Source: Alphaproteobacteria bacterium
GTDB taxonomy: Bacteria; Pseudomonadota; Alphaproteobacteria; Micropepsales; Micropepsaceae
DNA length: 64,000 bases
Assembly (NCBI GenBank): GCA_947474565.1
Contig: CANJIS010000001.1
Coordinates: 124,001-188,000, forward strand
Reading direction: 5' to 3'
This document shows, in pieces, positions 1 through 64,000 of the stretch (its first letter is position 1; the number at the start of each line of letters is the position of its first letter). The translations under genes were made by a program, and so were the position numbers. The notes beneath the pieces are model-generated. The model ran no database searches and had not been told where the DNA came from. It saw nothing but the letters and a program-made list of their open reading frames with translations.

Positions 1-2
1 CC

Positions 3-578
3 AGCGCCTTCGTCAAACACAGCGTGTCGGGGACGATTGCCGTGACCGCATTGGGCCTGGCGGGCGACAGCCAAGCCGATCGGCAAGTGCATGGCGGTCC
101 GGAGAAAGCCGTCTACGGCTATGCCGTTTCGCGTTACCCCGCGTGGCAAAAGCAATTTCCCGAACTGGCGGCGGCGTTTCAGCCCGGGGCGATGGGCGAA
201 AATCTCTGCATCACCGGCCTGGACGAAACCGCGCTGTGTGTGGGTGACGTACACGGCATCGGCACCGCCCTGCTTCAGGTCTGCCAACCCCGCCAGCCCT
301 GCTTTAAATTGTCTTTGCGCCACAACAACCGCGAGCTGCCGCGCGCCATGGTGCGCAATGGATTTTCCGGATGGTATTACCGCGTCTTGGCGACAGGAAC
401 GCTGGCGGCGGGAAGTGCGGTGACACTGCAAGACCGCCCCCATCCGGATTTCCGTTTTGACCGGCTGGTGGAAATCGTCAATTACGGCAACGCGTCGAAG
501 GACGAATTGCGCCAGATGGCGCAGATGCCCGAACTGGCTTCGCAATGGCGGACGCGCGCCCAAAGCCTGCTGGACTAG
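3..578 (+). CDS. MOSC domain protein (5' end outside window)
   Basis: MOSC-domain protein of the YiiM-like type. These proteins are thought to handle sulfur or molybdenum-cofactor-linked chemistry and probably act in the cytosol. The frame is open from base 3, and the residues before the first GTG (base 24) still fit the family, so the true start lies outside the window. The family signature GDSQADRQVHGGPEKAVY is present, followed by GAMGENL and the cysteine-containing VCQPRQPCFKL. The stop TAG shares the palindrome CTAG with the stop of the convergent DUF2155 gene. The family is clear; the substrate is unknown. Confidence 0.85.
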   Translation, partial: SAFVKHSVSGTIAVTALGLAGDSQADRQVHGGPEKAVYGYAVSRYPAWQKQFPELAAAFQPGAMGENLCITGLDETALCVGDVHGIGTALLQVCQPRQPCFKLSLRHNNRELPRAMVRNGFSGWYYRVLATGTLAAGSAVTLQDRPHPDFRFDRLVEIVNYGNASKDELRQMAQMPELASQWRTRAQSLLD

Positions 579-1177
579 CGTCCGGCTTCCAAAGGCAACT
601 CTTCCAGCTTCTCTTTGTCGGAAGAATCCGGCGCCTTCACTTTAACGGGCGCGGTGGACGCGGTGGCGACGGGCGAGCCCGGCGCGGCGACATTGTTGCA
701 GCTGATCGCCCACACATCATACAGCGGATGCTCCATGCCGTTCAGGCCAGGCGTCGAGGCATACATCCAGCCGGAGAAAATCGGCTTGTCCTTCTGCTCC
801 GGGCGCTGATCCACCACCTGCACAAAGGCCGCGGTTTCCGGCGGCTCACTGGGCGGGGTGGAATAGCAATAGCGCACGGTGATCGAGAGGGTGACGAACT
901 TGACCGGCTTGCCCATCGGCGCGGTGATGGTGGTGGGGTGGCCGGTGATCTTGTCCAGCCCGCGCAACGTCAGAACCGTGCCGCCTTTCGGCGCGGCGTC
1001 GATCTGCGCCGCCGGATCGCCGGCTTGCGGACCCGCGGGCGGCAAAATGGGCGCGGTGGTGCCGGGTTTGACCGGCATGCTTACGTTAGGCGTGGGGGCG
1101 CTGGGCTTGGGCGCAGGACCATTCTGCGCGAATGCCGCGCTGGAAATCAGAACAAACCCGAGAATGTGTTTCTTCAC
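575..1177 (-). CDS. Exported DUF2155 protein
   Basis: 200 residues from a GTG start. An N-terminal signal peptide (MKKHILGFVLISSAAFA) is followed by a Pro-rich linker to about residue 55 and then a domain resembling DUF2155, with segments such as GLDKITGHPTTITAPMGKP and a paired-Cys region (RYCYSTPP and AISCNN). The gene overlaps mlaD by four bases (GTGA), so it is probably translated from the same leftward message as NDUFA12 and mlaD. This neighbourhood is common in alphaproteobacteria, but the function is not established. A periplasmic location is inferred from the signal peptide. Confidence 0.8.
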   Translation of the reverse strand: MKKHILGFVLISSAAFAQNGPAPKPSAPTPNVSMPVKPGTTAPILPPAGPQAGDPAAQIDAAPKGGTVLTLRGLDKITGHPTTITAPMGKPVKFVTLSITVRYCYSTPPSEPPETAAFVQVVDQRPEQKDKPIFSGWMYASTPGLNGMEHPLYDVWAISCNNVAAPGSPVATASTAPVKVKAPDSSDKEKLEELPLEAGR

Positions 1178-1692
1178 GGTGATGGCGTTGCGCTCTGCGG
1201 TTGTTCCTGCTTGGGCGGGGCGCTGGAACTGCCGCCCATCACGCGTCCGGCCAGGCTCATCAGGTCGTTGCTGTTGGCGGCCTGCACTTCGGTGATCATG
1301 CCGCCTGGGGCGATGATCTTTTCATCACCGCCGGGGGTGATGGAAAGATACTGGCTGCCCAGTACGCCGGAGGCGGTGATGATCATCGAGGAATCGGTGG
1401 GAAGCTTGACGTCGCTGCGCAGGCTGATGTGCACCGTGACCAGGAAATTGGACGGATCAAGCTGCAGGTCGGTGATGCTGCCGACTTTGATGCCGGAAAT
1501 GCGCACGTCGGTGCCGATGCCAAGGCCATCGACCTTGGGCAGCTTGGCCAGCACTTCGTAGCCGGACAGGCTGCCGGTGCCGGTGCGCATATAGGTCAGC
1601 GCCAGAAACGCCAGCGCCACCAGGATGACGGCGGCGCCCATCAGAACTTCGGCGGCATTGCTTTGGCCGATGCTTTTACCTTGGGCGCTCAT
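1174..1692 (-). CDS. mlaD: MlaD-family (MCE domain) phospholipid transport protein
   Basis: 172 residues. One N-terminal membrane helix (about residues 14-35, rich in A/L/V) precedes a single MCE domain (YEVLAKLPKVDGLGIGTDV, VRISGIKVGSI, SGVLGSQYLSITPGG). MlaD is the substrate-binding subunit of the Mla ABC system, which moves phospholipids between outer and inner membranes; it is anchored in the inner membrane and faces the periplasm. The C-terminus is a short Ser/Pro/Gln tail. The start chosen is the ATG overlapping the NDUFA12 stop (ATGA); a longer frame upstream only reads through NDUFA12. No mlaE or mlaF gene lies nearby. Confidence 0.88.
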   Translation of the reverse strand: MSAQGKSIGQSNAAEVLMGAAVILVALAFLALTYMRTGTGSLSGYEVLAKLPKVDGLGIGTDVRISGIKVGSITDLQLDPSNFLVTVHISLRSDVKLPTDSSMIITASGVLGSQYLSITPGGDEKIIAPGGMITEVQAANSNDLMSLAGRVMGGSSSAPPKQEQPQSATPSP

Positions 1693-2069
1693 TCCGGTTT
1701 CCAGGCCTGATAGTCGCCGGTGGCGGACGGGCGCTGGCCGCTTTTCTGCAAAGACCCTTCCGGGCGATAGGCATTGGCGGTGCCGCTGAGATTGGGCTGA
1801 TGTTCGGCTTCCCAGCTTTTGACCTTGAACGGCGCCTTGGTCGGCGGCTCGGCATAGGTGTGGTGCAGCCAGCCATGCCAATCGGGCGGCACGCGCGAGG
1901 CTTCCACGGTGCCGTTGTAAAGCACCCAGCGGCGGGCCCCTGTTTTGTTCTGGTAATAGCGATTGCCGAACTGGTCGGTGCCCACTGGCGCCCCTTGCGT
2001 CCAGGTGGTGAGGAGCGTGCCGATGGTGGCGCCGTCCCACCAGGCAAAAATCTTCTTGAGAAACTTCAT
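1689..2069 (-). CDS. NADH:ubiquinone oxidoreductase subunit NDUFA12 family
   Basis: 126 residues, the usual size for the bacterial NDUFA12 family, an accessory subunit of respiratory complex I found in alphaproteobacteria and mitochondria. Recognisable family segments are GTDQFGNRYYQNK, RRWVLYNGTVEASRVPPDWH and GWLHHTYAEPP. There is no membrane helix, so it is probably peripheral on complex I. It is the first gene of a leftward unit with mlaD and the DUF2155 gene, and its stop overlaps the mlaD start. The upstream region holds repeat D1. Confidence 0.9.
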   Translation of the reverse strand: MKFLKKIFAWWDGATIGTLLTTWTQGAPVGTDQFGNRYYQNKTGARRWVLYNGTVEASRVPPDWHGWLHHTYAEPPTKAPFKVKSWEAEHQPNLSGTANAYRPEGSLQKSGQRPSATGDYQAWKPE

Positions 2070-2144
2070 GGAACGCCTTTTCGGAATCGCCGGGGACTAT
2101 AAATCCCCCCCGCCCCCCAGTCGAGAAAACATGCTGCGGAGCGG

Positions 2145-2229
2145 CGGCCCGGAGTTCGGTAGCGACAGCGTACCGAACGCGGCCTCGCATGCCTACGCTG
2201 CCGCTAGGCAGTTCCGTAGGCCGCGCGAC
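2145..2229 (+). repeat. Structured repeat D, copy 1
   Basis: Intergenic element with nested hairpins. TTCGGT (2155-2160) pairs with ACCGAA (2172-2177) around an AGCGACAGCGT loop. GCCTACG (2191-2197) pairs with CGTAGGC (2215-2221), with an inner CTGCC/GGCAG stem. The last 18 bases (2212-2229) recur exactly, inverted, at 6361-6378. The blocks CGGCCCGGA and GGCCTCGC also recur there in the same order. Confidence 0.75.
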
Positions 2230-2589
2230 CCAGAAGACCACCAGACTCACTTATCAACAATCCTCCCAAAGCCCCGCGTCCAGCTGTGATGAAATCTGCT
2301 GTGAAAATATTTTGGCGCGCCAACGGCAAGCCCGCTTGACTCGCGGCTTTTCGGGCCTTCCCGGAACCCCAACATCTGGTAGGTAAGGTTTCACTAACCA
2401 CTTTTGGCTTGCTGGCCGGTCCGGATTGGGACACATTTAGGGCCAGTCACCTCTCGTGACACCAAATCTGGCGACCCCAGGCTGCCCCCTTCCGGAAACT
2501 TCCCTTCCCGGCGGCTAGCCCTCTGTCCCCAAAATGGTGCCCCAGAAGGTGGTCTGGGCGGGTCAATTTTAGCTGAGTTCGAGGTTCCC
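2230..2589 (+). other. Unassigned leader region upstream of nrdJ
   Basis: 360 bases without a credible gene. It is less GC-rich around 2290-2320. It holds small hairpins (GTCAC 2446-2450 with GTGAC 2456-2460; a CCCAGA/TCTGGG pair near 2540-2557). A GAGG ribosome-binding site at 2581-2584 sits five bases before the nrdJ ATG. I found no convincing promoter, NrdR box or B12 box by eye. Confidence 0.5.
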
Positions 2590-5500
2590 ATGCGCATCAA
2601 CCGCCACTTCACGGTCGAAGATCACTCCCCCTACGAAGGCATCGCCTTCCGCCAGGCGACCAGCGAGATCCGCAACCCGGACGGCTCCATCGTGTTCCAC
2701 CAGGACGGCATTGAAGTGCCGGAAGCCTGGAGCCAGGTGGCCGCCGATGTGCTGGCCCAGAAGTATTTCCGCAAGGCGGGCGTGCCCAAGAACCTCAAGC
2801 CCATCGCCGAAGAGGGCGTGCCGCAGTTCCTGTGGCGCAAATCCGCCAATGGCGCGGAGACCACCGGCGAACATTCCGCCAAGCAGGTGTTCGACCGCAT
2901 GGCCGGCACCTGGGCCTATTGGGGCTGGAAGGGCGGCTATTTCGACGGCGAAGCCGACGCCAAGGCGTTCTATGACGAACTCTGCCACATGCTGGCGGCG
3001 CAGAAGGCGGCGCCCAATTCGCCGCAATGGTTCAACACCGGCCTGCATTGGGCCTATGGCATCGATGGCCCTGCGCAAGGCCATTACTATGTCGATCACA
3101 AAAGCGGCCGCCTGACCAAGGCGACCAGCGCTTACGAACATCCCCAGCCGCATGCCTGCTTCATCCAGAGCGTCAAGGACGATCTGGTCAATGAAGGCGG
3201 CATCATGGACCTTTGGACCCGCGAAGCCCGCCTGTTCAAATATGGCTCGGGCACCGGCACCAATTTCTCCACCCTGCGCAGCGCCGATGAAAAGCTGTCG
3301 GGCGGCGGCCATTCTTCCGGCCTAATGAGCTTCCTGAAGATCGGCGACCGCGCCGCCGGCGCCATCAAGTCGGGCGGCACCACGCGCCGGGCCGCCAAGA
3401 TGGTGATCGTGGATATCGACCATCCCGATATCGAAGACTTTATTGAGTGGAAGGTGATCGAGGAACAGAAGGTGGCGGCGCTGGTGGCCGGCTCCAAGCT
3501 GGCCGAACGCCACCTGAAGGCCATCATGAAGGCCTGCGTCTTGTGCGAAGGCACGGGCGGCGATTGCTTCGACCCCGCCAAGAACCCCGCCCTGCGCCGC
3601 GAGCTGAAGGCCGCGCGTAGAGCCATTATCCCCGACAATTACATCGAACGCGTGATTGCGTTCGCGCGCCAGGGCTTCAAGGAAATTGAATTCAAGACGT
3701 ACGACACCGACTGGGATTCGGAAGCCTATTCCTCCGTCAGCGGCCAGAATTCCAACAACACCGTGCGCGTCACCGATGAATTCCTGAAAGCGGTGCTGGA
3801 CGACAGCAACTGGAATCTCACCTATCGCGGCTCGAACCGCATCGCCAAGACGGTCAAGGCGCGCGAGCTGTGGGACAAGATTTCCTATGCCGCCTGGGCG
3901 TCCGCCGATCCGGGCATTCAGTTCCACACCAGCATAAATGACTGGCACACCTGCCCGGCGGGCGGCGAAATTCGCGCCTCCAATCCGTGCAGCGAATACA
4001 TGTTCCTGGACGATACCGCCTGCAACCTGGCCTCGATGAACCTGATGGCCTTCCGCCAGGGTGAAGGCGTCAAGACCTTCGACGTCAAATCGTTCGAACA
4101 CGCCACCCGTTTGTGGACCATCGTGCTGGAAATTTCGGTGCTGATGGCGCAATTCCCGTCGCGCGAAATCGCCAAGCTGTCTTACGACTACCGCACGCTT
4201 GGCCTGGGCTTTGCCAATATCGGCGGCCTGCTGATGAGCGCCGGCATTCCCTATGATAGCAAGGAAGGCCGTGCCATCACCGGCGCCATCAGCGCGGTGA
4301 TGACGGGTGTTTCCTATGCCACCTCCGCCGAACTGGCGGGCGAGTTGGGCCCCTTCCCCGAATATGCCGCCAACAAGGACGCGATGCTGCGGGTTATCCG
4401 CAACCATCACCGCGCGGCGCGGGGCGAATCCCAAGGCTACGAAAAGCTGGCGACGGCTCCGGTGGCCCTGGATATCGCCAACATCAAGCAGAAGGATCTG
4501 GCGGAAGCCGCATATCGCGCCTGGGACGATGCGCTGTCGATGGGCAAGGAATTCGGTTTCCGCAACGCCCAGGCCACCGTGGTTGCGCCCACCGGCACCA
4601 TCGGCCTGGTGATGGATTGCGACACCACCGGCATTGAGCCGGACTTTGCCCTGGTCAAGTTCAAGACCCTGGCGGGCGGCGGCTACTTCAAGATCATCAA
4701 CCGCTGCGTGCCCGAAGCGCTGGCCAATCTTGGCTATACCGACGCCGAGGCCGATAGCATCGTCGCCTATGCCGTGGGGTATGGCTCGCTGGAAAGCTTT
4801 GGCGGCCGCATCAATCACGAAAGCCTGAAGGGCAAGGGCTTCGGCGAAGAACAGATCGCCACTGTGGAAGCGGCGCTGGAATCGGCCTTCGATATCCGGT
4901 TCGTCTTCAACAAGTGGACCCTGGGCGAGAAATTCTGCCGCGAGACCCTGAAGCTGGACGCCGAGCAGATGGAAAAGGTGGATTTCGATCTGCTCAAGGC
5001 CATCGGCTTCAACAAGCCCGATATCGACGCCGCCAATCTGTATGTCTGCGGCGCCATGACCCTGGAAGGCGCGCCTTACCTGAAGGAGCAGCATCTGCCG
5101 GTGTTCGATTGCGCCAACCCTTGCGGGCGCATCGGCAAGCGCGCTTTGAGCGTCGAGTCCCACATCCGCATGATGGGCGCTTCTCAGCCCTTCATTTCGG
5201 GCGCCATCTCCAAGACCATCAACATGCCGGCCAATGCCCAGGTCACCGAATGCGGCGACGCCTATCTGCTGTCCTGGAAGCTGGGGCTGAAGGCCAACGC
5301 GCTGTATCGCGACGGCTCCAAGCTCAGCCAACCCCTGGCCAGCCAGGTGTTCGACGCCATCGCCGATGACGAGAACGATGATCTGGTGGACGCGCCGCTG
5401 GCCACTTTGGCCACTCCTGCCCCGGCGCAGACCATGGTCACGGAACGGATCGTGGAACGGGTCATCGAAAAGATGCGCAAGTCGGAGCGCGAAAAGCTGC

Positions 5501-6297
5501 CCCATCGCCGCAAGTCGTATACGCAAAAGGCCATCGTGGGCGGCCACAAGGTCTACCTGCATACCGGCGAGTACGAAGACGGCCGCCTTGGGGAGATCTT
5601 CATCGACATGCACAAGGAAGGCGCCGCCTTCCGCAGCCTGATGAACAATTTCGCCATCGCGATTTCGGTGGGCCTGCAATATGGCGTGCCGCTGGAAGAA
5701 TTCGTCGAGGCCTTCACCTTCACCCGCTTCGAACCGGCGGGCCTGGTGATCGGCAACGACTCGATCAAGAACGCCACCAGCGTGCTGGATTACATCTTCC
5801 GCGAATTGGGCGTCTCGTATCTTGGCCGCGCCGACCTGGCGCATGTGCAGCCGGCTGCCGATGAAGATCTCGGCAACTCGGAAGGCCCGGCGCCGGCCGC
5901 CACGGAAGTGGCGATCGCCACGGTGGCGTCGAGCGGTTACTTACGCGGCCGCACCAAGGTTGCCCTGGTCAAGGGCGGCGCTGCCCCCCAGATGCTGGCC
6001 GAGGAAGAGCATTTCCACACGCAAAGCGCGGAAGTGGGTTATGAAACCGAAGCCCTGGATCTTACCGATATCCGGGCCGGGATCGAACAGGTGATCGGGG
6101 CAAGCCCGGTGACCGCCCAGGTCGCCAGCATTGAGGCGGCGATGAACTCCAAGAGCCTGCAGGCCCGGCGCGCGGCGGAAGCCAAGATGAAGGGCTTTGA
6201 AGGCGACAATTGCGGCGCGTGCGGCAACTTCACCCTGGTGCGCAACGGCACCTGCATGAAGTGCAACACCTGCGGTAGCACGAGCGGTTGCAGCTAG
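2590..6297 (+). CDS. nrdJ: Vitamin B12-dependent (class II) ribonucleotide reductase
   Basis: 1235 residues. Class II reductase that uses adenosylcobalamin to start the radical reduction of ribonucleotides to deoxyribonucleotides, independently of oxygen; cytosolic. The N-terminus, [20 protein letters not shown], is typical of the long alphaproteobacterial form. Active-site segments include [40 protein letters not shown] and [14 protein letters not shown]. The C-terminus carries a Cys-rich tail ([19 protein letters not shown]) that fits the redox/zinc element. The start is the ATG at 2590 behind GAGG; the frame stays open for 62 more codons upstream, but those do not resemble the family. It is monocistronic, with a strong terminator after it. 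Inverted copies of repeat D lie on either side. Confidence 0.97.
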
Positions 6298-6321
6298 CCA
6301 AAAGGTTCAATGAACTGTGGG

Positions 6322-6359
6322 AAGGGGCGCGGTGCAAACCGCGCCCTTTTTCTTTTTTT
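6322..6359 (+). terminator. Intrinsic terminator of nrdJ
   Basis: A perfect nine-base-pair GC-rich stem (6325-6333 with 6338-6346), GCAA loop, extended by flanking A-T pairs and followed by a T-rich run (TTTTTCTTTTTTT). Confidence 0.93.
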
Positions 6360-6360
6360 G

Positions 6361-6408
6361 GTCGCGCGGCCTACGGAAAACCGCGAGGCCACACTTTTCC
6401 GGGCCGAC
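6361..6408 (-). repeat. Structured repeat D, copy 2 (inverted, short)
   Basis: Read on the minus strand it carries the three conserved blocks of copy 1 in order: CGGCCCGGA, GGCCTCGC and an 18-base end (6361-6378) identical to 2212-2229. The long hairpins of copy 1 are replaced by short spacers. It lies just after the nrdJ terminator, so inverted D copies flank nrdJ. Confidence 0.7.
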
Positions 6409-6422
6409 GCTCCAGGGAGCGA

Positions 6423-6656
6423 ATGCCTCTCATGGCCGTTCTGTTAAATGCCATGCACGTTCAATCTCTTGCCATAGAAGCCATCGCCTATGACGAAAGC
6501 GCCCATACCCTGATCGCCCGTTTCCGCGACAGTGGCAAAACCGTGATCTATGAGGACGTGCCGCAGGAAATCTATGACGGGCTCATTTTCGCGGCCTCCA
6601 TCAGCACCTATTTTCAGGATCATATCGAGGGTCGCTTCCCGGAACGGAAACACTAA
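6423..6656 (+). CDS. KTSC domain small protein
   Basis: 77 residues from this ATG. The body matches the KTSC domain: SLAIEAIAYDESAHTLIARF, then VIYEDVPQEIYDGLIFA and ISTYFQDHI. KTSC proteins are small and often hypothetical or linked to nucleic-acid functions; no reaction is established. The start is uncertain. AGGGAG (6414-6419) lies three bases before the ATG at 6423 and twelve before the ATG at 6432, while the domain itself begins at the ATG at 6453. It stands alone between the nrdJ terminator/repeat D2 and repeat B1. Confidence 0.8.
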   Translation: MPLMAVLLNAMHVQSLAIEAIAYDESAHTLIARFRDSGKTVIYEDVPQEIYDGLIFAASISTYFQDHIEGRFPERKH

Positions 6657-6662
6657 CCCCAT

Positions 6663-6784
6663 TGTCATGGCCGGCCGGAGGTCCGTAGCGACAGCGTGCG
6701 GACGCCATCCAGTTGGGGCATGCGATCTGACTGAAATCGAAGCGTCGTCTCACCTGGATGGCCCGCACAAGGCTGGCCATGACA
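6663..6784. repeat. Inverted-repeat element B, copy 1
   Basis: About 122 bases with outer arms TGTCATGGCC and GGCCATGACA and inner arms CATCCAG and CACCTGGATG. The left arm carries a hairpin, GTCCGT (6681-6686) with GCGGAC (6698-6703), around the loop AGCGACAGCGT. That is the same loop as in repeat D copy 1, but with a different stem. Confidence 0.75.
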
Positions 6785-6792
6785 AGTGTTGG

Positions 6793-6984
6793 TTAAGACG
6801 CGCGTGCTGAGGGGAATGAGTAGAGCCGATAGTTGTCGAGCTTCGCGGCCTCCAAGTCGAGGTCGTTCGCCATTTCCAACATGCGCTCCCGATACGCGGG
6901 CCATTCTGTTTGGGCACTGTTGGCCCGGAACTCTGCCGCTATCGCGCGCAACCGGACCGCCCGTTCGAATTTCGATTCGGCCAT
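6793..6984 (-). CDS. Small conserved-type hypothetical protein
   Basis: 63 residues, charged and apparently all helical: MAESKFERAVRLRAIAAEFR, then ERMLEMANDLDLEAAKLDNY. The composition (Arg/Glu/Ala/Leu, heptad-like spacing) resembles the short helical hypothetical proteins common in rhizobia and related groups; codon third positions are mostly G or C. No clear ribosome-binding site precedes the ATG. Function unknown. Its 3' end abuts repeat B1. Confidence 0.6.
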   Translation of the reverse strand: MAESKFERAVRLRAIAAEFRANSAQTEWPAYRERMLEMANDLDLEAAKLDNYRLYSFPSARAS

Positions 6985-7143
6985 GCATTGCTAATGATGC
7001 ACAACAGTGCCCGCTCCCCCATGACGCGAAATGCCTTGGAAAAGACACGCCAAACGCGTGTCTGGCCCGCATTGGCACAGCATTTCCGGAACCACGGTCA
7101 AATGCTTTGGAAGAAATTAAAGATTTCCTACCATAGTTGCCCC

Positions 7144-7599
7144 ATGCGTATGTGGATCGCCGCCCTTTTCATCGTTGCCTCTCTCCCCGCCAACGCGGTG
7201 GAGAAGCCGGGTTATGACGCCGCCGCCGTGGCGCGCATCCGCGCCGATATCGTCGATTGCGTCGGCTGCAACCTGAAGGGCGCCGATCTTTCCAATACCT
7301 GCGTCAAGGAACATGACCTGCACGGGGCCAATTTCGACGGCGCCGATGCCGGCCTGATGTGCATGTCGTTTGCCAATTTCACCAATGCCAGCTTCCGCGG
7401 CACCGAACTGTCGGGCGCCAATCTGGCGGGCGCCAAGATGGACGGCGCCGACCTGACCGGGGCCAAGACCTCGATCACGTCATTCCTGGGCACCGACCTG
7501 ACCAAGACCAAGGGCCTGACCCAGGCCCAGCTCAACATCGCCTGCAGCGACAAGACCACCAAGCTGCCCGCCGGTCTGAAAATCCATACCTGCAATTAG
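7144..7599 (+). CDS. Exported pentapeptide-repeat protein
   Basis: 151 residues. Signal peptide MRMWIAALFIVASLPANA, then a pentapeptide-repeat region with the A(D/N)LXX pattern (LKGADLSNT, LHGANFDGADAG, FRGTELSGANLAGAKMDGAD, LTGAKT), which folds as a right-handed quadrilateral beta helix. Four Cys residues (CVGCN near the start of the mature protein; C near the end) could form disulfides in the periplasm. The start is the ATG beginning the signal peptide; a longer frame upstream lacks such features. A terminator follows. The role of such exported repeat proteins is unknown. Confidence 0.85.
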   Translation: MRMWIAALFIVASLPANAVEKPGYDAAAVARIRADIVDCVGCNLKGADLSNTCVKEHDLHGANFDGADAGLMCMSFANFTNASFRGTELSGANLAGAKMDGADLTGAKTSITSFLGTDLTKTKGLTQAQLNIACSDKTTKLPAGLKIHTCN

Positions 7600-7631
7600 C
7601 TCTCTTAGACTTCCCCTGGAGAGCTTCTTCT

Positions 7632-7660
7632 GACCCGCCCTAGATGGCGGGTCTTTTTTT
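7632..7660 (+). terminator. Intrinsic terminator
   Basis: Stem GACCCGCC (7632-7639) with GGCGGGTC (7646-7653), six-base loop, then a run of seven T. It ends the pentapeptide-repeat gene. Confidence 0.92.
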
Positions 7661-7668
7661 GCTCCATT

Positions 7669-7796
7669 GTCATTCCCGGCGAGCATCATGCGGACAGCAT
7701 GATGCGAGGGAAGGGAATCCAGGTGGGTGAGACCGTCAAGGTTTTGAATACCTGGATCCCCTTCCCTCGCCGCTTCGCGGCTCGCCGGGGATGACA
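7669..7796. repeat. Inverted-repeat element A, copy 1
   Basis: About 128 bases. Outer arms TGTCATTCCCGGCGAGC and CTCGCCGGGGATGACA; inner arms GGGAAGGGAATCCAGGT and ACCTGGATCCCCTTCCC. Between them sit variable hairpins: left stem GCATCATGC (7683-7691) with GCATGATGC (7697-7705), right stem GCCGC/GCGGC. It lies between two convergent gene ends. Confidence 0.9.
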
Positions 7797-7809
7797 GAGA
7801 GTTTCGCGG

Positions 7810-8259
7810 TCAGCCCTGTTCCCGCTGCACCGCGTGGCGGAAGGCGAGCGGGTCTTCCAGCATCGAGAAAGGCTCCTTGGTGCCGCCGGTGCCGATCACG
7901 GTGATGGTGCCGTAATTGAGCAGGCGCGCCACCAGGCCCTGATCGACCTGGATGGATTCCACCTTCGACATGTTCAGTTCGATGGTGCGGCGGGAAATGA
8001 AGCCGGTCTTGACGATCACGCGGCGCGTGGTGACGGCGAATTCGCTGGAGATCTGGCGCACCCAGGCGACCAACACACCGATCAAGCCGGTCACCAATAT
8101 CGCCACCCCGCCCCAGGCGGAAATTCCGGGCATGCCCGGGATCGCCAGCACCAGGCCCGCGCCAATCAGGATCACCGGCCCCAGATAGACAATCCAATGG
8201 ACGCGGGCGCGGTGAACGACGCGCTCATCGGGATCAAGGTGCTGATCGACGTAACTCAT
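7810..8259 (-). CDS. Bacterial PH (bPH2/YdbS-like) membrane protein
   Basis: 149 residues. Two predicted membrane helices near residues 22-68 (IVYLGPVILIGAGLVLAI and AWGGVAILVTGLIGVLVAW), then a bacterial PH-like domain (EFAVTTRRVIVKTGFI, MSKVESIQVDQGLVARLLNY, GTITVIGTGG). Such proteins sit in the inner membrane; their ligand is unknown. The ATG overlaps the gcvPB stop by four bases, so it is the last gene of the glycine-riboswitch-controlled operon here, an unexpected partner for glycine cleavage. Confidence 0.87.
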   Translation of the reverse strand: MSYVDQHLDPDERVVHRARVHWIVYLGPVILIGAGLVLAIPGMPGISAWGGVAILVTGLIGVLVAWVRQISSEFAVTTRRVIVKTGFISRRTIELNMSKVESIQVDQGLVARLLNYGTITVIGTGGTKEPFSMLEDPLAFRHAVQREQG

Positions 8260-9827
8260 TCGGCAGCCTGCGGCAGCTCATCCCGCTTCCACCTGAGCAC
8301 CGGCTTGCGCGCGGCCTGGGTTTCATCGAGACGGCGGCGGGGCGCCAGGCGCGGCGCACCGGCAAAGCGGGCGGTCTTGCCTGCTTTGGCTTCCAGCGCC
8401 ATTTCGCGCAGCACATGAATGAAGGCGTCCAGCGACCCCTTGGACTCGGACTCGGTGGGCTCGATCAGCATGGCGCCATGCACCACCAGGGGGAAATACA
8501 TGGTCATGGGGTGATAGCCCTCATCGATCATCGCCTTGGCGAAATCGAGCGTGGTGACGCCAGTTCCCTCAAGGAAGGAATCGTCGAACAGGGCTTCATG
8601 CATGCAGGGGCCGTCACCGAAGGGCGCGGTCATCACATCTTTCAGCGAGGCCAGGATATAGTTGGCCGACAGCACCGCATCTTCCGAGGCCTGGCGCACG
8701 CCGTCGCGGCCATGGGAGAGCATGTAAGACAGCGCCCGCACGAACATGCCCATCTGGCCATGGAAGGCGCACATGCGGCCGAAGGGCTTTGTGCCGGCCG
8801 GTACCGCATTGCTGTCTTCCACCAGACGGAAGCCATTCTTGTCCGCCACCAGCAGCGGAATGGGCGCGAACGGCGCCAGCGCCGCCGACAGAACAACGGG
8901 GCCTGCGCCCGGGCCGCCGCCACCATGCGGGGTGGAGAAGGTCTTGTGCAGGTTGATATGCATGGCGTCGATGCCCAGATCGCCCGGCCGCACGCGGCCT
9001 GCGATAGCGTTGAAGTTGGCGCCGTCGCAATAAAAGTATGCGCCCGCGGCATGCACGGCCTTGGCGATTTCAATGATCTCGCCTTCGAACAAGCCGCAGG
9101 TATTGGGATTGGTCAGCATGATCGCCGCCACATCGGGGCCCAGTTTGGCCTTCAACGCTTCGGCATCCACCCGGCCATCGGGCTTGGCGGGGACTTCATC
9201 CACCGTGAAGCCGGCAAAAGCCGCCGTGGCGGGATTGGTGCCATGGGCCGATTCCGGCACCAGGATGCGGGGCCGGGTTTCACCCCGCGCCTGGATGGCG
9301 GCGCGGATGGCGAGCAAGCCGCAGAGTTCGCCATGGGCGCCGGCCTTGGGTGACATCGCCACGGCCGGCATGCCGGTCAGCTGGGTGAGCCAGTTCATCA
9401 ATTGCGAAATCAATTCCAACGCGCCTTGCGTGGCCGACGCCGGGGCCAGCGGATGCAGATCTCCGAAGCCGGGCAGCCGCGCCATTTTCTCATTCAGGCG
9501 CGGGTTGTGCTTCATGGTGCAGGAGCCCAGCGGATAGAGGCCGGAATCAATCGCGTAGTTCATGCGCGACAGCCGCACATAATGGCGGATCACTTCCGGC
9601 TCACTGAGACCCGGCAGGCCGATGGCCGCACGGCGCTGCTGGCCGCCGAGGCGCGTGGCGGCAACCTGCACATTGGGCAGGTCCACGCCGGTGACGCCGT
9701 CACGGCCGATTTCGAAAATCAGCTTTTCTTCATGGTCGAGGCCACGGTCGCCCGAAATGGTGGGCAATTCTTCCGGCGGATGATAGCCGGGGGCGGTGAC
9801 GCGGCGGCGGTTGGGATCGATTTCCAT
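8256..9827 (-). CDS. gcvPB: Glycine dehydrogenase (decarboxylating) subunit 2
   Basis: 523 residues. C-terminal half of the split P-protein. With GcvPA it decarboxylates glycine and passes the aminomethyl group to lipoyl-GcvH; cytosolic, PLP-dependent. The PLP lysine lies in the motif HKTFSTPHGGGGPG. Other family segments are YPLGSCTMKHNPRLNE and LTNPNTCGLFE. It starts one base after the gcvPA stop and runs into the PH-domain gene. Length and motifs are standard. Confidence 0.97.
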   Translation of the reverse strand: MEIDPNRRRVTAPGYHPPEELPTISGDRGLDHEEKLIFEIGRDGVTGVDLPNVQVAATRLGGQQRRAAIGLPGLSEPEVIRHYVRLSRMNYAIDSGLYPLGSCTMKHNPRLNEKMARLPGFGDLHPLAPASATQGALELISQLMNWLTQLTGMPAVAMSPKAGAHGELCGLLAIRAAIQARGETRPRILVPESAHGTNPATAAFAGFTVDEVPAKPDGRVDAEALKAKLGPDVAAIMLTNPNTCGLFEGEIIEIAKAVHAAGAYFYCDGANFNAIAGRVRPGDLGIDAMHINLHKTFSTPHGGGGPGAGPVVLSAALAPFAPIPLLVADKNGFRLVEDSNAVPAGTKPFGRMCAFHGQMGMFVRALSYMLSHGRDGVRQASEDAVLSANYILASLKDVMTAPFGDGPCMHEALFDDSFLEGTGVTTLDFAKAMIDEGYHPMTMYFPLVVHGAMLIEPTESESKGSLDAFIHVLREMALEAKAGKTARFAGAPRLAPRRRLDETQAARKPVLRWKRDELPQAAE

Positions 9828-9828
9828 G

Positions 9829-11172
9829 TTACAGCACCTCTTTCAGCGCGCGTTCCAGCGCGGCGAAATCATCATCGGTATTGGTTTCGGTGGCGGCGAT
9901 GATCAGAAGATTTTCCATCGCCTTGTCATGCGGCATCAGCCGCGAGACGGGCACGCCTGCCAGCACGCCCTTCTTGGCCAGCGCATCCACGATGGGCGCG
10001 GCGGGCTTGGGCAGCTTGATGGTGAATTCGTTGAAGAAGGCTTCCGTCATCAGTTCAACGCCGGGGATCGCCGCCAGCCGGTCGGCCAGGGCGGATGCCT
10101 TGGCGTGGTTAAGACGCGCCAGGCGGGTAAAGCCTTCCTCGCCCAAGAGCGACAGATGGATGGTGAAGGCCAGGGTGCAAAGACCGGAATTGGTGCAGAT
10201 GTTGCTGGTCGCCTTTTCGCGGCGGATATGCTGCTCGCGGGTGGATAGCGTCAGCACATAACCGCGGCGGCCATCCACATCGACCGTCTCGCCCGTCAGG
10301 CGGCCGGGCATCTGGCGCAGGAATTTTTCTTTTGTCGCGAACAGGCCGACATAGGGGCCGCCGAAGTTCAGGCCATTGCCAATGCTTTGGCCTTCGGCGG
10401 CGACAATGTCGGCGCCCTGTGCGCCCGGCGATTCCAGCAGGCCCAGCGACACCGCTTCCGTCACCACCGCGATCAGCAGCGCGCCCTTGGCATGGGCGGC
10501 TTCGGCGATGGGGCGCAGGTTGCGGATCAGGCCGAAGACATCGGGGCTTTGCACCACGACGCAGGCGGTCTGATCGTCGATCAGCGAAATAATGTCTTCC
10601 GCCTTGCCGGGCGTGACGGCGCTGCGGGCGATTTCGCCTTGCAGGCCGGCCACGGTGTCCACGGTCTGCGCATAATGGGGGTGCAAGCCGCCGGACAGAA
10701 TCGCTTTTCCGCGCCGGGTCAGGCGCTGCGCCATCATCACCGCTTCGGCGGTGGCGGTGGAGCCGTCATAGAGAGAGGCGTTCGCCACTTCCATGCCGGT
10801 GAGCAGCGCCACCTGGGTCTGGAATTCGAACAGATATTGCAGCGTGCCTTGCGCGATTTCCGGCTGGTAGGGCGTGTAGCTGGTGAGGAATTCCGAACGC
10901 TGGATCAGATGATCCACCGCGCTGGGAACATGGTGCTTGTACGCGCCCGCGCCGCAGAAGAACGGGCCCGCGCCCGCCGCGATATTCTTCGCCGCCAGCT
11001 TTGTGAGCGCGCGGTCCACTTCCAGCTCACCTTGCATATCGGGCAGGTTGAAAGCCGACAGCTTTACATGCGCCGCACGGGGCACATCGCGGAACAGCGC
11101 GTCCATATCGGGGGCGCCGATACGCGCCAGCATGGCGCTGCGGTCGGTGTCGCTGAGAGGGAGATAACGCAT
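9829..11172 (-). CDS. gcvPA: Glycine dehydrogenase (decarboxylating) subunit 1
   Basis: 447 residues, the usual length of the N-terminal half of a split P-protein. Begins [19 protein letters not shown]; contains [39 protein letters not shown] and [14 protein letters not shown], all characteristic. It acts with GcvPB in glycine decarboxylation. It lies three bases after gcvH and one base before gcvPB, so the operon is tightly packed. Regulation is through the glycine riboswitch upstream of gcvT. Confidence 0.97.
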
Positions 11173-11175
11173 GGG

Positions 11176-11550
11176 CTACAGACCTTTCACAAACTCGGCG
11201 TAAGCATCGGCGGTCATCAGCTTGGTGAAGTCGGCAGACGACACGCCCTTCACCTTGAAAAACCAACCCGCGCCTTCGGGGTCATCGTTGACCGTGGCGG
11301 GCTTGGCTTCCAGCGCGGCATTGGCCTCGCTGACTTCGCCGCCCACCGGGGCATAGACTTCCGACGCCGCCTTGACGCTTTCGACCACCGCAGCTTCGGC
11401 ACCGGCGCTGACCTTGCGGCCCTTTTCCGGCACTTCCACGAACACCACGTCGCCCAAAGACTCGGCGGCGTATTTGGTGATGCCGATGGTGGCGGTGTCG
11501 CCTTCCAGGCGGACCCATTCATGGCTGTCGGTAAAACGTGTCTCGCTCAT
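11176..11550 (-). CDS. gcvH: Glycine cleavage system H protein
   Basis: 124 residues. Small lipoyl carrier that shuttles the aminomethyl group from the P-protein to the T-protein and electrons to the L-protein. The lipoylated Lys is K60 in [18 protein letters not shown]. The N-terminus ([20 protein letters not shown]) and C-terminus (GWFFKVKG) fit the family. It lies ten bases after gcvT and three before gcvPA. Confidence 0.97.
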
Positions 11551-11560
11551 ATCGTGCTCC

Positions 11561-12664
11561 TTATGATCGCTTGTAACCGTGGGGGACGAAGGGCATGGGC
11601 GCGACGCGTGCCGGAAGGCTTTGCCCCCTCACCTTCAATTCCAATGTTGTGCCGTTCTCAGCGAATTCGCTTTGGACATAGCCCATCGCCACCGGGCCGT
11701 TCTTGGACGGACCAAAGCCGCCGGAGGTGATGACGCCGATAACCACGCCGTCTTTGATAATCTCAGTGCCTTCGCGGGCGGGGGCGCGGCCATCGGGCAG
11801 AATGCCGACCCGCTTGCGAGCGGTGCCGTTCGCCAGCTTGCCGAGCACGATGTCGGAGCCAGCAAAGCCGCCTTCGGTCTTGCGGCGCTTGCCGATGGAC
11901 CAGACCAGATTGGCTTCCACCGGGTCGCGTGTGTCGTCAATGTCGTGGCCATGCAGGCAGAGCCCGGCTTCCAGGCGCAAGCTGTCGCGCGCGCCCAGGC
12001 CGATGGGCAGAACTTCCGGTTCACCCAGCAGGGCGCGGGCAACACATTCGGCATCGGCGCCTTCGATGGAAATCTCGAACCCGTCTTCGCCGGTATAGCC
12101 GGTGCGGGAAATGATGGCGGGCGCGCCCGCCACCGTGGTGCGGATCACCTGCATGAAAGTCAGCTTGCCGATGCCGGGGCTGTGACGCTCCAGCGCCGTC
12201 ACTGCTTGCGGGCCTTGCAGCGCCAGCAAAGCGCGGTCGAGGCGCGGCGTCAGCGTGACGCCCTTCAGTTCGGATTGGATATAGGCGAAATCGCCTTCCT
12301 TGGTGCCGGCATTGACCACCAGATAGAGCGGCACTTCTCCCGCCAGGCGGGAGAACATGAAATCATCCTTGATGGTGCCGTCATGGGTGAGCAGCAGCCC
12401 ATAACGCTGCATGCCATCCTTCAGGCCGATGACATCGGCGGGGGTGGCTTTTTCCAGCTGCGCGGTGTCGCCTGCCAGAAAGGCTTGCCCCATATGCGAG
12501 ACATCGAACAGCCCGGCAACGGCGCGGGTATGCAGATGTTCCTTCAGGATGCCCGCAGGATATTGCACCGGCATTTCATAACCGGCGAACGGCACCATCT
12601 TGCCGCCCAGCTCTTTGTGCAGGGCGTAAAGCGGCGTGCGGCGAAGATTGTCGTTGGTATCCAT
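11561..12664 (-). CDS. gcvT: Aminomethyltransferase (glycine cleavage T protein)
   Basis: 367 residues. Transfers the methylene group from aminomethyl-GcvH to tetrahydrofolate, releasing ammonia. Typical segments: [58 protein letters not shown]. It is the first gene of the gcv operon; about 50 bases separate the ATG from aptamer 2 of the glycine riboswitch. The lpd (L protein) gene is not in the window. Confidence 0.97.
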
Positions 12665-12713
12665 AGGGTCCCGTTCAGATTCAAGATTCCACGCCGTCTA
12701 AAGCGCGAACCCG

Positions 12714-12900
12714 TCTGTCATGGGACCTGAGAGAATTCCCCGGATTTGATCCAGGTTACCCCGTCGGTGGGTGCGAAACTCTTTGATTAGAAGAGGGCCG
12801 CGCCGCTTTCCAGATTTTCATCACTCTCGCGGTCCTTTTGCCTGAGAGTTTCCCGGGTGGTTGCTCCTTCGGCGCCGTCATAAAAACGATCTCTCCCGCG
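12714..12900 (-). promoter_or_regulatory. Tandem glycine riboswitch controlling the gcv operon
   Basis: Two glycine aptamers on the minus strand. Aptamer 1 (about 12830-12900) reads GGGAGAGAT, then GCGCCGAAGGAGCAA, then GAAACTCTCAGGCAAAAGGAC. Aptamer 2 (about 12714-12824) reads TCTGGAAAGCGGCGC, then CACCGACGGGG, then TTCTCTCAGGTCCCATGACAG. These are the conserved cores of the known class, in tandem with a short linker. It lies directly upstream of gcvT and probably turns expression on when glycine is plentiful. Confidence 0.96.
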
Positions 12901-12957
12901 AAAGATCATGTGCTGACCAGCCGCACGCGCCTCCCGGCGGATGCGGCTGTTGGGGTC

Positions 12958-12985
12958 ATTCTAGGTGGGGGGTATGACGTGTCAA
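12958..12985 (-). promoter_or_regulatory. Sigma70-type promoter of the gcv operon
   Basis: Minus strand TTGACA (12980-12985), 16-base spacer, TAGAAT (12958-12963). Transcription would begin near 12951, giving a leader of roughly 290 bases that includes a 5' hairpin (CAGCCGCA/TGCGGCTG, 12918-12949) and both glycine aptamers. Confidence 0.8.
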
Positions 12986-13012
12986 CGAAAGCCTGGAAAG
13001 GGCCAAAGTTAT

Positions 13013-14758
13013 TCACATTCTTTCGGGAACTTCGATGCCCAAAAGGCCCAGAATCCGGGTCAAGGCGCCCAAAGTCCGGGCACACAGGCCCAGGCGGGCG
13101 GCACGCAGATCTGTGTCTGTTTCCGACATGATGTGATGGGCCGAATAAAAGCGGCTGAAACGCTGCGCCAGCTCGAAGGCGTAATCGCACAGCATGTTGG
13201 GCGCGCGCTTGTCTTCGGCCGCCGCCATGACATCGGCTTCTAGCAGCAACTGCAAAATCAGCGCGCGTTCTTCCGGGGAATGGATGGCGGGCGCGCCCGT
13301 CTCAAAGCCCTGATCCTTGGCCTTGCGCAGGATGGATTGGATGCGCACCGCCGCATATTGCAGATAGGGCCCGGTCTTGCCTTCGAATTTGGAAAACCGT
13401 TCCAGGTCGAAAACATAATCCGTGGTGCGGTGGTTGGAGAGATCGGCGAATTTGATGGCGGCGATGCCGACCTGGGCGGCGATGCGGTCTTTTTCTTCCG
13501 CGGAATAATCGGCGCCCAGCCCCGCTTCGGCCAAACGCGAATTGGATTCCACCTTGGCCATGGCGATCAGATCGTAAAGCTTCATCGCGCCGCCGGCGCG
13601 GGTCTTGAACGGCTTGCCGTCGGCCCCGTTCATGGTGCCATAGCCGACATGCTCCAGATGCGCCTTGCCACCCAGTTTGGCTTTGTGCGCGGCGCGGAAC
13701 ACTTGTTCGAAATGCTGGTGCTGGCGGTGATCCACCACATAGAGAATGAGATCAGGATCGTAATCGCGCACGCGCTCGATGATGGTGGCCAGATCGGTGG
13801 TTCCGTAAAGCACGCCGCCTTCCGACTTGACCAGAATGAGCGGCGGCATCGGCTTTTTGTCGACCTCTTCCGCCACGGGCACCACCAGCGCGCCTTCGCT
13901 GGTTTCAGACAGCCCGCGCGCTTTCAGATCGTCGAGCATCGGGCCGATCAGGTCATGGACCGAGGATTCCCCGTTCCACAGATCGAACTTGACCCCCAGG
14001 CTGGCGAATTCGCGGGAGACGCCGGCTTCCGTCACCGCCACGAAATGCTTCCACAACGCGCGATAGCCGGGGCGGCCATCCTGCAATTCCACCGTGGCGC
14101 GGCGAGCTTTTTCCAGGCGCGCGGGATCGGCTTTGCAGGCGGCGGAGGCGGCGGGGTAAATTTCTTCCAGATCTTCCATCGTCACCGGCGAGGTATCCGG
14201 GTATGGGCCGGTGGACGCGGCGTCGAAATAGACCGGCGCCAACCCGCGCAATTCCACTTCCGACAGCAACTGACCCATCTGCAGGCCCCAATCGCCCAGA
14301 TGCACGTCGCTGATCACCTTCCAGCCATTGGCGCGGTAAAGCCGCTGCAGGCAATCGCCGATGATGGAGGAGCGCAAATGATGCACCGCCATCGGCTTGG
14401 CGATATTGGGACCGCCGAAATCAATGACGAGAGTTTTGTCTTTGCCCGTGTCCGGCGCGCGGGGCTGGCCCAAAAGTTCACCCAGCGCCGCATCGGTCAA
14501 ATCGAGATTGATGAAACCGGGCCCGGCGATTTCGATCTTTGCAAAACGGGCATCGGCTTTCAGGCGGGCCGCGATCTTCTCGGCGATAGCGCGCGGATTG
14601 GCTTTCGCCTGCTTGGCGGCGGCAAGCGCGCCATTGCATTGAAACTGGCAAAGGTCCGGCCGGTCGGACAGCGTCACCAGCCCCAAACCTGCATCCAACC
14701 CTTCGCCAGCGAATGCTTCGCCTGCGATCCGGGACAGTTCGCCCGCTATGCTTGTCAT
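13013..14758 (-). CDS. argS: Arginine--tRNA ligase
   Basis: 581 residues. Class I synthetase charging tRNA-Arg; cytosolic. N-terminal add-1 domain (about 1-85, with GPGFINLDL), Rossmann catalytic core with DFGGPNIAKPM and SDVHLGDWGLQMGQL, the loop GKPFKTRAGG in place of KMSKS as usual for ArgRS, and a C-terminal DALR helical domain ending YSAHHIMSETDTDLRAARLG. Odd point: the HIGH motif, normally HVGH before LRS, reads AVHH (residues 124-127). It follows the lipoprotein gene by 14 bases, so the two are probably co-transcribed. Confidence 0.95.
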   Translation of the reverse strand: MTSIAGELSRIAGEAFAGEGLDAGLGLVTLSDRPDLCQFQCNGALAAAKQAKANPRAIAEKIAARLKADARFAKIEIAGPGFINLDLTDAALGELLGQPRAPDTGKDKTLVIDFGGPNIAKPMAVHHLRSSIIGDCLQRLYRANGWKVISDVHLGDWGLQMGQLLSEVELRGLAPVYFDAASTGPYPDTSPVTMEDLEEIYPAASAACKADPARLEKARRATVELQDGRPGYRALWKHFVAVTEAGVSREFASLGVKFDLWNGESSVHDLIGPMLDDLKARGLSETSEGALVVPVAEEVDKKPMPPLILVKSEGGVLYGTTDLATIIERVRDYDPDLILYVVDHRQHQHFEQVFRAAHKAKLGGKAHLEHVGYGTMNGADGKPFKTRAGGAMKLYDLIAMAKVESNSRLAEAGLGADYSAEEKDRIAAQVGIAAIKFADLSNHRTTDYVFDLERFSKFEGKTGPYLQYAAVRIQSILRKAKDQGFETGAPAIHSPEERALILQLLLEADVMAAAEDKRAPNMLCDYAFELAQRFSRFYSAHHIMSETDTDLRAARLGLCARTLGALTRILGLLGIEVPERM

Positions 14759-14772
14759 TTAAAGAGGGCTCA

Positions 14773-15309
14773 TCATGGCGTGTAGCGGCCCCGTCTCAGA
14801 TTGTAATTGCGGTCGGCATCGCTGAGCTGCAAACCGACCAGAAGATTATAGTCGGTGGCGGGAACGCCATCTTCCAGTTCAAGCGCCGTGTCATCGAGGG
14901 TGACGAGCTGGGTGGCGACGGCGCTGCCGGGGGCGAAGCGCACGATGAGCGTGGCATTCTTCTTGGACAGGATGCGGTCGCCCTGGGTGACCGCGGAATA
15001 ATACGGCACCTTGTATTCCGCGCCGTCGGCGCTGGGGGCGCGGGTGGCGCGCACATCGAAGGTCAGTGCAACAGGCACATTGCGCGAGCCCTTGGTGTAC
15101 TGGCAGGTGCTGTGAACCCCCGTGATGGAGACGGTGTACGCCTCGCCCGACGGATCGGCCGGCGCACCGGCGCGGAACACGGTCAGGTTGGAGGTGTCGG
15201 ACAGGATCGAGGATGACGGGCACAAAACCCGTTCCCGATTGGCGCAGCCCCAAAGGAGCAGGGCCAGGGCCAGCGTCGTGACGGGCGGGATGAAATATTG
15301 GGGCTTCAT
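14773..15309 (-). CDS. Putative lipoprotein
   Basis: About 178 residues from the ATG MKPQYF; a second ATG lies three codons upstream. N-terminal signal with a lipobox-like end (LALALLLWGC), so probably lipid-anchored at Cys; Trp at -2 is unusual. The mature part has no motif I recognise: VLCPSSSILSDTSNLTVFRA, a single later Cys (STCQYTKGS), then a beta-rich region (VPVALTFDVRATRA). It precedes argS on the same strand, as similar lipoproteins of unknown function do in related bacteria. Function unknown. Confidence 0.75.
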   Translation of the reverse strand: MKPQYFIPPVTTLALALLLWGCANRERVLCPSSSILSDTSNLTVFRAGAPADPSGEAYTVSITGVHSTCQYTKGSRNVPVALTFDVRATRAPSADGAEYKVPYYSAVTQGDRILSKKNATLIVRFAPGSAVATQLVTLDDTALELEDGVPATDYNLLVGLQLSDADRNYNLRRGRYTP

Positions 15310-15448
15310 GAAACACATATCCGGTTGCTGCTTGACTTTTATCGGCGGGTCGAGCGGAACTCAGATACCGCGTGCGGCGCAATTTAGCCAGCCGGGGCAT
15401 TAAATCCAAGCTATTGAATACATTCTACAAAGGCATTTCAGAGGCAAA

Positions 15449-16408
15449 ATGGCGGTTTACACCGATGTCAGCTTTGAGGACCTGGAGGGGCTGCTCGCCG
15501 GGTACGATATCGGCGTGGCCCTGTCCTTCAAGGGAATCGCGGAGGGGGTGGAGAATTCCAATTTCTATCTCCAGACCGACCGGGGCGCGTACATCCTCAC
15601 CTTGTATGAAAAGCGCGTCCAGACCGGCGACCTGCCCTTCTTCCTGGGGCTGATGGAGCATCTGGCGCGGCGCGGCATTCATTGCCCCCAGCCGATGCGG
15701 GACCGTGGTGGCAATGCCTCCACCATCCTGAAAGGCCGGGCGGCGGCGATCCTGAGTTTTCTGACCGGCATTTCCTTGCGCAAGCCGGAGCCGCAACATT
15801 GCGCGGCGGCGGGTGCGGCGCTGGCGTCCTTCCATGCCGCGGCAGACGGGTTCGCTCTTTCCAGGGCCAATGCCTTGTCGGTGGCGGGCTGGCGCGAATT
15901 GGCCGATGCCACCACGGCGCGCGCCGATGCGGTGCAAGGCGGGCTGGCGGAGTTGATCGGGCAGACGCTGGCGGCGCTGGCGCGGGACTGGCCTTCGAGC
16001 CTGCCGCACAGCGTGATCCATGCGGACCTGTTCCCCGACAATGTGCTGTTCATGGGCGACCAGGTTTCCGGCGTGATCGATTTTTATTTCGCCTGCAACG
16101 ACATGCTGGCCTATGACCTGGCGATCCTGCTCAACAGCTGGTGCTTTGAACCCGACGGCGCCTACAACATCACCAAGGGCAAGGCGATGATCGCGGGCTA
16201 TCGCGCGGGGCGCGAAATGAGCGCGGCGGAAATCGACGCCATGCCGCTTCTGATGCAAGGCGCGGCGCTGCGCTTTTTGCTGACGCGGCTGTATGACTGG
16301 CTCAATCCCGATCCCAATGCGCTGGTGCGCCCCAAAGACCCGCGCGAATATTCCAAGAAGCTGCGCTTCCATCTGGCGGTGAAGAGCGCGACTGAGTACG
16401 GGTTTTGA
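15449..16408 (+). CDS. thrB: Homoserine kinase (ThrB, aminoglycoside-phosphotransferase fold)
   Basis: 319 residues. ATP-dependent phosphorylation of homoserine to O-phosphohomoserine, the step before threonine synthase. It is the kinase-fold type found in many alphaproteobacteria, not the GHMP type: [16 protein letters not shown], then [11 protein letters not shown], the catalytic loop [15 protein letters not shown] and the metal motif [16 protein letters not shown] four bases before the ATG sets the start. It overlaps rnhA by four bases. The ispH gene that often precedes this pair is absent; thrC is about 7 kb away on the other strand. Confidence 0.94.
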
Positions 16409-16833
16409 GTATCGAGATTTTTACCGATGGTGCGTGCTCGGGCAATCCCGGTCCTGGCGGCTGGGGTGCGATCCTGCGCACCGGCGGGCATGAAAAAGAA
16501 TTGTCCGGCGGCGAGAAGGCTACCACCAACAACCGCATGGAAATGATGGCGGTGATCGAAGCGCTGAAGGCGCTGAAAAAGCCGTCTGCCGCCACCATCC
16601 ATACCGACTCCCGTTATGTCATGGACGGGGCGACCAAGTGGCTGAAGGGCTGGAAAGTCAAAGGCTGGAAGACCGCCGGCAAGGACCCGGTGAAGAACGA
16701 GGATTTGTGGCGGGCGCTGGATGCGGAAATGGCGCGCCATCAGATCAAATGGGTCTGGGTGCGCGGCCATACCGGGCATCCCGAGAATGAAAGGGCCGAT
16801 GCACTGGCCAGAGGCGCGATACCGGGGAAGTAG
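16405..16833 (+). CDS. rnhA: Ribonuclease HI
   Basis: 142 residues from a TTG start overlapping the thrB stop (TTGA). Cleaves the RNA strand of RNA-DNA hybrids; cytosolic, Mg-dependent. Catalytic carboxylates are visible in [39 protein letters not shown] and [11 protein letters not shown]. Standard length. The thrB-rnhA pairing is common in alphaproteobacteria. The start is decided by the family N-terminus (MSIEIFTDG), since no ATG is available. Confidence 0.96.
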
Positions 16834-16846
16834 CGGGCTGGGCGAT

Positions 16847-17296
16847 TTAATTGAATGACTTCACCACTGTCGCGGTAAACTGCGAAATAGGATCCCACAT
16901 AGGTGTATAAGGAGCCGGTAAGTCGGCCCCATCACGTCCGACCATGCTACCAGGCTCGAAATCACGTTTATCGGATGGTGTTACGCTGGGTACTTTACTT
17001 TGCTTGGTGATCTGAGCGTTTACATTCGCGCATTGATTTTTTCCCGTCAAAGTAAACGCATCTAGGGTAACAATGTGCAAATCCCACATCTGCTCCTTGG
17101 ATGTTACGACTTTCAAGCTGAGCGGGCCCCAGTCATTAAATACGATGCCCGGTGGAATTTCTAGCTGCCGCGCATTCAAGCGCGGGTCTGCGTAATCTGG
17201 CCGACAAATTCGCAAAGTGCCTGCAGATGCCGCAGAAACTTCGGTGCTTATTAAAGATAGACCAATGGCAGCAATCCAACCGAACTTCAGGCGCAC
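16847..17296 (-). CDS. Secreted hypothetical protein, low GC
   Basis: 149 residues. N-terminal signal peptide (MRLKFGWIAAIGLSLISTEV, cut near SAASA), then a domain with no motif I recognise: TLRICRPDYADPRLNARQLE, VFNDWGPLSLKVV, KNQCANVNAQITK, TPMWDPISQFTATVVKSFN. Two Cys in the mature part could pair. The stretch is close to 50% GC with mixed third positions, unlike its neighbours, which suggests recent transfer or a weakly expressed orphan. It is separated from the peroxiredoxin gene by repeat A2. Function unknown. Confidence 0.65.
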   Translation of the reverse strand: MRLKFGWIAAIGLSLISTEVSAASAGTLRICRPDYADPRLNARQLEIPPGIVFNDWGPLSLKVVTSKEQMWDLHIVTLDAFTLTGKNQCANVNAQITKQSKVPSVTPSDKRDFEPGSMVGRDGADLPAPYTPMWDPISQFTATVVKSFN

Positions 17297-17320
17297 CCAC
17301 TACCTCCAACCCGACTTTAA

Positions 17321-17458
17321 TGTCATTCCCGGCTGAGCATCGGCGTCAGCCGATGCGAGGGGAAGGGAATCCAGGTGTCATCATCGGGTTGGTGTTGATA
17401 CCTGGGTCCCATTCCCTCGCGCCGCACGCAAGGCGTGCGGCGTTCGCTGGGGATGACA
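17321..17458. repeat. Inverted-repeat element A, copy 2
   Basis: Outer arms TGTCATTCCCGGC and GGGGATGACA, inner arms GGGAAGGGAATCCAGGT and ACCTGGGTCCCATTCCC. Variable hairpins: left GCATCGGC (17337-17344) with GCCGATGC (17349-17356); right CGCCGCACGC (17420-17429) with GCGTGCGGCG (17433-17442). Confidence 0.9.
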
Positions 17459-17465
17459 GGTGTGG

Positions 17466-17963
17466 TTACGGAGCGACCAACTCGCCCGAGGACAACATGT
17501 GCTCGGCGGAGGATACATCGAACGCGCCGGGTTCTTCGACGTTGAGGGACTTCACCACGCCGTCCTTGACCACGGCGGAGTAGCGCTGGCTGCGCTTGCC
17601 CATGCCGAATTTGGTGGCGTCGAATTCCAGGCCCACGGCGCGGGTGAAATCGCCGTTGCCGTCGGCCAGCATCAGCACCTTGTCACCGGCGTTCTGGTCC
17701 TTGCCCCAGGCGCCCATGACAAAGGCGTCGTTGACGGAGATGCAGGCGATGGCGTCCACGCCCTTGGCCTTGAAATCATCGTGATGCAGGACAAAACCCG
17801 GCACATGCTTGGCCGAGCAGATGGGCGTGTAGGCGCCCGGCAGGGCGAACAGGATCACGGTCTTGCCGGTGAACAGCTCGTCGCTGGTGACGGGGGTGGG
17901 CTTGCCGTCTTTCATCTGCATGAAGGTGGCGGCGGGAATCTTGTCGCCCGGTTTGATGGTCAT
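17466..17963 (-). CDS. Peroxiredoxin (Prx5-like redoxin)
   Basis: 165 residues. Thiol peroxidase that reduces hydrogen peroxide and organic peroxides; cytosolic. The peroxidatic Cys is C49 in LPGAYTPICSAKHVPGF, the Prx5 signature, followed by ISVNDAFVMGAWGKDQN and RSQRYSAVVKDGVV. No fused glutaredoxin domain and no clear second (resolving) Cys, so it probably relies on an external thiol. It lies 27 bases after the GGDEF/EAL gene on the same strand and may be read from it or from its own promoter. Repeat A2 follows it. Confidence 0.92.
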   Translation of the reverse strand: MTIKPGDKIPAATFMQMKDGKPTPVTSDELFTGKTVILFALPGAYTPICSAKHVPGFVLHHDDFKAKGVDAIACISVNDAFVMGAWGKDQNAGDKVLMLADGNGDFTRAVGLEFDATKFGMGKRSQRYSAVVKDGVVKSLNVEEPGAFDVSSAEHMLSSGELVAP

Positions 17964-17990
17964 GATTTTTCCTTTGCTGGGGTTATGACG

Positions 17991-20876
17991 TTAAGACGCC
18001 GCCGCTTTCATGTCGTAATGGCGGGCGATGAAGGCCAGCGCTTCGGCAGGCGCCAAAGGCTGGGAGAAATAGAAACCCTGGCCGAATTCGCAGCCGAGCG
18101 AATTGAGCCAGGCGGCATCGTCTTCGCTTTCCACGCCTTCCACCACCACGGAGCGGCCCAGTTCGTGCGCCATGCTGACGGTGGAGGACAGGATCACGGC
18201 GCTGTCATTGCCCAGCGCGCTGCCGGCTGTGCGCGCCAGGAAGGAGCGGTCAATCTTGATGGTGTCGAACGGCATGGTGCGGAAGCGTGACAGGGTGGAA
18301 GCGCCGGTACCGAAATCGTCAATCGCCAGGCCAGCCCCCGCAGATTTCAGGCGCGACAGCATGGCGGACAATTCATTGTCGCTGCCCACGGCGCTTTCGG
18401 TGATTTCCAGTTTTAAACTTCCGGCGATGACCTGGCTCGATTGCGCAACCTGTGCGAACAATTGTTCAAAGCCGCTGTCGCGCAACTGGCGGCGGGAAAG
18501 ATTGACGCTGACAAACAAGGGCGGCGTCACCGGGAAATAACGCTGCCAATGGGAGAGCGCGCCGGCCGATTGCTCCAGGGCGAATTTTCCAAGGGCGACG
18601 ATCAGACCCGTTTCTTCCGAATGGGCGATGAAGTCGGCCGGTTCGATCAGCCCGCGTTCGGGATGGTTCCAGCGCAGCAGGGCCTCAAACCCTGCCACCG
18701 AGCGGTTCGAAAGCCGCATGATGGGTTGATAGAAGACCGCGATGTCGCCGCGATCCAGCGCGTGGCGCAGATCGGCTTCCAGCGCCACCGCATCGGGCTT
18801 GGCCTCGGCCTGCATCGCGTGCTGATAGACATGGGCGCAATCGCCGCCATGCTTTTTGGCCGCCATCAACGCCAGTTCGGCATTGGCGATCAGGGCCAGC
18901 GGGTCGTCGCCCATCGGCGCGATGCCGGCGCTGCCGGTGACAAAGATATTGCGGCCATCATGGACGAAGGCCGGGCTCAGCAGCGCCACCAGGGCGGCGC
19001 CCAGCGCATCGGCCGCCAGCTTGGGCTGGCGGAACAACAGCGCGAAGGCATCGCCGCCGACGCGGAAAATATGCGCCTCGGCACCAAAGCGGTGGCTGAG
19101 ACGTTCGGCGGCGCCTTTCAGCACCACATCGCCGCCCTCATCGCCGACGCTGGCGTGAATGGCTTTGAAGCGGTCGAGATCGAGCAGCGCCAGGAGGCCA
19201 TTGGGGAATGGCGGGCCTTCCAGCGCGCCCATCAAGGCCACCCGGTTGCCCAGGCCCGTGAGCGGATCGGAGGGCGGCAGGGCGGCCTTGCGTGCTTCTT
19301 CTTCCTTGCGGGCGGTGATGTCGCTGATCAGGCCCAGCATGTCGGCGGCGCCGTCCAGATTGTTGACCGAAGCCGACAATTCCAGCCAGCGCGAGAACAA
19401 GCCGTTCTGAATGCGGAATTCCAGGCGGAAATTCTGCCCCGGCTTGGCCTGGGTGATGGCGGCGCGGAACACGCCACGGTCGTCGGCATGGACATATGAG
19501 AGCCAGTCGGATTCCGACAGCGTGGTTTCATGCGCGATGAGACCCAGCATGGCGGTGGCTTCAGGCGAAAGCGTAATCAGCTCGGCCTGCAGATCAAAGG
19601 CAAAGACGCCCTGATGCGCAGAGCCGATGGCGGCAAGCGCCAGATTGGCCAGCGGCGTGGTGTCGTTCACCTCGCTGTCATCGCTTTGGGCTTCCAGAAG
19701 CTTGGCGGCGTGGGAGCCGTGCAGGAAGGGCAGCACCGCAATTTCCTCGCTGGCGATCACCGCCAGCGCCAGCAGAATTGCGCCCACTGCCGCAAAGCCG
19801 CCGGTGGCGGCTGGACCGGTAAGGCCTTCCCCTGCCCCGCTGATGCTGGTGACGGCGGCGGCAAGCGCGACCAGCGCAAACGCAGCGGCGCTGGGAGCAA
19901 TGACTTGCGCCGCCTTGGAGCCGCGCCGTCCGCTGAACAGAAGATAGGCGGCGATGCCGGCGCTGCCGGTCACGACCACAATATCGGTGAGAATGGTGGC
20001 GCCCGGCACGCCCAGCCAGGCCAGCGCGCCCAAACCGCATGCGGCGAAAAGGCTATAGCGGAATTGCTTTTCGCGTTTCGGAAACCGTTCGCGCACCGGA
20101 ATGATGGCGTCGGCGAGTTTCGCCCCCGCTGCCAATGCCAGAATGGTGAGGAAGGCGGTCAGGCCATAGGGTCCGCCGATATGGGTGGACATGCTGGCGT
20201 CGAACATGCCGGTGGACGCAAGCCACGCCCATAGCAGCAGGAACAAGGTCAGCGCCGACCAGCGCGGCGCGCGATGGCCGATCAACACCGCAAGACCGGC
20301 CATGATCAGGCCCGCCGCCCCGATCAGCGAACCGACGCCGGTGATGAAGATGGCAAGCGCCCGGTTGTGACCGGCCAGCGCCGGTTCGGTCCATGCATAA
20401 AGCGCGGGCGGGTTTTCCGCGTTCAAGACTTGCAGCGCCAGCCCGACTTGCGTCACCGGCGGCAGCACCACGCGCCAGGCGCGGTGGCCATAGGCGGGGG
20501 CGGCTTCCACCAGCACGCCGGAATCCGAACTCGCCACCGCCAACACTTGCGGGCGCGAGGAACGCGGCAGCAGCGCCAACGTCATGGACGGCGGCTGGCC
20601 CGCCAGGATGACACGGCTGACCGGGCGCACGGATTTGTTGCTCAGCGCCAGCATGTACCAGAGCGAGCCGTCTTTCTCAGGCCCGCCCGGGGCGTGATAG
20701 GGCGTCAGCGCGCTTTTGAGCGGCATGACATTGTCGGCCGCGGAGAAATCCACCTGATGCGACGGGGTGGCGGTGGGAATCGGCGGCGTTGTGGGCGCGG
20801 ATTGCTGGGCAGACGCGATTCCATAGCCCGCCAGAGCAGTGCAAACGACAAAGATGGCGGCCTTGATGAATCGCAT
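17991..20876 (-). CDS. Membrane GGDEF/EAL c-di-GMP protein with degenerate GGDEF
   Basis: 961 residues from the ATG that begins a signal peptide (MRFIKAAIFVVCTALAGYGI). A periplasmic region to about 150 is followed by several membrane helices (about 170-370), a PAS-like segment, GGDEF (about 525-690) and EAL (about 705-945). The GGDEF motif reads GGDAF (starting at residue 607), so cyclase activity is doubtful, and no RxxD inhibitory site precedes it. The EAL domain looks intact: FEALLRW (E731), LFVSVNLSRRQL, KLEITES, AIDDFGTG, IKIDRSF, EGVE and QGFYFSQP. I infer a membrane-sensing c-di-GMP phosphodiesterase whose GGDEF part is regulatory. It lies between the GNAT and peroxiredoxin genes. Confidence 0.9.
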   Translation of the reverse strand: MRFIKAAIFVVCTALAGYGIASAQQSAPTTPPIPTATPSHQVDFSAADNVMPLKSALTPYHAPGGPEKDGSLWYMLALSNKSVRPVSRVILAGQPPSMTLALLPRSSRPQVLAVASSDSGVLVEAAPAYGHRAWRVVLPPVTQVGLALQVLNAENPPALYAWTEPALAGHNRALAIFITGVGSLIGAAGLIMAGLAVLIGHRAPRWSALTLFLLLWAWLASTGMFDASMSTHIGGPYGLTAFLTILALAAGAKLADAIIPVRERFPKREKQFRYSLFAACGLGALAWLGVPGATILTDIVVVTGSAGIAAYLLFSGRRGSKAAQVIAPSAAAFALVALAAAVTSISGAGEGLTGPAATGGFAAVGAILLALAVIASEEIAVLPFLHGSHAAKLLEAQSDDSEVNDTTPLANLALAAIGSAHQGVFAFDLQAELITLSPEATAMLGLIAHETTLSESDWLSYVHADDRGVFRAAITQAKPGQNFRLEFRIQNGLFSRWLELSASVNNLDGAADMLGLISDITARKEEEARKAALPPSDPLTGLGNRVALMGALEGPPFPNGLLALLDLDRFKAIHASVGDEGGDVVLKGAAERLSHRFGAEAHIFRVGGDAFALLFRQPKLAADALGAALVALLSPAFVHDGRNIFVTGSAGIAPMGDDPLALIANAELALMAAKKHGGDCAHVYQHAMQAEAKPDAVALEADLRHALDRGDIAVFYQPIMRLSNRSVAGFEALLRWNHPERGLIEPADFIAHSEETGLIVALGKFALEQSAGALSHWQRYFPVTPPLFVSVNLSRRQLRDSGFEQLFAQVAQSSQVIAGSLKLEITESAVGSDNELSAMLSRLKSAGAGLAIDDFGTGASTLSRFRTMPFDTIKIDRSFLARTAGSALGNDSAVILSSTVSMAHELGRSVVVEGVESEDDAAWLNSLGCEFGQGFYFSQPLAPAEALAFIARHYDMKAAAS

Positions 20877-20920
20877 GGTCACTCTTGTACGCGAACTTAA
20901 AGGGATTTTGGAAAGCGGCT

Positions 20921-21610
20921 TCAGGGCCGCATTTTCAGGGCTTCGTCTTCCAGCAGGCCGAACAGAACATGATCGGCCCACATGCCGTTGATCAGCAGGT
21001 ATTTCCTGGCCAGGCCTTCCTCGCGGAACCCCAGCTTGGACAAAAGATTTCGCGACGGAGAATTTGCCGGCACGCAGGCGGCTTCGATCCGGTGCAGCCC
21101 CAGCGTCTTGAACACAAACGGCACCAGCGCCGCCAGCGCGTCATGCATGAAACCCTGACGGGCGAAGCGCGAACCGATCCAGTAACCCAGGGCGCAGCAT
21201 TGCGTCACGCCGCGCCGGACATTGGAAAGGGTGCAGCCGCCCATCAGCTTGTCGTCGCTTTTGCGGAAGACGAAAAAGGCATAGGCCGAATCCAGCCGCG
21301 TCTCTTTCTGATAACGCTTGATGCGACGGCGATAGGCGCCACGGGAAAGTTCATCCTCGGCCCAGACCGGCTCCCACTTGCTGAGAAATTCCCGGCTTTC
21401 GCCGCGCAGTTCCGCCCAGGCATGAAAATCGGCGATGCGCGGATAGCGCAGATAGACATCGCGGCCCAAAATCACCGGCTGCTGGCCACCGGGAAAGGTG
21501 AGGCCCCGCATGAAGGCCATCGGCCGTGAATGCATCATGGCGGCACCGATGGCCCGCTTGGGCTGGGTGCGCTGGCTGATGCGGCCGGCGATGGCATCAT
21601 TCGGCGGCAT
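20921..21610 (-). CDS. GNAT acetyltransferase (RimJ/RimL-like)
   Basis: 229 residues from the ATG at 21610, which overlaps the M16 peptidase stop by 14 bases. Codons between this and the next ATG pair (21538, 21535) have about 88% G/C at third positions, supporting the longer form. GNAT features: VYLRYPRIADFHAWAELRG, GGCTLSNVRRGVTQCCALGY, then RFARQGFMHDALAALVPF (acetyl-CoA loop) and IEAACVPANSPSRNLLSKLG. The family acetylates protein N-termini or small amines; the substrate is not predictable. Last gene of the long leftward ctaC-to-GNAT run. Confidence 0.88.
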   Translation of the reverse strand: MPPNDAIAGRISQRTQPKRAIGAAMMHSRPMAFMRGLTFPGGQQPVILGRDVYLRYPRIADFHAWAELRGESREFLSKWEPVWAEDELSRGAYRRRIKRYQKETRLDSAYAFFVFRKSDDKLMGGCTLSNVRRGVTQCCALGYWIGSRFARQGFMHDALAALVPFVFKTLGLHRIEAACVPANSPSRNLLSKLGFREEGLARKYLLINGMWADHVLFGLLEDEALKMRP

Positions 21611-22883
21611 GCGGAGCGCCTTGCGCGAGCGGCGAAAAACGGGCGGCGAATTTGGCGTGGGATTCCAGCTTGCCGATGGGCCCCAGCGCGGCAATGGTCG
21701 GCGCCTGCATGGTGAAGGCCGCAAAGCGTTTCACCTGCTCGATGGTGGTGGCCTCCAGCTTCTCGATCGTTTCGGACATGGGAACAACCCGGCCCAGCGC
21801 GAAAAGCTGGCCGGCAATATTTTCGCTGCGGGTGCTGGGGCGCTCCAGGCCCATCAACAGGCCGGATTTGAGCTGCGCCTTGGCGCGGTTCAATTCCGCA
21901 TCGCTGATATGGCTCGTCATCGCTTCCATCTCGCCCGCGATCACGCCGGACACTTCGCCGGCATCCTTGTCGCTGGTGCCGACATAGACGCCGGTGAAAC
22001 CGCCATCCTGGAAATTGTTGGCGAAGGCATAGATGGTGTAGCAGAGGCCGCGCTTCTCCCGCACTTCCTGGAACAGCCGCGAGGACATGCCGCCGCCCAG
22101 AATGGTGGCGTAAAGCTGGGCGATATAAAAATCTGGATCGGGCGCCGAGATGCCGGGAAAGGCATAAGCGATGTGGGTCTGTTCCAGATCCTGGGTTTCG
22201 CGGTAATCGCCGCCGACATAGCGCGATTTTTCTGACGGCGCGGCGGCTTGCGCGCCAAGCCGCGAGAATTTGTCGGTGGCGATGGCCACCATCTCTTCGT
22301 GGCTGACCGCGCCGGACGACACCAGCGTCATGCCGGGGGCGCGGTAGCGCGCGCCGGCATAGGCGAACAGATCGGTTGGCGTGAAGGCGGCGACGGTTCC
22401 TTCTTCGCCCAGGATCGGCCAGCCGATGGCCTGGCCCTGATAGATCATGCTTTGCAGATGATCGAAGATGATGTCGTCGGGCGTATCACGGGCCTGACCC
22501 AGTTCCTGCAGCACCACCTGGCGCTCGCGTTCCAGCTCGGCGGCCTCATAAGTGCTGTCGGTGAGGAGGTCGGCAATCATCTCCAGCCCCAGCGCCACAT
22601 CGGCCTTCAGGACGCGGGCGTGAAAGGCGGTCTGCTCGCGGCTGGTATAGGCGTTGAGATAGCCGCCCACCGCTTCGATCTCTTCGGCGATCTGGCGGGC
22701 GCTGCGCTTTTTGGTGCCCTTGAAGGCCATGTGTTCGAGCATGTGGGAAATGCCCATCTGCTCACGCGTCTCGTTGCGCGAACCGGTGCCCACCCAAACG
22801 CCAATGGCGGCGCTTTCCAGCCCCGCCATCTTGTCCGTTACGATAGTCAAGCCATTGGTAAGGCTGGATATTTCTAGGCTCAT
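21597..22883 (-). CDS. M16 family zinc peptidase (mitochondrial processing peptidase-like)
   Basis: 428 residues. Inverzincin peptidase: zinc motif HMLEH (H47, E50, H51) in GISHMLEHMAFKGTKKRSA, with a downstream Glu-rich segment TYEAAELERERQVVLQELGQ. The C-terminal half has the usual R/Y pair region (SSRLFQEVREKRGLCYTIYA). The family is homologous to the mitochondrial processing peptidase beta subunit; the bacterial substrate is unknown. No signal peptide, so probably cytosolic. It overlaps thrC by four bases (ATGA), a pairing often conserved in alphaproteobacteria. Confidence 0.94.
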   Translation of the reverse strand: MSLEISSLTNGLTIVTDKMAGLESAAIGVWVGTGSRNETREQMGISHMLEHMAFKGTKKRSARQIAEEIEAVGGYLNAYTSREQTAFHARVLKADVALGLEMIADLLTDSTYEAAELERERQVVLQELGQARDTPDDIIFDHLQSMIYQGQAIGWPILGEEGTVAAFTPTDLFAYAGARYRAPGMTLVSSGAVSHEEMVAIATDKFSRLGAQAAAPSEKSRYVGGDYRETQDLEQTHIAYAFPGISAPDPDFYIAQLYATILGGGMSSRLFQEVREKRGLCYTIYAFANNFQDGGFTGVYVGTSDKDAGEVSGVIAGEMEAMTSHISDAELNRAKAQLKSGLLMGLERPSTRSENIAGQLFALGRVVPMSETIEKLEATTIEQVKRFAAFTMQAPTIAALGPIGKLESHAKFAARFSPLAQGAPHAAE

Positions 22884-24265
22884 GCCGCCAGTCTAGAAGA
22901 GATGAACTGACGAAGCAAAGGAAGGTTGTTGGGCAGGAACTCCAGCTTTTCCGGCAGATTTTCCAGGCGCGCCAGGGCCGGTGGAACTTGCGGCGGGTGG
23001 CCGATGGCCCGGGTCACGGCGTCCGGAAATTTGGCGGGATGGGCGGTGGAAAGAATGACCATCGGGCGGCCCGGGAAGGTGTCCATCTCCATCGCCTTGG
23101 CGGCCACCGCCGTATGGGGATCAAGGATGCGGCCGGTTTGCGCGTGGATGCGCTTGATGGTGGCCAGCGTCTGCGCGTCGTCGCTGGCGAAGGCGCTGTA
23201 AAGGGTGCGCAGGCGCGGCAGCACGCTGTTGTGCGGCAGCACCAGTTTCTTGTCGCGGGAAAATTCGTTCATCGCATGGGTGGTCCAGGCGGCGTCGCGG
23301 CCGGAAGCTTCGAACAAAGCGCGTTCGAAATTTGAAGCGACCTGAATATCCATTGACGGGCTCAGCGTGTGGCGTGCGTCGCCGGCCTGATAGACGCCCT
23401 TGTTCAGCGCCCGGGCCATGATGTCGTTGGCGTTGGTGGCTATCACCAGACCTGCGATGGGCAGACCCATGCGCGAGGCGGCCTCCCCTGCGAAGATATC
23501 GCCGAAATTGCCGGTGGGCACCACGAAGATGGGCGGCTTCGCCAATTGCGCGGCGGCGGTGAAATAATAGACCGACTGCGCGGCGATGCGGACAAAGTTG
23601 ATCGAGTTGACGGCGGTGAGGCTGATTTCCTTCGCGAAATCCTTTTCCGCGAACAGCGCCTTCACCAGCGCCTGGGCATCGTCGAAGGTGCCTTCCAGCG
23701 CAATGTTGTGAACATTGGCGTGGGGACTGGTTGTCATCTGGCGGCGTTGCACATCGCTGACGCGGCCCTTCGGATGCAGCACAAAGACATCGATATTTTC
23801 GAGCCCGCCCAGCGCGGCGATGGCGGCCGAGCCGGTATCGCCCGAGGTCGCCGCCACGATGGTGGCGCGGCCACCACGTTTCTTCAAAGCGACGGCAAAG
23901 AGACGCCCAAGGATTTGAAGCGCGATATCCTTGAAGGCGAAGGTGGGGCCGTGGAACAGCTCCAGCAAGTGTGCGTCACCGCCCAGCGGGGTCAGCGGCG
24001 CGATATCGGGGGCTTCAAAACCGGAATACGCGGATTCGATTTCGGCTTTCAATTCGTCGGCGGAGAAAGCATCGCCGGTGAAGCGGCTGAGTACGGCAAA
24101 GGCGACATCTTGATAGCGCGCGCCCTTGAACGAGGCGATTTCGGCGGCGGGGATGACCGGCCAGGATTCCGGAAGATAGAGCCCGCCATCCGGCGCCAGC
24201 CCGGCCAGCAGCACATCGGCGAAATTCGCCTTGGGTGCTTGTCCGCGTGTGGAAATGAAATTCAT
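22880..24265 (-). CDS. thrC: Threonine synthase
   Basis: 461 residues. PLP enzyme that converts O-phosphohomoserine to threonine; cytosolic. The PLP lysine lies in GPTFAFKDIALQILGR, with the phosphate-binding ATSGDTGSAAI and FVVPTGNFGDIFAGEAASRM. The N-terminus (MNFISTRGQAPKANFADVLL) is typical. It overlaps surf1 upstream and the M16 gene downstream by four bases each, so it is translationally coupled into the oxidase operon. thrB lies on the other strand about 7 kb to the left. Confidence 0.96.
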   Translation of the reverse strand: MNFISTRGQAPKANFADVLLAGLAPDGGLYLPESWPVIPAAEIASFKGARYQDVAFAVLSRFTGDAFSADELKAEIESAYSGFEAPDIAPLTPLGGDAHLLELFHGPTFAFKDIALQILGRLFAVALKKRGGRATIVAATSGDTGSAAIAALGGLENIDVFVLHPKGRVSDVQRRQMTTSPHANVHNIALEGTFDDAQALVKALFAEKDFAKEISLTAVNSINFVRIAAQSVYYFTAAAQLAKPPIFVVPTGNFGDIFAGEAASRMGLPIAGLVIATNANDIMARALNKGVYQAGDARHTLSPSMDIQVASNFERALFEASGRDAAWTTHAMNEFSRDKKLVLPHNSVLPRLRTLYSAFASDDAQTLATIKRIHAQTGRILDPHTAVAAKAMEMDTFPGRPMVILSTAHPAKFPDAVTRAIGHPPQVPPALARLENLPEKLEFLPNNLPLLRQFISSRLAA

Positions 24266-24972
24266 GGTTTCAGCGCCAACCGGCCCTTGGAGATGTGATA
24301 GGCCAGATAAACGCCGATCAGCCCCGCCGCAAGCCCAAACCAGGTAATGGCGTATTGCAGATGGCTGTTGGGAAAATCCACCACCGTCTGGCCGCCTTGC
24401 GGGAAACCGCCGGGATTGGCCGCATTGCCGGCCTCAATCACCACCGGCGCGGCCAGGGTGACACCATCGGCGGCGGCGATGCCGGCAAGGTCGCGGGCAT
24501 ACCAGATATGCTTTTGCGCGTCGGCTTTGGGAGTGAAGAAGCCCGGCGGATCGGGCACGCGCCACACGCCGGTGACCTGGGCCGGGCCCTCCACCTTCTG
24601 GCGGCTTTGGGGCGCAAGTTTGCTTTGCGGTATCGAACCGCGATCCACCATCAGCGTGCGGCCATTGTCGGTGATGAAGGGCGTCAGCACATGATAGACC
24701 GCTTCGCCGCCCGCGTTGGTGGTGAAGACATAAGCCTCTTTGCTGTTATCGAAGTGACCGCTGAGGGTGAGCTTGCGGTACTGAACGTCATCTTCGCTCA
24801 GCTTCAGGGCTTCATCGAGGGAGATGGGCGCGGCGGCCATGTGGCCCGCGACGGTGGCGATCAGATTCTGTTTCCAGGCCAGACGCTGAAGCTGCCACAC
24901 CCCCAGCCACACCAAAAAGCCGGTGAGGATGATGGTGGCGATGGTGAAGCCGGGATAGGGGCGAAAGGTCAT
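24262..24972 (-). CDS. SURF1 family cytochrome oxidase biogenesis protein
   Basis: 236 residues. Inner-membrane protein with one helix at each end (about 6-28, ATIILTGFLVWLGVWQLQRL; and near the C-terminus, YAITWFGLAAGLIGVYLAYH). Family motifs: WQLQRLAWK, ALKLSEDDVQYRKLTLSGHF, LMVDRGSIP, and NSHLQYAITWFGLA. SURF1 assists heme A insertion into subunit I of aa3 oxidases. The start is the ATG overlapping the DUF983 stop. It sits in the usual oxidase operon context. Confidence 0.93.
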   Translation of the reverse strand: MTFRPYPGFTIATIILTGFLVWLGVWQLQRLAWKQNLIATVAGHMAAAPISLDEALKLSEDDVQYRKLTLSGHFDNSKEAYVFTTNAGGEAVYHVLTPFITDNGRTLMVDRGSIPQSKLAPQSRQKVEGPAQVTGVWRVPDPPGFFTPKADAQKHIWYARDLAGIAAADGVTLAAPVVIEAGNAANPGGFPQGGQTVVDFPNSHLQYAITWFGLAAGLIGVYLAYHISKGRLALKP

Positions 24973-25328
24973 GGATGATGCCGCCCCTCGCCTGCGCCGC
25001 GCTTGAATTGCAGCACCAGCAAGGTGGATTTGGCCAGCCGGAGGAAACCGAAGGTCAGCACCAGGATCAGGGGAATCCACAGGACCAGATGAACCCACAT
25101 CAGCGGATGGAAGTGAAACTCCACATACAGCGCCAGCCCGCAGACGATGGCGCCCACGATGAGGATGCCGAACACGGCGGGCCCGTCACCCGGATCGAAG
25201 ATGGAGTAATCGAGACCGCATTTGGGGCAGCGCGGCAGGACAGCGATATAGCCGGAAAACAAAGGCCCCTGTCCGCATTGCGGACAGAGGCCGAGGATGC
25301 ATTCTCGTGCTGTGTTGGTCTGAGCCAA
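24969..25328 (-). CDS. DUF983 small membrane protein
   Basis: 119 residues if read from the TTG at 25328, five bases upstream of the ctaE stop's far side; a GTG at 25388 would overlap ctaE by 58 bases. The body is clear: two CxxC pairs (LCPQCGQGPLF and CPKCGLDYS), then DPGDGPAVFGILI and two membrane helices (about 50-100). DUF983 proteins are regularly found between coxC and surf1 and are presumed oxidase-assembly helpers, possibly metal-binding. The start is uncertain; the rest is firm. Confidence 0.82.
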   Translation of the reverse strand: MAQTNTARECILGLCPQCGQGPLFSGYIAVLPRCPKCGLDYSIFDPGDGPAVFGILIVGAIVCGLALYVEFHFHPLMWVHLVLWIPLILVLTFGFLRLAKSTLLVLQFKRGAGEGRHHP

Positions 25329-25330
25329 CC

Positions 25331-26242
25331 TTAGCTGACGATGGGACCTTGGCCCCACACATAGATGCAGGCGAACAGGAACAGCCACACCACGTCAACG
25401 AAGTGCCAGTACCAGGCCGCGGCTTCGAAGCCGAAGTGGCGCGTCGGGGTGAACTGGCCGGCCATTTCACGGAACAGGCAGACGATCAGGAAGGTGGTTC
25501 CGATGATCACATGCGCGCCATGGAAGCCGGTCGCCATGAAGAAGGTCGAGCCATAAATGGCCTGCATGTTGCCCGCGCCGGAGGCCAGCGAAGCGTGCTG
25601 GGGATCGGTGAAGGGCACCAGGGCCAGATTGTTGAAGCCGAAGGTGAACGGCGCGTGGGCATATTCATAAGCCTGCACGCAGGTGAACAGCAGGCCCAGC
25701 GCGATGGTGAGACCCAGGGCGAACACGGCGTCCTTCTTGGGACCGCCCGCCTGGATCACATGGTGCGCCCAGGTGACGGTGGTGCCCGAGGTGAGCAACA
25801 GCAGCGTGTTCAGCAGCGGGAAGTGCCAGGGATCAAGCGTGATGACGCCGGTGGGCGGCCAGGCGCCGATGGCGACGTCCTGGAAGAAGAACGCCGAATT
25901 GAAATAGGCCCAGAACCAGGCGACGAAGAACATCACTTCCGAGGCAATGAACAGCAGCATGCCGTAGCGCAGATGCAGCTTCACAACCGGGGTGTGATTA
26001 CCCTTTTCGACGGATTCCTTGATGATGTCGCGCCACCAGCCGGCCATGGTGTAGAGCACCAGCGCCAACCCGATCAGGAAGATCCACGGCGTGCCGTTGA
26101 CCGGCAGATGGAAGAAGCCGGTGTAATCCTTGTTCATCCAGAACACGGCGCCGGCGAGCATGGTGAAAGCGCCCAGCGAGCCGACCACCGGCCACGGGCT
26201 GGGATCGACCAAATGGTAATCGTGCTTGACGTCGCCGCTCAT
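25331..26242 (-). CDS. ctaE: Cytochrome c oxidase subunit III
   Basis: 303 residues with seven membrane helices. Structural subunit of the aa3-type oxidase in the inner membrane. Typical segments: [63 protein letters not shown] and [20 protein letters not shown]. It follows the CoxF-like gene by 13 bases. The ctaG (Cox11) gene that usually lies just before ctaE is not there. Confidence 0.97.
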
Positions 26243-26255
26243 GACTTCACCCTCT

Positions 26256-26393
26256 CTACGACCCGAGCGCCTGGCGCCACTGCACCAGGCTCATCAGGTA
26301 TATCAAAATTCCAAATGCCCCCAGCACGACCGCCAGGACGATGTTGCGTTTACGGCGTTCCCTTGCGGCGCGATCCTGATCGTCATTCTTCAT
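26256..26393 (-). CDS. CoxF-like small membrane protein
   Basis: 45 residues. A charged N-terminus ([17 protein letters not shown]) is followed by one membrane helix ([20 protein letters not shown]) and a short tail (QWRQALGS). Size, topology and position between ctaB and the next oxidase gene match the CoxF family of oxidase operons. Its ATG overlaps the ctaB stop by four bases (ATGA), which supports real translation. Role presumed in oxidase assembly or heme/copper delivery; not established. Confidence 0.78.
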
Positions 26394-27307
26394 GTCCACA
26401 GCGGCGGGACATTGAGAAGACGTTCCACGATCAGCGCACCAAACGGAACGAACAGGTACAGAAGCGAAACGCCGAACAGCCGCTTGGCCGCGGGTTCCTT
26501 GATTTCATCGCGCTCGCGCCAGGTAGCGAAGGCTTCCAGCAGCATCCAGAAACCCATGCTGGCCGAGGCGATCAGGTAGATCACGCCGCCCAGGCCGATA
26601 AAGGCGGGCACCACGCCCAGGGGCGCGAGCAGCAGGGTGTAAGTCAGAATGTGATTGCGGGTGACACGCTTGCCTTTGACCACCGGCAGCATGGGCACGC
26701 CGGCGCGGGCGTAGTCTTCCGAACGCCACAGCGACAGGGCCCAGAAATGCGGCGGGGTCCACATGAAGATGATCGCCACCAGCACGATGGGCGCCAGGCT
26801 GAGGTCGCCCGTCACCGCCGCCCAGCCGATGGCGGGAGGCAGCGCGCCGGACAAGCCGCCGATCACGATGTTCTGCGGCGTGCGGCGCTTCAGCCAAAGC
26901 GTGTAGACGCCGATATAAACAAAGACAGTGAAGGCGAGCAGGCTTGCGGCCACCGCATTCACGAACAGCCACATCATCGCCACCGACATGGCGGACAGCG
27001 CCCAGCCATAGGCCAGCGCTTCTTCCCGCGGGACATTGCCCATGGGAATGGGCCGCTTGGCGGTGCGCGACATGAGACGATCGATGTCGCTGTCATAGGC
27101 CATGTTCAGGGCTCCCGACGCACCGGCGGCAATCGCGATGCAGAGCAGCGCAGTGAAGCCGGTGAGCGGATGAACATGACCCGGCGCCGCGATGATCCCC
27201 GCCAGGCCGGTGAACACGACCAGGGACATCACGCGCGGCTTCAGCAGCGCGAAATAGTCCCCAACCGTGGTGACCCGGCTATATGCGAAGGAGTCGGCAA
27301 TCGCCAT
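26390..27307 (-). CDS. ctaB: Protoheme IX farnesyltransferase (heme O synthase)
   Basis: 305 residues, multi-pass inner-membrane UbiA-family enzyme that farnesylates heme B to heme O, the precursor of heme A for the oxidase. Signature segments: YFALLKPRVMSLVVFTGLAG, the Asp-rich NMAYDSDIDRLMSRTAKRPI, and second Asp-region context WTPPHFWALSLWRSEDYARA. It lies 16 bases after ctaD. The start is the ATG shared by the family (MAIADSFAYSRVTTVGDYF). ctaA, for heme A, is not in the window. Confidence 0.96.
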   Translation of the reverse strand: MAIADSFAYSRVTTVGDYFALLKPRVMSLVVFTGLAGIIAAPGHVHPLTGFTALLCIAIAAGASGALNMAYDSDIDRLMSRTAKRPIPMGNVPREEALAYGWALSAMSVAMMWLFVNAVAASLLAFTVFVYIGVYTLWLKRRTPQNIVIGGLSGALPPAIGWAAVTGDLSLAPIVLVAIIFMWTPPHFWALSLWRSEDYARAGVPMLPVVKGKRVTRNHILTYTLLLAPLGVVPAFIGLGGVIYLIASASMGFWMLLEAFATWRERDEIKEPAAKRLFGVSLLYLFVPFGALIVERLLNVPPLWT

Positions 27308-27323
27308 TTGACCTTAAGAGCCC

Positions 27324-29782
<2,459 letters not shown>

Positions 29783-30026
29783 AGGCGACCTCGTGCAAAG
29801 CCCGCGGAAGGGTCGAAATACCCCCCCGCGCATTGGATTCTTGCGAGGGATTTAGAGGGGTTACCCCCTTAAAGTCATTGCGACCTTATGGCACGTCCTT
29901 TTGCCCCGCCAGAATGCCCATCACGAAACCCGCATTACGCCTTGCCGGAACGCCTTCGGGGCACGATATCTAAGGCCAGCGCGGGGCCTTTTGCCGCGTT
30001 TTTCAGGAACTTTTCCGGAGCCCGCC

Positions 30027-31454
30027 ATGGCCGATACCGACCTGTTTTTCTCCCGCACCGGCATGGACCGGGGCAAAGTCCAGGACACGCTGGACAACGC
30101 CCTGACCAATTCGGACGACGGGGAACTTTTCCTGGAATACAGCCAGAGCGAATCGTTCTCCTACGATGACGGCCGCCTGAAGGCCGCCAGCTTCGACACC
30201 AGCCAGGGTTTCGGCCTGCGCGCCGTGGCCGGTGAAGCCACCGGCTATGCCCATGCCACCGAATTGTCGGAAGCTGCCATCGCGCGCGCCGCCAACACCG
30301 TGCGCGCGGTGTCGGCGGGCCATTCCGGCATCGTGGCCGGGGGCCCTGCCCGCACCAACACCAAACTCTATACCGACCTGGACCCGCTGCAGACCGCGGG
30401 CTTCGAGAAGAAGGTCAAGCTGCTGGAAGAGATCAACGCCTATGCCCGCGCCAAGGATTCGCGCGTGCGGCAGGTTTCGGCTTCGCTTTCTGGCGAATGG
30501 CAGAAGATCGAGATCATGCGCGCCGGCGGTGAGCATTATTCCGACACCCGCCCCCTCGTCCGCATCAATGTCAGTGTGGTGGTGGAACAGGGCGGACGTC
30601 AGGAGTCGGGAAGCTTCGGCGGCGGCGGTAGAGCCGGTTACGACACCTTTATTGAACCGGAATATTGGCGCGCGGCGGTGGATGAAGCGCTGCGTCAGGC
30701 GCTGGTCAATCTGGACTCGGTGCCGGCGCCTGCCGGTGAGATGACCGTGGTGCTGGGCCCAGGCTGGCCGGGCATCCTGCTGCACGAAGCCATCGGCCAC
30801 GGGCTGGAAGGCGATTTCAACCGCAAGAAGACGAGCGCGTTCGCCGGGTTGCTGGGCCAGCGCGTTGCCGCCCCCGGCGTCACGGTGGTGGATGACGGCA
30901 CGATTGATGGACGGCGCGGTTCGCTTTCGATTGACGACGAAGGCACGCCGACCTCGCGCACCGTGCTGATCGAGGACGGAATCCTGAAAGGCTATATGCA
31001 GGACCGCCAGAATGCCCGGCTGATGGGCATGGCCCCCACCGGCAACGGACGGCGGCAGGGATTCAGTTCGCCGATCATGCCGCGCATGACCAACACCTAT
31101 ATGTTGGGCGGGACCGCGGACCCGCGCGAGATCATGCAAAGCGTCAAGAACGGAATCTATGCCGTGAATTTCGGCGGCGGCCAGGTGGACATCACCAACG
31201 GCAAGTTCGTGTTCAGCTGCACCGAGGCCTATCGCATCGAGAACGGCAAGCTGGGCGCGCCGATCAAGGGCGCGACCCTGATCGGTTCAGGCCCGGAATC
31301 GCTGACCAAGGTTTCCATGATCGGCAACGACATGAAGCTGGATACCGGCGTCGGCACCTGCGGCAAGAACGGCCAGAGCGTGCCGGTGGGCGTGGGCCAG
31401 CCGACCATCAAGCTGGATGGGTTGACGGTGGGCGGTACTGCTCAGGCCGCGTGA
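30027..31454 (+). CDS. tldD: Metalloprotease TldD
   Basis: 475 residues. Catalytic subunit of the TldD/TldE peptidase, which unfolds and degrades small peptides and acts in maturation of modified peptides in some species; cytosolic. The zinc motif HEAIGHGLEGD (H253, E254, H258) is intact, followed by NRKKTSAFAGLLGQRVAAPG and the C-terminal SGPESLTKVSMIGNDM. The start ATG lies eight bases after a CGGAG ribosome-binding site. A longer frame upstream is non-homologous. Partner tldE lies 15 kb to the right on the same strand. Its stop overlaps the next small gene. Confidence 0.96.
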   Translation: MADTDLFFSRTGMDRGKVQDTLDNALTNSDDGELFLEYSQSESFSYDDGRLKAASFDTSQGFGLRAVAGEATGYAHATELSEAAIARAANTVRAVSAGHSGIVAGGPARTNTKLYTDLDPLQTAGFEKKVKLLEEINAYARAKDSRVRQVSASLSGEWQKIEIMRAGGEHYSDTRPLVRINVSVVVEQGGRQESGSFGGGGRAGYDTFIEPEYWRAAVDEALRQALVNLDSVPAPAGEMTVVLGPGWPGILLHEAIGHGLEGDFNRKKTSAFAGLLGQRVAAPGVTVVDDGTIDGRRGSLSIDDEGTPTSRTVLIEDGILKGYMQDRQNARLMGMAPTGNGRRQGFSSPIMPRMTNTYMLGGTADPREIMQSVKNGIYAVNFGGGQVDITNGKFVFSCTEAYRIENGKLGAPIKGATLIGSGPESLTKVSMIGNDMKLDTGVGTCGKNGQSVPVGVGQPTIKLDGLTVGGTAQAA

Positions 31455-31708
31455 TGGCGAAATACTGGTTCAAGCAGAAAAGCATCGGTATCGGTTCGAC
31501 GCCCAATACCTGGCAGGGCTGGCTGGTGACGCTGCTGGCCATCGTGCTGATGATCGCGGTGGTGTTCGAGGCCAAGCAGATTTCTGATCCGTCCGCGCAG
31601 AAGCTGGTGGCGCTGACCGGGGTGGGCGCGATTTTCATTGCGCTGAGTGTGATTGCTTTTCTCAAGACCGAAGGCGGCTGGCGCTGGCGCAGCGGCAAGA
31701 AAGATTAG
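31454..31708 (+). CDS. Small membrane protein after tldD
   Basis: 84 residues from the ATG overlapping the tldD stop (TGATG). Short amphipathic start (MAKYWFKQKSIGIGSTPNTW), then two hydrophobic helices (WLVTLLAIVLMIAVVFEA and LVALTGVGAIFIALSVIAFL) and a basic end (GGWRWRSGKKD). It resembles small two-helix inner-membrane proteins of unknown function that follow tldD in several alphaproteobacteria. It is convergent with the next gene; their ends overlap by four bases. Confidence 0.75.
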   Translation: MAKYWFKQKSIGIGSTPNTWQGWLVTLLAIVLMIAVVFEAKQISDPSAQKLVALTGVGAIFIALSVIAFLKTEGGWRWRSGKKD

Positions 31709-31908
31709 TCGCCGGGACGTTCGATCTTGCGGACCACCAGTTCGTCAATCTCCAGGCGCTTGATGCGCAGCTTGCCCACGGCGGCTTTGCCCACTGCCAG
31801 CTTGCCAATGGCCAGCGCGCCGATCGCCATGGCGCCCACCGCCACCGCACCAAGAGCGGCAGCACCGGCGGCCAAAGCCATCGCGTTTCTGGCAGGACCT
31901 GTTTTCAT
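31705..31908 (-). CDS. Small Ala/Gly/Ile repeat protein
   Basis: 67 residues. After a short basic start (MKTGPARNAMALAAG) comes a six-residue periodic stretch: AVGAMAIGALAIGKLAVGKA, continuing AVGKLRIKRLEIDELVV. The period-five to six pattern of small residues with regular Ile/Leu/Val suggests a miniature beta-helix or a membrane-associated strand rather than a normal helix. Similar small proteins occur in rhizobia and relatives; the function is unknown. A TAATAT box ends six bases before the ATG, so the message may be leaderless. Confidence 0.68.
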   Translation of the reverse strand: MKTGPARNAMALAAGAAALGAVAVGAMAIGALAIGKLAVGKAAVGKLRIKRLEIDELVVRKIERPGD

Positions 31909-31928
31909 CGCGGGATATTAGCACTCCC

Positions 31929-32129
31929 TGTCATTCCCGGCGAGTGAGGCGCGCAGCGTCGAACGAGGGGTGAGGAGTGGTTCGCGTAAGCGAACGAAAT
32001 GGTCCAGCGGACCATTTCGAGCGACGAACGCCGCGAGCTTGGGCGAGCGGCCGGGCGGGAATCCAGGCTTGTGAAACCGTCCAGATATTGAAACTTCCCT
32101 CGGCGCTACGCGCCTCGCCGGGGATGACA
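31929..32129. repeat. Inverted-repeat element A, copy 3, with inserted element C
   Basis: Outer arms TGTCATTCCCGGCGAG and CTCGCCGGGGATGACA. It is longer than other copies (201 bases) because element C (31980-32056) lies in its left half. The inner right arm is shortened: CCAGATATTGAAA is shared with copy 4, but the CCTGGATCCCC block is missing. Right hairpin GGCGC/GCGCC with TAC loop. It fills the divergent promoter region between two genes. Confidence 0.85.
31980..32056 (+). repeat. Three-hairpin element C, copy 2 (nested in A3)
   Basis: Hairpin 1 GTTCGC/GCGAAC; hairpin 2 AAATGGTCC with GGACCATTT around AGC; then the conserved block GCCGCGAGCTTGGGCGAGCGGC, a GCCGC/GCGGC hairpin. Stems 1 and 2 differ from the other copies but keep pairing. 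Confidence 0.75.
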
Positions 32130-32149
32130 GAAGAGGCTAAGATCGGGAC

Positions 32150-32482
32150 ATGCTGATTTATAAAGTTCTGCCCCGCGCCGAGTGGGAAAAAGTGGTGGAG
32201 GCCTATGACGGCTCTGCCGACGACAAGCGCGATGGCTTTATTCATCTCTCCACCCGCGCCCAGTTGGCGGGGACGCTGGCCAAGCATTATGCCGGGCAGA
32301 CCGGATTGCTGCTGCTGGCAGTGGAAGCAGAAAGCCTGGGTGCGGGTTTGAAATGGGAGCTTGCCCCTAAGCGCGGTGAGGACTTTCCCCATCTGTATGC
32401 GCCACTTCACAAAAGCGCCGTGACATGGGCCGCACCTTTAAATCGCGATGCGAGTGGAGAATTTTTGCTGCCCCCGGAATGA
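32150..32482 (+). CDS. DUF952 family protein
   Basis: 110 residues. DUF952 domain: MLIYKVLPRAEWEKVVEAYD, then DKRDGFIHLSTRAQLAGTLA and a C-terminal FPHLYAPLHKSAVTW. The family is cytosolic and structurally related to ADP-ribosyltransferase-like folds by some classifications; no reaction is established. It is followed 20 bases later by the pirin gene, with which it may be co-transcribed. The upstream region is taken up by element A3. Confidence 0.85.
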   Translation: MLIYKVLPRAEWEKVVEAYDGSADDKRDGFIHLSTRAQLAGTLAKHYAGQTGLLLLAVEAESLGAGLKWELAPKRGEDFPHLYAPLHKSAVTWAAPLNRDASGEFLLPPE

Positions 32483-32502
32483 AGACGCGCTAGGCTTTCG
32501 CC

Positions 32503-33372
32503 ATGCAATTTCTCAAAGGCAAGACCCACGACCTGGGCGACAAATTTTATATCACCCGCTATCTGCCCGAGATGGATCGCCGCAGCATCGGGCCTTTCAT
32601 CTTCTTCGATTTTTTCGGGCCGGTGGATTTTCCGCCTGGGCGCGGCATTGATGTGCGCCCGCACCCGCATATCGGGCTGGCCACCGTCACCTATCTGTTC
32701 GAAGGCGCGCAGATGCACCGCGACACGCTGGGTTCGGTGCAGGAAATCACCCCGGGCGATGTGAACTGGATGACCGCCGGGCGCGGCATCGCTCATTCCG
32801 AACGCACGGGTGCAGAAACGCGCGCGAAAGGCCATCGCCTGCACGGCATTCAGACCTGGGTGGGGCTTCCCGCCGCCGATGAAGAAGCCGAACCGCGCTT
32901 CCAGCATTTCAAATCGGCGGAGCTGCCGGTGATCCAGTTGGAAGACGTGGAACTGAAACTGATGGTGGGCACGGCATTCGGGCTGACTTCGCCGGTCAAA
33001 ACCTTTTCGCCGATCTTTTATGCCGACGCGAAATTCGCCGTCGGCGGGGTGCTGACCTACACCGCCGAGCATGACGAGCGCGGCATGCTGATCATTGATG
33101 GCGATATCCAGATCGGCGGCGATATCCTGCCGCCCGGCACCATGATCTTTCTGGAAAAGGGCGAAGAGATCACCATGTTCGCGCAAGGGGCGGCCCGCGC
33201 CGTTCTGTTCGGTGGCTCCGCCCTGGATGGCCAGCGCCATCTGTGGTGGAATTTTGTGTCGTCATCGAAAGAGCGCATCGAACAGGCCAAGCACGACTGG
33301 AAGGACGGCAAGTTCGGAATGATCCCCGGCGGCGACCAGGAATTCATTCCTTTGCCGGAGGATCAGAGATGA
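32503..33372 (+). CDS. Pirin family protein
   Basis: 289 residues, a double-cupin pirin. The metal ligands match the family: H54 and H56 in RPHPHIGLATVTYLFEG, H98 and E100 in RGIAHSERTG. Bacterial pirins can act as quercetin 2,3-dioxygenases or redox regulators; the role here is open. A C-terminal cupin ends GGDQEFIPLPEDQ. Its stop overlaps the ATG of the next small gene (ATGA), the first link of a five-gene coupled run. Confidence 0.92.
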   Translation: MQFLKGKTHDLGDKFYITRYLPEMDRRSIGPFIFFDFFGPVDFPPGRGIDVRPHPHIGLATVTYLFEGAQMHRDTLGSVQEITPGDVNWMTAGRGIAHSERTGAETRAKGHRLHGIQTWVGLPAADEEAEPRFQHFKSAELPVIQLEDVELKLMVGTAFGLTSPVKTFSPIFYADAKFAVGGVLTYTAEHDERGMLIIDGDIQIGGDILPPGTMIFLEKGEEITMFAQGAARAVLFGGSALDGQRHLWWNFVSSSKERIEQAKHDWKDGKFGMIPGGDQEFIPLPEDQR

Positions 33373-33587
33373 AGAATGAGCGCCTTATCCCCGCGCTGGT
33401 TCTGGCTTACGCCACCACCAAACTTTTATTGGCGCTTTTGTTTCCGCCCGCCGTGGCGGGGATCGCCTTCTTCGCCGCCTACCGCATGATGCCGTTCTAT
33501 CCCGTGGCCGCGTCGGTGATCCTGGTGATGGGGGCCGCCGTGCTGCTGCGCTATGGCACCATGTTCTTGGACAAGGCCCGGCGATGA
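33369..33587 (+). CDS. Small two-helix membrane protein
   Basis: 72 residues: MKNERLIPALVLAYATTKLL, then LLFPPAVAGIAFFAAYRMMP and YPVAASVILVMGAAVLLRYG, ending DKARR. Two or three hydrophobic segments predict an inner-membrane protein. No family recognised. Start and stop both overlap their neighbours (pirin upstream, another small membrane gene downstream) in ATGA junctions, which is strong evidence that it is translated. Confidence 0.72.
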   Translation: MKNERLIPALVLAYATTKLLLALLFPPAVAGIAFFAAYRMMPFYPVAASVILVMGAAVLLRYGTMFLDKARR

Positions 33588-33787
33588 AGGTCGCGGTGGT
33601 TTTCATTGTGGGCGTTTTCCTGCTGGTGCAGGGCGTGCTGTTCACCTTGCAGGGTCTGGGCATCGTCACCTGGCCGCAGCAAAGTTTCATGATCAACAAT
33701 CATGACTGGATCGATCGCGGGCTTGTGATCGCGCTGCTCGGTATTGTCGTCATTCTTGGCGCCTGGCGGCTGCAAAAGAAATCATGA
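33584..33787 (+). CDS. Small two-helix membrane protein
   Basis: 67 residues: an N-terminal hydrophobic segment (VAVVFIVGVFLLVQGVLFTL), a short polar loop (TWPQQSFMINNHDWIDR), then a second helix (GLVIALLGIVVILGAWRL) and a basic end (QKKS). Predicted inner membrane. No family recognised. Coupled by ATGA overlaps to the small gene before it and the nitronate monooxygenase gene after it. Confidence 0.72.
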   Translation: MKVAVVFIVGVFLLVQGVLFTLQGLGIVTWPQQSFMINNHDWIDRGLVIALLGIVVILGAWRLQKKS

Positions 33788-34857
33788 GCGATCTGCTCGC
33801 CAGGTTGGGAATGGATCATCCCATCATCCAGGCGCCGATGGCGGGCACCTCCACCCCCGCCATGGCGGCGGCGGTGTGCAATGCGGGCGGGTTGGGTTCA
33901 CTGGGGCTGGCATCCGCGGGCGCGGACGGCGCGCGGAAAATGATTGCGGAGACGCAGGCGCTCACCAACCGCGCCATCAATGTGAATTTGTTCTGCCACC
34001 AGACATTTGCGCCCGATCCGGCGCGGGATGCGCGCTGGATTGAAACCCTGCGGGGGGAGTTCGCCAAGTTCGGCGCCGAGCCGCCCGCTTTGCTGCGCGA
34101 CATCTATAAGAGCTTCCTGATCGACGATGACATGCTGGAGGTGCTGCTGGCGCTGAAGCCCCAGGTGGTGAGCTTTCATTTCGGGCTGCCGCAGAAAGAG
34201 AAGATCGCGGCGCTGAAAAAAAATGGCGCGGTGCTGTTTTCATCGGCCACCAATCTGGACGAAGCGCGCGCCGCTGCGGAAGCGGGCATGGACGCGGTGG
34301 TGGCACAAGGTTATGAGGCCGGTGGTCATCGCGGCATGTTCGACCCGCGCGCGTCCGACGATCAACTTTCCATGGCGGTGCTGACGGAAATTCTGGCGGC
34401 CAGGCTTTCCGTTCCGGTGATCGCGGCGGGCGGCATCATGAATGGTGCGGGCATTGCCTCCGCTTTAAAGCTGGGCGCGGTGGCGGCGCAGTTGGGCACC
34501 GCCTTTGTCGGCTGCGCCGAATCTGCCGCCGATGCCGGGTATCGCGCGGCGCTGGCCAGTGAGGCGGCGCTGCACACCACCATGACGGCGGCGATATCGG
34601 GCCGCCCTGCCCGCTGCCTTGCCAACAAATTCACTTCGTTGTCTGAGAGGGGGATAGATGCCGCGAACATCGCCGCCTATCCCAATACCTATGATCTGGG
34701 CAAAGCCTTGAACGCCGCCGCCAAGGCAAAAGGCGAGACCGGCTATGGCGCGCAATGGGCCGGACAGGGTGCGCCGCTGGCGCGCTTTCTGCCCGCCGCC
34801 GAATTGATGGCGGCATTGATTTCGGAATTGAAATCGTCACTGAAAGAGAACCCATGA
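33784..34857 (+). CDS. Nitronate monooxygenase (2-nitropropane dioxygenase family)
   Basis: 357 residues. FMN-dependent TIM-barrel enzyme oxidising alkyl nitronates such as propionate 3-nitronate; cytosolic. Family motifs: HPIIQAPMAGTSTPAMAAAV, the catalytic-His segment VVAQGYEAGGHRGMF, and IAAGGIMNGAGIASALKLGA followed by GTAFVGCAE. Standard length. It is the fourth gene of the coupled pirin-to-AKR run, which suggests oxidative or electrophile detoxification, an inference only. Confidence 0.93.
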   Translation: MSDLLARLGMDHPIIQAPMAGTSTPAMAAAVCNAGGLGSLGLASAGADGARKMIAETQALTNRAINVNLFCHQTFAPDPARDARWIETLRGEFAKFGAEPPALLRDIYKSFLIDDDMLEVLLALKPQVVSFHFGLPQKEKIAALKKNGAVLFSSATNLDEARAAAEAGMDAVVAQGYEAGGHRGMFDPRASDDQLSMAVLTEILAARLSVPVIAAGGIMNGAGIASALKLGAVAAQLGTAFVGCAESAADAGYRAALASEAALHTTMTAAISGRPARCLANKFTSLSERGIDAANIAAYPNTYDLGKALNAAAKAKGETGYGAQWAGQGAPLARFLPAAELMAALISELKSSLKENP

Positions 34858-35885
34858 AATATAATCGCTTCGGCCGCACCGGACTGTTCGTTTCGGAAAT
34901 CTGCTTTGGCACCATGACCTTTTCCGGCGAAGGCTGGCTGGGCGGCGCCATCGGTAACCAGGGCCAGAAAGAAGCCAGTCACCTGATCGGCAAATGCCTG
35001 AAGGCGGGGGTGAACTTCATCGATACCTCCGACGTCTATTCCTATGGCCAGTCGGAAAAGATGACCGGCCAGGCGATCAGGGATCTTGGCGTGGATCGCA
35101 GCGAAGTGGTGCTGGCGACCAAAGTGTTCAGCCGCATGGGGCCGGGGCCGAACAATGCGGGCTCATCGCGCGCGCATATCATGGACGGGGTGGCGAAAAG
35201 CCTGGAGCGGCTGCAGACCGATCACATCGACCTGTATCAAATCCACGGCACCGATCCGGTGACGCCGGTGGAAGAGATCATGCGGGCGCTGGATGATCTG
35301 GTGCGCCAGAACATGGTGCGTTATGTCGGCGTGTCGAACTGGACCGCGTGGCGCATCGCCAAGGCCAATGGCGTTGCCGATAAGCATGGCTGGAACCGGA
35401 TCGAATCCTTGCAGGCTTATTATTCCATCGCCGGCCGCGAGCTGGAGCGCGAGCTGGTGCCGCTGATGCAGGAAGACCAGATCGCGTGTTTGCCCTGGAG
35501 CCCGCTGGCCGGTGGTTATCTGTCGGGCAAGTTCAGCCCCGGCGGCGAAGCGCAGGCGGAAGGCCGGCGCAAGATTTTCGATTTCCCGCCGCTGGATAAA
35601 ACGAAAGCCGACAAGATCGTCGAAGTGATGCGGCCCATCGCCAAAGAGCGCGGCACATCGGTGGCGCGGGTGGCGCTGGCCTATGTGCTGGCGAAACCCT
35701 GGGTCACCAGCGTCATCATCGGTGCGCGCACCGAGGCGCAGCTGGATGACAATCTGGAAGCGACCAAGCTGCAGCTTTCGGCGGATGAACTCAAGAAGCT
35801 AGACGACGTTTCTGCGCTGAGCGTCGAGTATCCGGGCTGGATGCTGGAGCGTCAGAGCGCGACGCGGTTGCCGACCAACACGTGA
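34854..35885 (+). CDS. Aldo/keto reductase
   Basis: 343 residues. NADPH-dependent reductase with the AKR barrel: MKYNRFGRTGLFVSEICFGT, the catalytic Asp/Tyr segment NFIDTSDVYSYGQSE, Lys in VLATKVFSR, His in DLYQIHGTDP, and the cofactor loop VTSVIIGARTEAQLDDNLEA. It most resembles the AKR11/YajO-like group. The carbonyl substrate is unknown. The ATG overlaps the nitronate monooxygenase stop. Element B2 follows immediately and may provide the 3' end. Confidence 0.92.
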   Translation: MKYNRFGRTGLFVSEICFGTMTFSGEGWLGGAIGNQGQKEASHLIGKCLKAGVNFIDTSDVYSYGQSEKMTGQAIRDLGVDRSEVVLATKVFSRMGPGPNNAGSSRAHIMDGVAKSLERLQTDHIDLYQIHGTDPVTPVEEIMRALDDLVRQNMVRYVGVSNWTAWRIAKANGVADKHGWNRIESLQAYYSIAGRELERELVPLMQEDQIACLPWSPLAGGYLSGKFSPGGEAQAEGRRKIFDFPPLDKTKADKIVEVMRPIAKERGTSVARVALAYVLAKPWVTSVIIGARTEAQLDDNLEATKLQLSADELKKLDDVSALSVEYPGWMLERQSATRLPTNT

Positions 35886-35886
35886 T

Positions 35887-35987
35887 TGTCATGGCCCGGA
35901 AATCCGGGCCATCCAGGTAACGCAGACTCATTCTGGAAGTGCTGAGCGACTTCACCTGGATGGCCCACACTCCGGTGGGCCATGACA
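35887..35987. repeat. Inverted-repeat element B, copy 2
   Basis: Outer arms TGTCATGGCC and GGCCATGACA with inner arms CCATCCAGGT and CACCTGGATGG. Variable hairpins merge with the arms: left GGCCCGG/CCGGGCC around AAAT; right GGCCCAC/GTGGGCC. It sits between convergent AKR and gshA gene ends. Confidence 0.85.
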
Positions 35988-36000
35988 GTAAGGTGCGTGG

Positions 36001-37365
36001 CTAGAGAAAGTTGTACTCGGTGAAGAGCGGCGTCAGATCCTTGTTCCAAGCGCCATAGTAATTCTTCAGCATCTCTTCCGAGCGGGTGTAGCCGCGATTG
36101 ACCAGTTCGCGTACCGGGTTGAGGAAGCCGTCCTCGCTCATACCGCCCGCGTCGAGGGCGGCGCGGCGTTTCAGGCCGGCGGCGGAAATTTCCAGGATGC
36201 GGTGCGCCAGTTCGTGCACCGTCGCCTTGCGGAACGGGGTCTTGAAGCCTTGGCGGCCGACGCCGTCGCGCATCGCCTGGCGTTCTTCCACCGTCCAGTC
36301 CTTGACCAGGTCCCAGGCGGCATCCAGCGCCACGCTGTCATAGAGAAGACCGACCCACAGCGCCGGCATGCCGCAGATGCGTCGCCACAAGCCGCCATCG
36401 GTGCCGCGCATTTCCAGGAACTGCTTCAGCCGCACTTCCGGGAAGATGGTGGTGAGATGATCGGCCCAGTCGCTCATCGAGGGTTCAATGTGCGCCACTT
36501 CGGGAATCTTGCGGGCCAGGAACTCGCGGAAGCTCTTGCCCGCGACATCGATATATTTGCCGTCGCGATAGACGAAGTACATCGGCACATCGAGGGCGTA
36601 ATCGACATAACGCTCAAAACTCATGCCGTCATCGAACACCCAGGGCAGCATGCCGGAGCGGGCATTGTCGACATCGGTCCACACCTGGGCGCGGTAGGAC
36701 AGAAAACCGCTGGGGCGGCCTTCGCGGAAGGGCGAGTTGGCGAACAAGGCGGTGGTGACCGGTTGCAGCGCCAGGCCGACGCGGAATTTCTTGACCATGT
36801 CGGCTTCGGATTCGAAATCCAGATTCACCTGCACGGTGCAGGTGCGGAACATCATGTCGAGGCCATAAGCGCCGACCTTGGGCATATAGCGTTTCATGAT
36901 GCCGTAGCGGCCCTTGGGCATCACCGGCACTTCGTCCAAGGACCAGCTGGGCGCAAAGCCGAAGCCCAGCACGCCGACGCCGATCTCGGTCGCCACTTCG
37001 CGGCACTGTTCCAGATGCAGATTCACTTCGGCGCAGGTCTCATGCACCGTCTTCACCGGCGCGCCGGACAGTTCGAACTGGCCGCCCGGCTCCAGGCTGA
37101 GCGAGGCGCCGTTCTGGGAAAGGCCGATAATGTTGCCGTTCTCTTGAATGGGCTCCCAGCCGAAGTGGGCCATGCCTTCCAAGAGCGCGCGGATGCCCTG
37201 CGGGCCTTCATACGGAACGGGTTTGTGGGTCTTCAGGCAGTAAACGAATTTTTCGTGCTCGGTGCCGATGCGCCAGGCCTCGCGCGGCTTTGTCCCTTTG
37301 GACAAATGCCGCACCAGATCGTCGCGGCTCTCTATGGGGCCGCCGGCGGACTGCGGAATGGACAT
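36001..37365 (-). CDS. gshA: Glutamate--cysteine ligase
   Basis: 454 residues. First step of glutathione synthesis: ATP-dependent ligation of glutamate and cysteine; cytosolic. It belongs to the plant/alphaproteobacterial-type ligases: WRIGTEHEKFVYC, SLEPGGQFELSGAPVKTVHE, FGFAPSWSLDEVPVMPKGRY, and RTCTVQVNLDFESEADMVKK. Standard length for the group. It is monocistronic and convergent with the AKR gene. No gshB in the window. Confidence 0.94.
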   Translation of the reverse strand: MSIPQSAGGPIESRDDLVRHLSKGTKPREAWRIGTEHEKFVYCLKTHKPVPYEGPQGIRALLEGMAHFGWEPIQENGNIIGLSQNGASLSLEPGGQFELSGAPVKTVHETCAEVNLHLEQCREVATEIGVGVLGFGFAPSWSLDEVPVMPKGRYGIMKRYMPKVGAYGLDMMFRTCTVQVNLDFESEADMVKKFRVGLALQPVTTALFANSPFREGRPSGFLSYRAQVWTDVDNARSGMLPWVFDDGMSFERYVDYALDVPMYFVYRDGKYIDVAGKSFREFLARKIPEVAHIEPSMSDWADHLTTIFPEVRLKQFLEMRGTDGGLWRRICGMPALWVGLLYDSVALDAAWDLVKDWTVEERQAMRDGVGRQGFKTPFRKATVHELAHRILEISAAGLKRRAALDAGGMSEDGFLNPVRELVNRGYTRSEEMLKNYYGAWNKDLTPLFTEYNFL

Positions 37366-37440
37366 GAGAAATTCCCTGAACGAGGGAGGTACTTAAGAGC
37401 GGGTTCTGGGACTGGCAAGCTGTCAGCATTTATTTGCGTA

Positions 37441-37469
37441 TTGACTTAATTAAGTAGATAAGAAAATAT
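37441..37469 (+). promoter_or_regulatory. Promoter/operator of the ArsR-SRPBCC operon
   Basis: TTGACT (37441-37446), 17 bases, AAATAT (37464-37469). The perfect 12-base palindrome ACTTAATTAAGT (37444-37455) overlaps the -35 region and is a likely ArsR operator. The predicted transcription start falls at or next to the ATG (37476), with no ribosome-binding site, suggesting a leaderless message. Confidence 0.6.
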
Positions 37470-37475
37470 AAGCCC

Positions 37476-37778
37476 ATGAACAGTCTGCAAGCCCTGTCCG
37501 ACCCGACCCGCCAGCGCATTGTGATGATGCTGGCCTCCGGCGCGCTGTCGTCGGGCGAGATCGCCAGCCGCTTTCACCTGTCGCCGCCTGCTGTGTCGCA
37601 GCATCTGAAAACGCTGCGCGGCGCGAAGCTGGTGAGCGTGCGGCCCGAAAAGCAGAAGCGCATTTATGAGCTGAACCCGGACGGCATCCGCGAAGTGTCC
37701 GACTGGGTGGAGAAGGTCTGCGCCTTCTGGAACCCCAAGCTGGATGCGCTGGAAGCGGCGCTGCGGAATGACAAGTAA
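37476..37778 (+). CDS. ArsR-family transcriptional regulator
   Basis: 100 residues, winged helix-turn-helix: MNSLQALSDPTRQRIVMMLA, recognition region SSGEIASRFHLSPPAVSQHL and wing RPEKQKRIYELNPDG. It lacks the metal-binding Cys motif of metal-sensing ArsR proteins, so it is likely of the type that pairs with SRPBCC/AHSA1 proteins and may sense an organic ligand. Its 3' end overlaps the first SRPBCC gene by 11 bases. Autoregulation through the palindrome at 37444-37455 is likely. Confidence 0.92.
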   Translation: MNSLQALSDPTRQRIVMMLASGALSSGEIASRFHLSPPAVSQHLKTLRGAKLVSVRPEKQKRIYELNPDGIREVSDWVEKVCAFWNPKLDALEAALRNDK

Positions 37779-38262
37779 AGGCGAAGTCGTTGCAGAGTCG
37801 GCGGTGCGGTTTGTCCGCGCCCTGCCCGCACCTGTCGCACGCGTGTGGAAATTTCTTACCGACCCCGCGCTTTTACCCGAATGGTATGGCGAAGGCAGCA
37901 TAGAGCCCCGCGAAGGCGGCGCCGTGTCGCTGATGGGCGGGCATATTCGCGGCGTGGTGACGGCGTGGCGGCCAGAACAATTGCTCGGCTACACCTGGAA
38001 TGTATTCGCGCCAGGAGAGACGGTTTCGGCATGGCCGGTGTCGTATCTGGAGATGGCGTTGGCAGCCGATGGCGCTGGCACCAGGCTCACCCTCACCCAC
38101 CGCCCCATTCCCGACGCGATGCAGAAGCAGACCGCGATGGGCTGGCACACGTATCTCGATCTGATTGGCGCGGGCCTGGATGGAAAATTTCCAAAACGCG
38201 CCGACCTGTTTCCCGTCAATGCCGCGCTGTACGGCGTGGATCTCAACGCCCTGAAAAGGTGA
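37768..38262 (+). CDS. SRPBCC (AHSA1-like) protein 1
   Basis: 164 residues. AHSA1/START-fold protein: VRFVRALPAPVARVWKFLTD, PEWYGEGSIEPREGGAVSLM, GVVTAWRPEQLLGYTWNV, and the C-terminal GWHTYLDLIGAGLDG. Such proteins have a hydrophobic cavity and sit beside ArsR regulators in many bacteria; their ligand is usually unknown. The start is the ATG at 37768 within the ArsR 3' end. The second SRPBCC gene begins three bases after it. Confidence 0.88.
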   Translation: MTSKGEVVAESAVRFVRALPAPVARVWKFLTDPALLPEWYGEGSIEPREGGAVSLMGGHIRGVVTAWRPEQLLGYTWNVFAPGETVSAWPVSYLEMALAADGAGTRLTLTHRPIPDAMQKQTAMGWHTYLDLIGAGLDGKFPKRADLFPVNAALYGVDLNALKR

Positions 38263-38265
38263 TCT

Positions 38266-38817
38266 ATGGATGACTTTCCCAAAAAGCTGGACGACCACAC
38301 CATTCAGTTTGTCCGCATCCTGCCCGGGCCGATTGAAAAGGTCTGGGACTATCTGGCCGACGGCAAGAAGCGCGGCACATGGTTCGCGGGCGGCGACCTG
38401 CCACCCGTGGGTGAGCGCTTCGAGATGCGCTTCAAGCACAGCGATCTGTCGCCCAACCAGGCGCCGCCGCCGGAGCGCATGAAGGAGATGGACGCCAAGG
38501 GCCACACCTCCAGCAATGTGCTGCTGGCGTTCGAGCCGCCGCATCGGATGGTGTTCACCTTCGGCGGTGAGAAAGACCCCGCTCTGGTGTCTGAGGTCGA
38601 GTTCAAGCTGACACAGGAAGGCCCACCCGGCGACAACAAGGTTCGCTTCACCCTCACCCACAGCAAGATTCCCAACCGCGATATCATGAAGGGCGTTTCC
38701 GGCGGCTGGAGCGCGCATCTGGCGATCCTGCAATACCGCGCCGAGGACAAGACCCCGCCGGCCTTCTGGGATGTCTGGCGTAAATATGATGAGATTTTCG
38801 CCAAGCAGTATGCCTGA
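38266..38817 (+). CDS. SRPBCC (AHSA1-like) protein 2
   Basis: 183 residues. Second START-fold protein of the operon: IQFVRILPGPIEKVWDYLAD, GTWFAGGDLPPVGERFEMRF, LLAFEPPHRMVFTFGGE and GGWSAHLAILQYRAEDKTPP. It shares the FVR-LP-P-VW opening with the preceding protein, so the two are probably old paralogues. The context (ArsR plus two SRPBCC proteins) suggests a ligand-responsive unit of unknown purpose. Element A4 follows its stop directly. Confidence 0.88.
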   Translation: MDDFPKKLDDHTIQFVRILPGPIEKVWDYLADGKKRGTWFAGGDLPPVGERFEMRFKHSDLSPNQAPPPERMKEMDAKGHTSSNVLLAFEPPHRMVFTFGGEKDPALVSEVEFKLTQEGPPGDNKVRFTLTHSKIPNRDIMKGVSGGWSAHLAILQYRAEDKTPPAFWDVWRKYDEIFAKQYA

Positions 38818-38818
38818 T

Positions 38819-38948
38819 GGTCATTCCTGGCTGAGCGCCGCGCCATTGCGCGGCGTGAGGGGAAGGGAATCCAGGCTCTCACCACCACCCAGATATTGAA
38901 AGCCTGGATCCCCTTCCCTCGGCGCTGCGCGCCTCGTCGGGGATGACA
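38819..38948. repeat. Inverted-repeat element A, copy 4
   Basis: Left arm TGGTCATTCCTGGC (slightly diverged), inner arms GGGAAGGGAATCCAGGC and GCCTGGATCCCCTTCCC, right arm CTCGTCGGGGATGACA. Variable hairpins: left CGCCGCGC (38836-38843) with GCGCGGCG (38848-38855); right GGCGC/GCGCC around TGC. Confidence 0.9.
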
Positions 38949-38993
38949 GGGCGTGCGATAGCCAACGTCGCAATTCGTGATAACGTCCCGCCC

Positions 38994-39914
38994 ATGAAAA
39001 AATTCGCGCTCAGTGAAGCGGTCCAGCATGGTTACCGCTTCGCCTTTGGCGGTTTCCTGAATCTGTTGCGGCTGATGTGGCTGCCCGCGTTGTTGGCAGC
39101 GGCCTGCAGCTATTTCAGCGGCAACCAGATGGGCGTCCTGATCCAGAGCGCGCGCAGCCATGATTTCTCAAAGCTGACCATGCCGTGGCCGGTGCTGGCC
39201 GCCCTTACCCTGGCCACCTTCCTGTTCGGCAATATGCAGATCACTGCCGCCTATCAACTGGCGCTGGGCAAGATCGATGCGCGCGGTCGGTTTTTCTATT
39301 TTCCCCTGTTTGAACGCGCGCTGTGGCGGGTGGTGGGGGCTTTCCTGCTGCTGGTGCTGACGCTGGCGTCGCTGGCGGTGAGCTATTTCCTGGCGATGCT
39401 GCTGATCGGGTTCCTGTTCAATCTGGGCTTTCACGCCACCCATATGACGGATGCCGGCATTGCGGCGGCCACCCAATGGGACGCGGCGCTGGCCATGCTG
39501 CTGGGCTATTGCGGCTTTATTTTCTGCGCTGTGCGGTTCGGCTTTCTGCTGTTTCCCGCCACGGTGGCGGAAGAAAAGGGCGGACTGTTCCGCGCCCGGA
39601 CACTCAGCAATGGAAATTTCTGGCGCATGTTCGCCGCTTCGGTGGCGGCCGTGGTGCCGGTGTTCGCCGCCGAGGTGCTGCTGGTGATCTGGATGGGCGA
39701 GTTCAAGATGCCGCCGCCGGACGCAACACCGGCCCAGCTACGGGCGATACAGGCCGCCACCGAAGCCGCCGCCGACGCCAAGATTCACGATCAATGGTTT
39801 GTCTTCTATCCCGCGCTGGCGCTGGTGATGCTGCTGACTTACGGCATCCTGGCGGGAATTCAGGCCTTCGCTTATCGCGCGCTTGCGGACGACACTATAT
39901 CCAATCGCCCTTGA
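38994..39914 (+). CDS. Multi-pass membrane protein of unknown function
   Basis: 306 residues with about six membrane helices, among them LMWLPALLAAACSYF, WPVLAALTLATFLFGNMQIT, VVGAFLLLVLTLASLAVSYF, AMLLGYCGFIFCAVRFGFLL and ALALVMLLTYGILAGIQAFA. N-terminus MKKFALSEAVQHGYRFAFGG. The arrangement resembles small-domain permease-like or DUF-type membrane proteins, but I recognise no family. Its 3' end overlaps the convergent rsmE gene by 20 bases. Function unknown. Confidence 0.78.
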   Translation: MKKFALSEAVQHGYRFAFGGFLNLLRLMWLPALLAAACSYFSGNQMGVLIQSARSHDFSKLTMPWPVLAALTLATFLFGNMQITAAYQLALGKIDARGRFFYFPLFERALWRVVGAFLLLVLTLASLAVSYFLAMLLIGFLFNLGFHATHMTDAGIAAATQWDAALAMLLGYCGFIFCAVRFGFLLFPATVAEEKGGLFRARTLSNGNFWRMFAASVAAVVPVFAAEVLLVIWMGEFKMPPPDATPAQLRAIQAATEAAADAKIHDQWFVFYPALALVMLLTYGILAGIQAFAYRALADDTISNRP

Positions 39915-40638
39915 CGGATTGCCAGATCGTCAGCGCCGCCAAAGCAGCGGTGTCGGCGCGCAGGATGCGCGGGCCCAGGGTGACGGGCGTCACGAACGGC
40001 AACGCACGCAGCATATCACGCTCCGCCGGATCAAAGCCGCCTTCGGGGCCGGTGAGGATGGCGGCGGGCGCAGGGCCTGCGACTTGCGCCAGCGGGTTGG
40101 CGTCACCGCCCTCGTCACAGAAATAGATGTGCCGTTCCTTCGGCCATGACGCGATTATTTTCGAGAGGTCCGCCACTTCGGCGATTTCCGGCACGCTAAG
40201 GCGTCCCGATTGTTCCGCCGCTTCCACCGCATTCGCCAGCATGCGGTCCTGATTGACGCGATTGACGTTGGTGCGGCGGGTGAAGACCGGTTGAAGTTTG
40301 GAGACGCCAAGCTCGGTGGCTTTCTGGGCGAGATAGTCCGCCGGGGTCTTTTTCACCGGCGCGAACACCAGCCACAGATCGGGTACGCCTGCCTGCGCTT
40401 CGGTTTGCCTCAACCCGTTCAGGATCACCCCGCGCTTGGTGGCGGCGGAAATCTCGGCCAGCCATTCGCCATCCCGGCCATTGAATAAAGAGACGCGCTG
40501 GCCCTGCCTGGCCCGCATCACATGGATCAGATAATGGGCCTGGCCTTCATCGGCGGCCACGGCAACGCCCGCGCCCAATGGTGCGTTGACATAAAGACGG
40601 AGCTTGCCGCCCGCTTCTGTAATTTCTTCTTCAGCCAT
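39895..40638 (-). CDS. rsmE: 16S rRNA m3U1498 methyltransferase RsmE
   Basis: 247 residues from MAEEEITEAGGKLRLYVNAP (a start 14 codons upstream is possible). SPOUT methyltransferase modifying 16S rRNA U1498, with an N-terminal PUA-like part (HYLIHVMRARQGQRVSLFNG) and the knotted SAM site LTGPEGGFDPAERDM and LGPRILRADTAALAAL. Other family landmarks: FAPVKKTPADYLAQKATELG and EAAEQSGRLSVPEI. It is divergent from ubiA, separated by only 16 bases, so their promoters must overlap. Confidence 0.95.
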   Translation of the reverse strand: MAEEEITEAGGKLRLYVNAPLGAGVAVAADEGQAHYLIHVMRARQGQRVSLFNGRDGEWLAEISAATKRGVILNGLRQTEAQAGVPDLWLVFAPVKKTPADYLAQKATELGVSKLQPVFTRRTNVNRVNQDRMLANAVEAAEQSGRLSVPEIAEVADLSKIIASWPKERHIYFCDEGGDANPLAQVAGPAPAAILTGPEGGFDPAERDMLRALPFVTPVTLGPRILRADTAALAALTIWQSVKGDWI

Positions 40639-40654
40639 GCCACACTGAAAACCG

Positions 40655-41605
40655 ATGACACGTTCCGCACAAGCCCCCATGACTCAAGGACCGGGCGACA
40701 CGGTTGCCGCCCATTGGGTGACGGCGCTGCCGCCCCGGTGGCTGCCCTTTGTCCAGCTGATGCGGCTTGATCGCCCAATCGGCACCTGGCTGCTGTTCTG
40801 GCCCTGTGTGATGGGGCTGATTTTGGGCGCGATGGCGGATGAGCGCAATTTCACCGACTGGCGCGACATTTATTATGTGCTGCTGTTCGCGATTGGGGCC
40901 GTGGTGATGCGGGGTGCGGGCTGCGCCTTCAACGACATCATGGACAAGGATTTCGACGCCCAGGTGGCGCGCACCGCCGGGCGGCCGATTCCATCGGGCC
41001 GGGTTTCGGTCAAACAGGCCTGGGCGCTGGTGGCGGTGCTGTGCTGGATCGGGTTCGGCATTCTGATTCAATTCAACTGGTTTGCGGTGGTGCTGGGTGC
41101 AAGCTCGCTGCTGCTGGTGGCGGCGTATCCCTTCATGAAGCGCGTCACCTTCTGGCCCCAGGCCTGGCTGGGGCTGACGTTCAACTGGGGCGCGCTGCTG
41201 GGTTTTGCGGCTGAGACCGGGCGGCTGGATTGGCCGGTGCTGATTTTGTACGCGGGCTTGCTGTTCTGGACGCTGGGTTACGACACCATCTATGCCCATC
41301 AAGATAAAGAAGACGATGCGCTGATCGGGGTGAAGTCCACCGCGCTGCTGCTGGGCGGTAACAGCCGCAAATGGATTCTGCGCTTCTATACGATCAGCTT
41401 CACCTTGATATTGGCCGGCGGCTTTGCCGAACATGCCGGCTCGCCTTTCGCGTTTATGCTGCTGCTGGCAGGCGGGCATATGCTGTGGCAGGTGCGAATC
41501 TTGAAGATTGATGACAGCGCCAATTGCCTGATGCTGTTCCGCGCCAATCGTGTCACCGGCGGACTACTAGCAACCGCGTTTCTGGTTGCTTGCTGGTTCG
41601 GATGA
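40655..41605 (+). CDS. ubiA: 4-hydroxybenzoate polyprenyltransferase
   Basis: 316 residues (an ATG eight codons later is an alternative start). Inner-membrane prenyltransferase that attaches the polyprenyl tail to 4-hydroxybenzoate in ubiquinone synthesis. Two Asp-rich motifs are present: GCAFNDIMDKDFDAQVARTA and YDTIYAHQDKEDDALIGVKS, among about eight membrane helices. Opening segment LMRLDRPIGTWLLFWPC is typical. It overlaps the next methyltransferase gene by four bases. ubiD lies two genes downstream. Confidence 0.96.
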   Translation: MTRSAQAPMTQGPGDTVAAHWVTALPPRWLPFVQLMRLDRPIGTWLLFWPCVMGLILGAMADERNFTDWRDIYYVLLFAIGAVVMRGAGCAFNDIMDKDFDAQVARTAGRPIPSGRVSVKQAWALVAVLCWIGFGILIQFNWFAVVLGASSLLLVAAYPFMKRVTFWPQAWLGLTFNWGALLGFAAETGRLDWPVLILYAGLLFWTLGYDTIYAHQDKEDDALIGVKSTALLLGGNSRKWILRFYTISFTLILAGGFAEHAGSPFAFMLLLAGGHMLWQVRILKIDDSANCLMLFRANRVTGGLLATAFLVACWFG

Positions 41606-42237
41606 CACCTGAGCAGTTTGTTCGTAACAATTCATCCTTGATGTCCCCGCCGCTGGTGCCGGAGATCAAGCTTCATCTTGCTACCGAAATCGAACCGATC
41701 TGGCGCAAGACCGAAGAAGAGCTGCACGAGATGGGCGTTCCGCCGCCCTATTGGGCATTTGCCTGGGCGGGTGGTCAGGCGCTGGCACGATACATCCTCG
41801 ACAACCCTGACATCGTGCGCGGGCTGAGCGTGCTGGATTTCGGTTCGGGCAGCGGGCTGGTGGGACTGGCGGCGAAAAAGGCGGGTGCCGCACATGTGCT
41901 GGCCGCCGACATCGACAAATTTTCCGTCGCCGCCATTCAGGCCAATGCGCAGGCCAATGGGCTCGATGTTGCCACCACATCCGATGACCTGATCGGCAGC
42001 GACAAAAGCTTCGACGTCATTCTGGTGGGCGACATGTGTTACGAGCGGCCACTGGCCGAGCGGCTGATGGCGTGGCTGAAGTCACAGGATGCGGTGATTC
42101 TGCTGGGCGATCCGGGGCGCAGCTATTTCCCCAAAGAGGGCCTGACACGGCAGGCGCTCTATAATGTCGCGGTGACGCGCGAACTTGAAGACCGCGAAAT
42201 CCGCGAAACCGGCGTGTGGCGCCTAAACAAAGACTAG
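41602..42237 (+). CDS. Class I SAM methyltransferase (ETFB lysine methyltransferase-like)
   Basis: 211 residues. Starts MTPEQFVRNNSSLMSPPLVP, then PPPYWAFAWAGGQALARYIL and the SAM-binding motif SVLDFGSGSGLVGLAAKKAG with AADIDKFSVAAIQANAQANG; the post-motif VGDMCYERPLAERLMAWLK fits the ETFB/Nnt1-like protein lysine methyltransferases. A small-molecule substrate is also possible. Its ATG overlaps the ubiA stop, so it is co-translated with it; the combination ubiA-methyltransferase recurs in alphaproteobacteria. Confidence 0.88.
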   Translation: MTPEQFVRNNSSLMSPPLVPEIKLHLATEIEPIWRKTEEELHEMGVPPPYWAFAWAGGQALARYILDNPDIVRGLSVLDFGSGSGLVGLAAKKAGAAHVLAADIDKFSVAAIQANAQANGLDVATTSDDLIGSDKSFDVILVGDMCYERPLAERLMAWLKSQDAVILLGDPGRSYFPKEGLTRQALYNVAVTRELEDREIRETGVWRLNKD

Positions 42238-42289
42238 GCGCAGCCCTGCCCCTCTGTCAGATTAGCCCTGCATACTGCTGGGGGCTTCT

Positions 42290-43870
42290 ATGCTGTTCGA
42301 TCGCGTCAAATCGCTGGACGCCATTATGGCGACCGCCGAGAAGAAGGGCCTGCATCGTTCGCTGGGCCCGTTCCAGCTGACCCTGCTTGGCATCGGCGCG
42401 GTGATCGGCACCGGCATCTTCGTGCTGACCGCCGAAGCGTCGCAGAAAGCCGGCCCCGGCATGCTGGCCTCTTTCATCATCGCCGGTTTTGTCTGCGGCG
42501 TGGCCGCGCTTTGCTATTCCGAACTGGCCTCGATGGTGCCGGTGGCGGGCTCTGCCTACACCTATACCTATGCCGTGGTCGGCGAGATGATGGCCTGGAT
42601 GGTCGGCTGGGCGCTGATCCTGGAATATGCTGTGGGCGCCAGCGCTGTCGCCGTGGGCTGGTCCAACCATGCCATCGGATTGGCGCAAGGGCTGGGCTAT
42701 CATTTTCCAGCAGCGATCAGTAACGCCGACGCGTTGATGGCCAAGGTCGAACTGATGTTCAGCGCGGCCCCCACCGCCGACATCATGGAAGCGTTGCGCA
42801 TCGGCGGCTGGATCAATGTTCCCGCCGTTCTGGTCGCCTCCGCCGTGACATGGCTGCTGATCATCGGCACCACCGAAAGCGCCCGCGTCAACGCCGTGCT
42901 GGTGCTGATCAAGATCACCGCGCTGACCATGTTCATCTTCCTGACCATTCCGGTGATGAATGCAGAACACTTCACGCCCTTCGCGCCCACGGGCGCGTCG
43001 GGCATCTTCGGCGCGGCGGCGTCCATCTTCTTCGCCTATGTCGGCTTTGACGCGGTTTCGACCGCCGCCGAGGAAACCAAAAATCCCCAGCGCAATGTGC
43101 CCATCGGGCTGATCGGATCGCTGGTCATCTGCACCATCTTCTATTTGCTGGTGGCGAGCGGCGAGATCGGCGCCATCGGCGCACAGCCGGTGATGGATGC
43201 CGGCGTGGCGCTGGCCCCCGGTTCCGCCGAGTTCACCGGCCGCTGCGCCCTGATGGGTGCGGGCGCGACCCAGCCGCTGGTCTGTTCCAAGGAAGCGCTG
43301 GTGCATGTGCTCGACACCATCGGCTGGCCGTCGCTGGGCCGGCTGGTCGGCCTGGCCGCCGTGCTGGCGCTGCCGTCGGTTGTGCTGATGATGATGTTCG
43401 GCCAGACCCGCGTGTTCTTTACGATGGCGCGCGATGGCCTGCTGCCGGCCAAACTGGCGTCGGTGCATCCCAAATACCGCACGCCCCATGTCGTGACCCT
43501 GGTCACCGGCATGGGCACCGCCATCGCCGCCGCGTTTTTGCCGGTGGGCAAGCTGGCGGATTATTCCAACTCCGGCACCCTGTTCGCCTTTTTGATGGTC
43601 GCGATTGCGGTGATGGTGCTGAGGAAGACCGATCCTTCCCGCAAGCGGCCGTTCCGCACCCCGGGCGTGTTCATTGTCGCGCCGCTGGCGATTGTCGGTT
43701 GCCTGGTGCTGTACTTCTCGCTGCCCATGACCGCCATCCTGCTGCTGCCGATCTGGGGCGGGCTGGGGTTGCTGGTGTATTTCTTCTACAGCCGCTCGCG
43801 CAGTCATGTCGGGCGCGGTTTCGAGTCCGACACCCCGAACGATCCGCCAAGCACCGGCGTTACCAGGTAA
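42290..43870 (+). CDS. APC-family amino acid permease
   Basis: 526 residues with about twelve membrane helices. The unwound first helix [20 protein letters not shown] is the amino-acid-binding site typical of APC transporters; further landmarks are [20 protein letters not shown] (starting SA in the sequence), [20 protein letters not shown] and [20 protein letters not shown]. It most resembles cationic or branched amino acid permeases of the YfnA/CAT type. Substrate not predictable. Its stop overlaps the ubiD ATG (TAATG), so the two genes are coupled. Confidence 0.92.
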
Positions 43871-45396
43871 TGCCGTATCGTTCGCTTCGGGATTTCATCG
43901 CGCGTCTGGAAAAAGACGGCGAGCTGGTGCGGGTGAAGGAACCCGTCTCCACCGTGCTGGAGATGACGGAGATTCAAACCCGTCTGATCGCCGAGGGCGG
44001 CCCGGCGGTTATTTTCGAAAAACCCATCAAGGCCGATGGCACGGCAAGTTCAATGCCGGTGCTGGTCAATCTGTTCGGCACGGTCAAGCGCGTCGCCATG
44101 GGCGTGACCATGGGTGGCAAGGAACGCACGAGCGCCATGGACTTGCGCGAGGTCGGCGAATTGCTGGCGCAGCTGCGCCAGCCCCAGCCGCCGCGATCTT
44201 TCGGTGAAGCCGCTGAATTGCTGCCGCTGGTGAAAACCGTCTTGGCGATGAAGCCCAAGACGGTGGGCAAGCCGCCCTGTCAGGAGATTGTTCTGACCGG
44301 CGACAAGATTGATCTGAACGCCATGCCCATCCAGACCTGCTGGCCGGGCGAGCCTGCGCCGCTGATCACCTGGCCGCTGGTGGTGACAAAAGGCCCGTCG
44401 GATGCGCGCGAGGATAATTTCAATCTCGGCATCTATCGCATGCAGGTGCTGAACAAGAACCAGACCATCATGCGCTGGCTGAAGCATCGCGGCGGGGCGC
44501 AGCATCATCAGCGCTGGGGCCAGACCAAGCGCGATCCCCTGCCCGCCGCCATTGTGCTGGGCGCGGACCCCGGAATTATTCTGGCAGCAGTGACGCCGGT
44601 GCCCGAAACGCTGTCGGAGTATCAGTTCGCGGGACTGCTGCGCGGCGAGCGTGTGGTGCTGGCCGATTGCGTCAGCCAGCCGCTCAAGGTGCCGGCGGAA
44701 GCGGAGATTGTGATCGAAGGCACGGTATCGCTCGATGATTACCGCGACGAAGGCCCCTATGGCGATCACACCGGCTATTACAATTCGGTCGAGCAGTTCC
44801 CGGTTTTCACCGTCACCGCCATCACCATGCGGCGCGATCCGATTTATCTGTCCACTTACACCTCGCGGCCGCCCGATGAGCCGTCCATCCTGGGCGAAGC
44901 GCTGAACGAAGTGTTTGTGCCGCTGATCCGCCAGCAATTTCCCGAGATTGTGGATTTCTGGCTGCCGCCGGAAGGATGCTCGTACCGCATCGCAGTGGTG
45001 AGCATGAAAAAGGCATTCCCCGGCCATGCCAAGCGGGTGATGATGGCGGTGTGGTCATACTTACGCCAGTTCATGTACACCAAGTGGGTGATCGTGGTGG
45101 ATGACGACATCAATGCCCGCGACTGGAAAGACGTGATGTGGGCGCTCTCCACCCGCATGGACCCGGCGCGCGACATCACCGTGATCGAACACACGCCGAT
45201 CGATTATCTGGATTTCGCCTCGCCGGAATCGGGCCTGGGTTCGAAAATCGGCCTGGACGCCACCAACAAGCTGCCGCCGGAAACCAAACGCGAATGGGGC
45301 AAAAAAATGCGGATGGATGAAGAGGTTATAAAAACCGTCACAGAGAAATGGGCCAAGTTCGGCTTGCCCGGCAGTGGCAAACCTATCTGGAAATAA
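43870..45396 (+). CDS. ubiD: 3-octaprenyl-4-hydroxybenzoate decarboxylase (UbiD)
   Basis: 508 residues from the ATG overlapping the permease stop. Prenylated-FMN-dependent decarboxylase in ubiquinone synthesis. Family segments: [31 protein letters not shown]-type opening (here [16 protein letters not shown]), [15 protein letters not shown], the metal/cofactor region [13 protein letters not shown], and [20 protein letters not shown]. It needs the UbiX flavin prenyltransferase, which is not in the window. Confidence 0.95.
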
Positions 45397-45438
45397 GGTC
45401 CGCTTGACCGGTGCCGGGATTCACGGCACGGAACGGGC

Positions 45439-46770
45439 ATGAACTCCGAAAATCTGCTTTCCGATCTGATCGCCGCCGCCAAGCGCGCCGGGGCCGATGC
45501 TGCTGACGCGATGTTTGTCGAAAATGTCTCCGCTTCGGTTTCCTACCGGCTGGGCAAGCTGGAAGATGTCGAGCGCAGCGAAAGCGCCGATCTGGGCCTG
45601 CGGGTCTTCCTGGGCAACAAGGTCGCCTTTGTTTCCTCCACCGACTTCTCGCGCGACTCGCTGGATCAGCTTCCAGAACGCGCCATCGCCATGGCGCGGC
45701 TGGCGCCGGAAGACAAATATGCCGGGCTGGCTCCCAACGACCGGCTGGCGAAAGACATTCCTGCGCTCGATCTGGAAGATGCCAATGAGCCTTCCGCCGA
45801 TGTGCTGGTGGAACGGGCTCGCAGCGCCGAGGCCGCCGGCATGGCGGTGAAGGGTGTCACCAATTCCGAAGGCGGCGGTGCATCCTTCTCGCGCGCCGCT
45901 GTCGCGCTTGCCACGTCATCGGGTTTCTACGGCCGCTATGCGGGGACCAGCCATTCCACCGGCGTTTCCATGCTGGCGGGCGAAGGCACCGGCATGGAAC
46001 GCGATTACGACCAGGCCAGCGCCCGTCATTCCGGCGACCTGCGCGAGGCGGCTGATATTGGCCGTATCGCGGGTGAACGCGCCGTTGCCCGCCTCAATCC
46101 CCGCAAGGTGAAAAGCCAGGCCGTTCCCGTGGTGTTCGATCCGCGCGAAAGCGCCGGGCTGGTGGGTCATTTTGCGGGCGCGATTTCCGGCGCCGGTATC
46201 GCGCGCGGCGTCAGCTTTTTGAAGGACAATATGGGTGAGCAGATTTTCGCCCCCGGCATTTCCATCATTGACGATCCGCACCGCACGCGCGGGCTGCGCT
46301 CCAAGCCGTTTGACGGCGAAGGCGTCGCCAACGCAAAGCGCGCGTTGGTCGAAAAAGGCCGCCTCACCACCTGGCTGCTGGATTGCGCCAGCGCCCGCCA
46401 GCTGGGTTTGGAAACCACCGGCCATGCCGCGCGCGGCACCGGCGGGCCGCCGCATCCCTCCGCCACCAATCTTTATATGGAGCCCGGGCAACTTTCGCCC
46501 GAAGCCCTGATTGCCGACATTGAACAGGGCTTTTACGTCACCGAACTTCTGGGTATGGGCGTCAATGGCGTGACCGGCGATTACAGTCGCGGCGCCGCCG
46601 GGTTCTGGATCGAGAAGGGCAAGATTGCGTTTCCGGTTTCGGAAATCACCATTGCCGGGAACCTGAAAGAGATGTTCCTGCACCTCACCCCCGCCAGCGA
46701 CCTGGTGTTCCGCTATGGCACCAACGCGCCGACAATTCGAATTGAAGGGATGACCATTGCGGGGGCCTGA
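45439..46770 (+). CDS. tldE: TldE/PmbA family metalloprotease subunit
   Basis: 443 residues. Non-catalytic partner of TldD (the HExxxH motif is absent, as expected). Family segments: ADAADAMFVENVSASVSYRL, EDVERSESADLGLRVFLG, PVVFDPRESAGLVGHFAGAI, FLKDNMGEQIFAPGISIIDD and the C-terminal GVNGVTGDYSRGAAGFWIEK. Cytosolic. It is the first gene of a run that leads into lipid A genes; its 3' end overlaps cysQ by 14 bases. Having both tldD and tldE implies a working heterodimer. Confidence 0.95.
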   Translation: MNSENLLSDLIAAAKRAGADAADAMFVENVSASVSYRLGKLEDVERSESADLGLRVFLGNKVAFVSSTDFSRDSLDQLPERAIAMARLAPEDKYAGLAPNDRLAKDIPALDLEDANEPSADVLVERARSAEAAGMAVKGVTNSEGGGASFSRAAVALATSSGFYGRYAGTSHSTGVSMLAGEGTGMERDYDQASARHSGDLREAADIGRIAGERAVARLNPRKVKSQAVPVVFDPRESAGLVGHFAGAISGAGIARGVSFLKDNMGEQIFAPGISIIDDPHRTRGLRSKPFDGEGVANAKRALVEKGRLTTWLLDCASARQLGLETTGHAARGTGGPPHPSATNLYMEPGQLSPEALIADIEQGFYVTELLGMGVNGVTGDYSRGAAGFWIEKGKIAFPVSEITIAGNLKEMFLHLTPASDLVFRYGTNAPTIRIEGMTIAGA

Positions 46771-47548
46771 GGCTCTCGCTTTGCTGGAAAGTGCGGTACG
46801 CGCCGCCGGAGACATTGCGCGCAAATTTTATGGCACCGATTTCAAGCGCTGGAGCAAGGAAGGCGGCAGCCCCGTCACCGAAGCCGATCTGGTGGTGGAT
46901 GCTTTCCTGAAACAGACGCTGCTGGCGGCGCATCCTTCCTATGGCTGGCTGTCGGAGGAAAGCGTCGATGATCCGTCGCGGCTGACCGCAGAACGCGTGT
47001 TCGTGGTTGATCCCATCGACGGCACCGTCGCCTTTGTGAAAAACAAGCCGCATTTTACGATCTGCGCCGCGCTGGTGGAAAAGGGCCGCCCCATCGCCGC
47101 CTGCGTTTACAATCCCATTGCCGAGGAATGTTTCACCGCTGTGACAGGCGGCGGCGCGCATCTGAACGGGCAAGCCATCCATGTCAGCGCCCAGGACCGC
47201 ATCGAAGGCGCCCATATGCTGGGGCCGAAAACCATTTTCGAAGGCTGGCCGGAGATGGAGATCAGTTCTTACTCCTCCATCGCCTATCGCGCCGTGCTGG
47301 TGGCGGCGGGCCGCCATGACGCCATGATTTCGCTGACCACCAAGCATGACTGGGACCTGGCGGCGGCGGACCTGATTGTGCAGGAAGCGGGCGGGCTGCT
47401 CAGCGACGAGGTAGGACAGGCGCTGATCTATAATACGCCGGGCGCCACCCAGCGTGTTTCGGTGGCGGCCGGGCCGGTTCTCCACAGGCTTTTGCTGGCG
47501 CGGCTGCGGCAAAAAGAGGACTCTGTTCTGTCCTTTGGCCAAGCGTAG
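46757..47548 (+). CDS. cysQ: 3'(2'),5'-bisphosphate nucleotidase / inositol monophosphatase family
   Basis: 263 residues from a TTG start; AAGGGA (46745-46750) six bases upstream supports it. Lithium-sensitive phosphatase fold with metal motif VFVVDPIDGTVAFVKNKPHF and the second site HDWDLAAADLIVQEAGGLLS. CysQ clears 3'-phosphoadenosine 5'-phosphate made during sulfate assimilation. An inositol or other phosphatase role is possible. It lies between tldE and DUF4170, an arrangement seen near lipid A genes in alphaproteobacteria. Confidence 0.9.
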   Translation: MRGPEALALLESAVRAAGDIARKFYGTDFKRWSKEGGSPVTEADLVVDAFLKQTLLAAHPSYGWLSEESVDDPSRLTAERVFVVDPIDGTVAFVKNKPHFTICAALVEKGRPIAACVYNPIAEECFTAVTGGGAHLNGQAIHVSAQDRIEGAHMLGPKTIFEGWPEMEISSYSSIAYRAVLVAAGRHDAMISLTTKHDWDLAAADLIVQEAGGLLSDEVGQALIYNTPGATQRVSVAAGPVLHRLLLARLRQKEDSVLSFGQA

Positions 47549-47568
47549 GAATCGGGTACGGAGTAAAC

Positions 47569-47820
47569 ATGACCAAGGCAAAACCCCAATTGCTGCATCT
47601 GGTGTTCGGCGGGGAGCTGAGCAGCCCCGGCGGCGTCGAGTTCAAGGATCTCAAGAAGCTCGACATCGTCGGCATGTATCCCAATTTCGCCGACGCCAAG
47701 ACGGCCTGGCTGGCCAAGGCGCAGGCCACGGTGGACAGCGCCCAGACGCGCTATTTCGTGGCGCATATTCACCGCCTGTTCGAAATGGAAGAAGAGCCGC
47801 AACAGGACGCCGAAGACTAA
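47569..47820 (+). CDS. DUF4170 family protein
   Basis: 83 residues. DUF4170: LLHLVFGGELSSPGGVEFKD, LDIVGMYPNFADAKTAWLAK, and RYFVAHIHRLFEMEEE. Small cytosolic protein found in alphaproteobacteria beside cysQ and waaA; function unknown. It starts 20 bases after cysQ. An acidic C-terminal tail (EEEPQQDAED) is present. Confidence 0.88.
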   Translation: MTKAKPQLLHLVFGGELSSPGGVEFKDLKKLDIVGMYPNFADAKTAWLAKAQATVDSAQTRYFVAHIHRLFEMEEEPQQDAED

Positions 47821-47886
47821 GCGTCTGAAGGTCAAGCCTTTCCCGGCCTGAGCCCGGCTTTTAAGCCTCGCCCGTAGGGGAACCCC

Positions 47887-49695
47887 GTGCTAAACGGGCC
47901 CCCGATGGCTCCAGCTTCCAAAGACATCGGCACCTTAGCGGTGGCCAGCCGCCTGTTCCGCGATTATGTCAGCCGCGAATGGGGCCTGCTGGGTTTCGCC
48001 ATTCTGTGCATGCTGTTCACCTCGGCGATGGGCGGGCTGATCCCCATGCTGGTGAATTGGGATATCAAATACATCTTCCAGCGCCATGACGCGGGTTTGC
48101 TGCTGCCACTGTCGCTGGCCGCCTTCGGCATCATGGTCTTGCGCGCCGGCAGCCTGTTCCTGGGCAAAGCCACCATCGACACGGTGAGCGAGAAGGCGGT
48201 GGCGCGCGCCCAAGGCCATATGTTCGGGCGGCTGATCCGCCGCGACCTGGCGGATTTGAATGCCGTGCATTCCGGCCAGTTCGTTTCCAATTTTCTGTAC
48301 GACGCCACCTTGGTGCGCGATGCGCTGACGCTGGGCGTGGCCGCCATCTTTTTGGAACTGGTGCAGCTTGTTTTCTATATCGCCTATGTCGTGATCAGCG
48401 ATTGGCAGCTGGGCATGCTGTCATTGCTGGCGCTGCCCGGCGTGGCATGGACGATGGAGCGGCTGGGCGGTTCGATGCGGCGCGCCGCCACGCGCGGCAT
48501 GCAGGAAACCGGCGATCTGTCGGTGGTGCTGAGCGAAGCGATGGATGGCCGCCGCGTCATCAAGGCTTACAACCTGGAAGAACTTTCCGTGGCGCGGGTG
48601 GAAGGGCGCATCCAGAAGCGCCTCGCCACCCTGATCCGTTCGGTGCGGTTGCGCGCTGCCGCAGCCCCCATGACCGACATTTTCGCCGGGTTGGTGATTG
48701 CCGGCGTTCTGTATTTTGCTGGTTATCAGAATCTGCATGGCGAGTTGACCCTTAACACCTTCGCCGCGTTCATCGTGGCGCTGCTGCTGGCGCAGCAGCC
48801 GGTGCGCAACCTGTCCCAGCTTTGGCCCAGCGCTTCGGCGGGCATGGCGGCGGCCACGCGCATGTTCGCCGCGATTGATGCGCGGCCCCGCATCATCAGC
48901 GTGCCCGGGGCGCAGAAGCTGAAAGTGATCCCAGGCGGCGGCGCGGTGCGTTTCCAGGGTGTCGGCTTTGCCTATGCCAGCGCCACCGATCCGGCGCTGG
49001 AGAAGATCGATATCGACATTCCGGCCGGCACCAAGATCGCCCTGGTGGGGCCGTCGGGCGGCGGCAAGAGCACCTTGTTCAATCTGCTGCTGCGCTTCTA
49101 TGACCCCGACTATGGCCATATCGCCATCGACGGTCAGGATATTCACGGCGTGACGCTGGAGTCGCTGCGCGGCGCCATCGGCCTCGTTACCCAGGAAACC
49201 ATTCTGTTCGACGAAAGCGTGGCGGACAATATTGCGCTGGGCCGCACCGGCGCCAGCCGCGCCCAGATCGAACAGGCGGCGCGCGATGCCGCCGCGCATG
49301 AATTCATTTCCGAACTGCCGCAAGGCTATGACACCCGTATCGGCGAAGGCGGCCTGAAACTTTCCGGTGGCCAGCGCCAGCGCATCGCCATTGCCCGCGC
49401 CATGCTGCGCGCCGCCCCCATCCTGCTGCTGGACGAAGCCACCTCGGCGCTGGACACCACCAGCGAGCGGCAAGTCCAAGAAGCGCTGTCGCGGCTGATG
49501 AAGGGGCGCACCACGATTGTGATCGCCCACCGGCTTTCCACCGTGCTGGATGCCGACCACATTTATGTGCTGGATCGCGGCAAGGTGGTGGAGCATGGCC
49601 CGCATGATGCGCTGATCGCCCGCAGCGGGCTTTACGCCCAGCTTTACCGGCACAATCTCACCGAGCCGGAGCCCGCTTTGACGGGTGAAGTCTGA
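47887..49695 (+). CDS. MsbA-like ABC transporter (lipid flippase type)
   Basis: 602 residues. Half-transporter with six membrane helices (about 30-320) and an ABC ATPase domain: Walker A GPSGGGKSTLF, signature LKLSGGQRQRIAIARAMLRA, Walker B ILLLDEATSALD and H-loop TIVIAHRLST. Next to waaA, lpxK and lpxL it probably flips lipid A-core across the inner membrane as MsbA does. The GTG start at 47887 is six bases behind AGGGG; an ATG six codons later is the alternative. It overlaps waaA by one base. Confidence 0.93.
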   Translation: MLNGPPMAPASKDIGTLAVASRLFRDYVSREWGLLGFAILCMLFTSAMGGLIPMLVNWDIKYIFQRHDAGLLLPLSLAAFGIMVLRAGSLFLGKATIDTVSEKAVARAQGHMFGRLIRRDLADLNAVHSGQFVSNFLYDATLVRDALTLGVAAIFLELVQLVFYIAYVVISDWQLGMLSLLALPGVAWTMERLGGSMRRAATRGMQETGDLSVVLSEAMDGRRVIKAYNLEELSVARVEGRIQKRLATLIRSVRLRAAAAPMTDIFAGLVIAGVLYFAGYQNLHGELTLNTFAAFIVALLLAQQPVRNLSQLWPSASAGMAAATRMFAAIDARPRIISVPGAQKLKVIPGGGAVRFQGVGFAYASATDPALEKIDIDIPAGTKIALVGPSGGGKSTLFNLLLRFYDPDYGHIAIDGQDIHGVTLESLRGAIGLVTQETILFDESVADNIALGRTGASRAQIEQAARDAAAHEFISELPQGYDTRIGEGGLKLSGGQRQRIAIARAMLRAAPILLLDEATSALDTTSERQVQEALSRLMKGRTTIVIAHRLSTVLDADHIYVLDRGKVVEHGPHDALIARSGLYAQLYRHNLTEPEPALTGEV

Positions 49696-50966
49696 TGTTC
49701 GGCAAACTGCCCTGGGGCCTGAAGCTCTATCGCGGCTTTACCTATCTGGTCGCGCCCGCCGCGAAATTGATCCTGAAATCCCGCGCCTCCAAGGGCAAGG
49801 AAGACCAGAACCGTTTGAATGAACGGCTGGGCCGGCCCGAAATACCGCGCCCTGCCGGGCGGCTGGTTTGGATTCATGGCGCCAGCGTGGGCGAAAGCGT
49901 CGCCGCCCTGCCCCTGATCAACAAGCTTCTGTATGACGGCACGGTGCTGGTGACATCGGGCACCGTCGCATCCGCCGAAGTGATGAAACGGCGCTTGCCG
50001 CCCGGCGTCATCCATCAATTCGTGCCGCTGGATACGCCCGGCGCGGTCAAGCGGTTCCTGGATCACTGGAAGCCCAATGCCGCCCTGTTCGTGGAATCCG
50101 AACTCTGGCCCAACCTGCTGCTGACGGCGGCGGCACGCGGGGTGCGGCTGGTCTTGATCAATGCCCGCATTTCCGAACGCTCGGCGGCGGGCTGGCAGCG
50201 CGTGCCCAAATCCGCGCGCCATCTGTTTCAGATTTTCGATGCCGTACTGGCCCAGGATGAAGAGATCGCCGCGCGCTTTCGCAAATTGGGCGCGCGCGAT
50301 GTGCGCGTTGTCGGCAGCCTGAAGGCCGATGCCCCGCCCTTGTCCTGCGATGTGGCGGCATTGGGGGTGCTGAAAAAAGAAATCGGGACACGCCCGCTTC
50401 TGATCGCCGCCCAAACCCATCCCGGTGAAGACGAAACCGTGCTGCCGGCGCATGACAGCTTGCGCCGCCGCTTTCCCGATCTTCTCACCATCATTGTGCC
50501 GCGCCATACGGCACGCGGCGCCGATATCGCCATGCTGTGCGGCCAGCGTGCCGTGGCCCGGCGTTCTCTGGGCGAGCCCATCAGCACTGAGACGGAAATC
50601 TATGTCGCCGACACGATGAGCGAGATGGGGCTTTTCTATCGCCTGGCGCGCTTCTGTTTTCTGGGCGCCACCCTGGTGCCGATGGGCGGGCACAATCCGC
50701 TGGAGCCTGCCGTGCTTCATTGCGGCGTGATCGCGGGGCCGCATCGCAGTTCCAATGCCAAGGCCTTCGAAGCCATCATGGGGGCGCAGGGGTTGGGCGA
50801 TGTGCGCACCAGCGGCGACATCGCCGCGCTAGTGGAGAAGCTGATCGAAAATCCGTCCCTGGCGGCGGCGATGGGCGAAGCGGCGGCGCGCGGCGCGGCT
50901 GCCCAGGCGGGCGCGGTGTCGGCCACCATGGCGGTGCTGGAAAGCCTGAAACATGCGGGCGCCTGA
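49695..50966 (+). CDS. waaA: 3-deoxy-D-manno-octulosonic acid (Kdo) transferase
   Basis: 423 residues. Inner-membrane-anchored GT-B glycosyltransferase that adds Kdo to the lipid A precursor. N-terminal hydrophobic anchor (KLYRGFTYLVAPAAKLIL), catalytic motif VWIHGASVGESVAALPL, then VLVTSGTVASAEVMKRRLPP, AALFVESELWPNLLLTAAAR and C-terminal CFLGATLVPMGGHNPLEPA. Its stop overlaps lpxK by 14 bases. Length and motifs are standard. Confidence 0.96.
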   Translation: MFGKLPWGLKLYRGFTYLVAPAAKLILKSRASKGKEDQNRLNERLGRPEIPRPAGRLVWIHGASVGESVAALPLINKLLYDGTVLVTSGTVASAEVMKRRLPPGVIHQFVPLDTPGAVKRFLDHWKPNAALFVESELWPNLLLTAAARGVRLVLINARISERSAAGWQRVPKSARHLFQIFDAVLAQDEEIAARFRKLGARDVRVVGSLKADAPPLSCDVAALGVLKKEIGTRPLLIAAQTHPGEDETVLPAHDSLRRRFPDLLTIIVPRHTARGADIAMLCGQRAVARRSLGEPISTETEIYVADTMSEMGLFYRLARFCFLGATLVPMGGHNPLEPAVLHCGVIAGPHRSSNAKAFEAIMGAQGLGDVRTSGDIAALVEKLIENPSLAAAMGEAAARGAAAQAGAVSATMAVLESLKHAGA

Positions 50967-51888
50967 TTTCTGGAAAACACGCGGGCCGCTGGCGCTGCTG
51001 CTGGCGCCGCTGGGATGCCTGTATGGCCTCAGCGTGGCGAAGAAAGCGGCAGACGCCGCGCCGTTGCGCAGTACTGCCAAAGTGATCTGCGTCGGCAACC
51101 TCACCGCCGGGGGCAGCGGCAAGACGCCGGTGGCGATTGCCATCGGGCAAGAATTGCACAGGCGCGGCAAAAAGGTTTTCTTTCTGACGCGCGGCTATGG
51201 CGGCAGCGAAGCCGGGCCGGTGCTGGTCAAAGATCAGACCGTGGATGCGGTGGGCGATGAAGCCTTGCTGCTGGCCCGCACCGCGCCCACCGTGGTGGCG
51301 CGCGACCGGGCGGAAGGCGCGAAACTGGCGGTGGCGCAAGGCGCGGACGTGATCGTGATGGATGACGGCCACCAGAACTTCACCCTGGCGAAAGACCTGT
51401 CGCTGGTGGTGGTGGATGGCGCGGCGGGCTTCGGCAATGGCTTTATGATTCCGGCGGGACCGTTGCGCGAATCCGTGGCGCAGGGCCTGGCGCGCGCCGA
51501 TGGGGTGATCATCGTGGGTGATGGAAATCCCGATCTGAATGGTTTCACCGGCCCGGTGATGCGGGCGCGGCTGGAACCGGATGGCGCAAATGTCGCGGGG
51601 CGTGATGTCTTCGCTTTTGCCGGGATCGGGCGGCCGGAAAAATTCGTGGCAACATTGCAAGCCTGCGGCGCAACAGTGACAGGCACGCAATTCTTCGCCG
51701 ACCACCATCCTTATAATGCCGCGGAAATCGCCGCTTTAAAAAGCTGGGCCGGGGCTTCGACCCTGGTGACGACGGAGAAGGACATGGTGCGTCTCAGCCC
51801 GGAAATGGCGGACGGAATCACCACGCTTAAGATACGCGCCCGCTTCGAAGACCCCCGTTTGCTTGACAGCCTGTTGGCCGGGGTTTAG
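50953..51888 (+). CDS. lpxK: Tetraacyldisaccharide 4'-kinase
   Basis: 311 residues. Phosphorylates the 4' position of the tetraacyldisaccharide to make lipid IVA; inner-membrane associated via its N-terminal helix (LALLLAPLGCLYGLSVAKKA). P-loop VGNLTAGGSGKTPVAIAIG is the family form; further landmarks VGDEALLLARTAPTVVARDR, VIVMDDGHQNFTLAKDLSLV and FADHHPYNAAE. Coupled to waaA by a 14-base overlap; lpxL follows nine bases later. Confidence 0.96.
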   Translation: MRAPDFWKTRGPLALLLAPLGCLYGLSVAKKAADAAPLRSTAKVICVGNLTAGGSGKTPVAIAIGQELHRRGKKVFFLTRGYGGSEAGPVLVKDQTVDAVGDEALLLARTAPTVVARDRAEGAKLAVAQGADVIVMDDGHQNFTLAKDLSLVVVDGAAGFGNGFMIPAGPLRESVAQGLARADGVIIVGDGNPDLNGFTGPVMRARLEPDGANVAGRDVFAFAGIGRPEKFVATLQACGATVTGTQFFADHHPYNAAEIAALKSWAGASTLVTTEKDMVRLSPEMADGITTLKIRARFEDPRLLDSLLAGV

Positions 51889-51897
51889 CCCCGTTCC

Positions 51898-52800
51898 ATG
51901 GCCGCAAGCCGCAAATTTCGTTACGCCTTGGAAGCTGCGGGCTTCTTTGTGTTGATGGGCTTTCTGCGGCTGTTCAATGTGGATACCGCGTCCCGCATCG
52001 GCGGCTGGATCGGCCGCCGGATTTTCTCGAAGCTGTCGCCCGGCAAGACGGCGCGCAAGAATCTCAAAGCCGCGTTTCCGGAAAAGAGCAAATCCGAGAT
52101 CGAGACCATCCTCACCGCCATGTGGGACAATCTGGGCCGCGTGGTCGGCGAATATCCGCATCTGGGAAGTTTCAACAAGGCCGGACCCGGCACGCGCATC
52201 CTGGTCAAAGGCGTGGAGCATGTCGAGGAAGCGGCGAAGGGTGATCGCGGCACTATGTTCCTGTCGGGCCATCTGGCCAATTGGGAAATGATGCCGATGA
52301 GCGGCGAACTGTGGGGCCTGGATGGCGCCACCGTGGTGCGCCATCCCAACAATCCGCATGTCGCGCGCTGGATCGCCAAGCAGCGCGGACTGAATGGGCC
52401 CAAGGAGCAGATCGGCAAGCATAGCGGGGCGCGGCGCATCTTCTCGCAGCTACGCGGCGGCAAGGTGATCTATATGCTGGTGGACCAGCGCAACGACGAA
52501 GGCATTCCGATAGAATTCTTCGGGCGCCCTGCCCCGACCACACCGGTGCCGGCGGCACTGGCGCTGAAACTGGGGGCGCGCATCCTGGTGGCCAACAACC
52601 GGCGGGTAAACGGGGCGCATTTCGAAGTGACGGTGAATCCAGGGCCGGAGTTTACGCCCACCGGCGATGACGAAGCCGACACCCGCGAATTGACGAAACG
52701 GATCACCGCCCAGATAGAAGCGATGATCCGTTCCAATCCGTCACAATGGCTCTGGATTCACAAGCGCTGGGGTAAGGCCGGGCCCGCGGAACGCGGGTGA
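51898..52800 (+). CDS. lpxL: Lipid A biosynthesis acyltransferase (LpxL/HtrB family)
   Basis: 300 residues. Adds a secondary acyl chain to Kdo-lipid A at the inner membrane. N-terminal membrane helix (YALEAAGFFVLMGFLRLF); catalytic HxxxxE motif is H125-E130 in SGHLANWEMM; also LVDQRNDEGIPIEFFGRPAP and the C-terminal SNPSQWLWIHKRWGKAGPAE. Odd point: the last codons (52783-52797) and the stop belong to repeat element C copy 1, so the C-terminal GPAERG is encoded by the repeat hairpin. Confidence 0.94.
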   Translation: MAASRKFRYALEAAGFFVLMGFLRLFNVDTASRIGGWIGRRIFSKLSPGKTARKNLKAAFPEKSKSEIETILTAMWDNLGRVVGEYPHLGSFNKAGPGTRILVKGVEHVEEAAKGDRGTMFLSGHLANWEMMPMSGELWGLDGATVVRHPNNPHVARWIAKQRGLNGPKEQIGKHSGARRIFSQLRGGKVIYMLVDQRNDEGIPIEFFGRPAPTTPVPAALALKLGARILVANNRRVNGAHFEVTVNPGPEFTPTGDDEADTRELTKRITAQIEAMIRSNPSQWLWIHKRWGKAGPAERG

Positions 52801-52876
52801 GCAGGTCTCGCCACGCTGCCGCTAGCGAGGGACCTGCGAAACGGACGAACGCCGCGAGCCTGGGCGAGCGGCCGGG
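52783..52876 (+). repeat. Three-hairpin element C, copy 1 (overlaps end of lpxL)
   Basis: Hairpin 1 CCCGCG (52783-52788) with CGCGGG (52792-52797), then the lpxL stop within TGAGCAGGTC, a second stem pairing GCAGGTC with GACCTGC, and the conserved block CGCGAGCCTGGGCGAGCGG. The same TGAGCAGGTC follows the hairpin in copy 3. Confidence 0.78.
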
Positions 52877-52897
52877 TGCTTCGACAAGCGCAATGCA

Positions 52898-52930
52898 CAA
52901 CGGGCCCGGTCTGATGACCGAGGCCCGTTG
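52898..52930 (-). terminator. Terminator-like hairpin
   Basis: Stem CAACGGGCC (52898-52906) with GGCCCGTTG (52922-52930), extended inward by CGGT/ACCG. No strong T run on either side, so it may end both convergent units with help, or not be a simple intrinsic terminator. Confidence 0.5.
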
Positions 52931-52952
52931 GACACAAACTTACTTCAGCGAA

Positions 52953-53222
52953 CTACCAGCGGCGGCCGTTGCGATAGTAGCGGCGGTCGTCATGGCGCCA
53001 GCCGTGATAGCGGGGGCCATAATTCTGGCGCCAATAATTGGCATGGCGCGGGCTGCTCCAATAATGCCAGCGGTTATAGCGGTCGTAGTAACCGTCGCTA
53101 TAACCCATCTGGACATTGCCGAAGTTAAAGCCGAACGCGACCTGCGCCTGAGCCGGCTGGGTGAATTCAACGGCCGTGCCCAAAGCCAGGGCCGCAAGCG
53201 CGTATTTGATAGCAGTTTTCAT
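52953..53222 (-). CDS. Small exported Tyr/Arg/Trp-rich protein
   Basis: 89 residues from the second of two nearby ATGs: GAGGAG (53229-53234) lies six bases before the ATG at 53222 but touches the one at 53228, which decides the start. Signal peptide MKTAIKYALAALALGTAVEF, cut near AQA, then a mature part rich in aromatic and basic residues (MGYSDGYYDRYNRWHYW, RRYYRNGRRW). The type is common among exported alphaproteobacterial stress-related proteins of unknown function. A matching EcfG-type promoter lies just upstream. Confidence 0.82.
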   Translation of the reverse strand: MKTAIKYALAALALGTAVEFTQPAQAQVAFGFNFGNVQMGYSDGYYDRYNRWHYWSSPRHANYWRQNYGPRYHGWRHDDRRYYRNGRRW

Positions 53223-53263
53223 CGTCATCTCCTCGCTCTGCCCTTCCGTCTGTCCGATTTGTG

Positions 53264-53288
53264 AACGAGGAAGGCAAAGAGTTGTTCC
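53264..53288 (-). promoter_or_regulatory. EcfG-type general stress promoter
   Basis: Minus strand GGAAC (53284-53288), exactly 16 bases, CGTT (53264-53267). This matches the consensus of the alphaproteobacterial general stress sigma factor EcfG (GGAAC-N16/17-CGTT). It lies about 40 bases upstream of the small exported protein gene. Confidence 0.7.
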
Positions 53289-53324
53289 CGCGAAAATCCG
53301 GGAACGGCGAGGAACCAAAAAGGA

Positions 53325-54173
53325 TTAAAGTGAATCCGGTTTGGGCTTTTTTGTGGCAAGCGCGGGATCCAGCTTGACCTGGAACCAGTTCATTTCCCAA
53401 TGCAGATGCGGGCCGGTGGCGCGTCCCGTTCGGCCAATATGTCCGATCATCTGGCCGCGTTTCACCGCATCGCCTTCCTTCACCAGCCGCTTGGACTGAT
53501 GCAGGTAACTGGTAGCGACGCCCTGCCCGTGCGCGATCAGCGTAAAGCCGCCATTGACGTAATGATCGGCGCTGACAGTGACGATGCCATCGGCGGGGGC
53601 ATGGATCGGCGTCCCCGTGGGGGCGGCCATGTCGACGCCCATATGCGGCGACATCGGCGTGCCGTTATCGATGCGCTGGCTGCCGAACACGCCGCTTTCG
53701 ATGCCCGGCGCCGGCCAGTCGAAGCCGGAGAGAAAATCGGTGCCCGGCGTGTTGGTAAAGCGGGCGAGATAGATCGTCGCGGATTCCTGGGCGATACGCT
53801 CTTGCACGTCCTTGGGCGGCGTCACCGTGTTCTGCGGCAAGCCGTCAATGCGCTGAATGTCGTATTGCCGTTTGGCCGGAGTGAAAGAGCGGCTGTCGCC
53901 GCCGCCTTCGGGATAGCGCACTGCGATCTGCGAGGGCGTGGTCTGGTTATAGGCAAAGCCGAAAACAAAGCGGCCGTCTTTGGTGACATCGAGCGGGCGG
54001 CCATCCAGCGCCACCAGCGAACCGGGGGGCGCTTGCCCCAAGGCAAGGCTGCCCTGCTCCATCGCGCCGGTGATGGAAAAGCAGACCGGGGGTTCGGCGG
54101 CGAAAACAGATTTTGAGAAGATGGGCGTACTGGCGAAAGCGAGGCTGCACCTAAGAAAGAAGCGGCGATTCAC
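53325..54173 (-). CDS. M23 family peptidase (LytM domain)
   Basis: 282 residues from a GTG overlapping the DUF2093 stop (GTGA). Signal peptide (MNRRFFLRCSLAFASTPIFS). N-terminal beta domain, then the zinc endopeptidase: MSPHMGVDMAAPTGTPIHAP (first ligands HxxxD) and RATGPHLHWEMNWF (HLH). The metal site is complete, so it is likely an active murein endopeptidase in the periplasm. It follows xseA and DUF2093 on the same strand, a conserved alphaproteobacterial arrangement. Confidence 0.93.
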   Translation of the reverse strand: MNRRFFLRCSLAFASTPIFSKSVFAAEPPVCFSITGAMEQGSLALGQAPPGSLVALDGRPLDVTKDGRFVFGFAYNQTTPSQIAVRYPEGGGDSRSFTPAKRQYDIQRIDGLPQNTVTPPKDVQERIAQESATIYLARFTNTPGTDFLSGFDWPAPGIESGVFGSQRIDNGTPMSPHMGVDMAAPTGTPIHAPADGIVTVSADHYVNGGFTLIAHGQGVATSYLHQSKRLVKEGDAVKRGQMIGHIGRTGRATGPHLHWEMNWFQVKLDPALATKKPKPDSL

Positions 54174-54397
54174 TTCGGGACCAATCCCTTTTTCTGCGCG
54201 CGCTGGGTGGAGAGTGCGGGCGAGGCATAAGCCTCCTGCAGATCGACGCTCCAATAGCGCAGGGCGTCAACGGGAATGTGGACGCCGCTGACGGCGCAGA
54301 CAACGTAAGAGCCGGGCAGGATGACGTCGTAATCGCCATCGAGATACCGCAGCTTGGCTTCGCCCTGGTCGCGTTCCATTTTGTTCATGGCGTCCAT
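54170..54397 (-). CDS. DUF2093 family protein
   Basis: 75 residues. DUF2093 domain: AKLRYLDGDYDVILPGSYVV followed by CAVSGVHIPVDALRYWSVDL and the end QEAYASPALSTQRAQKKG. Small cytosolic protein found beside xseA and an M23 peptidase in alphaproteobacteria; function unknown. Three ATGs (54397, 54388, 54379) could start it. It overlaps the M23 gene by four bases, while element A5 separates it from xseA. Confidence 0.87.
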   Translation of the reverse strand: MDAMNKMERDQGEAKLRYLDGDYDVILPGSYVVCAVSGVHIPVDALRYWSVDLQEAYASPALSTQRAQKKGLVPK

Positions 54398-54434
54398 ACT
54401 AAACTCTCATTGTCATGGCCCGCAAATGCGGCAC

Positions 54435-54572
54435 TGTCATCCCCGGCCGAGCAAAGCGCAGCTTTGCGAGGGGAAGGGGATCCAGTCTGGTGACTGGAGA
54501 ATCTTTTTGTTGCAACCGCCTGGGTCCCCTTCCCTCGCGCCATGCTGCGCATGCCGCTCGCCGGGGATGACA
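54435..54572. repeat. Inverted-repeat element A, copy 5
   Basis: Outer arms TGTCATCCCCGGCCGAGC and GCTCGCCGGGGATGACA; inner arms GGGGAAGGGGATCCAG and CTGGGTCCCCTTCCC. Left variable hairpin GCAAAGC (54451-54457) with GCTTTGC (54461-54467). A fragment of element B (TGTCATGGCCCGCAAATGCG) precedes it. It lies inside the xseA-DUF2093-M23 transcription unit. Confidence 0.9.
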
Positions 54573-54580
54573 GGGGGGGG

Positions 54581-55987
54581 TTAAAAGAGGCTCCCCTGAT
54601 CGGTCGGTGATTTTTTGCCTTTGGGCCTGGGCGTTCCGCCCGCAACAGCCCCGGATTCACCGTCGGCGAAGCGCAAGGTCAGGCCCTCGCCCGCTTTAAC
54701 CTCTGCGGCGCGGCGGCGCACCTTGCCGTCTTCGCCGGTCACAAGGGCAAAGCCGCGATCCAGCACGCCCTTATAAGAGACGCTTTCCAGCAGGCGGCTG
54801 ACCGCATCCAGGCGGCGGCGGCTTTCCTTGATCTGGATCTTTTCCACCCGCGCGGCGCGTGTGGCCAGCCCATCCAGCTTCTGGCGCAGATTGGCCAAAC
54901 GCTGGCGCAAGGTGGTAGGGCGTAAAGACGCCGAAGTCTCCAGCAGCGCGCGGCGATGCAGTTGCAGATTGTGGCGCAGGCCGACGCCCAATTTCTCGCC
55001 TGCCTGATCCAGGCGCTGGCGCGGCTGGGCGAATAACTGGTCGGCGCGCGGCAGCACGCGGGCCAGTTGCGCCAGATGGCGGCGGCGCTGTTCCACCCCG
55101 CGCGTGAAACAGGCCAGCATGCGGCGCTGGTAATCGAGTGTCTGCGACAGAAGCTCGGTGCGCACCGGCACCGCCAGTTCGGCGGCAGCGGTGGGCGTGG
55201 GCGCGCGCATGTCGGAGGCGAAATCGATCAGCGTGGTGTCGGTCTCATGCCCGACCGCAGAAATCAGCGGAATAAGACTGGCGGCGGCGGCGCGGACCAC
55301 CACCTCTTCGTTGAAGGCCATCAGGTCCTCGACCGAGCCGCCGCCCCGCGCCACAATGATGACATCGGGTTTGGGAAAAGCGCCGCCAAGATTGTTCAAG
55401 CCGGCGATGCCCGCAGCGATTTCGGCGGCGGCTTTTTCGCCCTGCACCGCCACCGGCCACAGCAGCACCCGGCGCGGGAAGCGCGCATTGAGGCGATGCA
55501 TGATATCGCGGATCACCGCCCCGGTGGGCGATGTCACCACGCCGATCACTTCGGGCAAGAAGGGCAGCTTCTTTTTGCGTGAGGCTTCGAACAGGCCTTC
55601 GGCGGCAAGCTTCTTCTTGCGTTCTTCCAGCAGCGCCATCAGCGCGCCCAGGCCCGCCAGCTCAATCTGCTCGACAATGATCTGGTAGTTGGAGCGGCCG
55701 GGATAGGTGGTGAGGCGGCCCGTCACCACCACGTCCATGCCCGATTCGGGGCGCAGCTTGGGCCGCGCCGTCTTCCAGATGATGGCGGCCAGAACCGCCT
55801 TGTCGTCCTTCAGGTCGAAATAGGTGTGGCCGGACGGTGCGACTTTCAGGCCCGAAATCTCGCCCCGGACGCGCACAAAAGCGAAGTTTTCCTCGACCAC
55901 GCGCTTCAGCGCCCCGGACAGTTCACTGACCGAGAATTCGGGGAGATTCGACAGGGTGCTGGCGGCTTCGCTCATGGGTGCGGGCAT
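54581..55987 (-). CDS. xseA: Exodeoxyribonuclease VII large subunit
   Basis: 468 residues. Single-strand DNA exonuclease subunit. N-terminal OB fold (EFSVSELSGALKRVVEENFA, VRVRGEISGLKVAPSGHTYF, DLKDDKAVLAAIIWK), catalytic core (GVVTSPTGAVIRDIMHRLNA, VDVI-type segment PDVIIVARGGGSVEDLMAFN, PLISAVGHETDTTLIDFASD), then a long Arg/Leu/Gln helical region. Cytosolic. The start may be the first ATG (55987) or the one four codons later. The small subunit xseB is not in the window. Confidence 0.96.
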   Translation of the reverse strand: MPAPMSEAASTLSNLPEFSVSELSGALKRVVEENFAFVRVRGEISGLKVAPSGHTYFDLKDDKAVLAAIIWKTARPKLRPESGMDVVVTGRLTTYPGRSNYQIIVEQIELAGLGALMALLEERKKKLAAEGLFEASRKKKLPFLPEVIGVVTSPTGAVIRDIMHRLNARFPRRVLLWPVAVQGEKAAAEIAAGIAGLNNLGGAFPKPDVIIVARGGGSVEDLMAFNEEVVVRAAAASLIPLISAVGHETDTTLIDFASDMRAPTPTAAAELAVPVRTELLSQTLDYQRRMLACFTRGVEQRRRHLAQLARVLPRADQLFAQPRQRLDQAGEKLGVGLRHNLQLHRRALLETSASLRPTTLRQRLANLRQKLDGLATRAARVEKIQIKESRRRLDAVSRLLESVSYKGVLDRGFALVTGEDGKVRRRAAEVKAGEGLTLRFADGESGAVAGGTPRPKGKKSPTDQGSLF

Positions 55988-56025
55988 GATACAGAGTCCG
56001 AAGGAAATTCGGATAGCGGTGAGTT

Positions 56026-57294
56026 GTGAAACTTCTACTGGTCGGATCGGGCGGCCGCGAACATGCGCTGGCCTGGGCTTTGGCCCAAAGCCCCCTGAAG
56101 CCCAAAATCTATGCCGCCCCCGGCAATGCCGGGATCGCTAGGCACGCCGAGTGCGTGCCGATTGCCGCCACGGATTTCAATGCCCTGAAGGATTTCGCCG
56201 TCGCGCAGAAAATAGACTTCGCAGTGATCGCCGCCGATGCCCAGTTGGTGGGCGGGCTGTGGGATGTGCTGGAAGGCGCAGGCATCAAGGCGCTGGGTCC
56301 ATCCAAAGCCGCCGCCGTGCTGGAAGGCTCCAAAGGTTTTGTCAAAGACCTTTGCGCCGCCAAGGGCATTCCCACCGCCGCCTATCAACGCTTCCGCGAT
56401 GCCGCATCTGCCAAGCGCTTCGCCGATAGCATCGGCTTGCCGGTGGTGATCAAGGCTGACGGCCTGGCCGCGGGCAAAGGCGTCATCATCGCGGGCAGCA
56501 AAGCCGAAAGCGACAAGGCCATCGACTTTATGTTTGAAGGCGGCTTCGGCGACAGCGGCAATGAAGTCGTCATCGAAGAATTCATGGACGGCGAAGAAGC
56601 CAGCTTCTTCGCGCTGTCTGATGGCGAGAATGTCATTGCGCTTGCGGGCGCGCAGGATCACAAGCGCGTCGGCGAAGGCGATACCGGCCCCAACACCGGC
56701 GGCATGGGCGCCTACAGCCCCGCGCCGGTTCTGCCGCCGTCACTGGAACAGGTGGCGATGGATCAGTTCATCAAGCCCACCGTGGCCGCGTTCGCCGAAC
56801 AGGGCCGCCCCTATATGGGCGTGCTCTATCTGGGGCTGATGATCACCAAGACCGGCCCCAAGCTGGTGGAATATAACTGCCGCTTCGGCGACCCGGAGGC
56901 GCAGGTGCTGATGCCGCGCCTGAAAAGCGATTTGCTTTCGGCGCTGATTGCCGCCCGCAACGGCACGCTCAATAAAGTGGCACTGGAATGGAGCGCCGAT
57001 CCCGCCCTCACCGTGGTGATGGCTTCCGGCGGCTATCCCGGGCCGTATGAAAAGGGACATGAGATTTTCGGGCTGGAAGAAGCGGCCCGCATTCCCGGCG
57101 TCACCATCTTCCATGCCGGGACCGAAAATCGGGACGGCAAAATTCTAGCCGTGGGCGGCCGGGTGCTGAATGTCACCGCCACCGGGGCGACCATCGCGCA
57201 GGCGCAGCAAAGGGCTTACGAAGCGGTGGACAAGATTTCCTGGAAAGGCAGCTTCTTCCGCAAAGATATTGGTTGGAGGGCGCTAAAACGCTGA
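56026..57294 (+). CDS. purD: Phosphoribosylamine--glycine ligase
   Basis: 422 residues from a GTG (MKLLLVGSGGREHALAWALA). ATP-grasp enzyme joining glycine to phosphoribosylamine in purine synthesis; cytosolic. Landmarks: CVPIAATDFNALKDFA, VVIKADGLAAGKGVIIA, EEFMDGEEASFFALSDG, NTGGMGAYSPAPVLPP and YNCRFGDPEAQVLMPRL. It is divergent from xseA with a 38-base gap, so the two promoters overlap. Its stop codon lies in the loop of a strong hairpin (57280-57309). Confidence 0.97.
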   Translation: MKLLLVGSGGREHALAWALAQSPLKPKIYAAPGNAGIARHAECVPIAATDFNALKDFAVAQKIDFAVIAADAQLVGGLWDVLEGAGIKALGPSKAAAVLEGSKGFVKDLCAAKGIPTAAYQRFRDAASAKRFADSIGLPVVIKADGLAAGKGVIIAGSKAESDKAIDFMFEGGFGDSGNEVVIEEFMDGEEASFFALSDGENVIALAGAQDHKRVGEGDTGPNTGGMGAYSPAPVLPPSLEQVAMDQFIKPTVAAFAEQGRPYMGVLYLGLMITKTGPKLVEYNCRFGDPEAQVLMPRLKSDLLSALIAARNGTLNKVALEWSADPALTVVMASGGYPGPYEKGHEIFGLEEAARIPGVTIFHAGTENRDGKILAVGGRVLNVTATGATIAQAQQRAYEAVDKISWKGSFFRKDIGWRALKR

Positions 57295-57309
57295 ACCGCG
57301 TTTTAGCGC
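57280..57309 (+). terminator. Perfect hairpin spanning the purD stop codon
   Basis: Eleven-base-pair perfect stem GCGCTAAAACG (57280-57290) with CGTTTTAGCGC (57299-57309), eight-base loop containing the TGA stop. No T run follows, so it is not a classic intrinsic terminator; it may stabilise the 3' end or slow ribosomes. Confidence 0.55.
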
Positions 57310-57378
57310 GTGGGTTGGCGGGCTTTGGCGGGATGATCTTTTTGTTGACACTGACAGCGGCAAGCGGCAACTGACATT

Positions 57379-57999
57379 ATGCTTTTCTGGGCTGGACTCA
57401 TTCTGATTGCGCTTGGGGGTTGCGCCCTTTTCATTGACCGGGCGCTGGCGCACTTCATCTATGACCATGTCAACGCCAGGACCCACAAGTTCGTGGACAG
57501 CATTACCCATTACGCCAAGGCCGGCCATTGGCTGGGGGCGGCGATCCTGGCACTGGCCGGCGCGGCCATCGCCCGGCATTTCGGGGCGCGCGGCGCCGAC
57601 CTGCCGCAACTGATCAATTATCCCCTGGCCTTTATCGCCATGCTGACACTGGGCAGCGCGGTGCTGCATGTCATCAAGCTGGTGCTGGGCCGCCGCCGCC
57701 CGCGCGACGATATGGAAATGGGGCTGTATGGCTTTCAGCCTTTCGCCTTCAACCTGGAATACAATTCCTTCCCGTCCGGCCATTCGCTGACCATCTCTTG
57801 CGTCGCGGTGATCTTCACGTGTGTGTGGCCGGGCTGGTGGCCGCTGTTCTTCGCCATCGCGTTCGTTCTGGCCAGCACGCGCGCGTTGCTGACGGCGCAT
57901 TTCCTCAGCGACATTCTGATTGGCGCGGGTATCGGCATTCTGGCCGGGCGCGAAGTGCTGCTGCTGGGCTTCCCGGGTTACGCGCCGGGTTGGTTCTGA
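57379..57999 (+). CDS. PAP2-family membrane phosphatase
   Basis: 206 residues with about five membrane helices. The three PAP2 motifs are complete: KLVLGRRRPRD, SFPSGHSLTISC and STRALLTAHFLSD. Such enzymes dephosphorylate lipid phosphates (phosphatidate, undecaprenyl pyrophosphate or lipid A). The context, close to envelope and phosphate genes, does not settle the substrate. DUF1801 starts one base after its stop. Confidence 0.93.
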   Translation: MLFWAGLILIALGGCALFIDRALAHFIYDHVNARTHKFVDSITHYAKAGHWLGAAILALAGAAIARHFGARGADLPQLINYPLAFIAMLTLGSAVLHVIKLVLGRRRPRDDMEMGLYGFQPFAFNLEYNSFPSGHSLTISCVAVIFTCVWPGWWPLFFAIAFVLASTRALLTAHFLSDILIGAGIGILAGREVLLLGFPGYAPGWF

Positions 58000-58000
58000 C

Positions 58001-58429
58001 GTGACGGCGTCGGCGACCATTTCCAAGCACATCGCCGGGATCAAGGACTGGCGCGGCAAGACATTCGCCACCGTGCGCAAGGTCATACTTTCCGCCGACA
58101 AAGACATCGTCGAAGAATTAAAATGGATGGGCAGCCCGGTCTGGTCGAAGGACGGCATGATCGCGGTCGCCAATGCGCACAAGGGCAAGGTGAAGCTTAC
58201 CTTCGCCCATGGTGCACATGTCGCCGATCCGGCCAAACTGTTCAACGATGGCTTTGGGGGCAATGAACGCCGCGCGATTGATTTCTTCGAGACCGACAAG
58301 GTGAAAGAGACTGCGCTGAAGGCGCTGGTCAAAGCCGCGATTGCGTACAATCAGGCAGGCTTGAAAAAGAACAATCCGAAGAAGACGGTGAAGAAAAAGA
58401 AGAAGAAGACGCCGAGCCTTAAGGCCTAA
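58001..58429 (+). CDS. DUF1801 (YdhG/YjbR-like) protein
   Basis: 142 residues from a GTG one base after the PAP2 stop. DUF1801 core: KTFATVRKVILSADKDIVEE, LKWMGSPVWSKDGMIAVANA, HKGKVKLTFAHGAHVADPAK and KALVKAAIAYNQ. The C-terminus is a Lys-rich tail (KKTVKKKKKKTPSLKA), odd for the family and possibly nucleic-acid binding. Function unknown. Probably co-transcribed with the PAP2 gene. Element A6 follows directly. Confidence 0.85.
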   Translation: MTASATISKHIAGIKDWRGKTFATVRKVILSADKDIVEELKWMGSPVWSKDGMIAVANAHKGKVKLTFAHGAHVADPAKLFNDGFGGNERRAIDFFETDKVKETALKALVKAAIAYNQAGLKKNNPKKTVKKKKKKTPSLKA

Positions 58430-58436
58430 GCCAACC

Positions 58437-58571
58437 TGTCATTCCCGGCGAGCGCTGCACGCTTTGCGTGCGGCGTGAGGGAAGGGAACCCAGGTCTATA
58501 AACTGGGTCGGTCCTGCTACCTGGGTCCCCTTCCCTTGCTCAGGCTGCGCCTTCGCTCGCCGGGGATGACA
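58437..58571. repeat. Inverted-repeat element A, copy 6
   Basis: Outer arms TGTCATTCCCGGCGAGC and GCTCGCCGGGGATGACA; inner arms GGGAAGGGAACCCAGGT and ACCTGGGTCCCCTTCCC. Left variable hairpin GCACGC (58457-58462) with GCGTGC (58466-58471). It ends seven bases before the GIY-YIG stop; its right arm is repeated directly on the other side of that gene. Confidence 0.9.
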
Positions 58572-58578
58572 CCGAGGG

Positions 58579-58863
58579 TCAGATCAGGCCCGGTGACAGA
58601 TCATTCCAACCGGAATTTTCTTTTTCGATCAGCCTGATTTTCCAGGCGCGATCCCAGCCCTTGATTTGTTTTTCGCGTTCGATGGCGGTGCGGACATCTT
58701 CGTGGATTTCGTACCAGACCAGAATTTCCACGCCATACTTCTTGGTGAAGCCCGGCACCTGCCTCTCCTTGTGCTCACCGGTGCGGCGGGCAACATCATT
58801 GGTCACGCCCGTGTAGAGCGTACCGTTGCGTTGACTGGCGAGCATGTAAACAAAATAGATCAT
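58579..58863 (-). CDS. GIY-YIG nuclease family protein
   Basis: 94 residues, the single-domain UPF0213/YhbQ size. The GIY-YIG signature appears as MIYFVYMLASQRNGTLYTGV with TNDVARRTGEHK, then the conserved YGVEILVWYEIHEDVRTAIE and REKQIKGWDRAWKIRLIEKE. Potentially a small structure-specific or non-specific endonuclease; the biological role of free-standing forms is unknown. Both ends are tightly bracketed by element A: A6 ends seven bases from its stop and half element A7 begins eleven bases from its start. Confidence 0.92.
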   Translation of the reverse strand: MIYFVYMLASQRNGTLYTGVTNDVARRTGEHKERQVPGFTKKYGVEILVWYEIHEDVRTAIEREKQIKGWDRAWKIRLIEKENSGWNDLSPGLI

Positions 58864-58874
58864 TTGTTTCGTCT

Positions 58875-58922
58875 GCCTGGGTCCCCTTCCCTCGGCACTA
58901 CGCGCCTCGCCGGGGATGACAC
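58875..58922 (+). repeat. Element A half copy (right arm only), copy 7
   Basis: GCCTGGGTCCCCTTCCC, hairpin GGCAC/GCGCC-like, CTCGCCGGGGATGACAC: the right half of element A in the same orientation as the right half of A6. With A6 it forms direct repeats around the GIY-YIG gene. Both right arms are followed by near-identical bases (ACCGAG and ACTGAG). Confidence 0.82.
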
Positions 58923-58926
58923 TGAG

Positions 58927-59376
58927 TTATCGGCGTGCCCTAAAAAAATCCCGAAGAATTTCGCCTGCACCTGCCGCGTCACCGGCGCGGGCAATCACCG
59001 GCCGGTGATGGCAGGTCGCCTGTTCGAAAAAGCGCGCGCCGTGCAGCACCGCGCCGCCCTTGGGATCGTCCGCCGCGAAAACCAGCCGCGCCACACGCGC
59101 CAGCGCGATGGCGCCGGCGCACATGGCGCAAGGCTCCAGCGACACGAACAATTGCGTGCCGGTGAGCCGCTCATTGCCCAACGCCAACGCCCCTGCCCGC
59201 ATCACCAGCATTTCGGCATGGGCGGTGGGGTCTTTGCGTTCAACAATCCGGTTGCCGTCCTGGGCCAAAAGCGCGCCATCGGCGGCAAGCAAGACCGCCC
59301 CAACCGGCACTTCGCCCCGTGTGGCCGCCGCTTTGGCTTCGGCCAGCGCCAGTGCTATGGCTTCCTCGTCATCCAT
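58927..59376 (-). CDS. tadA: tRNA-specific adenosine deaminase
   Basis: 149 residues from MDDEEAIALALAEAKAAATR (an ATG three codons upstream is possible). Zinc deaminase converting A34 to inosine in tRNA-Arg: HAE motif with H53 and E55 (DPTAHAEMLVMRAG) and PCAMC zinc cysteines C83 and C86 (LEPCAMCAGAIALARV). Cytosolic. It is head to head with rluB with almost no gap. Confidence 0.95.
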   Translation of the reverse strand: MDDEEAIALALAEAKAAATRGEVPVGAVLLAADGALLAQDGNRIVERKDPTAHAEMLVMRAGALALGNERLTGTQLFVSLEPCAMCAGAIALARVARLVFAADDPKGGAVLHGARFFEQATCHHRPVIARAGDAAGAGEILRDFFRARR

Positions 59377-59386
59377 GGAGGCCATT

Positions 59387-60307
59387 TTGGCCGAAGAAAC
59401 AGACGATAGCGATAGGGGCGATAGCGAGACCGCCGATAGCGGGCGCGATGGCGACCGCATTGCCAAGTTTATCGCCCGGGCCGGCATCTGCTCGCGCCGC
59501 GACGCGGAAAAGCTGGTCGCGGAAGGCCGCGTGGTCATGGACGGCAAGATCGTCGCCAGCCCCGCCGTAAAAGTCATGCCCCACAATGTCGTTGTGGTGG
59601 ACGGCAAGCCGCTGCCCGCACCCGAAGGGGCGCGGCTGTGGCGCTATCACAAACCATCCGGCCTGGTGACCACGCACAAGGACGAAAAAGACCGGCCCAC
59701 CGTCTTCGCCAATCTGCCCAAGAGCCTGGGACGCGTCGTGTCGGTGGGACGGCTGGATTACAATTCCGAAGGCCTGCTGCTGCTGACCAATGACGGCCAG
59801 ATTGCGCGGATGCTGGAAATGCCGTCTTCCGGCTGGATACGAAAATACCGGGCGCGGCTGTTCGGCAAGGTGACGCAGGCCGATCTGGAAAAGCTCGCCA
59901 CCGGCGCCACCATCGCGGGCGTCACCTATGGCCCCATCCTGGCCGACATCGAACGCACCAAGGGCATGTATAGCTGGGTGCAGGTGTCGCTGAAGGAAGG
60001 CAAGAACCGCGAAGTCAAACGGGTGATGGAATCGCTGGGGCTGAAAGTCGCCCGGCTGATCCGCATTTCCTATGGCCCGTTCCAGCTTGGCCAATTGGCC
60101 GAAGGCGCAGTGGAGGAAATTCCCGCCAAGCTGTGGCGGCCTTCGCTTGGCATCACCGCCAAAAAACAGGTAGAAGCCGACCACGACAAGCCTTGGGAAA
60201 AGCCCCCTTCCGCCAAATCCAAAGGCGGAAAAAAGGCTGCGGGCACGGTCGAAAAGTCATCCGGCGCCAAAGCGCCTGCGAAAAAAGGTAAAGGCTGGAC
60301 ACCATGA
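59387..60307 (+). CDS. rluB: Large-subunit rRNA pseudouridine synthase (RluB family)
   Basis: 306 residues from a TTG: GGAGG (59377-59381) lies five bases before it, a better fit than the ATG at 59375, which has no such site. S4 domain (RIAKFIARAGICSRRDAEKL), then the synthase core with catalytic Asp in VGRLDYNSEGLLLLTNDG, then KNREVKRVMESLGLKVARLI and SYGPFQLGQL. A Lys-rich C-terminal tail (KSKGGKKAAG) follows. The 5' end carries an acidic stretch (ETDDSDRGDSETAD). Confidence 0.94.
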   Translation: MAEETDDSDRGDSETADSGRDGDRIAKFIARAGICSRRDAEKLVAEGRVVMDGKIVASPAVKVMPHNVVVVDGKPLPAPEGARLWRYHKPSGLVTTHKDEKDRPTVFANLPKSLGRVVSVGRLDYNSEGLLLLTNDGQIARMLEMPSSGWIRKYRARLFGKVTQADLEKLATGATIAGVTYGPILADIERTKGMYSWVQVSLKEGKNREVKRVMESLGLKVARLIRISYGPFQLGQLAEGAVEEIPAKLWRPSLGITAKKQVEADHDKPWEKPPSAKSKGGKKAAGTVEKSSGAKAPAKKGKGWTP

Positions 60308-60528
60308 AGAAGAACAAGCAACCGAAGCTGCCGCCGCCCTATGCCGCCGAAGTGAAAGACCATCGCCACTCCGGCACCTTCGAAGTGCTGGTGCCGGTGC
60401 CGGATCGCAACAAGCCGGTGAAAGCGCCCCCCTCATTCGAAACCCTCCAGGCTGCGGAAAACTGGATCCACAGCCCAGAGGGCAAGGAATTCATCGCCGA
60501 TACGATGGAAGAAGCCCGAAAAGGCTAA
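60304..60528 (+). CDS. Small hypothetical protein after rluB
   Basis: 74 residues: MKKNKQPKLPPPYAAEVKDH, then SGTFEVLVPVPDRNKPVKAP and FETLQAAENWIHSPEGKEFI. The last part looks like a short helical pair. No family recognised. It overlaps the rluB stop by four bases (ATGA), so it is co-translated with rluB. Convergent with the next gene. Confidence 0.7.
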   Translation: MKKNKQPKLPPPYAAEVKDHRHSGTFEVLVPVPDRNKPVKAPPSFETLQAAENWIHSPEGKEFIADTMEEARKG

Positions 60529-60533
60529 TCGTT

Positions 60534-60833
60534 TTACGGGCTGCTGTTGCGCAGCCAGAAGCCATCATCATCGAACGGCTGGCCGTTGCGCAGCGGTCCA
60601 TTCATGTTGGCCGCGCCGGTGACCGAGCCGGATATACCGGCGGTCGGCGCCGCAAGATCATCGGCGACCTTGCCGCCCGAAGGCTGGGTGGTGCCGATGT
60701 TACGGCCCGAGGGGCTTTCGCCATATTCAATCGAGCGGCCATGCACGCCCGGATTCTGGCTGGCGGCATCGGCATAGGCCATGCCGGTGAACGCAATGGT
60801 GGCCGTGGCGGCGAGGATGATAAGTTTCTTCAT
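60534..60833 (-). CDS. Small exported hypothetical protein
   Basis: 99 residues from the ATG behind AGGAGA. Signal peptide MKKLIILAATATIAFTGMAY, cut near ADA, then a Gly/Ser/Pro-rich mature part (SIEYGESPSGRNIGTTQPSG, LAAPTAGISGSVTGAANMNG) with no Cys. Likely disordered and periplasmic. No family recognised. Confidence 0.7.
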   Translation of the reverse strand: MKKLIILAATATIAFTGMAYADAASQNPGVHGRSIEYGESPSGRNIGTTQPSGGKVADDLAAPTAGISGSVTGAANMNGPLRNGQPFDDDGFWLRNSSP

Positions 60834-61144
60834 GGTGTTCTCCTGTCGTCTCAAGTCCCTTCTTCGTTTTTGATAACGTCACATGTTTACGAAGGCTCCC
60901 CTCGGGAACCGGCGTGCGCGGCGGGGACTCAGCTTCTATTTTTCCGCATGGAGGGAACATTGCGGGGTTCCATGATGGTTTCCGCCCTTCCGCAAAAGCC
61001 AAGCGATTTCTCCTGATTTGGCACACCGCGCACGCCGGTTTTTCCCGCTTTTCCGCACTTTGCGGGCACAAAGGGTATCGCCCCGGTAACGCTTCGTTAG
61101 CGCGGCGCGGTTAACCTCGCATTTGGGTTTTCCGGGAGACCCCG
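60834..61144. other. Divergent promoter region, no gene seen
   Basis: 311 bases between the exported protein gene (leftward) and the Sel1 gene (rightward). A GGAAC at 60954-60958 is followed 18 bases later by GGTT, which does not fit EcfG spacing. A symmetric GGAAC-N7-GTTCC site covers the same spot. No clear sigma70 boxes by eye. Confidence 0.4.
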
Positions 61145-61741
61145 ATGCGTAAACTGACCATTGCCGCTCTTGTCATCTGCTTTGCCGCCGCCGCGACCGC
61201 GGCGTTCGCCGGCCCGTTTGAAAACGGCGCCGACGCTTTCCGCCGCGGCGATTACCAGGGCGCCATGAACGCCTGGCGCAGCCTCGCTGCTACCGACGCC
61301 ATGGTGCAGAACAATATCGGCATCATGTACAAAGGCGGCCGCGGCGTTTCGCGCGATTACAACATGGCCATGCAGTGGTTCTCCCGCTCCGCCGCCAACG
61401 GCAACAGCTTCGGCCAGAACAATATGGGCGGCATCTACCGCGACGGCCTTGGCGTGCAGCGCGACTATGCCCGCGCGCAGACCTTCTTCCGTGCCGGCGC
61501 CCAGCAGGGCAATGCCGGCGCCCAGATCAATCTGGGTCTGATGCTGATGCAGGACCAGGGCAATCGCCCCGATCCGGTTCAGGCTTATATGTGGTTCGAC
61601 CTCGCCGCCCAGCAGGGCATGCAACAGGCCGTTTCCTACCGCAACCAGGTGCGCCAGCGCATGAGCAACGCCGATGTGGCGACGGCGACCAACGCCTCGC
61701 AGCGCTGCCGCGCCAACAACTTCAAGAATTGCGCAGCCTAA
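61145..61741 (+). CDS. Exported Sel1-repeat protein
   Basis: 198 residues. Signal peptide MRKLTIAALVICFAAAATAA, cut near AFA. Three or four Sel1-like repeats (about 45-150): AWRSLAATDAMVQNNIGIMY, GVSRDYNMAMQWFSRSAANG, NMGGIYRDGLGVQRDYARAQ and NLGLMLMQDQGNRPDPVQAY. They form a solenoid for protein contacts, probably in the periplasm. Two Cys near the C-terminus (RCRANNFKNC). A terminator follows. Partner unknown. Confidence 0.88.
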   Translation: MRKLTIAALVICFAAAATAAFAGPFENGADAFRRGDYQGAMNAWRSLAATDAMVQNNIGIMYKGGRGVSRDYNMAMQWFSRSAANGNSFGQNNMGGIYRDGLGVQRDYARAQTFFRAGAQQGNAGAQINLGLMLMQDQGNRPDPVQAYMWFDLAAQQGMQQAVSYRNQVRQRMSNADVATATNASQRCRANNFKNCAA

Positions 61742-61769
61742 AGACTAGCCTCGTCCTCTAGACGGCGGC

Positions 61770-61803
61770 AAAGGCGCGGACTCCGGTCCACGCCTTTTCT
61801 GTT
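61770..61803 (+). terminator. Intrinsic terminator of the Sel1 gene
   Basis: Stem AAAGGCG-GGAC paired with GTCC-CGCCTTT with one mismatch, TCCG loop, then a T-rich end (TTTTCTGTTT). Confidence 0.75.
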
Positions 61804-61856
61804 TGGGGCGCGTGCTTCAGGATTGCCCTGATGCATCTTCTGCTTAGTATCGCGCC

Positions 61857-63137
61857 ATGCATTCCGAAGCCCTCACCGCTTTAGCCTTGTTGCTCGCCGC
61901 CGCCGTGGTGATGGGGCTGGCCATGTCGCGCTGCCGCCTGCCCGCCGCTGCAGGCTTTATCCTGATTGGCGTGGCCGGCGGCCCCAGCGGCTTTTCCCTG
62001 ATCGACCCCACCCCCATGATCGCCACCATGGCCGATCTGGGCGTGCTGATGCTGCTGTTCCTGATCGGCATGGAATTGCGGCTGCAGTCTTTCCGCAAGC
62101 TGCTTCCACTCGCCCTGGGCGTGACCATCGCCACCATCCTGCTGATCGCTTCCACCGTCTGGCTGTTCACCTTCTATGTCCATGGCGAACTCAAGGGCGG
62201 CATCGTCATCGGCTTCATGCTGTCGATCTCATCCACCGCCGTGGCGATGAAGATGATGAACGATGTGGGCGAAAAGACTACCAACGCCGGGCGTCTGTCG
62301 GTGGCAATATTGGTGGCGCAGGATCTGGCCGTGGTGCCGCTGCTGCTGATCACCAACGGCATGGGCGGGGATGTAGAGGGCAGCCTGTTCGGCATTGCCT
62401 GGCGGCTGGCTCTGGCGCTGGCCTTGCTGGTGGGCTTCATCGCAGCCTTGAGCAAAGTCAAAAGCTTCCGCTTTCCCGGCGACCAGTATCTGCTGAAGGA
62501 TTTCGATGTCGGCACGCTGGGCATTGTCGGCCTGTGCTTTGCCGCCGCCGCGCTGTCGAGCCTGATCAGCTTGTCGCCGGCGCTGGGCGCGTTCCTGGGC
62601 GGCTTGCTACTGGGCCATTCGACTTTATGCCGCGCCGCCGAAAGCATGACGGCGCCGATCCAGTCCATTCTTCTGTTCGTCTTCTTCCTGTCGGTGGGCC
62701 TGCTGATCGATCTGCAATATCTGCGCGAACAGATGTGGGTGATCCTGGCGGCGCTGGTGGTGGTGACGGGCGGAAAAACATTCCTCAACTGGCTGCTGCT
62801 GATGATCGCGGGCGAGCCCTTCGACACCGCAGTACAGTCGTCGCTGTTCCTGTCGCCGGTGGGAGAATTCTCGTTCGTGATCGCGGGCGCAGGGCTGGCG
62901 GCGGGCGCACTCAGCGCCTCGGGCTACAAGCTGGCCATCGCGGTGATCGCCATGTCGCTGCTGGCGACGCCGATCTGGTTCCTGATGGCGCGGCTGATGC
63001 ACAAAGTGGTGCTGGGCCAGGCGCGAATTCTGGGGTTTGACCTGGCGGGTTTGAGATTGTGGGGCGGTCAAGCGCAGTTGCAGGCCGCTGCCGCCGGTGC
63101 CGAAAAAGAATGGGATCCGGGACAGTCAGGCCTGTGA
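61857..63137 (+). CDS. CPA2-type cation:proton antiporter
   Basis: 426 residues, about twelve membrane helices. Kef/CPA2 transporter: CRLPAAAGFILIGVAGGPSG, MADLGVLMLLFLIGMELRLQ (a family core helix), MLSISSTAVAMKMMNDVGEK and VAILVAQDLAVVPLLLI (the paired Gln-Asp of the ion site region), then SLSPALGAFLGGLLLG. No TrkA-N regulatory domain at the C-terminus, so it is shorter than KefB/KefC. The exchanged cation is unknown. Stands alone. Confidence 0.93.
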   Translation: MHSEALTALALLLAAAVVMGLAMSRCRLPAAAGFILIGVAGGPSGFSLIDPTPMIATMADLGVLMLLFLIGMELRLQSFRKLLPLALGVTIATILLIASTVWLFTFYVHGELKGGIVIGFMLSISSTAVAMKMMNDVGEKTTNAGRLSVAILVAQDLAVVPLLLITNGMGGDVEGSLFGIAWRLALALALLVGFIAALSKVKSFRFPGDQYLLKDFDVGTLGIVGLCFAAAALSSLISLSPALGAFLGGLLLGHSTLCRAAESMTAPIQSILLFVFFLSVGLLIDLQYLREQMWVILAALVVVTGGKTFLNWLLLMIAGEPFDTAVQSSLFLSPVGEFSFVIAGAGLAAGALSASGYKLAIAVIAMSLLATPIWFLMARLMHKVVLGQARILGFDLAGLRLWGGQAQLQAAAAGAEKEWDPGQSGL

Positions 63138-63163
63138 GACAGCCCTAGCAATCCAGTTTGTAT

Positions 63164-63239
63164 CCGCTGCCGCTCGCCCAAGCTCGCGGCGGCTCACGAC
63201 TTTCGCAGGTCCACTGGACCTGCTCATGCGCTTTGCGCA
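63164..63239 (-). repeat. Three-hairpin element C, copy 3 (overlaps end of the cation transporter gene)
   Basis: Read on the minus strand: hairpin 1 TGCGC/GCGCA around AAA (63227-63239), the transporter stop inside TGAGCAGGTC, hairpin 2 GCAGGTCC with GGACCTGC around AGT, then GCCGCGAGCTTGGGCGAGCGGC. The first hairpin lies in the last codons of the gene. Confidence 0.78.
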
Positions 63240-64000
63240 CCGTCGTTCGCCGGGTCCTGGTGAATGATCACTTCGGCCTGGGGAAACGCAGCGCAGAGAT
63301 CTTTTTCCACCTGGTCTGAAATCCCATGCGCCTGGGCCAGGGTGATGTGCGGGTCCAGTTCCAGATGCACCTGGATAAAGACCGAACCGCCGGCCTGACG
63401 GGTCTTCAGTTCATGCAGCGCCCGCACATCATTGTGGCGCTTTACAATATCGACGATCCTGTCGCGCTCGGCATCGGGCAGTTCGCGGTCCATCAATTGG
63501 TCGAAGCTGACGCGGAACACGCTCCAGGCGCTGACCACCATCACCAGCGCCACCAGCAGCGCGATAATCGGATCAGCGGCCGTCCAGCCCAGCCGGGTGG
63601 AGAGGATGATCGCCACCACCACGCCGACATTGCTGACCAGATCGCCGAAATAATGGGTGGCGTCTGCCGTCACCGCCACCGATCCGGTTTTGGCGATGAC
63701 GCGGCGCTCATACAGGATCAGCGCAATGGCGGCGGCGATGGCCAGGAACATCACGATCAACGCTTCCAGCGAATGATCGATCGGCTGCGGCGCCATCAGC
63801 CGCTGCACGCCTTCGGCCACCAGAAACACCGCCGAGGCGGCGATGAAGGCGCCCTGCGCCAGGCCGGCCAGCGGTTCGGCCTTGCCATGGCCGAAGCGAT
63901 GTTCGGCATCTGCGGGGCTGAGCGCCGAATGGATTGCCCACATGTTGAGGCCGGAGGTGAAAAGATCGAGCGCCGAATCCGCCAGGCTGGCTAGCATCGC
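63224..64000 (-). CDS. Cation diffusion facilitator (FieF-like; 5' end outside window)
   Basis: At least 258 residues, open to the window edge. CDF metal/H+ antiporter: the first metal site reads SLADSALDLFTSGLNMWAIH with HRFGHGKAEPLAGLAQGAFI, the second ADATHYFGDLVSNVGVVVA, followed by TAADPIIALLVALVMVVSAW and a cytosolic C-terminal domain (DVRALHELKTRQAGGSVFIQ, HLELDPHITLAQAHGISDQV). The metal (Fe, Zn, Mn) is not decidable by eye. The final residues and stop are encoded by repeat element C copy 3. Confidence 0.93.
   Translation of the reverse strand, partial: AMLASLADSALDLFTSGLNMWAIHSALSPADAEHRFGHGKAEPLAGLAQGAFIAASAVFLVAEGVQRLMAPQPIDHSLEALIVMFLAIAAAIALILYERRVIAKTGSVAVTADATHYFGDLVSNVGVVVAIILSTRLGWTAADPIIALLVALVMVVSAWSVFRVSFDQLMDRELPDAERDRIVDIVKRHNDVRALHELKTRQAGGSVFIQVHLELDPHITLAQAHGISDQVEKDLCAAFPQAEVIIHQDPANDGAQSA

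Follow-up and report, generated by a model that had tools for sequence, protein, structure and literature searches.

lpxL ends inside a small structured element

The locus carries an lpxL-type lauroyl acyltransferase gene, identified by the family match of its product, at 51898-52800 on the + strand of the window, the whole 64,000-nt stretch of DNA that was analyzed. The final nine residues of the protein are encoded at or in a small repeated element, which a covariance model places at 52770-52872 (+ strand; 61.3 bits, E = 6.8e-12). The 3' end of the gene reads CGC TGG GGT AAG GCC GGG CCC GCG GAA CGC GGG TGA, and in the open reading frame list the protein ends in ...WIHKRW-GKAGPAERG*. The element begins directly after the TGG codon, and translation stops at its second TGA.

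Alignment to the model puts the 5' arm of stem P1 (GTAAGGCCG) at 52772-52780, where the TGA of the usual GTGAG has become TAA and is out of frame. Hairpin P2 (52783-52797, from sequence and model) runs CCCGCG (52783-52788), GAA, CGCGGG (52792-52797) and codes for the LpxL end; the stop codon (TGA, 52798-52800, from the open reading frame list) sits at the P2/P3 junction. Next come hairpin P3 (GCAGGTC...GACCTGC, 52801-52837, sequence and model), whose loop is enlarged by an inserted stretch, the 3' arm of P1 (CGGACGAAC, 52842-52850, model alignment), and hairpin P4 (GCCGC-GA-GC-CTGG-GC-GA-GCGGC, 52851-52872, sequence and model), which has a tandem G.A internal loop. When this copy was folded as a single sequence, with its enlarged P3 loop, the three-way junction was not the minimum (z = -0.82).

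An earlier note on this DNA had proposed that the hairpin CCCGCG/CGCGGG encodes the GPAERG end of LpxL and that the stop belongs to the same block, and sequence and open reading frame list agree with it. The span it gave, 52783-52876, covers most of the element, whose start lies some 13 nt further 5', at 52770; the block of hairpin and stop is real but only one part of a larger, strongly covarying fold. Comparison of LpxL C-termini, the check that the note had suggested, found neither the KAGPAERG tail nor the P2 hairpin in any element-free orthologue read, nearly all of which retain ...IH-x-RW and vary freely beyond it. This supports an origin of the lpxL tail and stop from the element. A lipid A enzyme can thus have its C-terminal residues and stop codon replaced by an insertion while its conserved core is spared.

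Other genes with element-encoded tails

A second copy occupies 63169-63252 on the - strand (84.9 bits, E = 3e-17) and forms the three-way junction when folded as a single sequence (z = -4.3). The unrelated cation transporter gene that the note saw ending at 63224 in a like block is, from its family match, of the CDF/FieF type, with both the hairpin and TGAGCAGGTC present; its 3' end is GCGCAAAGCGCA-TGA-GCAGGTCC, and the stop (63224-63226, - strand, read as 63226-63224) again lies at the P2/P3 junction. CDF proteins naturally end in IIHQDP plus a variable tail, and the element-bearing protein here ends in ANDGAQSA. A third gene of the genome, xerC, terminates like these two (L004/L013/L159): the natural XerC tail is AHPRGR or similar, here it is AHPRGRGPQSG, with GPQSG added, and the host codons for PRGR make up the 5' arm of P1. 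The usual 5' GTGAG is altered in all three genes (lpxL, GTAAG; CDF, GCGAA; xerC, GAGAG); because there is no first TGA in frame, reading goes on to the second TGA and each protein gains an element-encoded tail.

The window has exactly two copies of the 10-mer TGAGCAGGTC; with up to one mismatch allowed there are 6 matches against 3.25 expected, which is not significant alone. It was therefore too weak to serve as the defining mark of the element, which in full is significant by covariance model.

The third window copy (31968-32051, + strand; 98.3 bits, E = 2.7e-20) overlaps no gene stop and is nested in a CGTC-type REP; the three-way junction is not the minimum of its single-sequence fold. These REPs (TGTCATYCCCGGCGAG...CGAGGGAAGGGRATCCAGG) are a separate family of dispersed repeat, and the window contains at least 8 intact ones (7668, 17321, 31929, 54435, 58437 and others); the element at 31968 interrupts one of them.

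A covarying fold on the sense strand

The element is about 85 nt long. Stem P1, of 9-10 bp with consensus arms GTGAGGAGC/GCGACGAAC, encloses hairpins P2 and P3 and closes a three-way junction, and hairpin P4 follows. The ends are 5' GTGAG and 3' GCGGC-CGGR, and GGTCC-AGY-GGACC is the part that is constant in sequence. Across 102 aligned copies, 28 of 34 pairs are changed on both sides (487 cells), and all five covariation measures lie above every shuffle (0/500), a test that kinship among the copies inflates; the signal is lost when the partner is slid by 1-3 columns. The three-way junction rests on this covariation, because tandem G.A pairs in such a setting are given poor scores by energy models. 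Tandem G.A pairs are found in P1, P3 and P4, are exchanged for Watson-Crick pairs in P1 and P3, and are retained at two places in 93-95 of the 102 copies. The 119 aligned rows contain 648 G.A cells versus 3 C.T, and 39 G.U versus 18 A.C; the strand that folds is therefore the one read here, which for most copies is the sense strand of the gene upstream. Strong covariation backs the fold, and the tandem G.A mismatches tie it to the sense strand.

One pair of loci allows a single insertion to be followed. L161 in our genome and L385 in G038 are one insertion in the same gene, sharing an unusually long P2 and an identical P3, and they differ by four compensatory changes with no broken pair, P1 included. 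Their P1 arms are GAGAGGTTG/CAACCGAGC and GCGAGACTT/AAGTCGAGC, with host codons for the conserved GWxRL end forming the 5' arm. This pattern suggests a function in mRNA. At L161, L385 and L159, host arginine codons in the P1 5' arm are AGA/AGG where CGN prevails in element-free orthologues, as though the coding sequence were bending to the G.A motif. Minimal variants without P2, in which P1 encloses P3 only and P4 follows (L164, L165, L166 and L332), are possibly an ancestral or a derived subtype.

Distribution among genomes

Named LpxL relatives in public genomes include one from a Micropepsaceae bacterium, which makes this the most likely family of the host. Pattern searches of the whole genome matched the P3 block 9 times and P4 17 times, all within one unit of about 85 nt, and the covariance model found 33 copies at E ≤ 0.012, with 36 in G039 and 55 in G087. 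Matches were present in 36 of 96 genomes of the family and in 35 of 69 of the genus, with up to 55 copies each; about half of the genus is element-free. The element is retained at the same stops in genomes that are just ~75-85% identical. In a class-wide sample of 385 genomes, matches outside the family were confined to G414 (6 copies) and G176 (2 copies), which belong to other families of the class. Their copies have a different P4, of the GCCCGGAGC...GCGAAGGGC type, and were sited at a stop in one of the eight checked.

Literature searches found no published description of the element. Rfam 15 gave no match in 52700-52950 and, in 31900-32120, only matches far below the gathering threshold; the sole Rfam match in the whole window was a glycine riboswitch (RF00504, 79 bits) at 12820-12908 on the minus strand.

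Position of the element at gene ends

With genes placed by a small codon-usage gene caller written for this analysis, the 117 distinct copies fell after a same-strand gene (100 copies), after an antisense gene (16) or within a gene (1). The gene stop lies at +4, where it is the TGA of the 5' GTGAG, in 41 of the 100 sense copies and at +1 (TAG, then TGAG) in 8; overall, 66 sense copies have a stop within -3 to +7 nt of the element GTGAG. Some copies lie antisense, inside a REP or at a distance from any stop. These counts support a location at gene ends far beyond chance. The note had pictured an element arriving with its own hairpin and with TGAGCAGGTC as the stop. This applies to a minority, since the stop is at +20 to +29 in 10 of the 100, some of them at the P2/P3-junction TGA, and the usual stop is that of the 5' GTGAG. 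For the targeted insertion at gene ends that it also proposed, a control with free GTGAG sites, taken from 464 kb of the genome, allows another reading. Counting sense sites outside coding sequence and within -70 to +7, the share with a stop was 16/34 for free GTGAG and 39/68 for copies starting with GTGAG (p = 0.40). The excess of element copies at stops over all intergenic GTGAG sites was significant (p = 8e-5). Because the free sites have a similar share, a GTGAG start and purging elsewhere explain much of the stop overlap, and the overlap alone was dropped as proof of stop targeting; beyond this account are 15 further copies with a stop at other offsets from -3 to +7, versus 1 free site.

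Protein ends were compared with orthologues from 23 genomes. The natural end is kept in element-bearing queD, htpX, gcrA, ppx and an SDR gene, and element-free orthologues commonly match it. The pepA product of G057 is one residue shorter than those of element-free orthologues, and that of G087 keeps the natural end by way of a TAG inside a Watson-Crick P1. In the convergent htpX/SDR gap, the element occupies the SDR side in G039, G078 and G087 and the htpX side in G063, G073 and G080, and its 5' edge is always on the stop of the gene on that side. The last residue is Gly in 25 of the 41 genes with a stop at +4, versus 38 of 435 genome-wide, which looks like a site preference because element-free orthologues of five of the genes often end in Gly too.

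The TGAG itself can have two origins. At 31968 it came with the element, because intact relatives of the split REP mostly read CGAGGGAAGGG at that place. Use of a pre-existing GTGAG is also possible, because the one at which L155 of our genome starts is present in-frame in G038, which has no element at that site (GAAAGAGTGAGC).

At stops with full copies in relatives, L321 (htpX of G019) and L257 (gcrA of G044) consist of the P1 5' arm and a partial P2, and are apparently decayed remnants. The subtype at one stop differs between genomes for gcrA (L210/L177/L256/L254), ppx (L144/L200/L332), pepA (L167/L239) and SDR (L171/L213), through either repeated hot-spot insertion or replacement by conversion. 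Because the subtype differs at several shared loci, replacement or re-insertion can mimic compensatory change.

Mobility

Copying of the element has happened, because two copies on different contigs, those of lpxL and xerC, share an identical 39-nt P3 block (flanking GA and enlarged loop included). No Y1 transposase (PF01797) was found in our genome; in the genus it occurs in 18 of 69 genomes, mostly element-free ones, and in few element-rich relatives. Mobilization by a RAYT or an IS200/IS605 derivative, as for REPs, was rejected on the Y1 association in our genome and the genus, although a past or foreign enzyme may have acted. The terminal inverted repeats of a MITE are absent on reading the ends, GRGTGAGGAG and, as reverse complement of the 3' end, YCCGGCCGCTC. 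The sole reconstructable site, in the REP at 31929, has the flanks CGAGGGG (left) and CGGGCGGGAATCC (right), with no clear target-site duplication. At L140/L020 (G000:C9:60065-60147) the element separates an intact gene from a partial copy of the gene's 5' end (MSDTVLVTGASGFVG). The two starts are nearly identical, as though insertion had gone along with a duplication on the spot.

A candidate RNA function and its alternatives

The comparisons show a dispersed element with a strongly covarying fold on the sense strand, a stop in or beside the 5' arm of P1, and element-encoded tails in lpxL, CDF and xerC. From these we infer an RNA function. Our preferred explanation, to which we give a probability of about 0.5, is that these are small dispersed elements acting as structured RNA at gene 3' ends. 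As mobile DNA, copies would have spread to sites in or next to the last codon and brought their own G-TGA-G, so that the host protein would keep its natural end; in copies without an in-frame 5' TGA, ribosomes would read on through P2 to the next stop, as in lpxL. Retained copies would fold within the mRNA. The stop codon in P1 could couple the fold to translation, with the terminating ribosome opening P1 and its departure allowing P1 to re-form. The most likely effect would be altered termination or recycling, reinitiation at the next gene, or mRNA stability at the 3' end; a fold holding the stop in its closing stem would be well placed for an effect like those of REP and ERIC. Several points weigh against this reading: the position of the element may need no function, because free GTGAG sites within 70 nt after genes have a similar stop share (p = 0.40); some copies lie away from stops, antisense or in a REP; replacement at shared loci can mimic compensatory change; about half of the genus does without the element; and copies outside the family are mostly not on stops.

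A stronger version, a mobile riboregulator obliged to hold the stop in its closing stem and placing 30-55 unrelated genes per genome under common control, we consider rather unlikely. If it were true, ribosomes that open and close P1 would jointly set termination, mRNA stability or translation downstream for all these genes.

The strongest competitor, a tentative reading to which we give less weight than to the structured RNA, is a selfish REP- or MITE-like mobile element with no host function, whose fold would be the DNA substrate of a putative transposase. P1 would then pair target with guide in single-stranded DNA, in the manner of IS200/IS605 left ends; its 3' arm does lie guide-like, directly 5' of the P4 foot. 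The stop location would represent survivors at GTGAG-like sites once harmful insertions had been purged, consistent with the free-GTGAG control and with the L155 site in G038, and the identical block in lpxL and xerC and the copy nested in a REP likewise point to mobility. However, Y1 transposase is absent from the genome and scarce in element-rich relatives, compensatory change preserves the structure at the shared L161/L385 locus, and the same stops keep their copies across ~75-85% identity; the G.A/G.U asymmetry fits RNA equally.

Template switching during replication, which would keep stems paired in quasi-palindromes and produce covariation with neither RNA function nor transposition, appears improbable. 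In long GC-rich hairpins, compensatory changes can indeed arise in a single event, but the process should perfect imperfect stems, yet tandem G.A persists in 93-95 of 102 copies at two places, and the constant GGTCC-AGY-GGACC is left unexplained. An intrinsic terminator or simple 3'-end barrier, suggested by strong hairpins immediately 3' of stop codons, is likewise improbable, since no U-run follows P4 and the 3' flank consensus is CGGR (on which membership of the terminator class was also rejected), and several copies (L138, L139, L148) have their own ordinary GC-hairpin/T-run terminator downstream.

Dispersed palindromes are common in bacteria, and whether they are junk or regulators is seldom clear. 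For the structured RNA proposed here, a translation-coupled function is directly testable, because the element has a strongly covarying fold, a known active strand and a start usually no more than one codon from the protein end, and because related genomes with and without it are at hand.

Comparison with known systems

Two classes were set aside on comparison. The P1 3' arm consensus GCGACGAAC is unlike the RYYYAAC of integron attC sites (RYYYAAC/GTTRRRY cores), and copies follow unlinked, unrelated genes; a bacterial SECIS with UGA recoding was rejected as element-free orthologues end at the same residue.

In the left end of IS200/IS605 and in REP guide-target pairing, a guide immediately 5' of a hairpin base-pairs with the cleavage site, which lies at the 5' edge. 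The element resembles this in the placing of its P1 3' arm and P4, but it has no associated Y1 transposase, and its P1 is 9-10 bp long and encloses two further hairpins.

REPs and BIMEs of the GTAG and CGTC superfamilies are short dispersed hairpins, many near gene ends (PMC3733652, PMC12306157). One source, citing earlier work, reports ribosome stalling and lower translation for REPs no more than 15 nt from a stop codon (PMC12306157). The element resembles them in being short, dispersed and often shortly downstream of genes; it differs in that a REP is a single 20-40 bp hairpin with a GTAG/CGTC tag, whereas the element is a four-helix fold of about 85 nt with a three-way junction, tandem G.A motifs and a stop codon inside a stem. 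REP membership was rejected on this four-helix fold and on the ends GTGAG and GCGGC-CGGR.

ERIC at gene 3' ends and Correia/NEMIS alter mRNA processing, levels or decay in their RNA form (PMC10969869). Both are small and dispersed like the element, and ERIC shares its location at gene 3' ends, but they are MITEs with terminal inverted repeats, of which none were seen here. Rickettsia palindromic elements are likewise dispersed and add residues to unrelated proteins (PMC10969869). They insert within genes and are translated through as a conserved peptide, whereas the element described here lies at the last codon and as a rule contributes no residues, its short tails being the exceptions.
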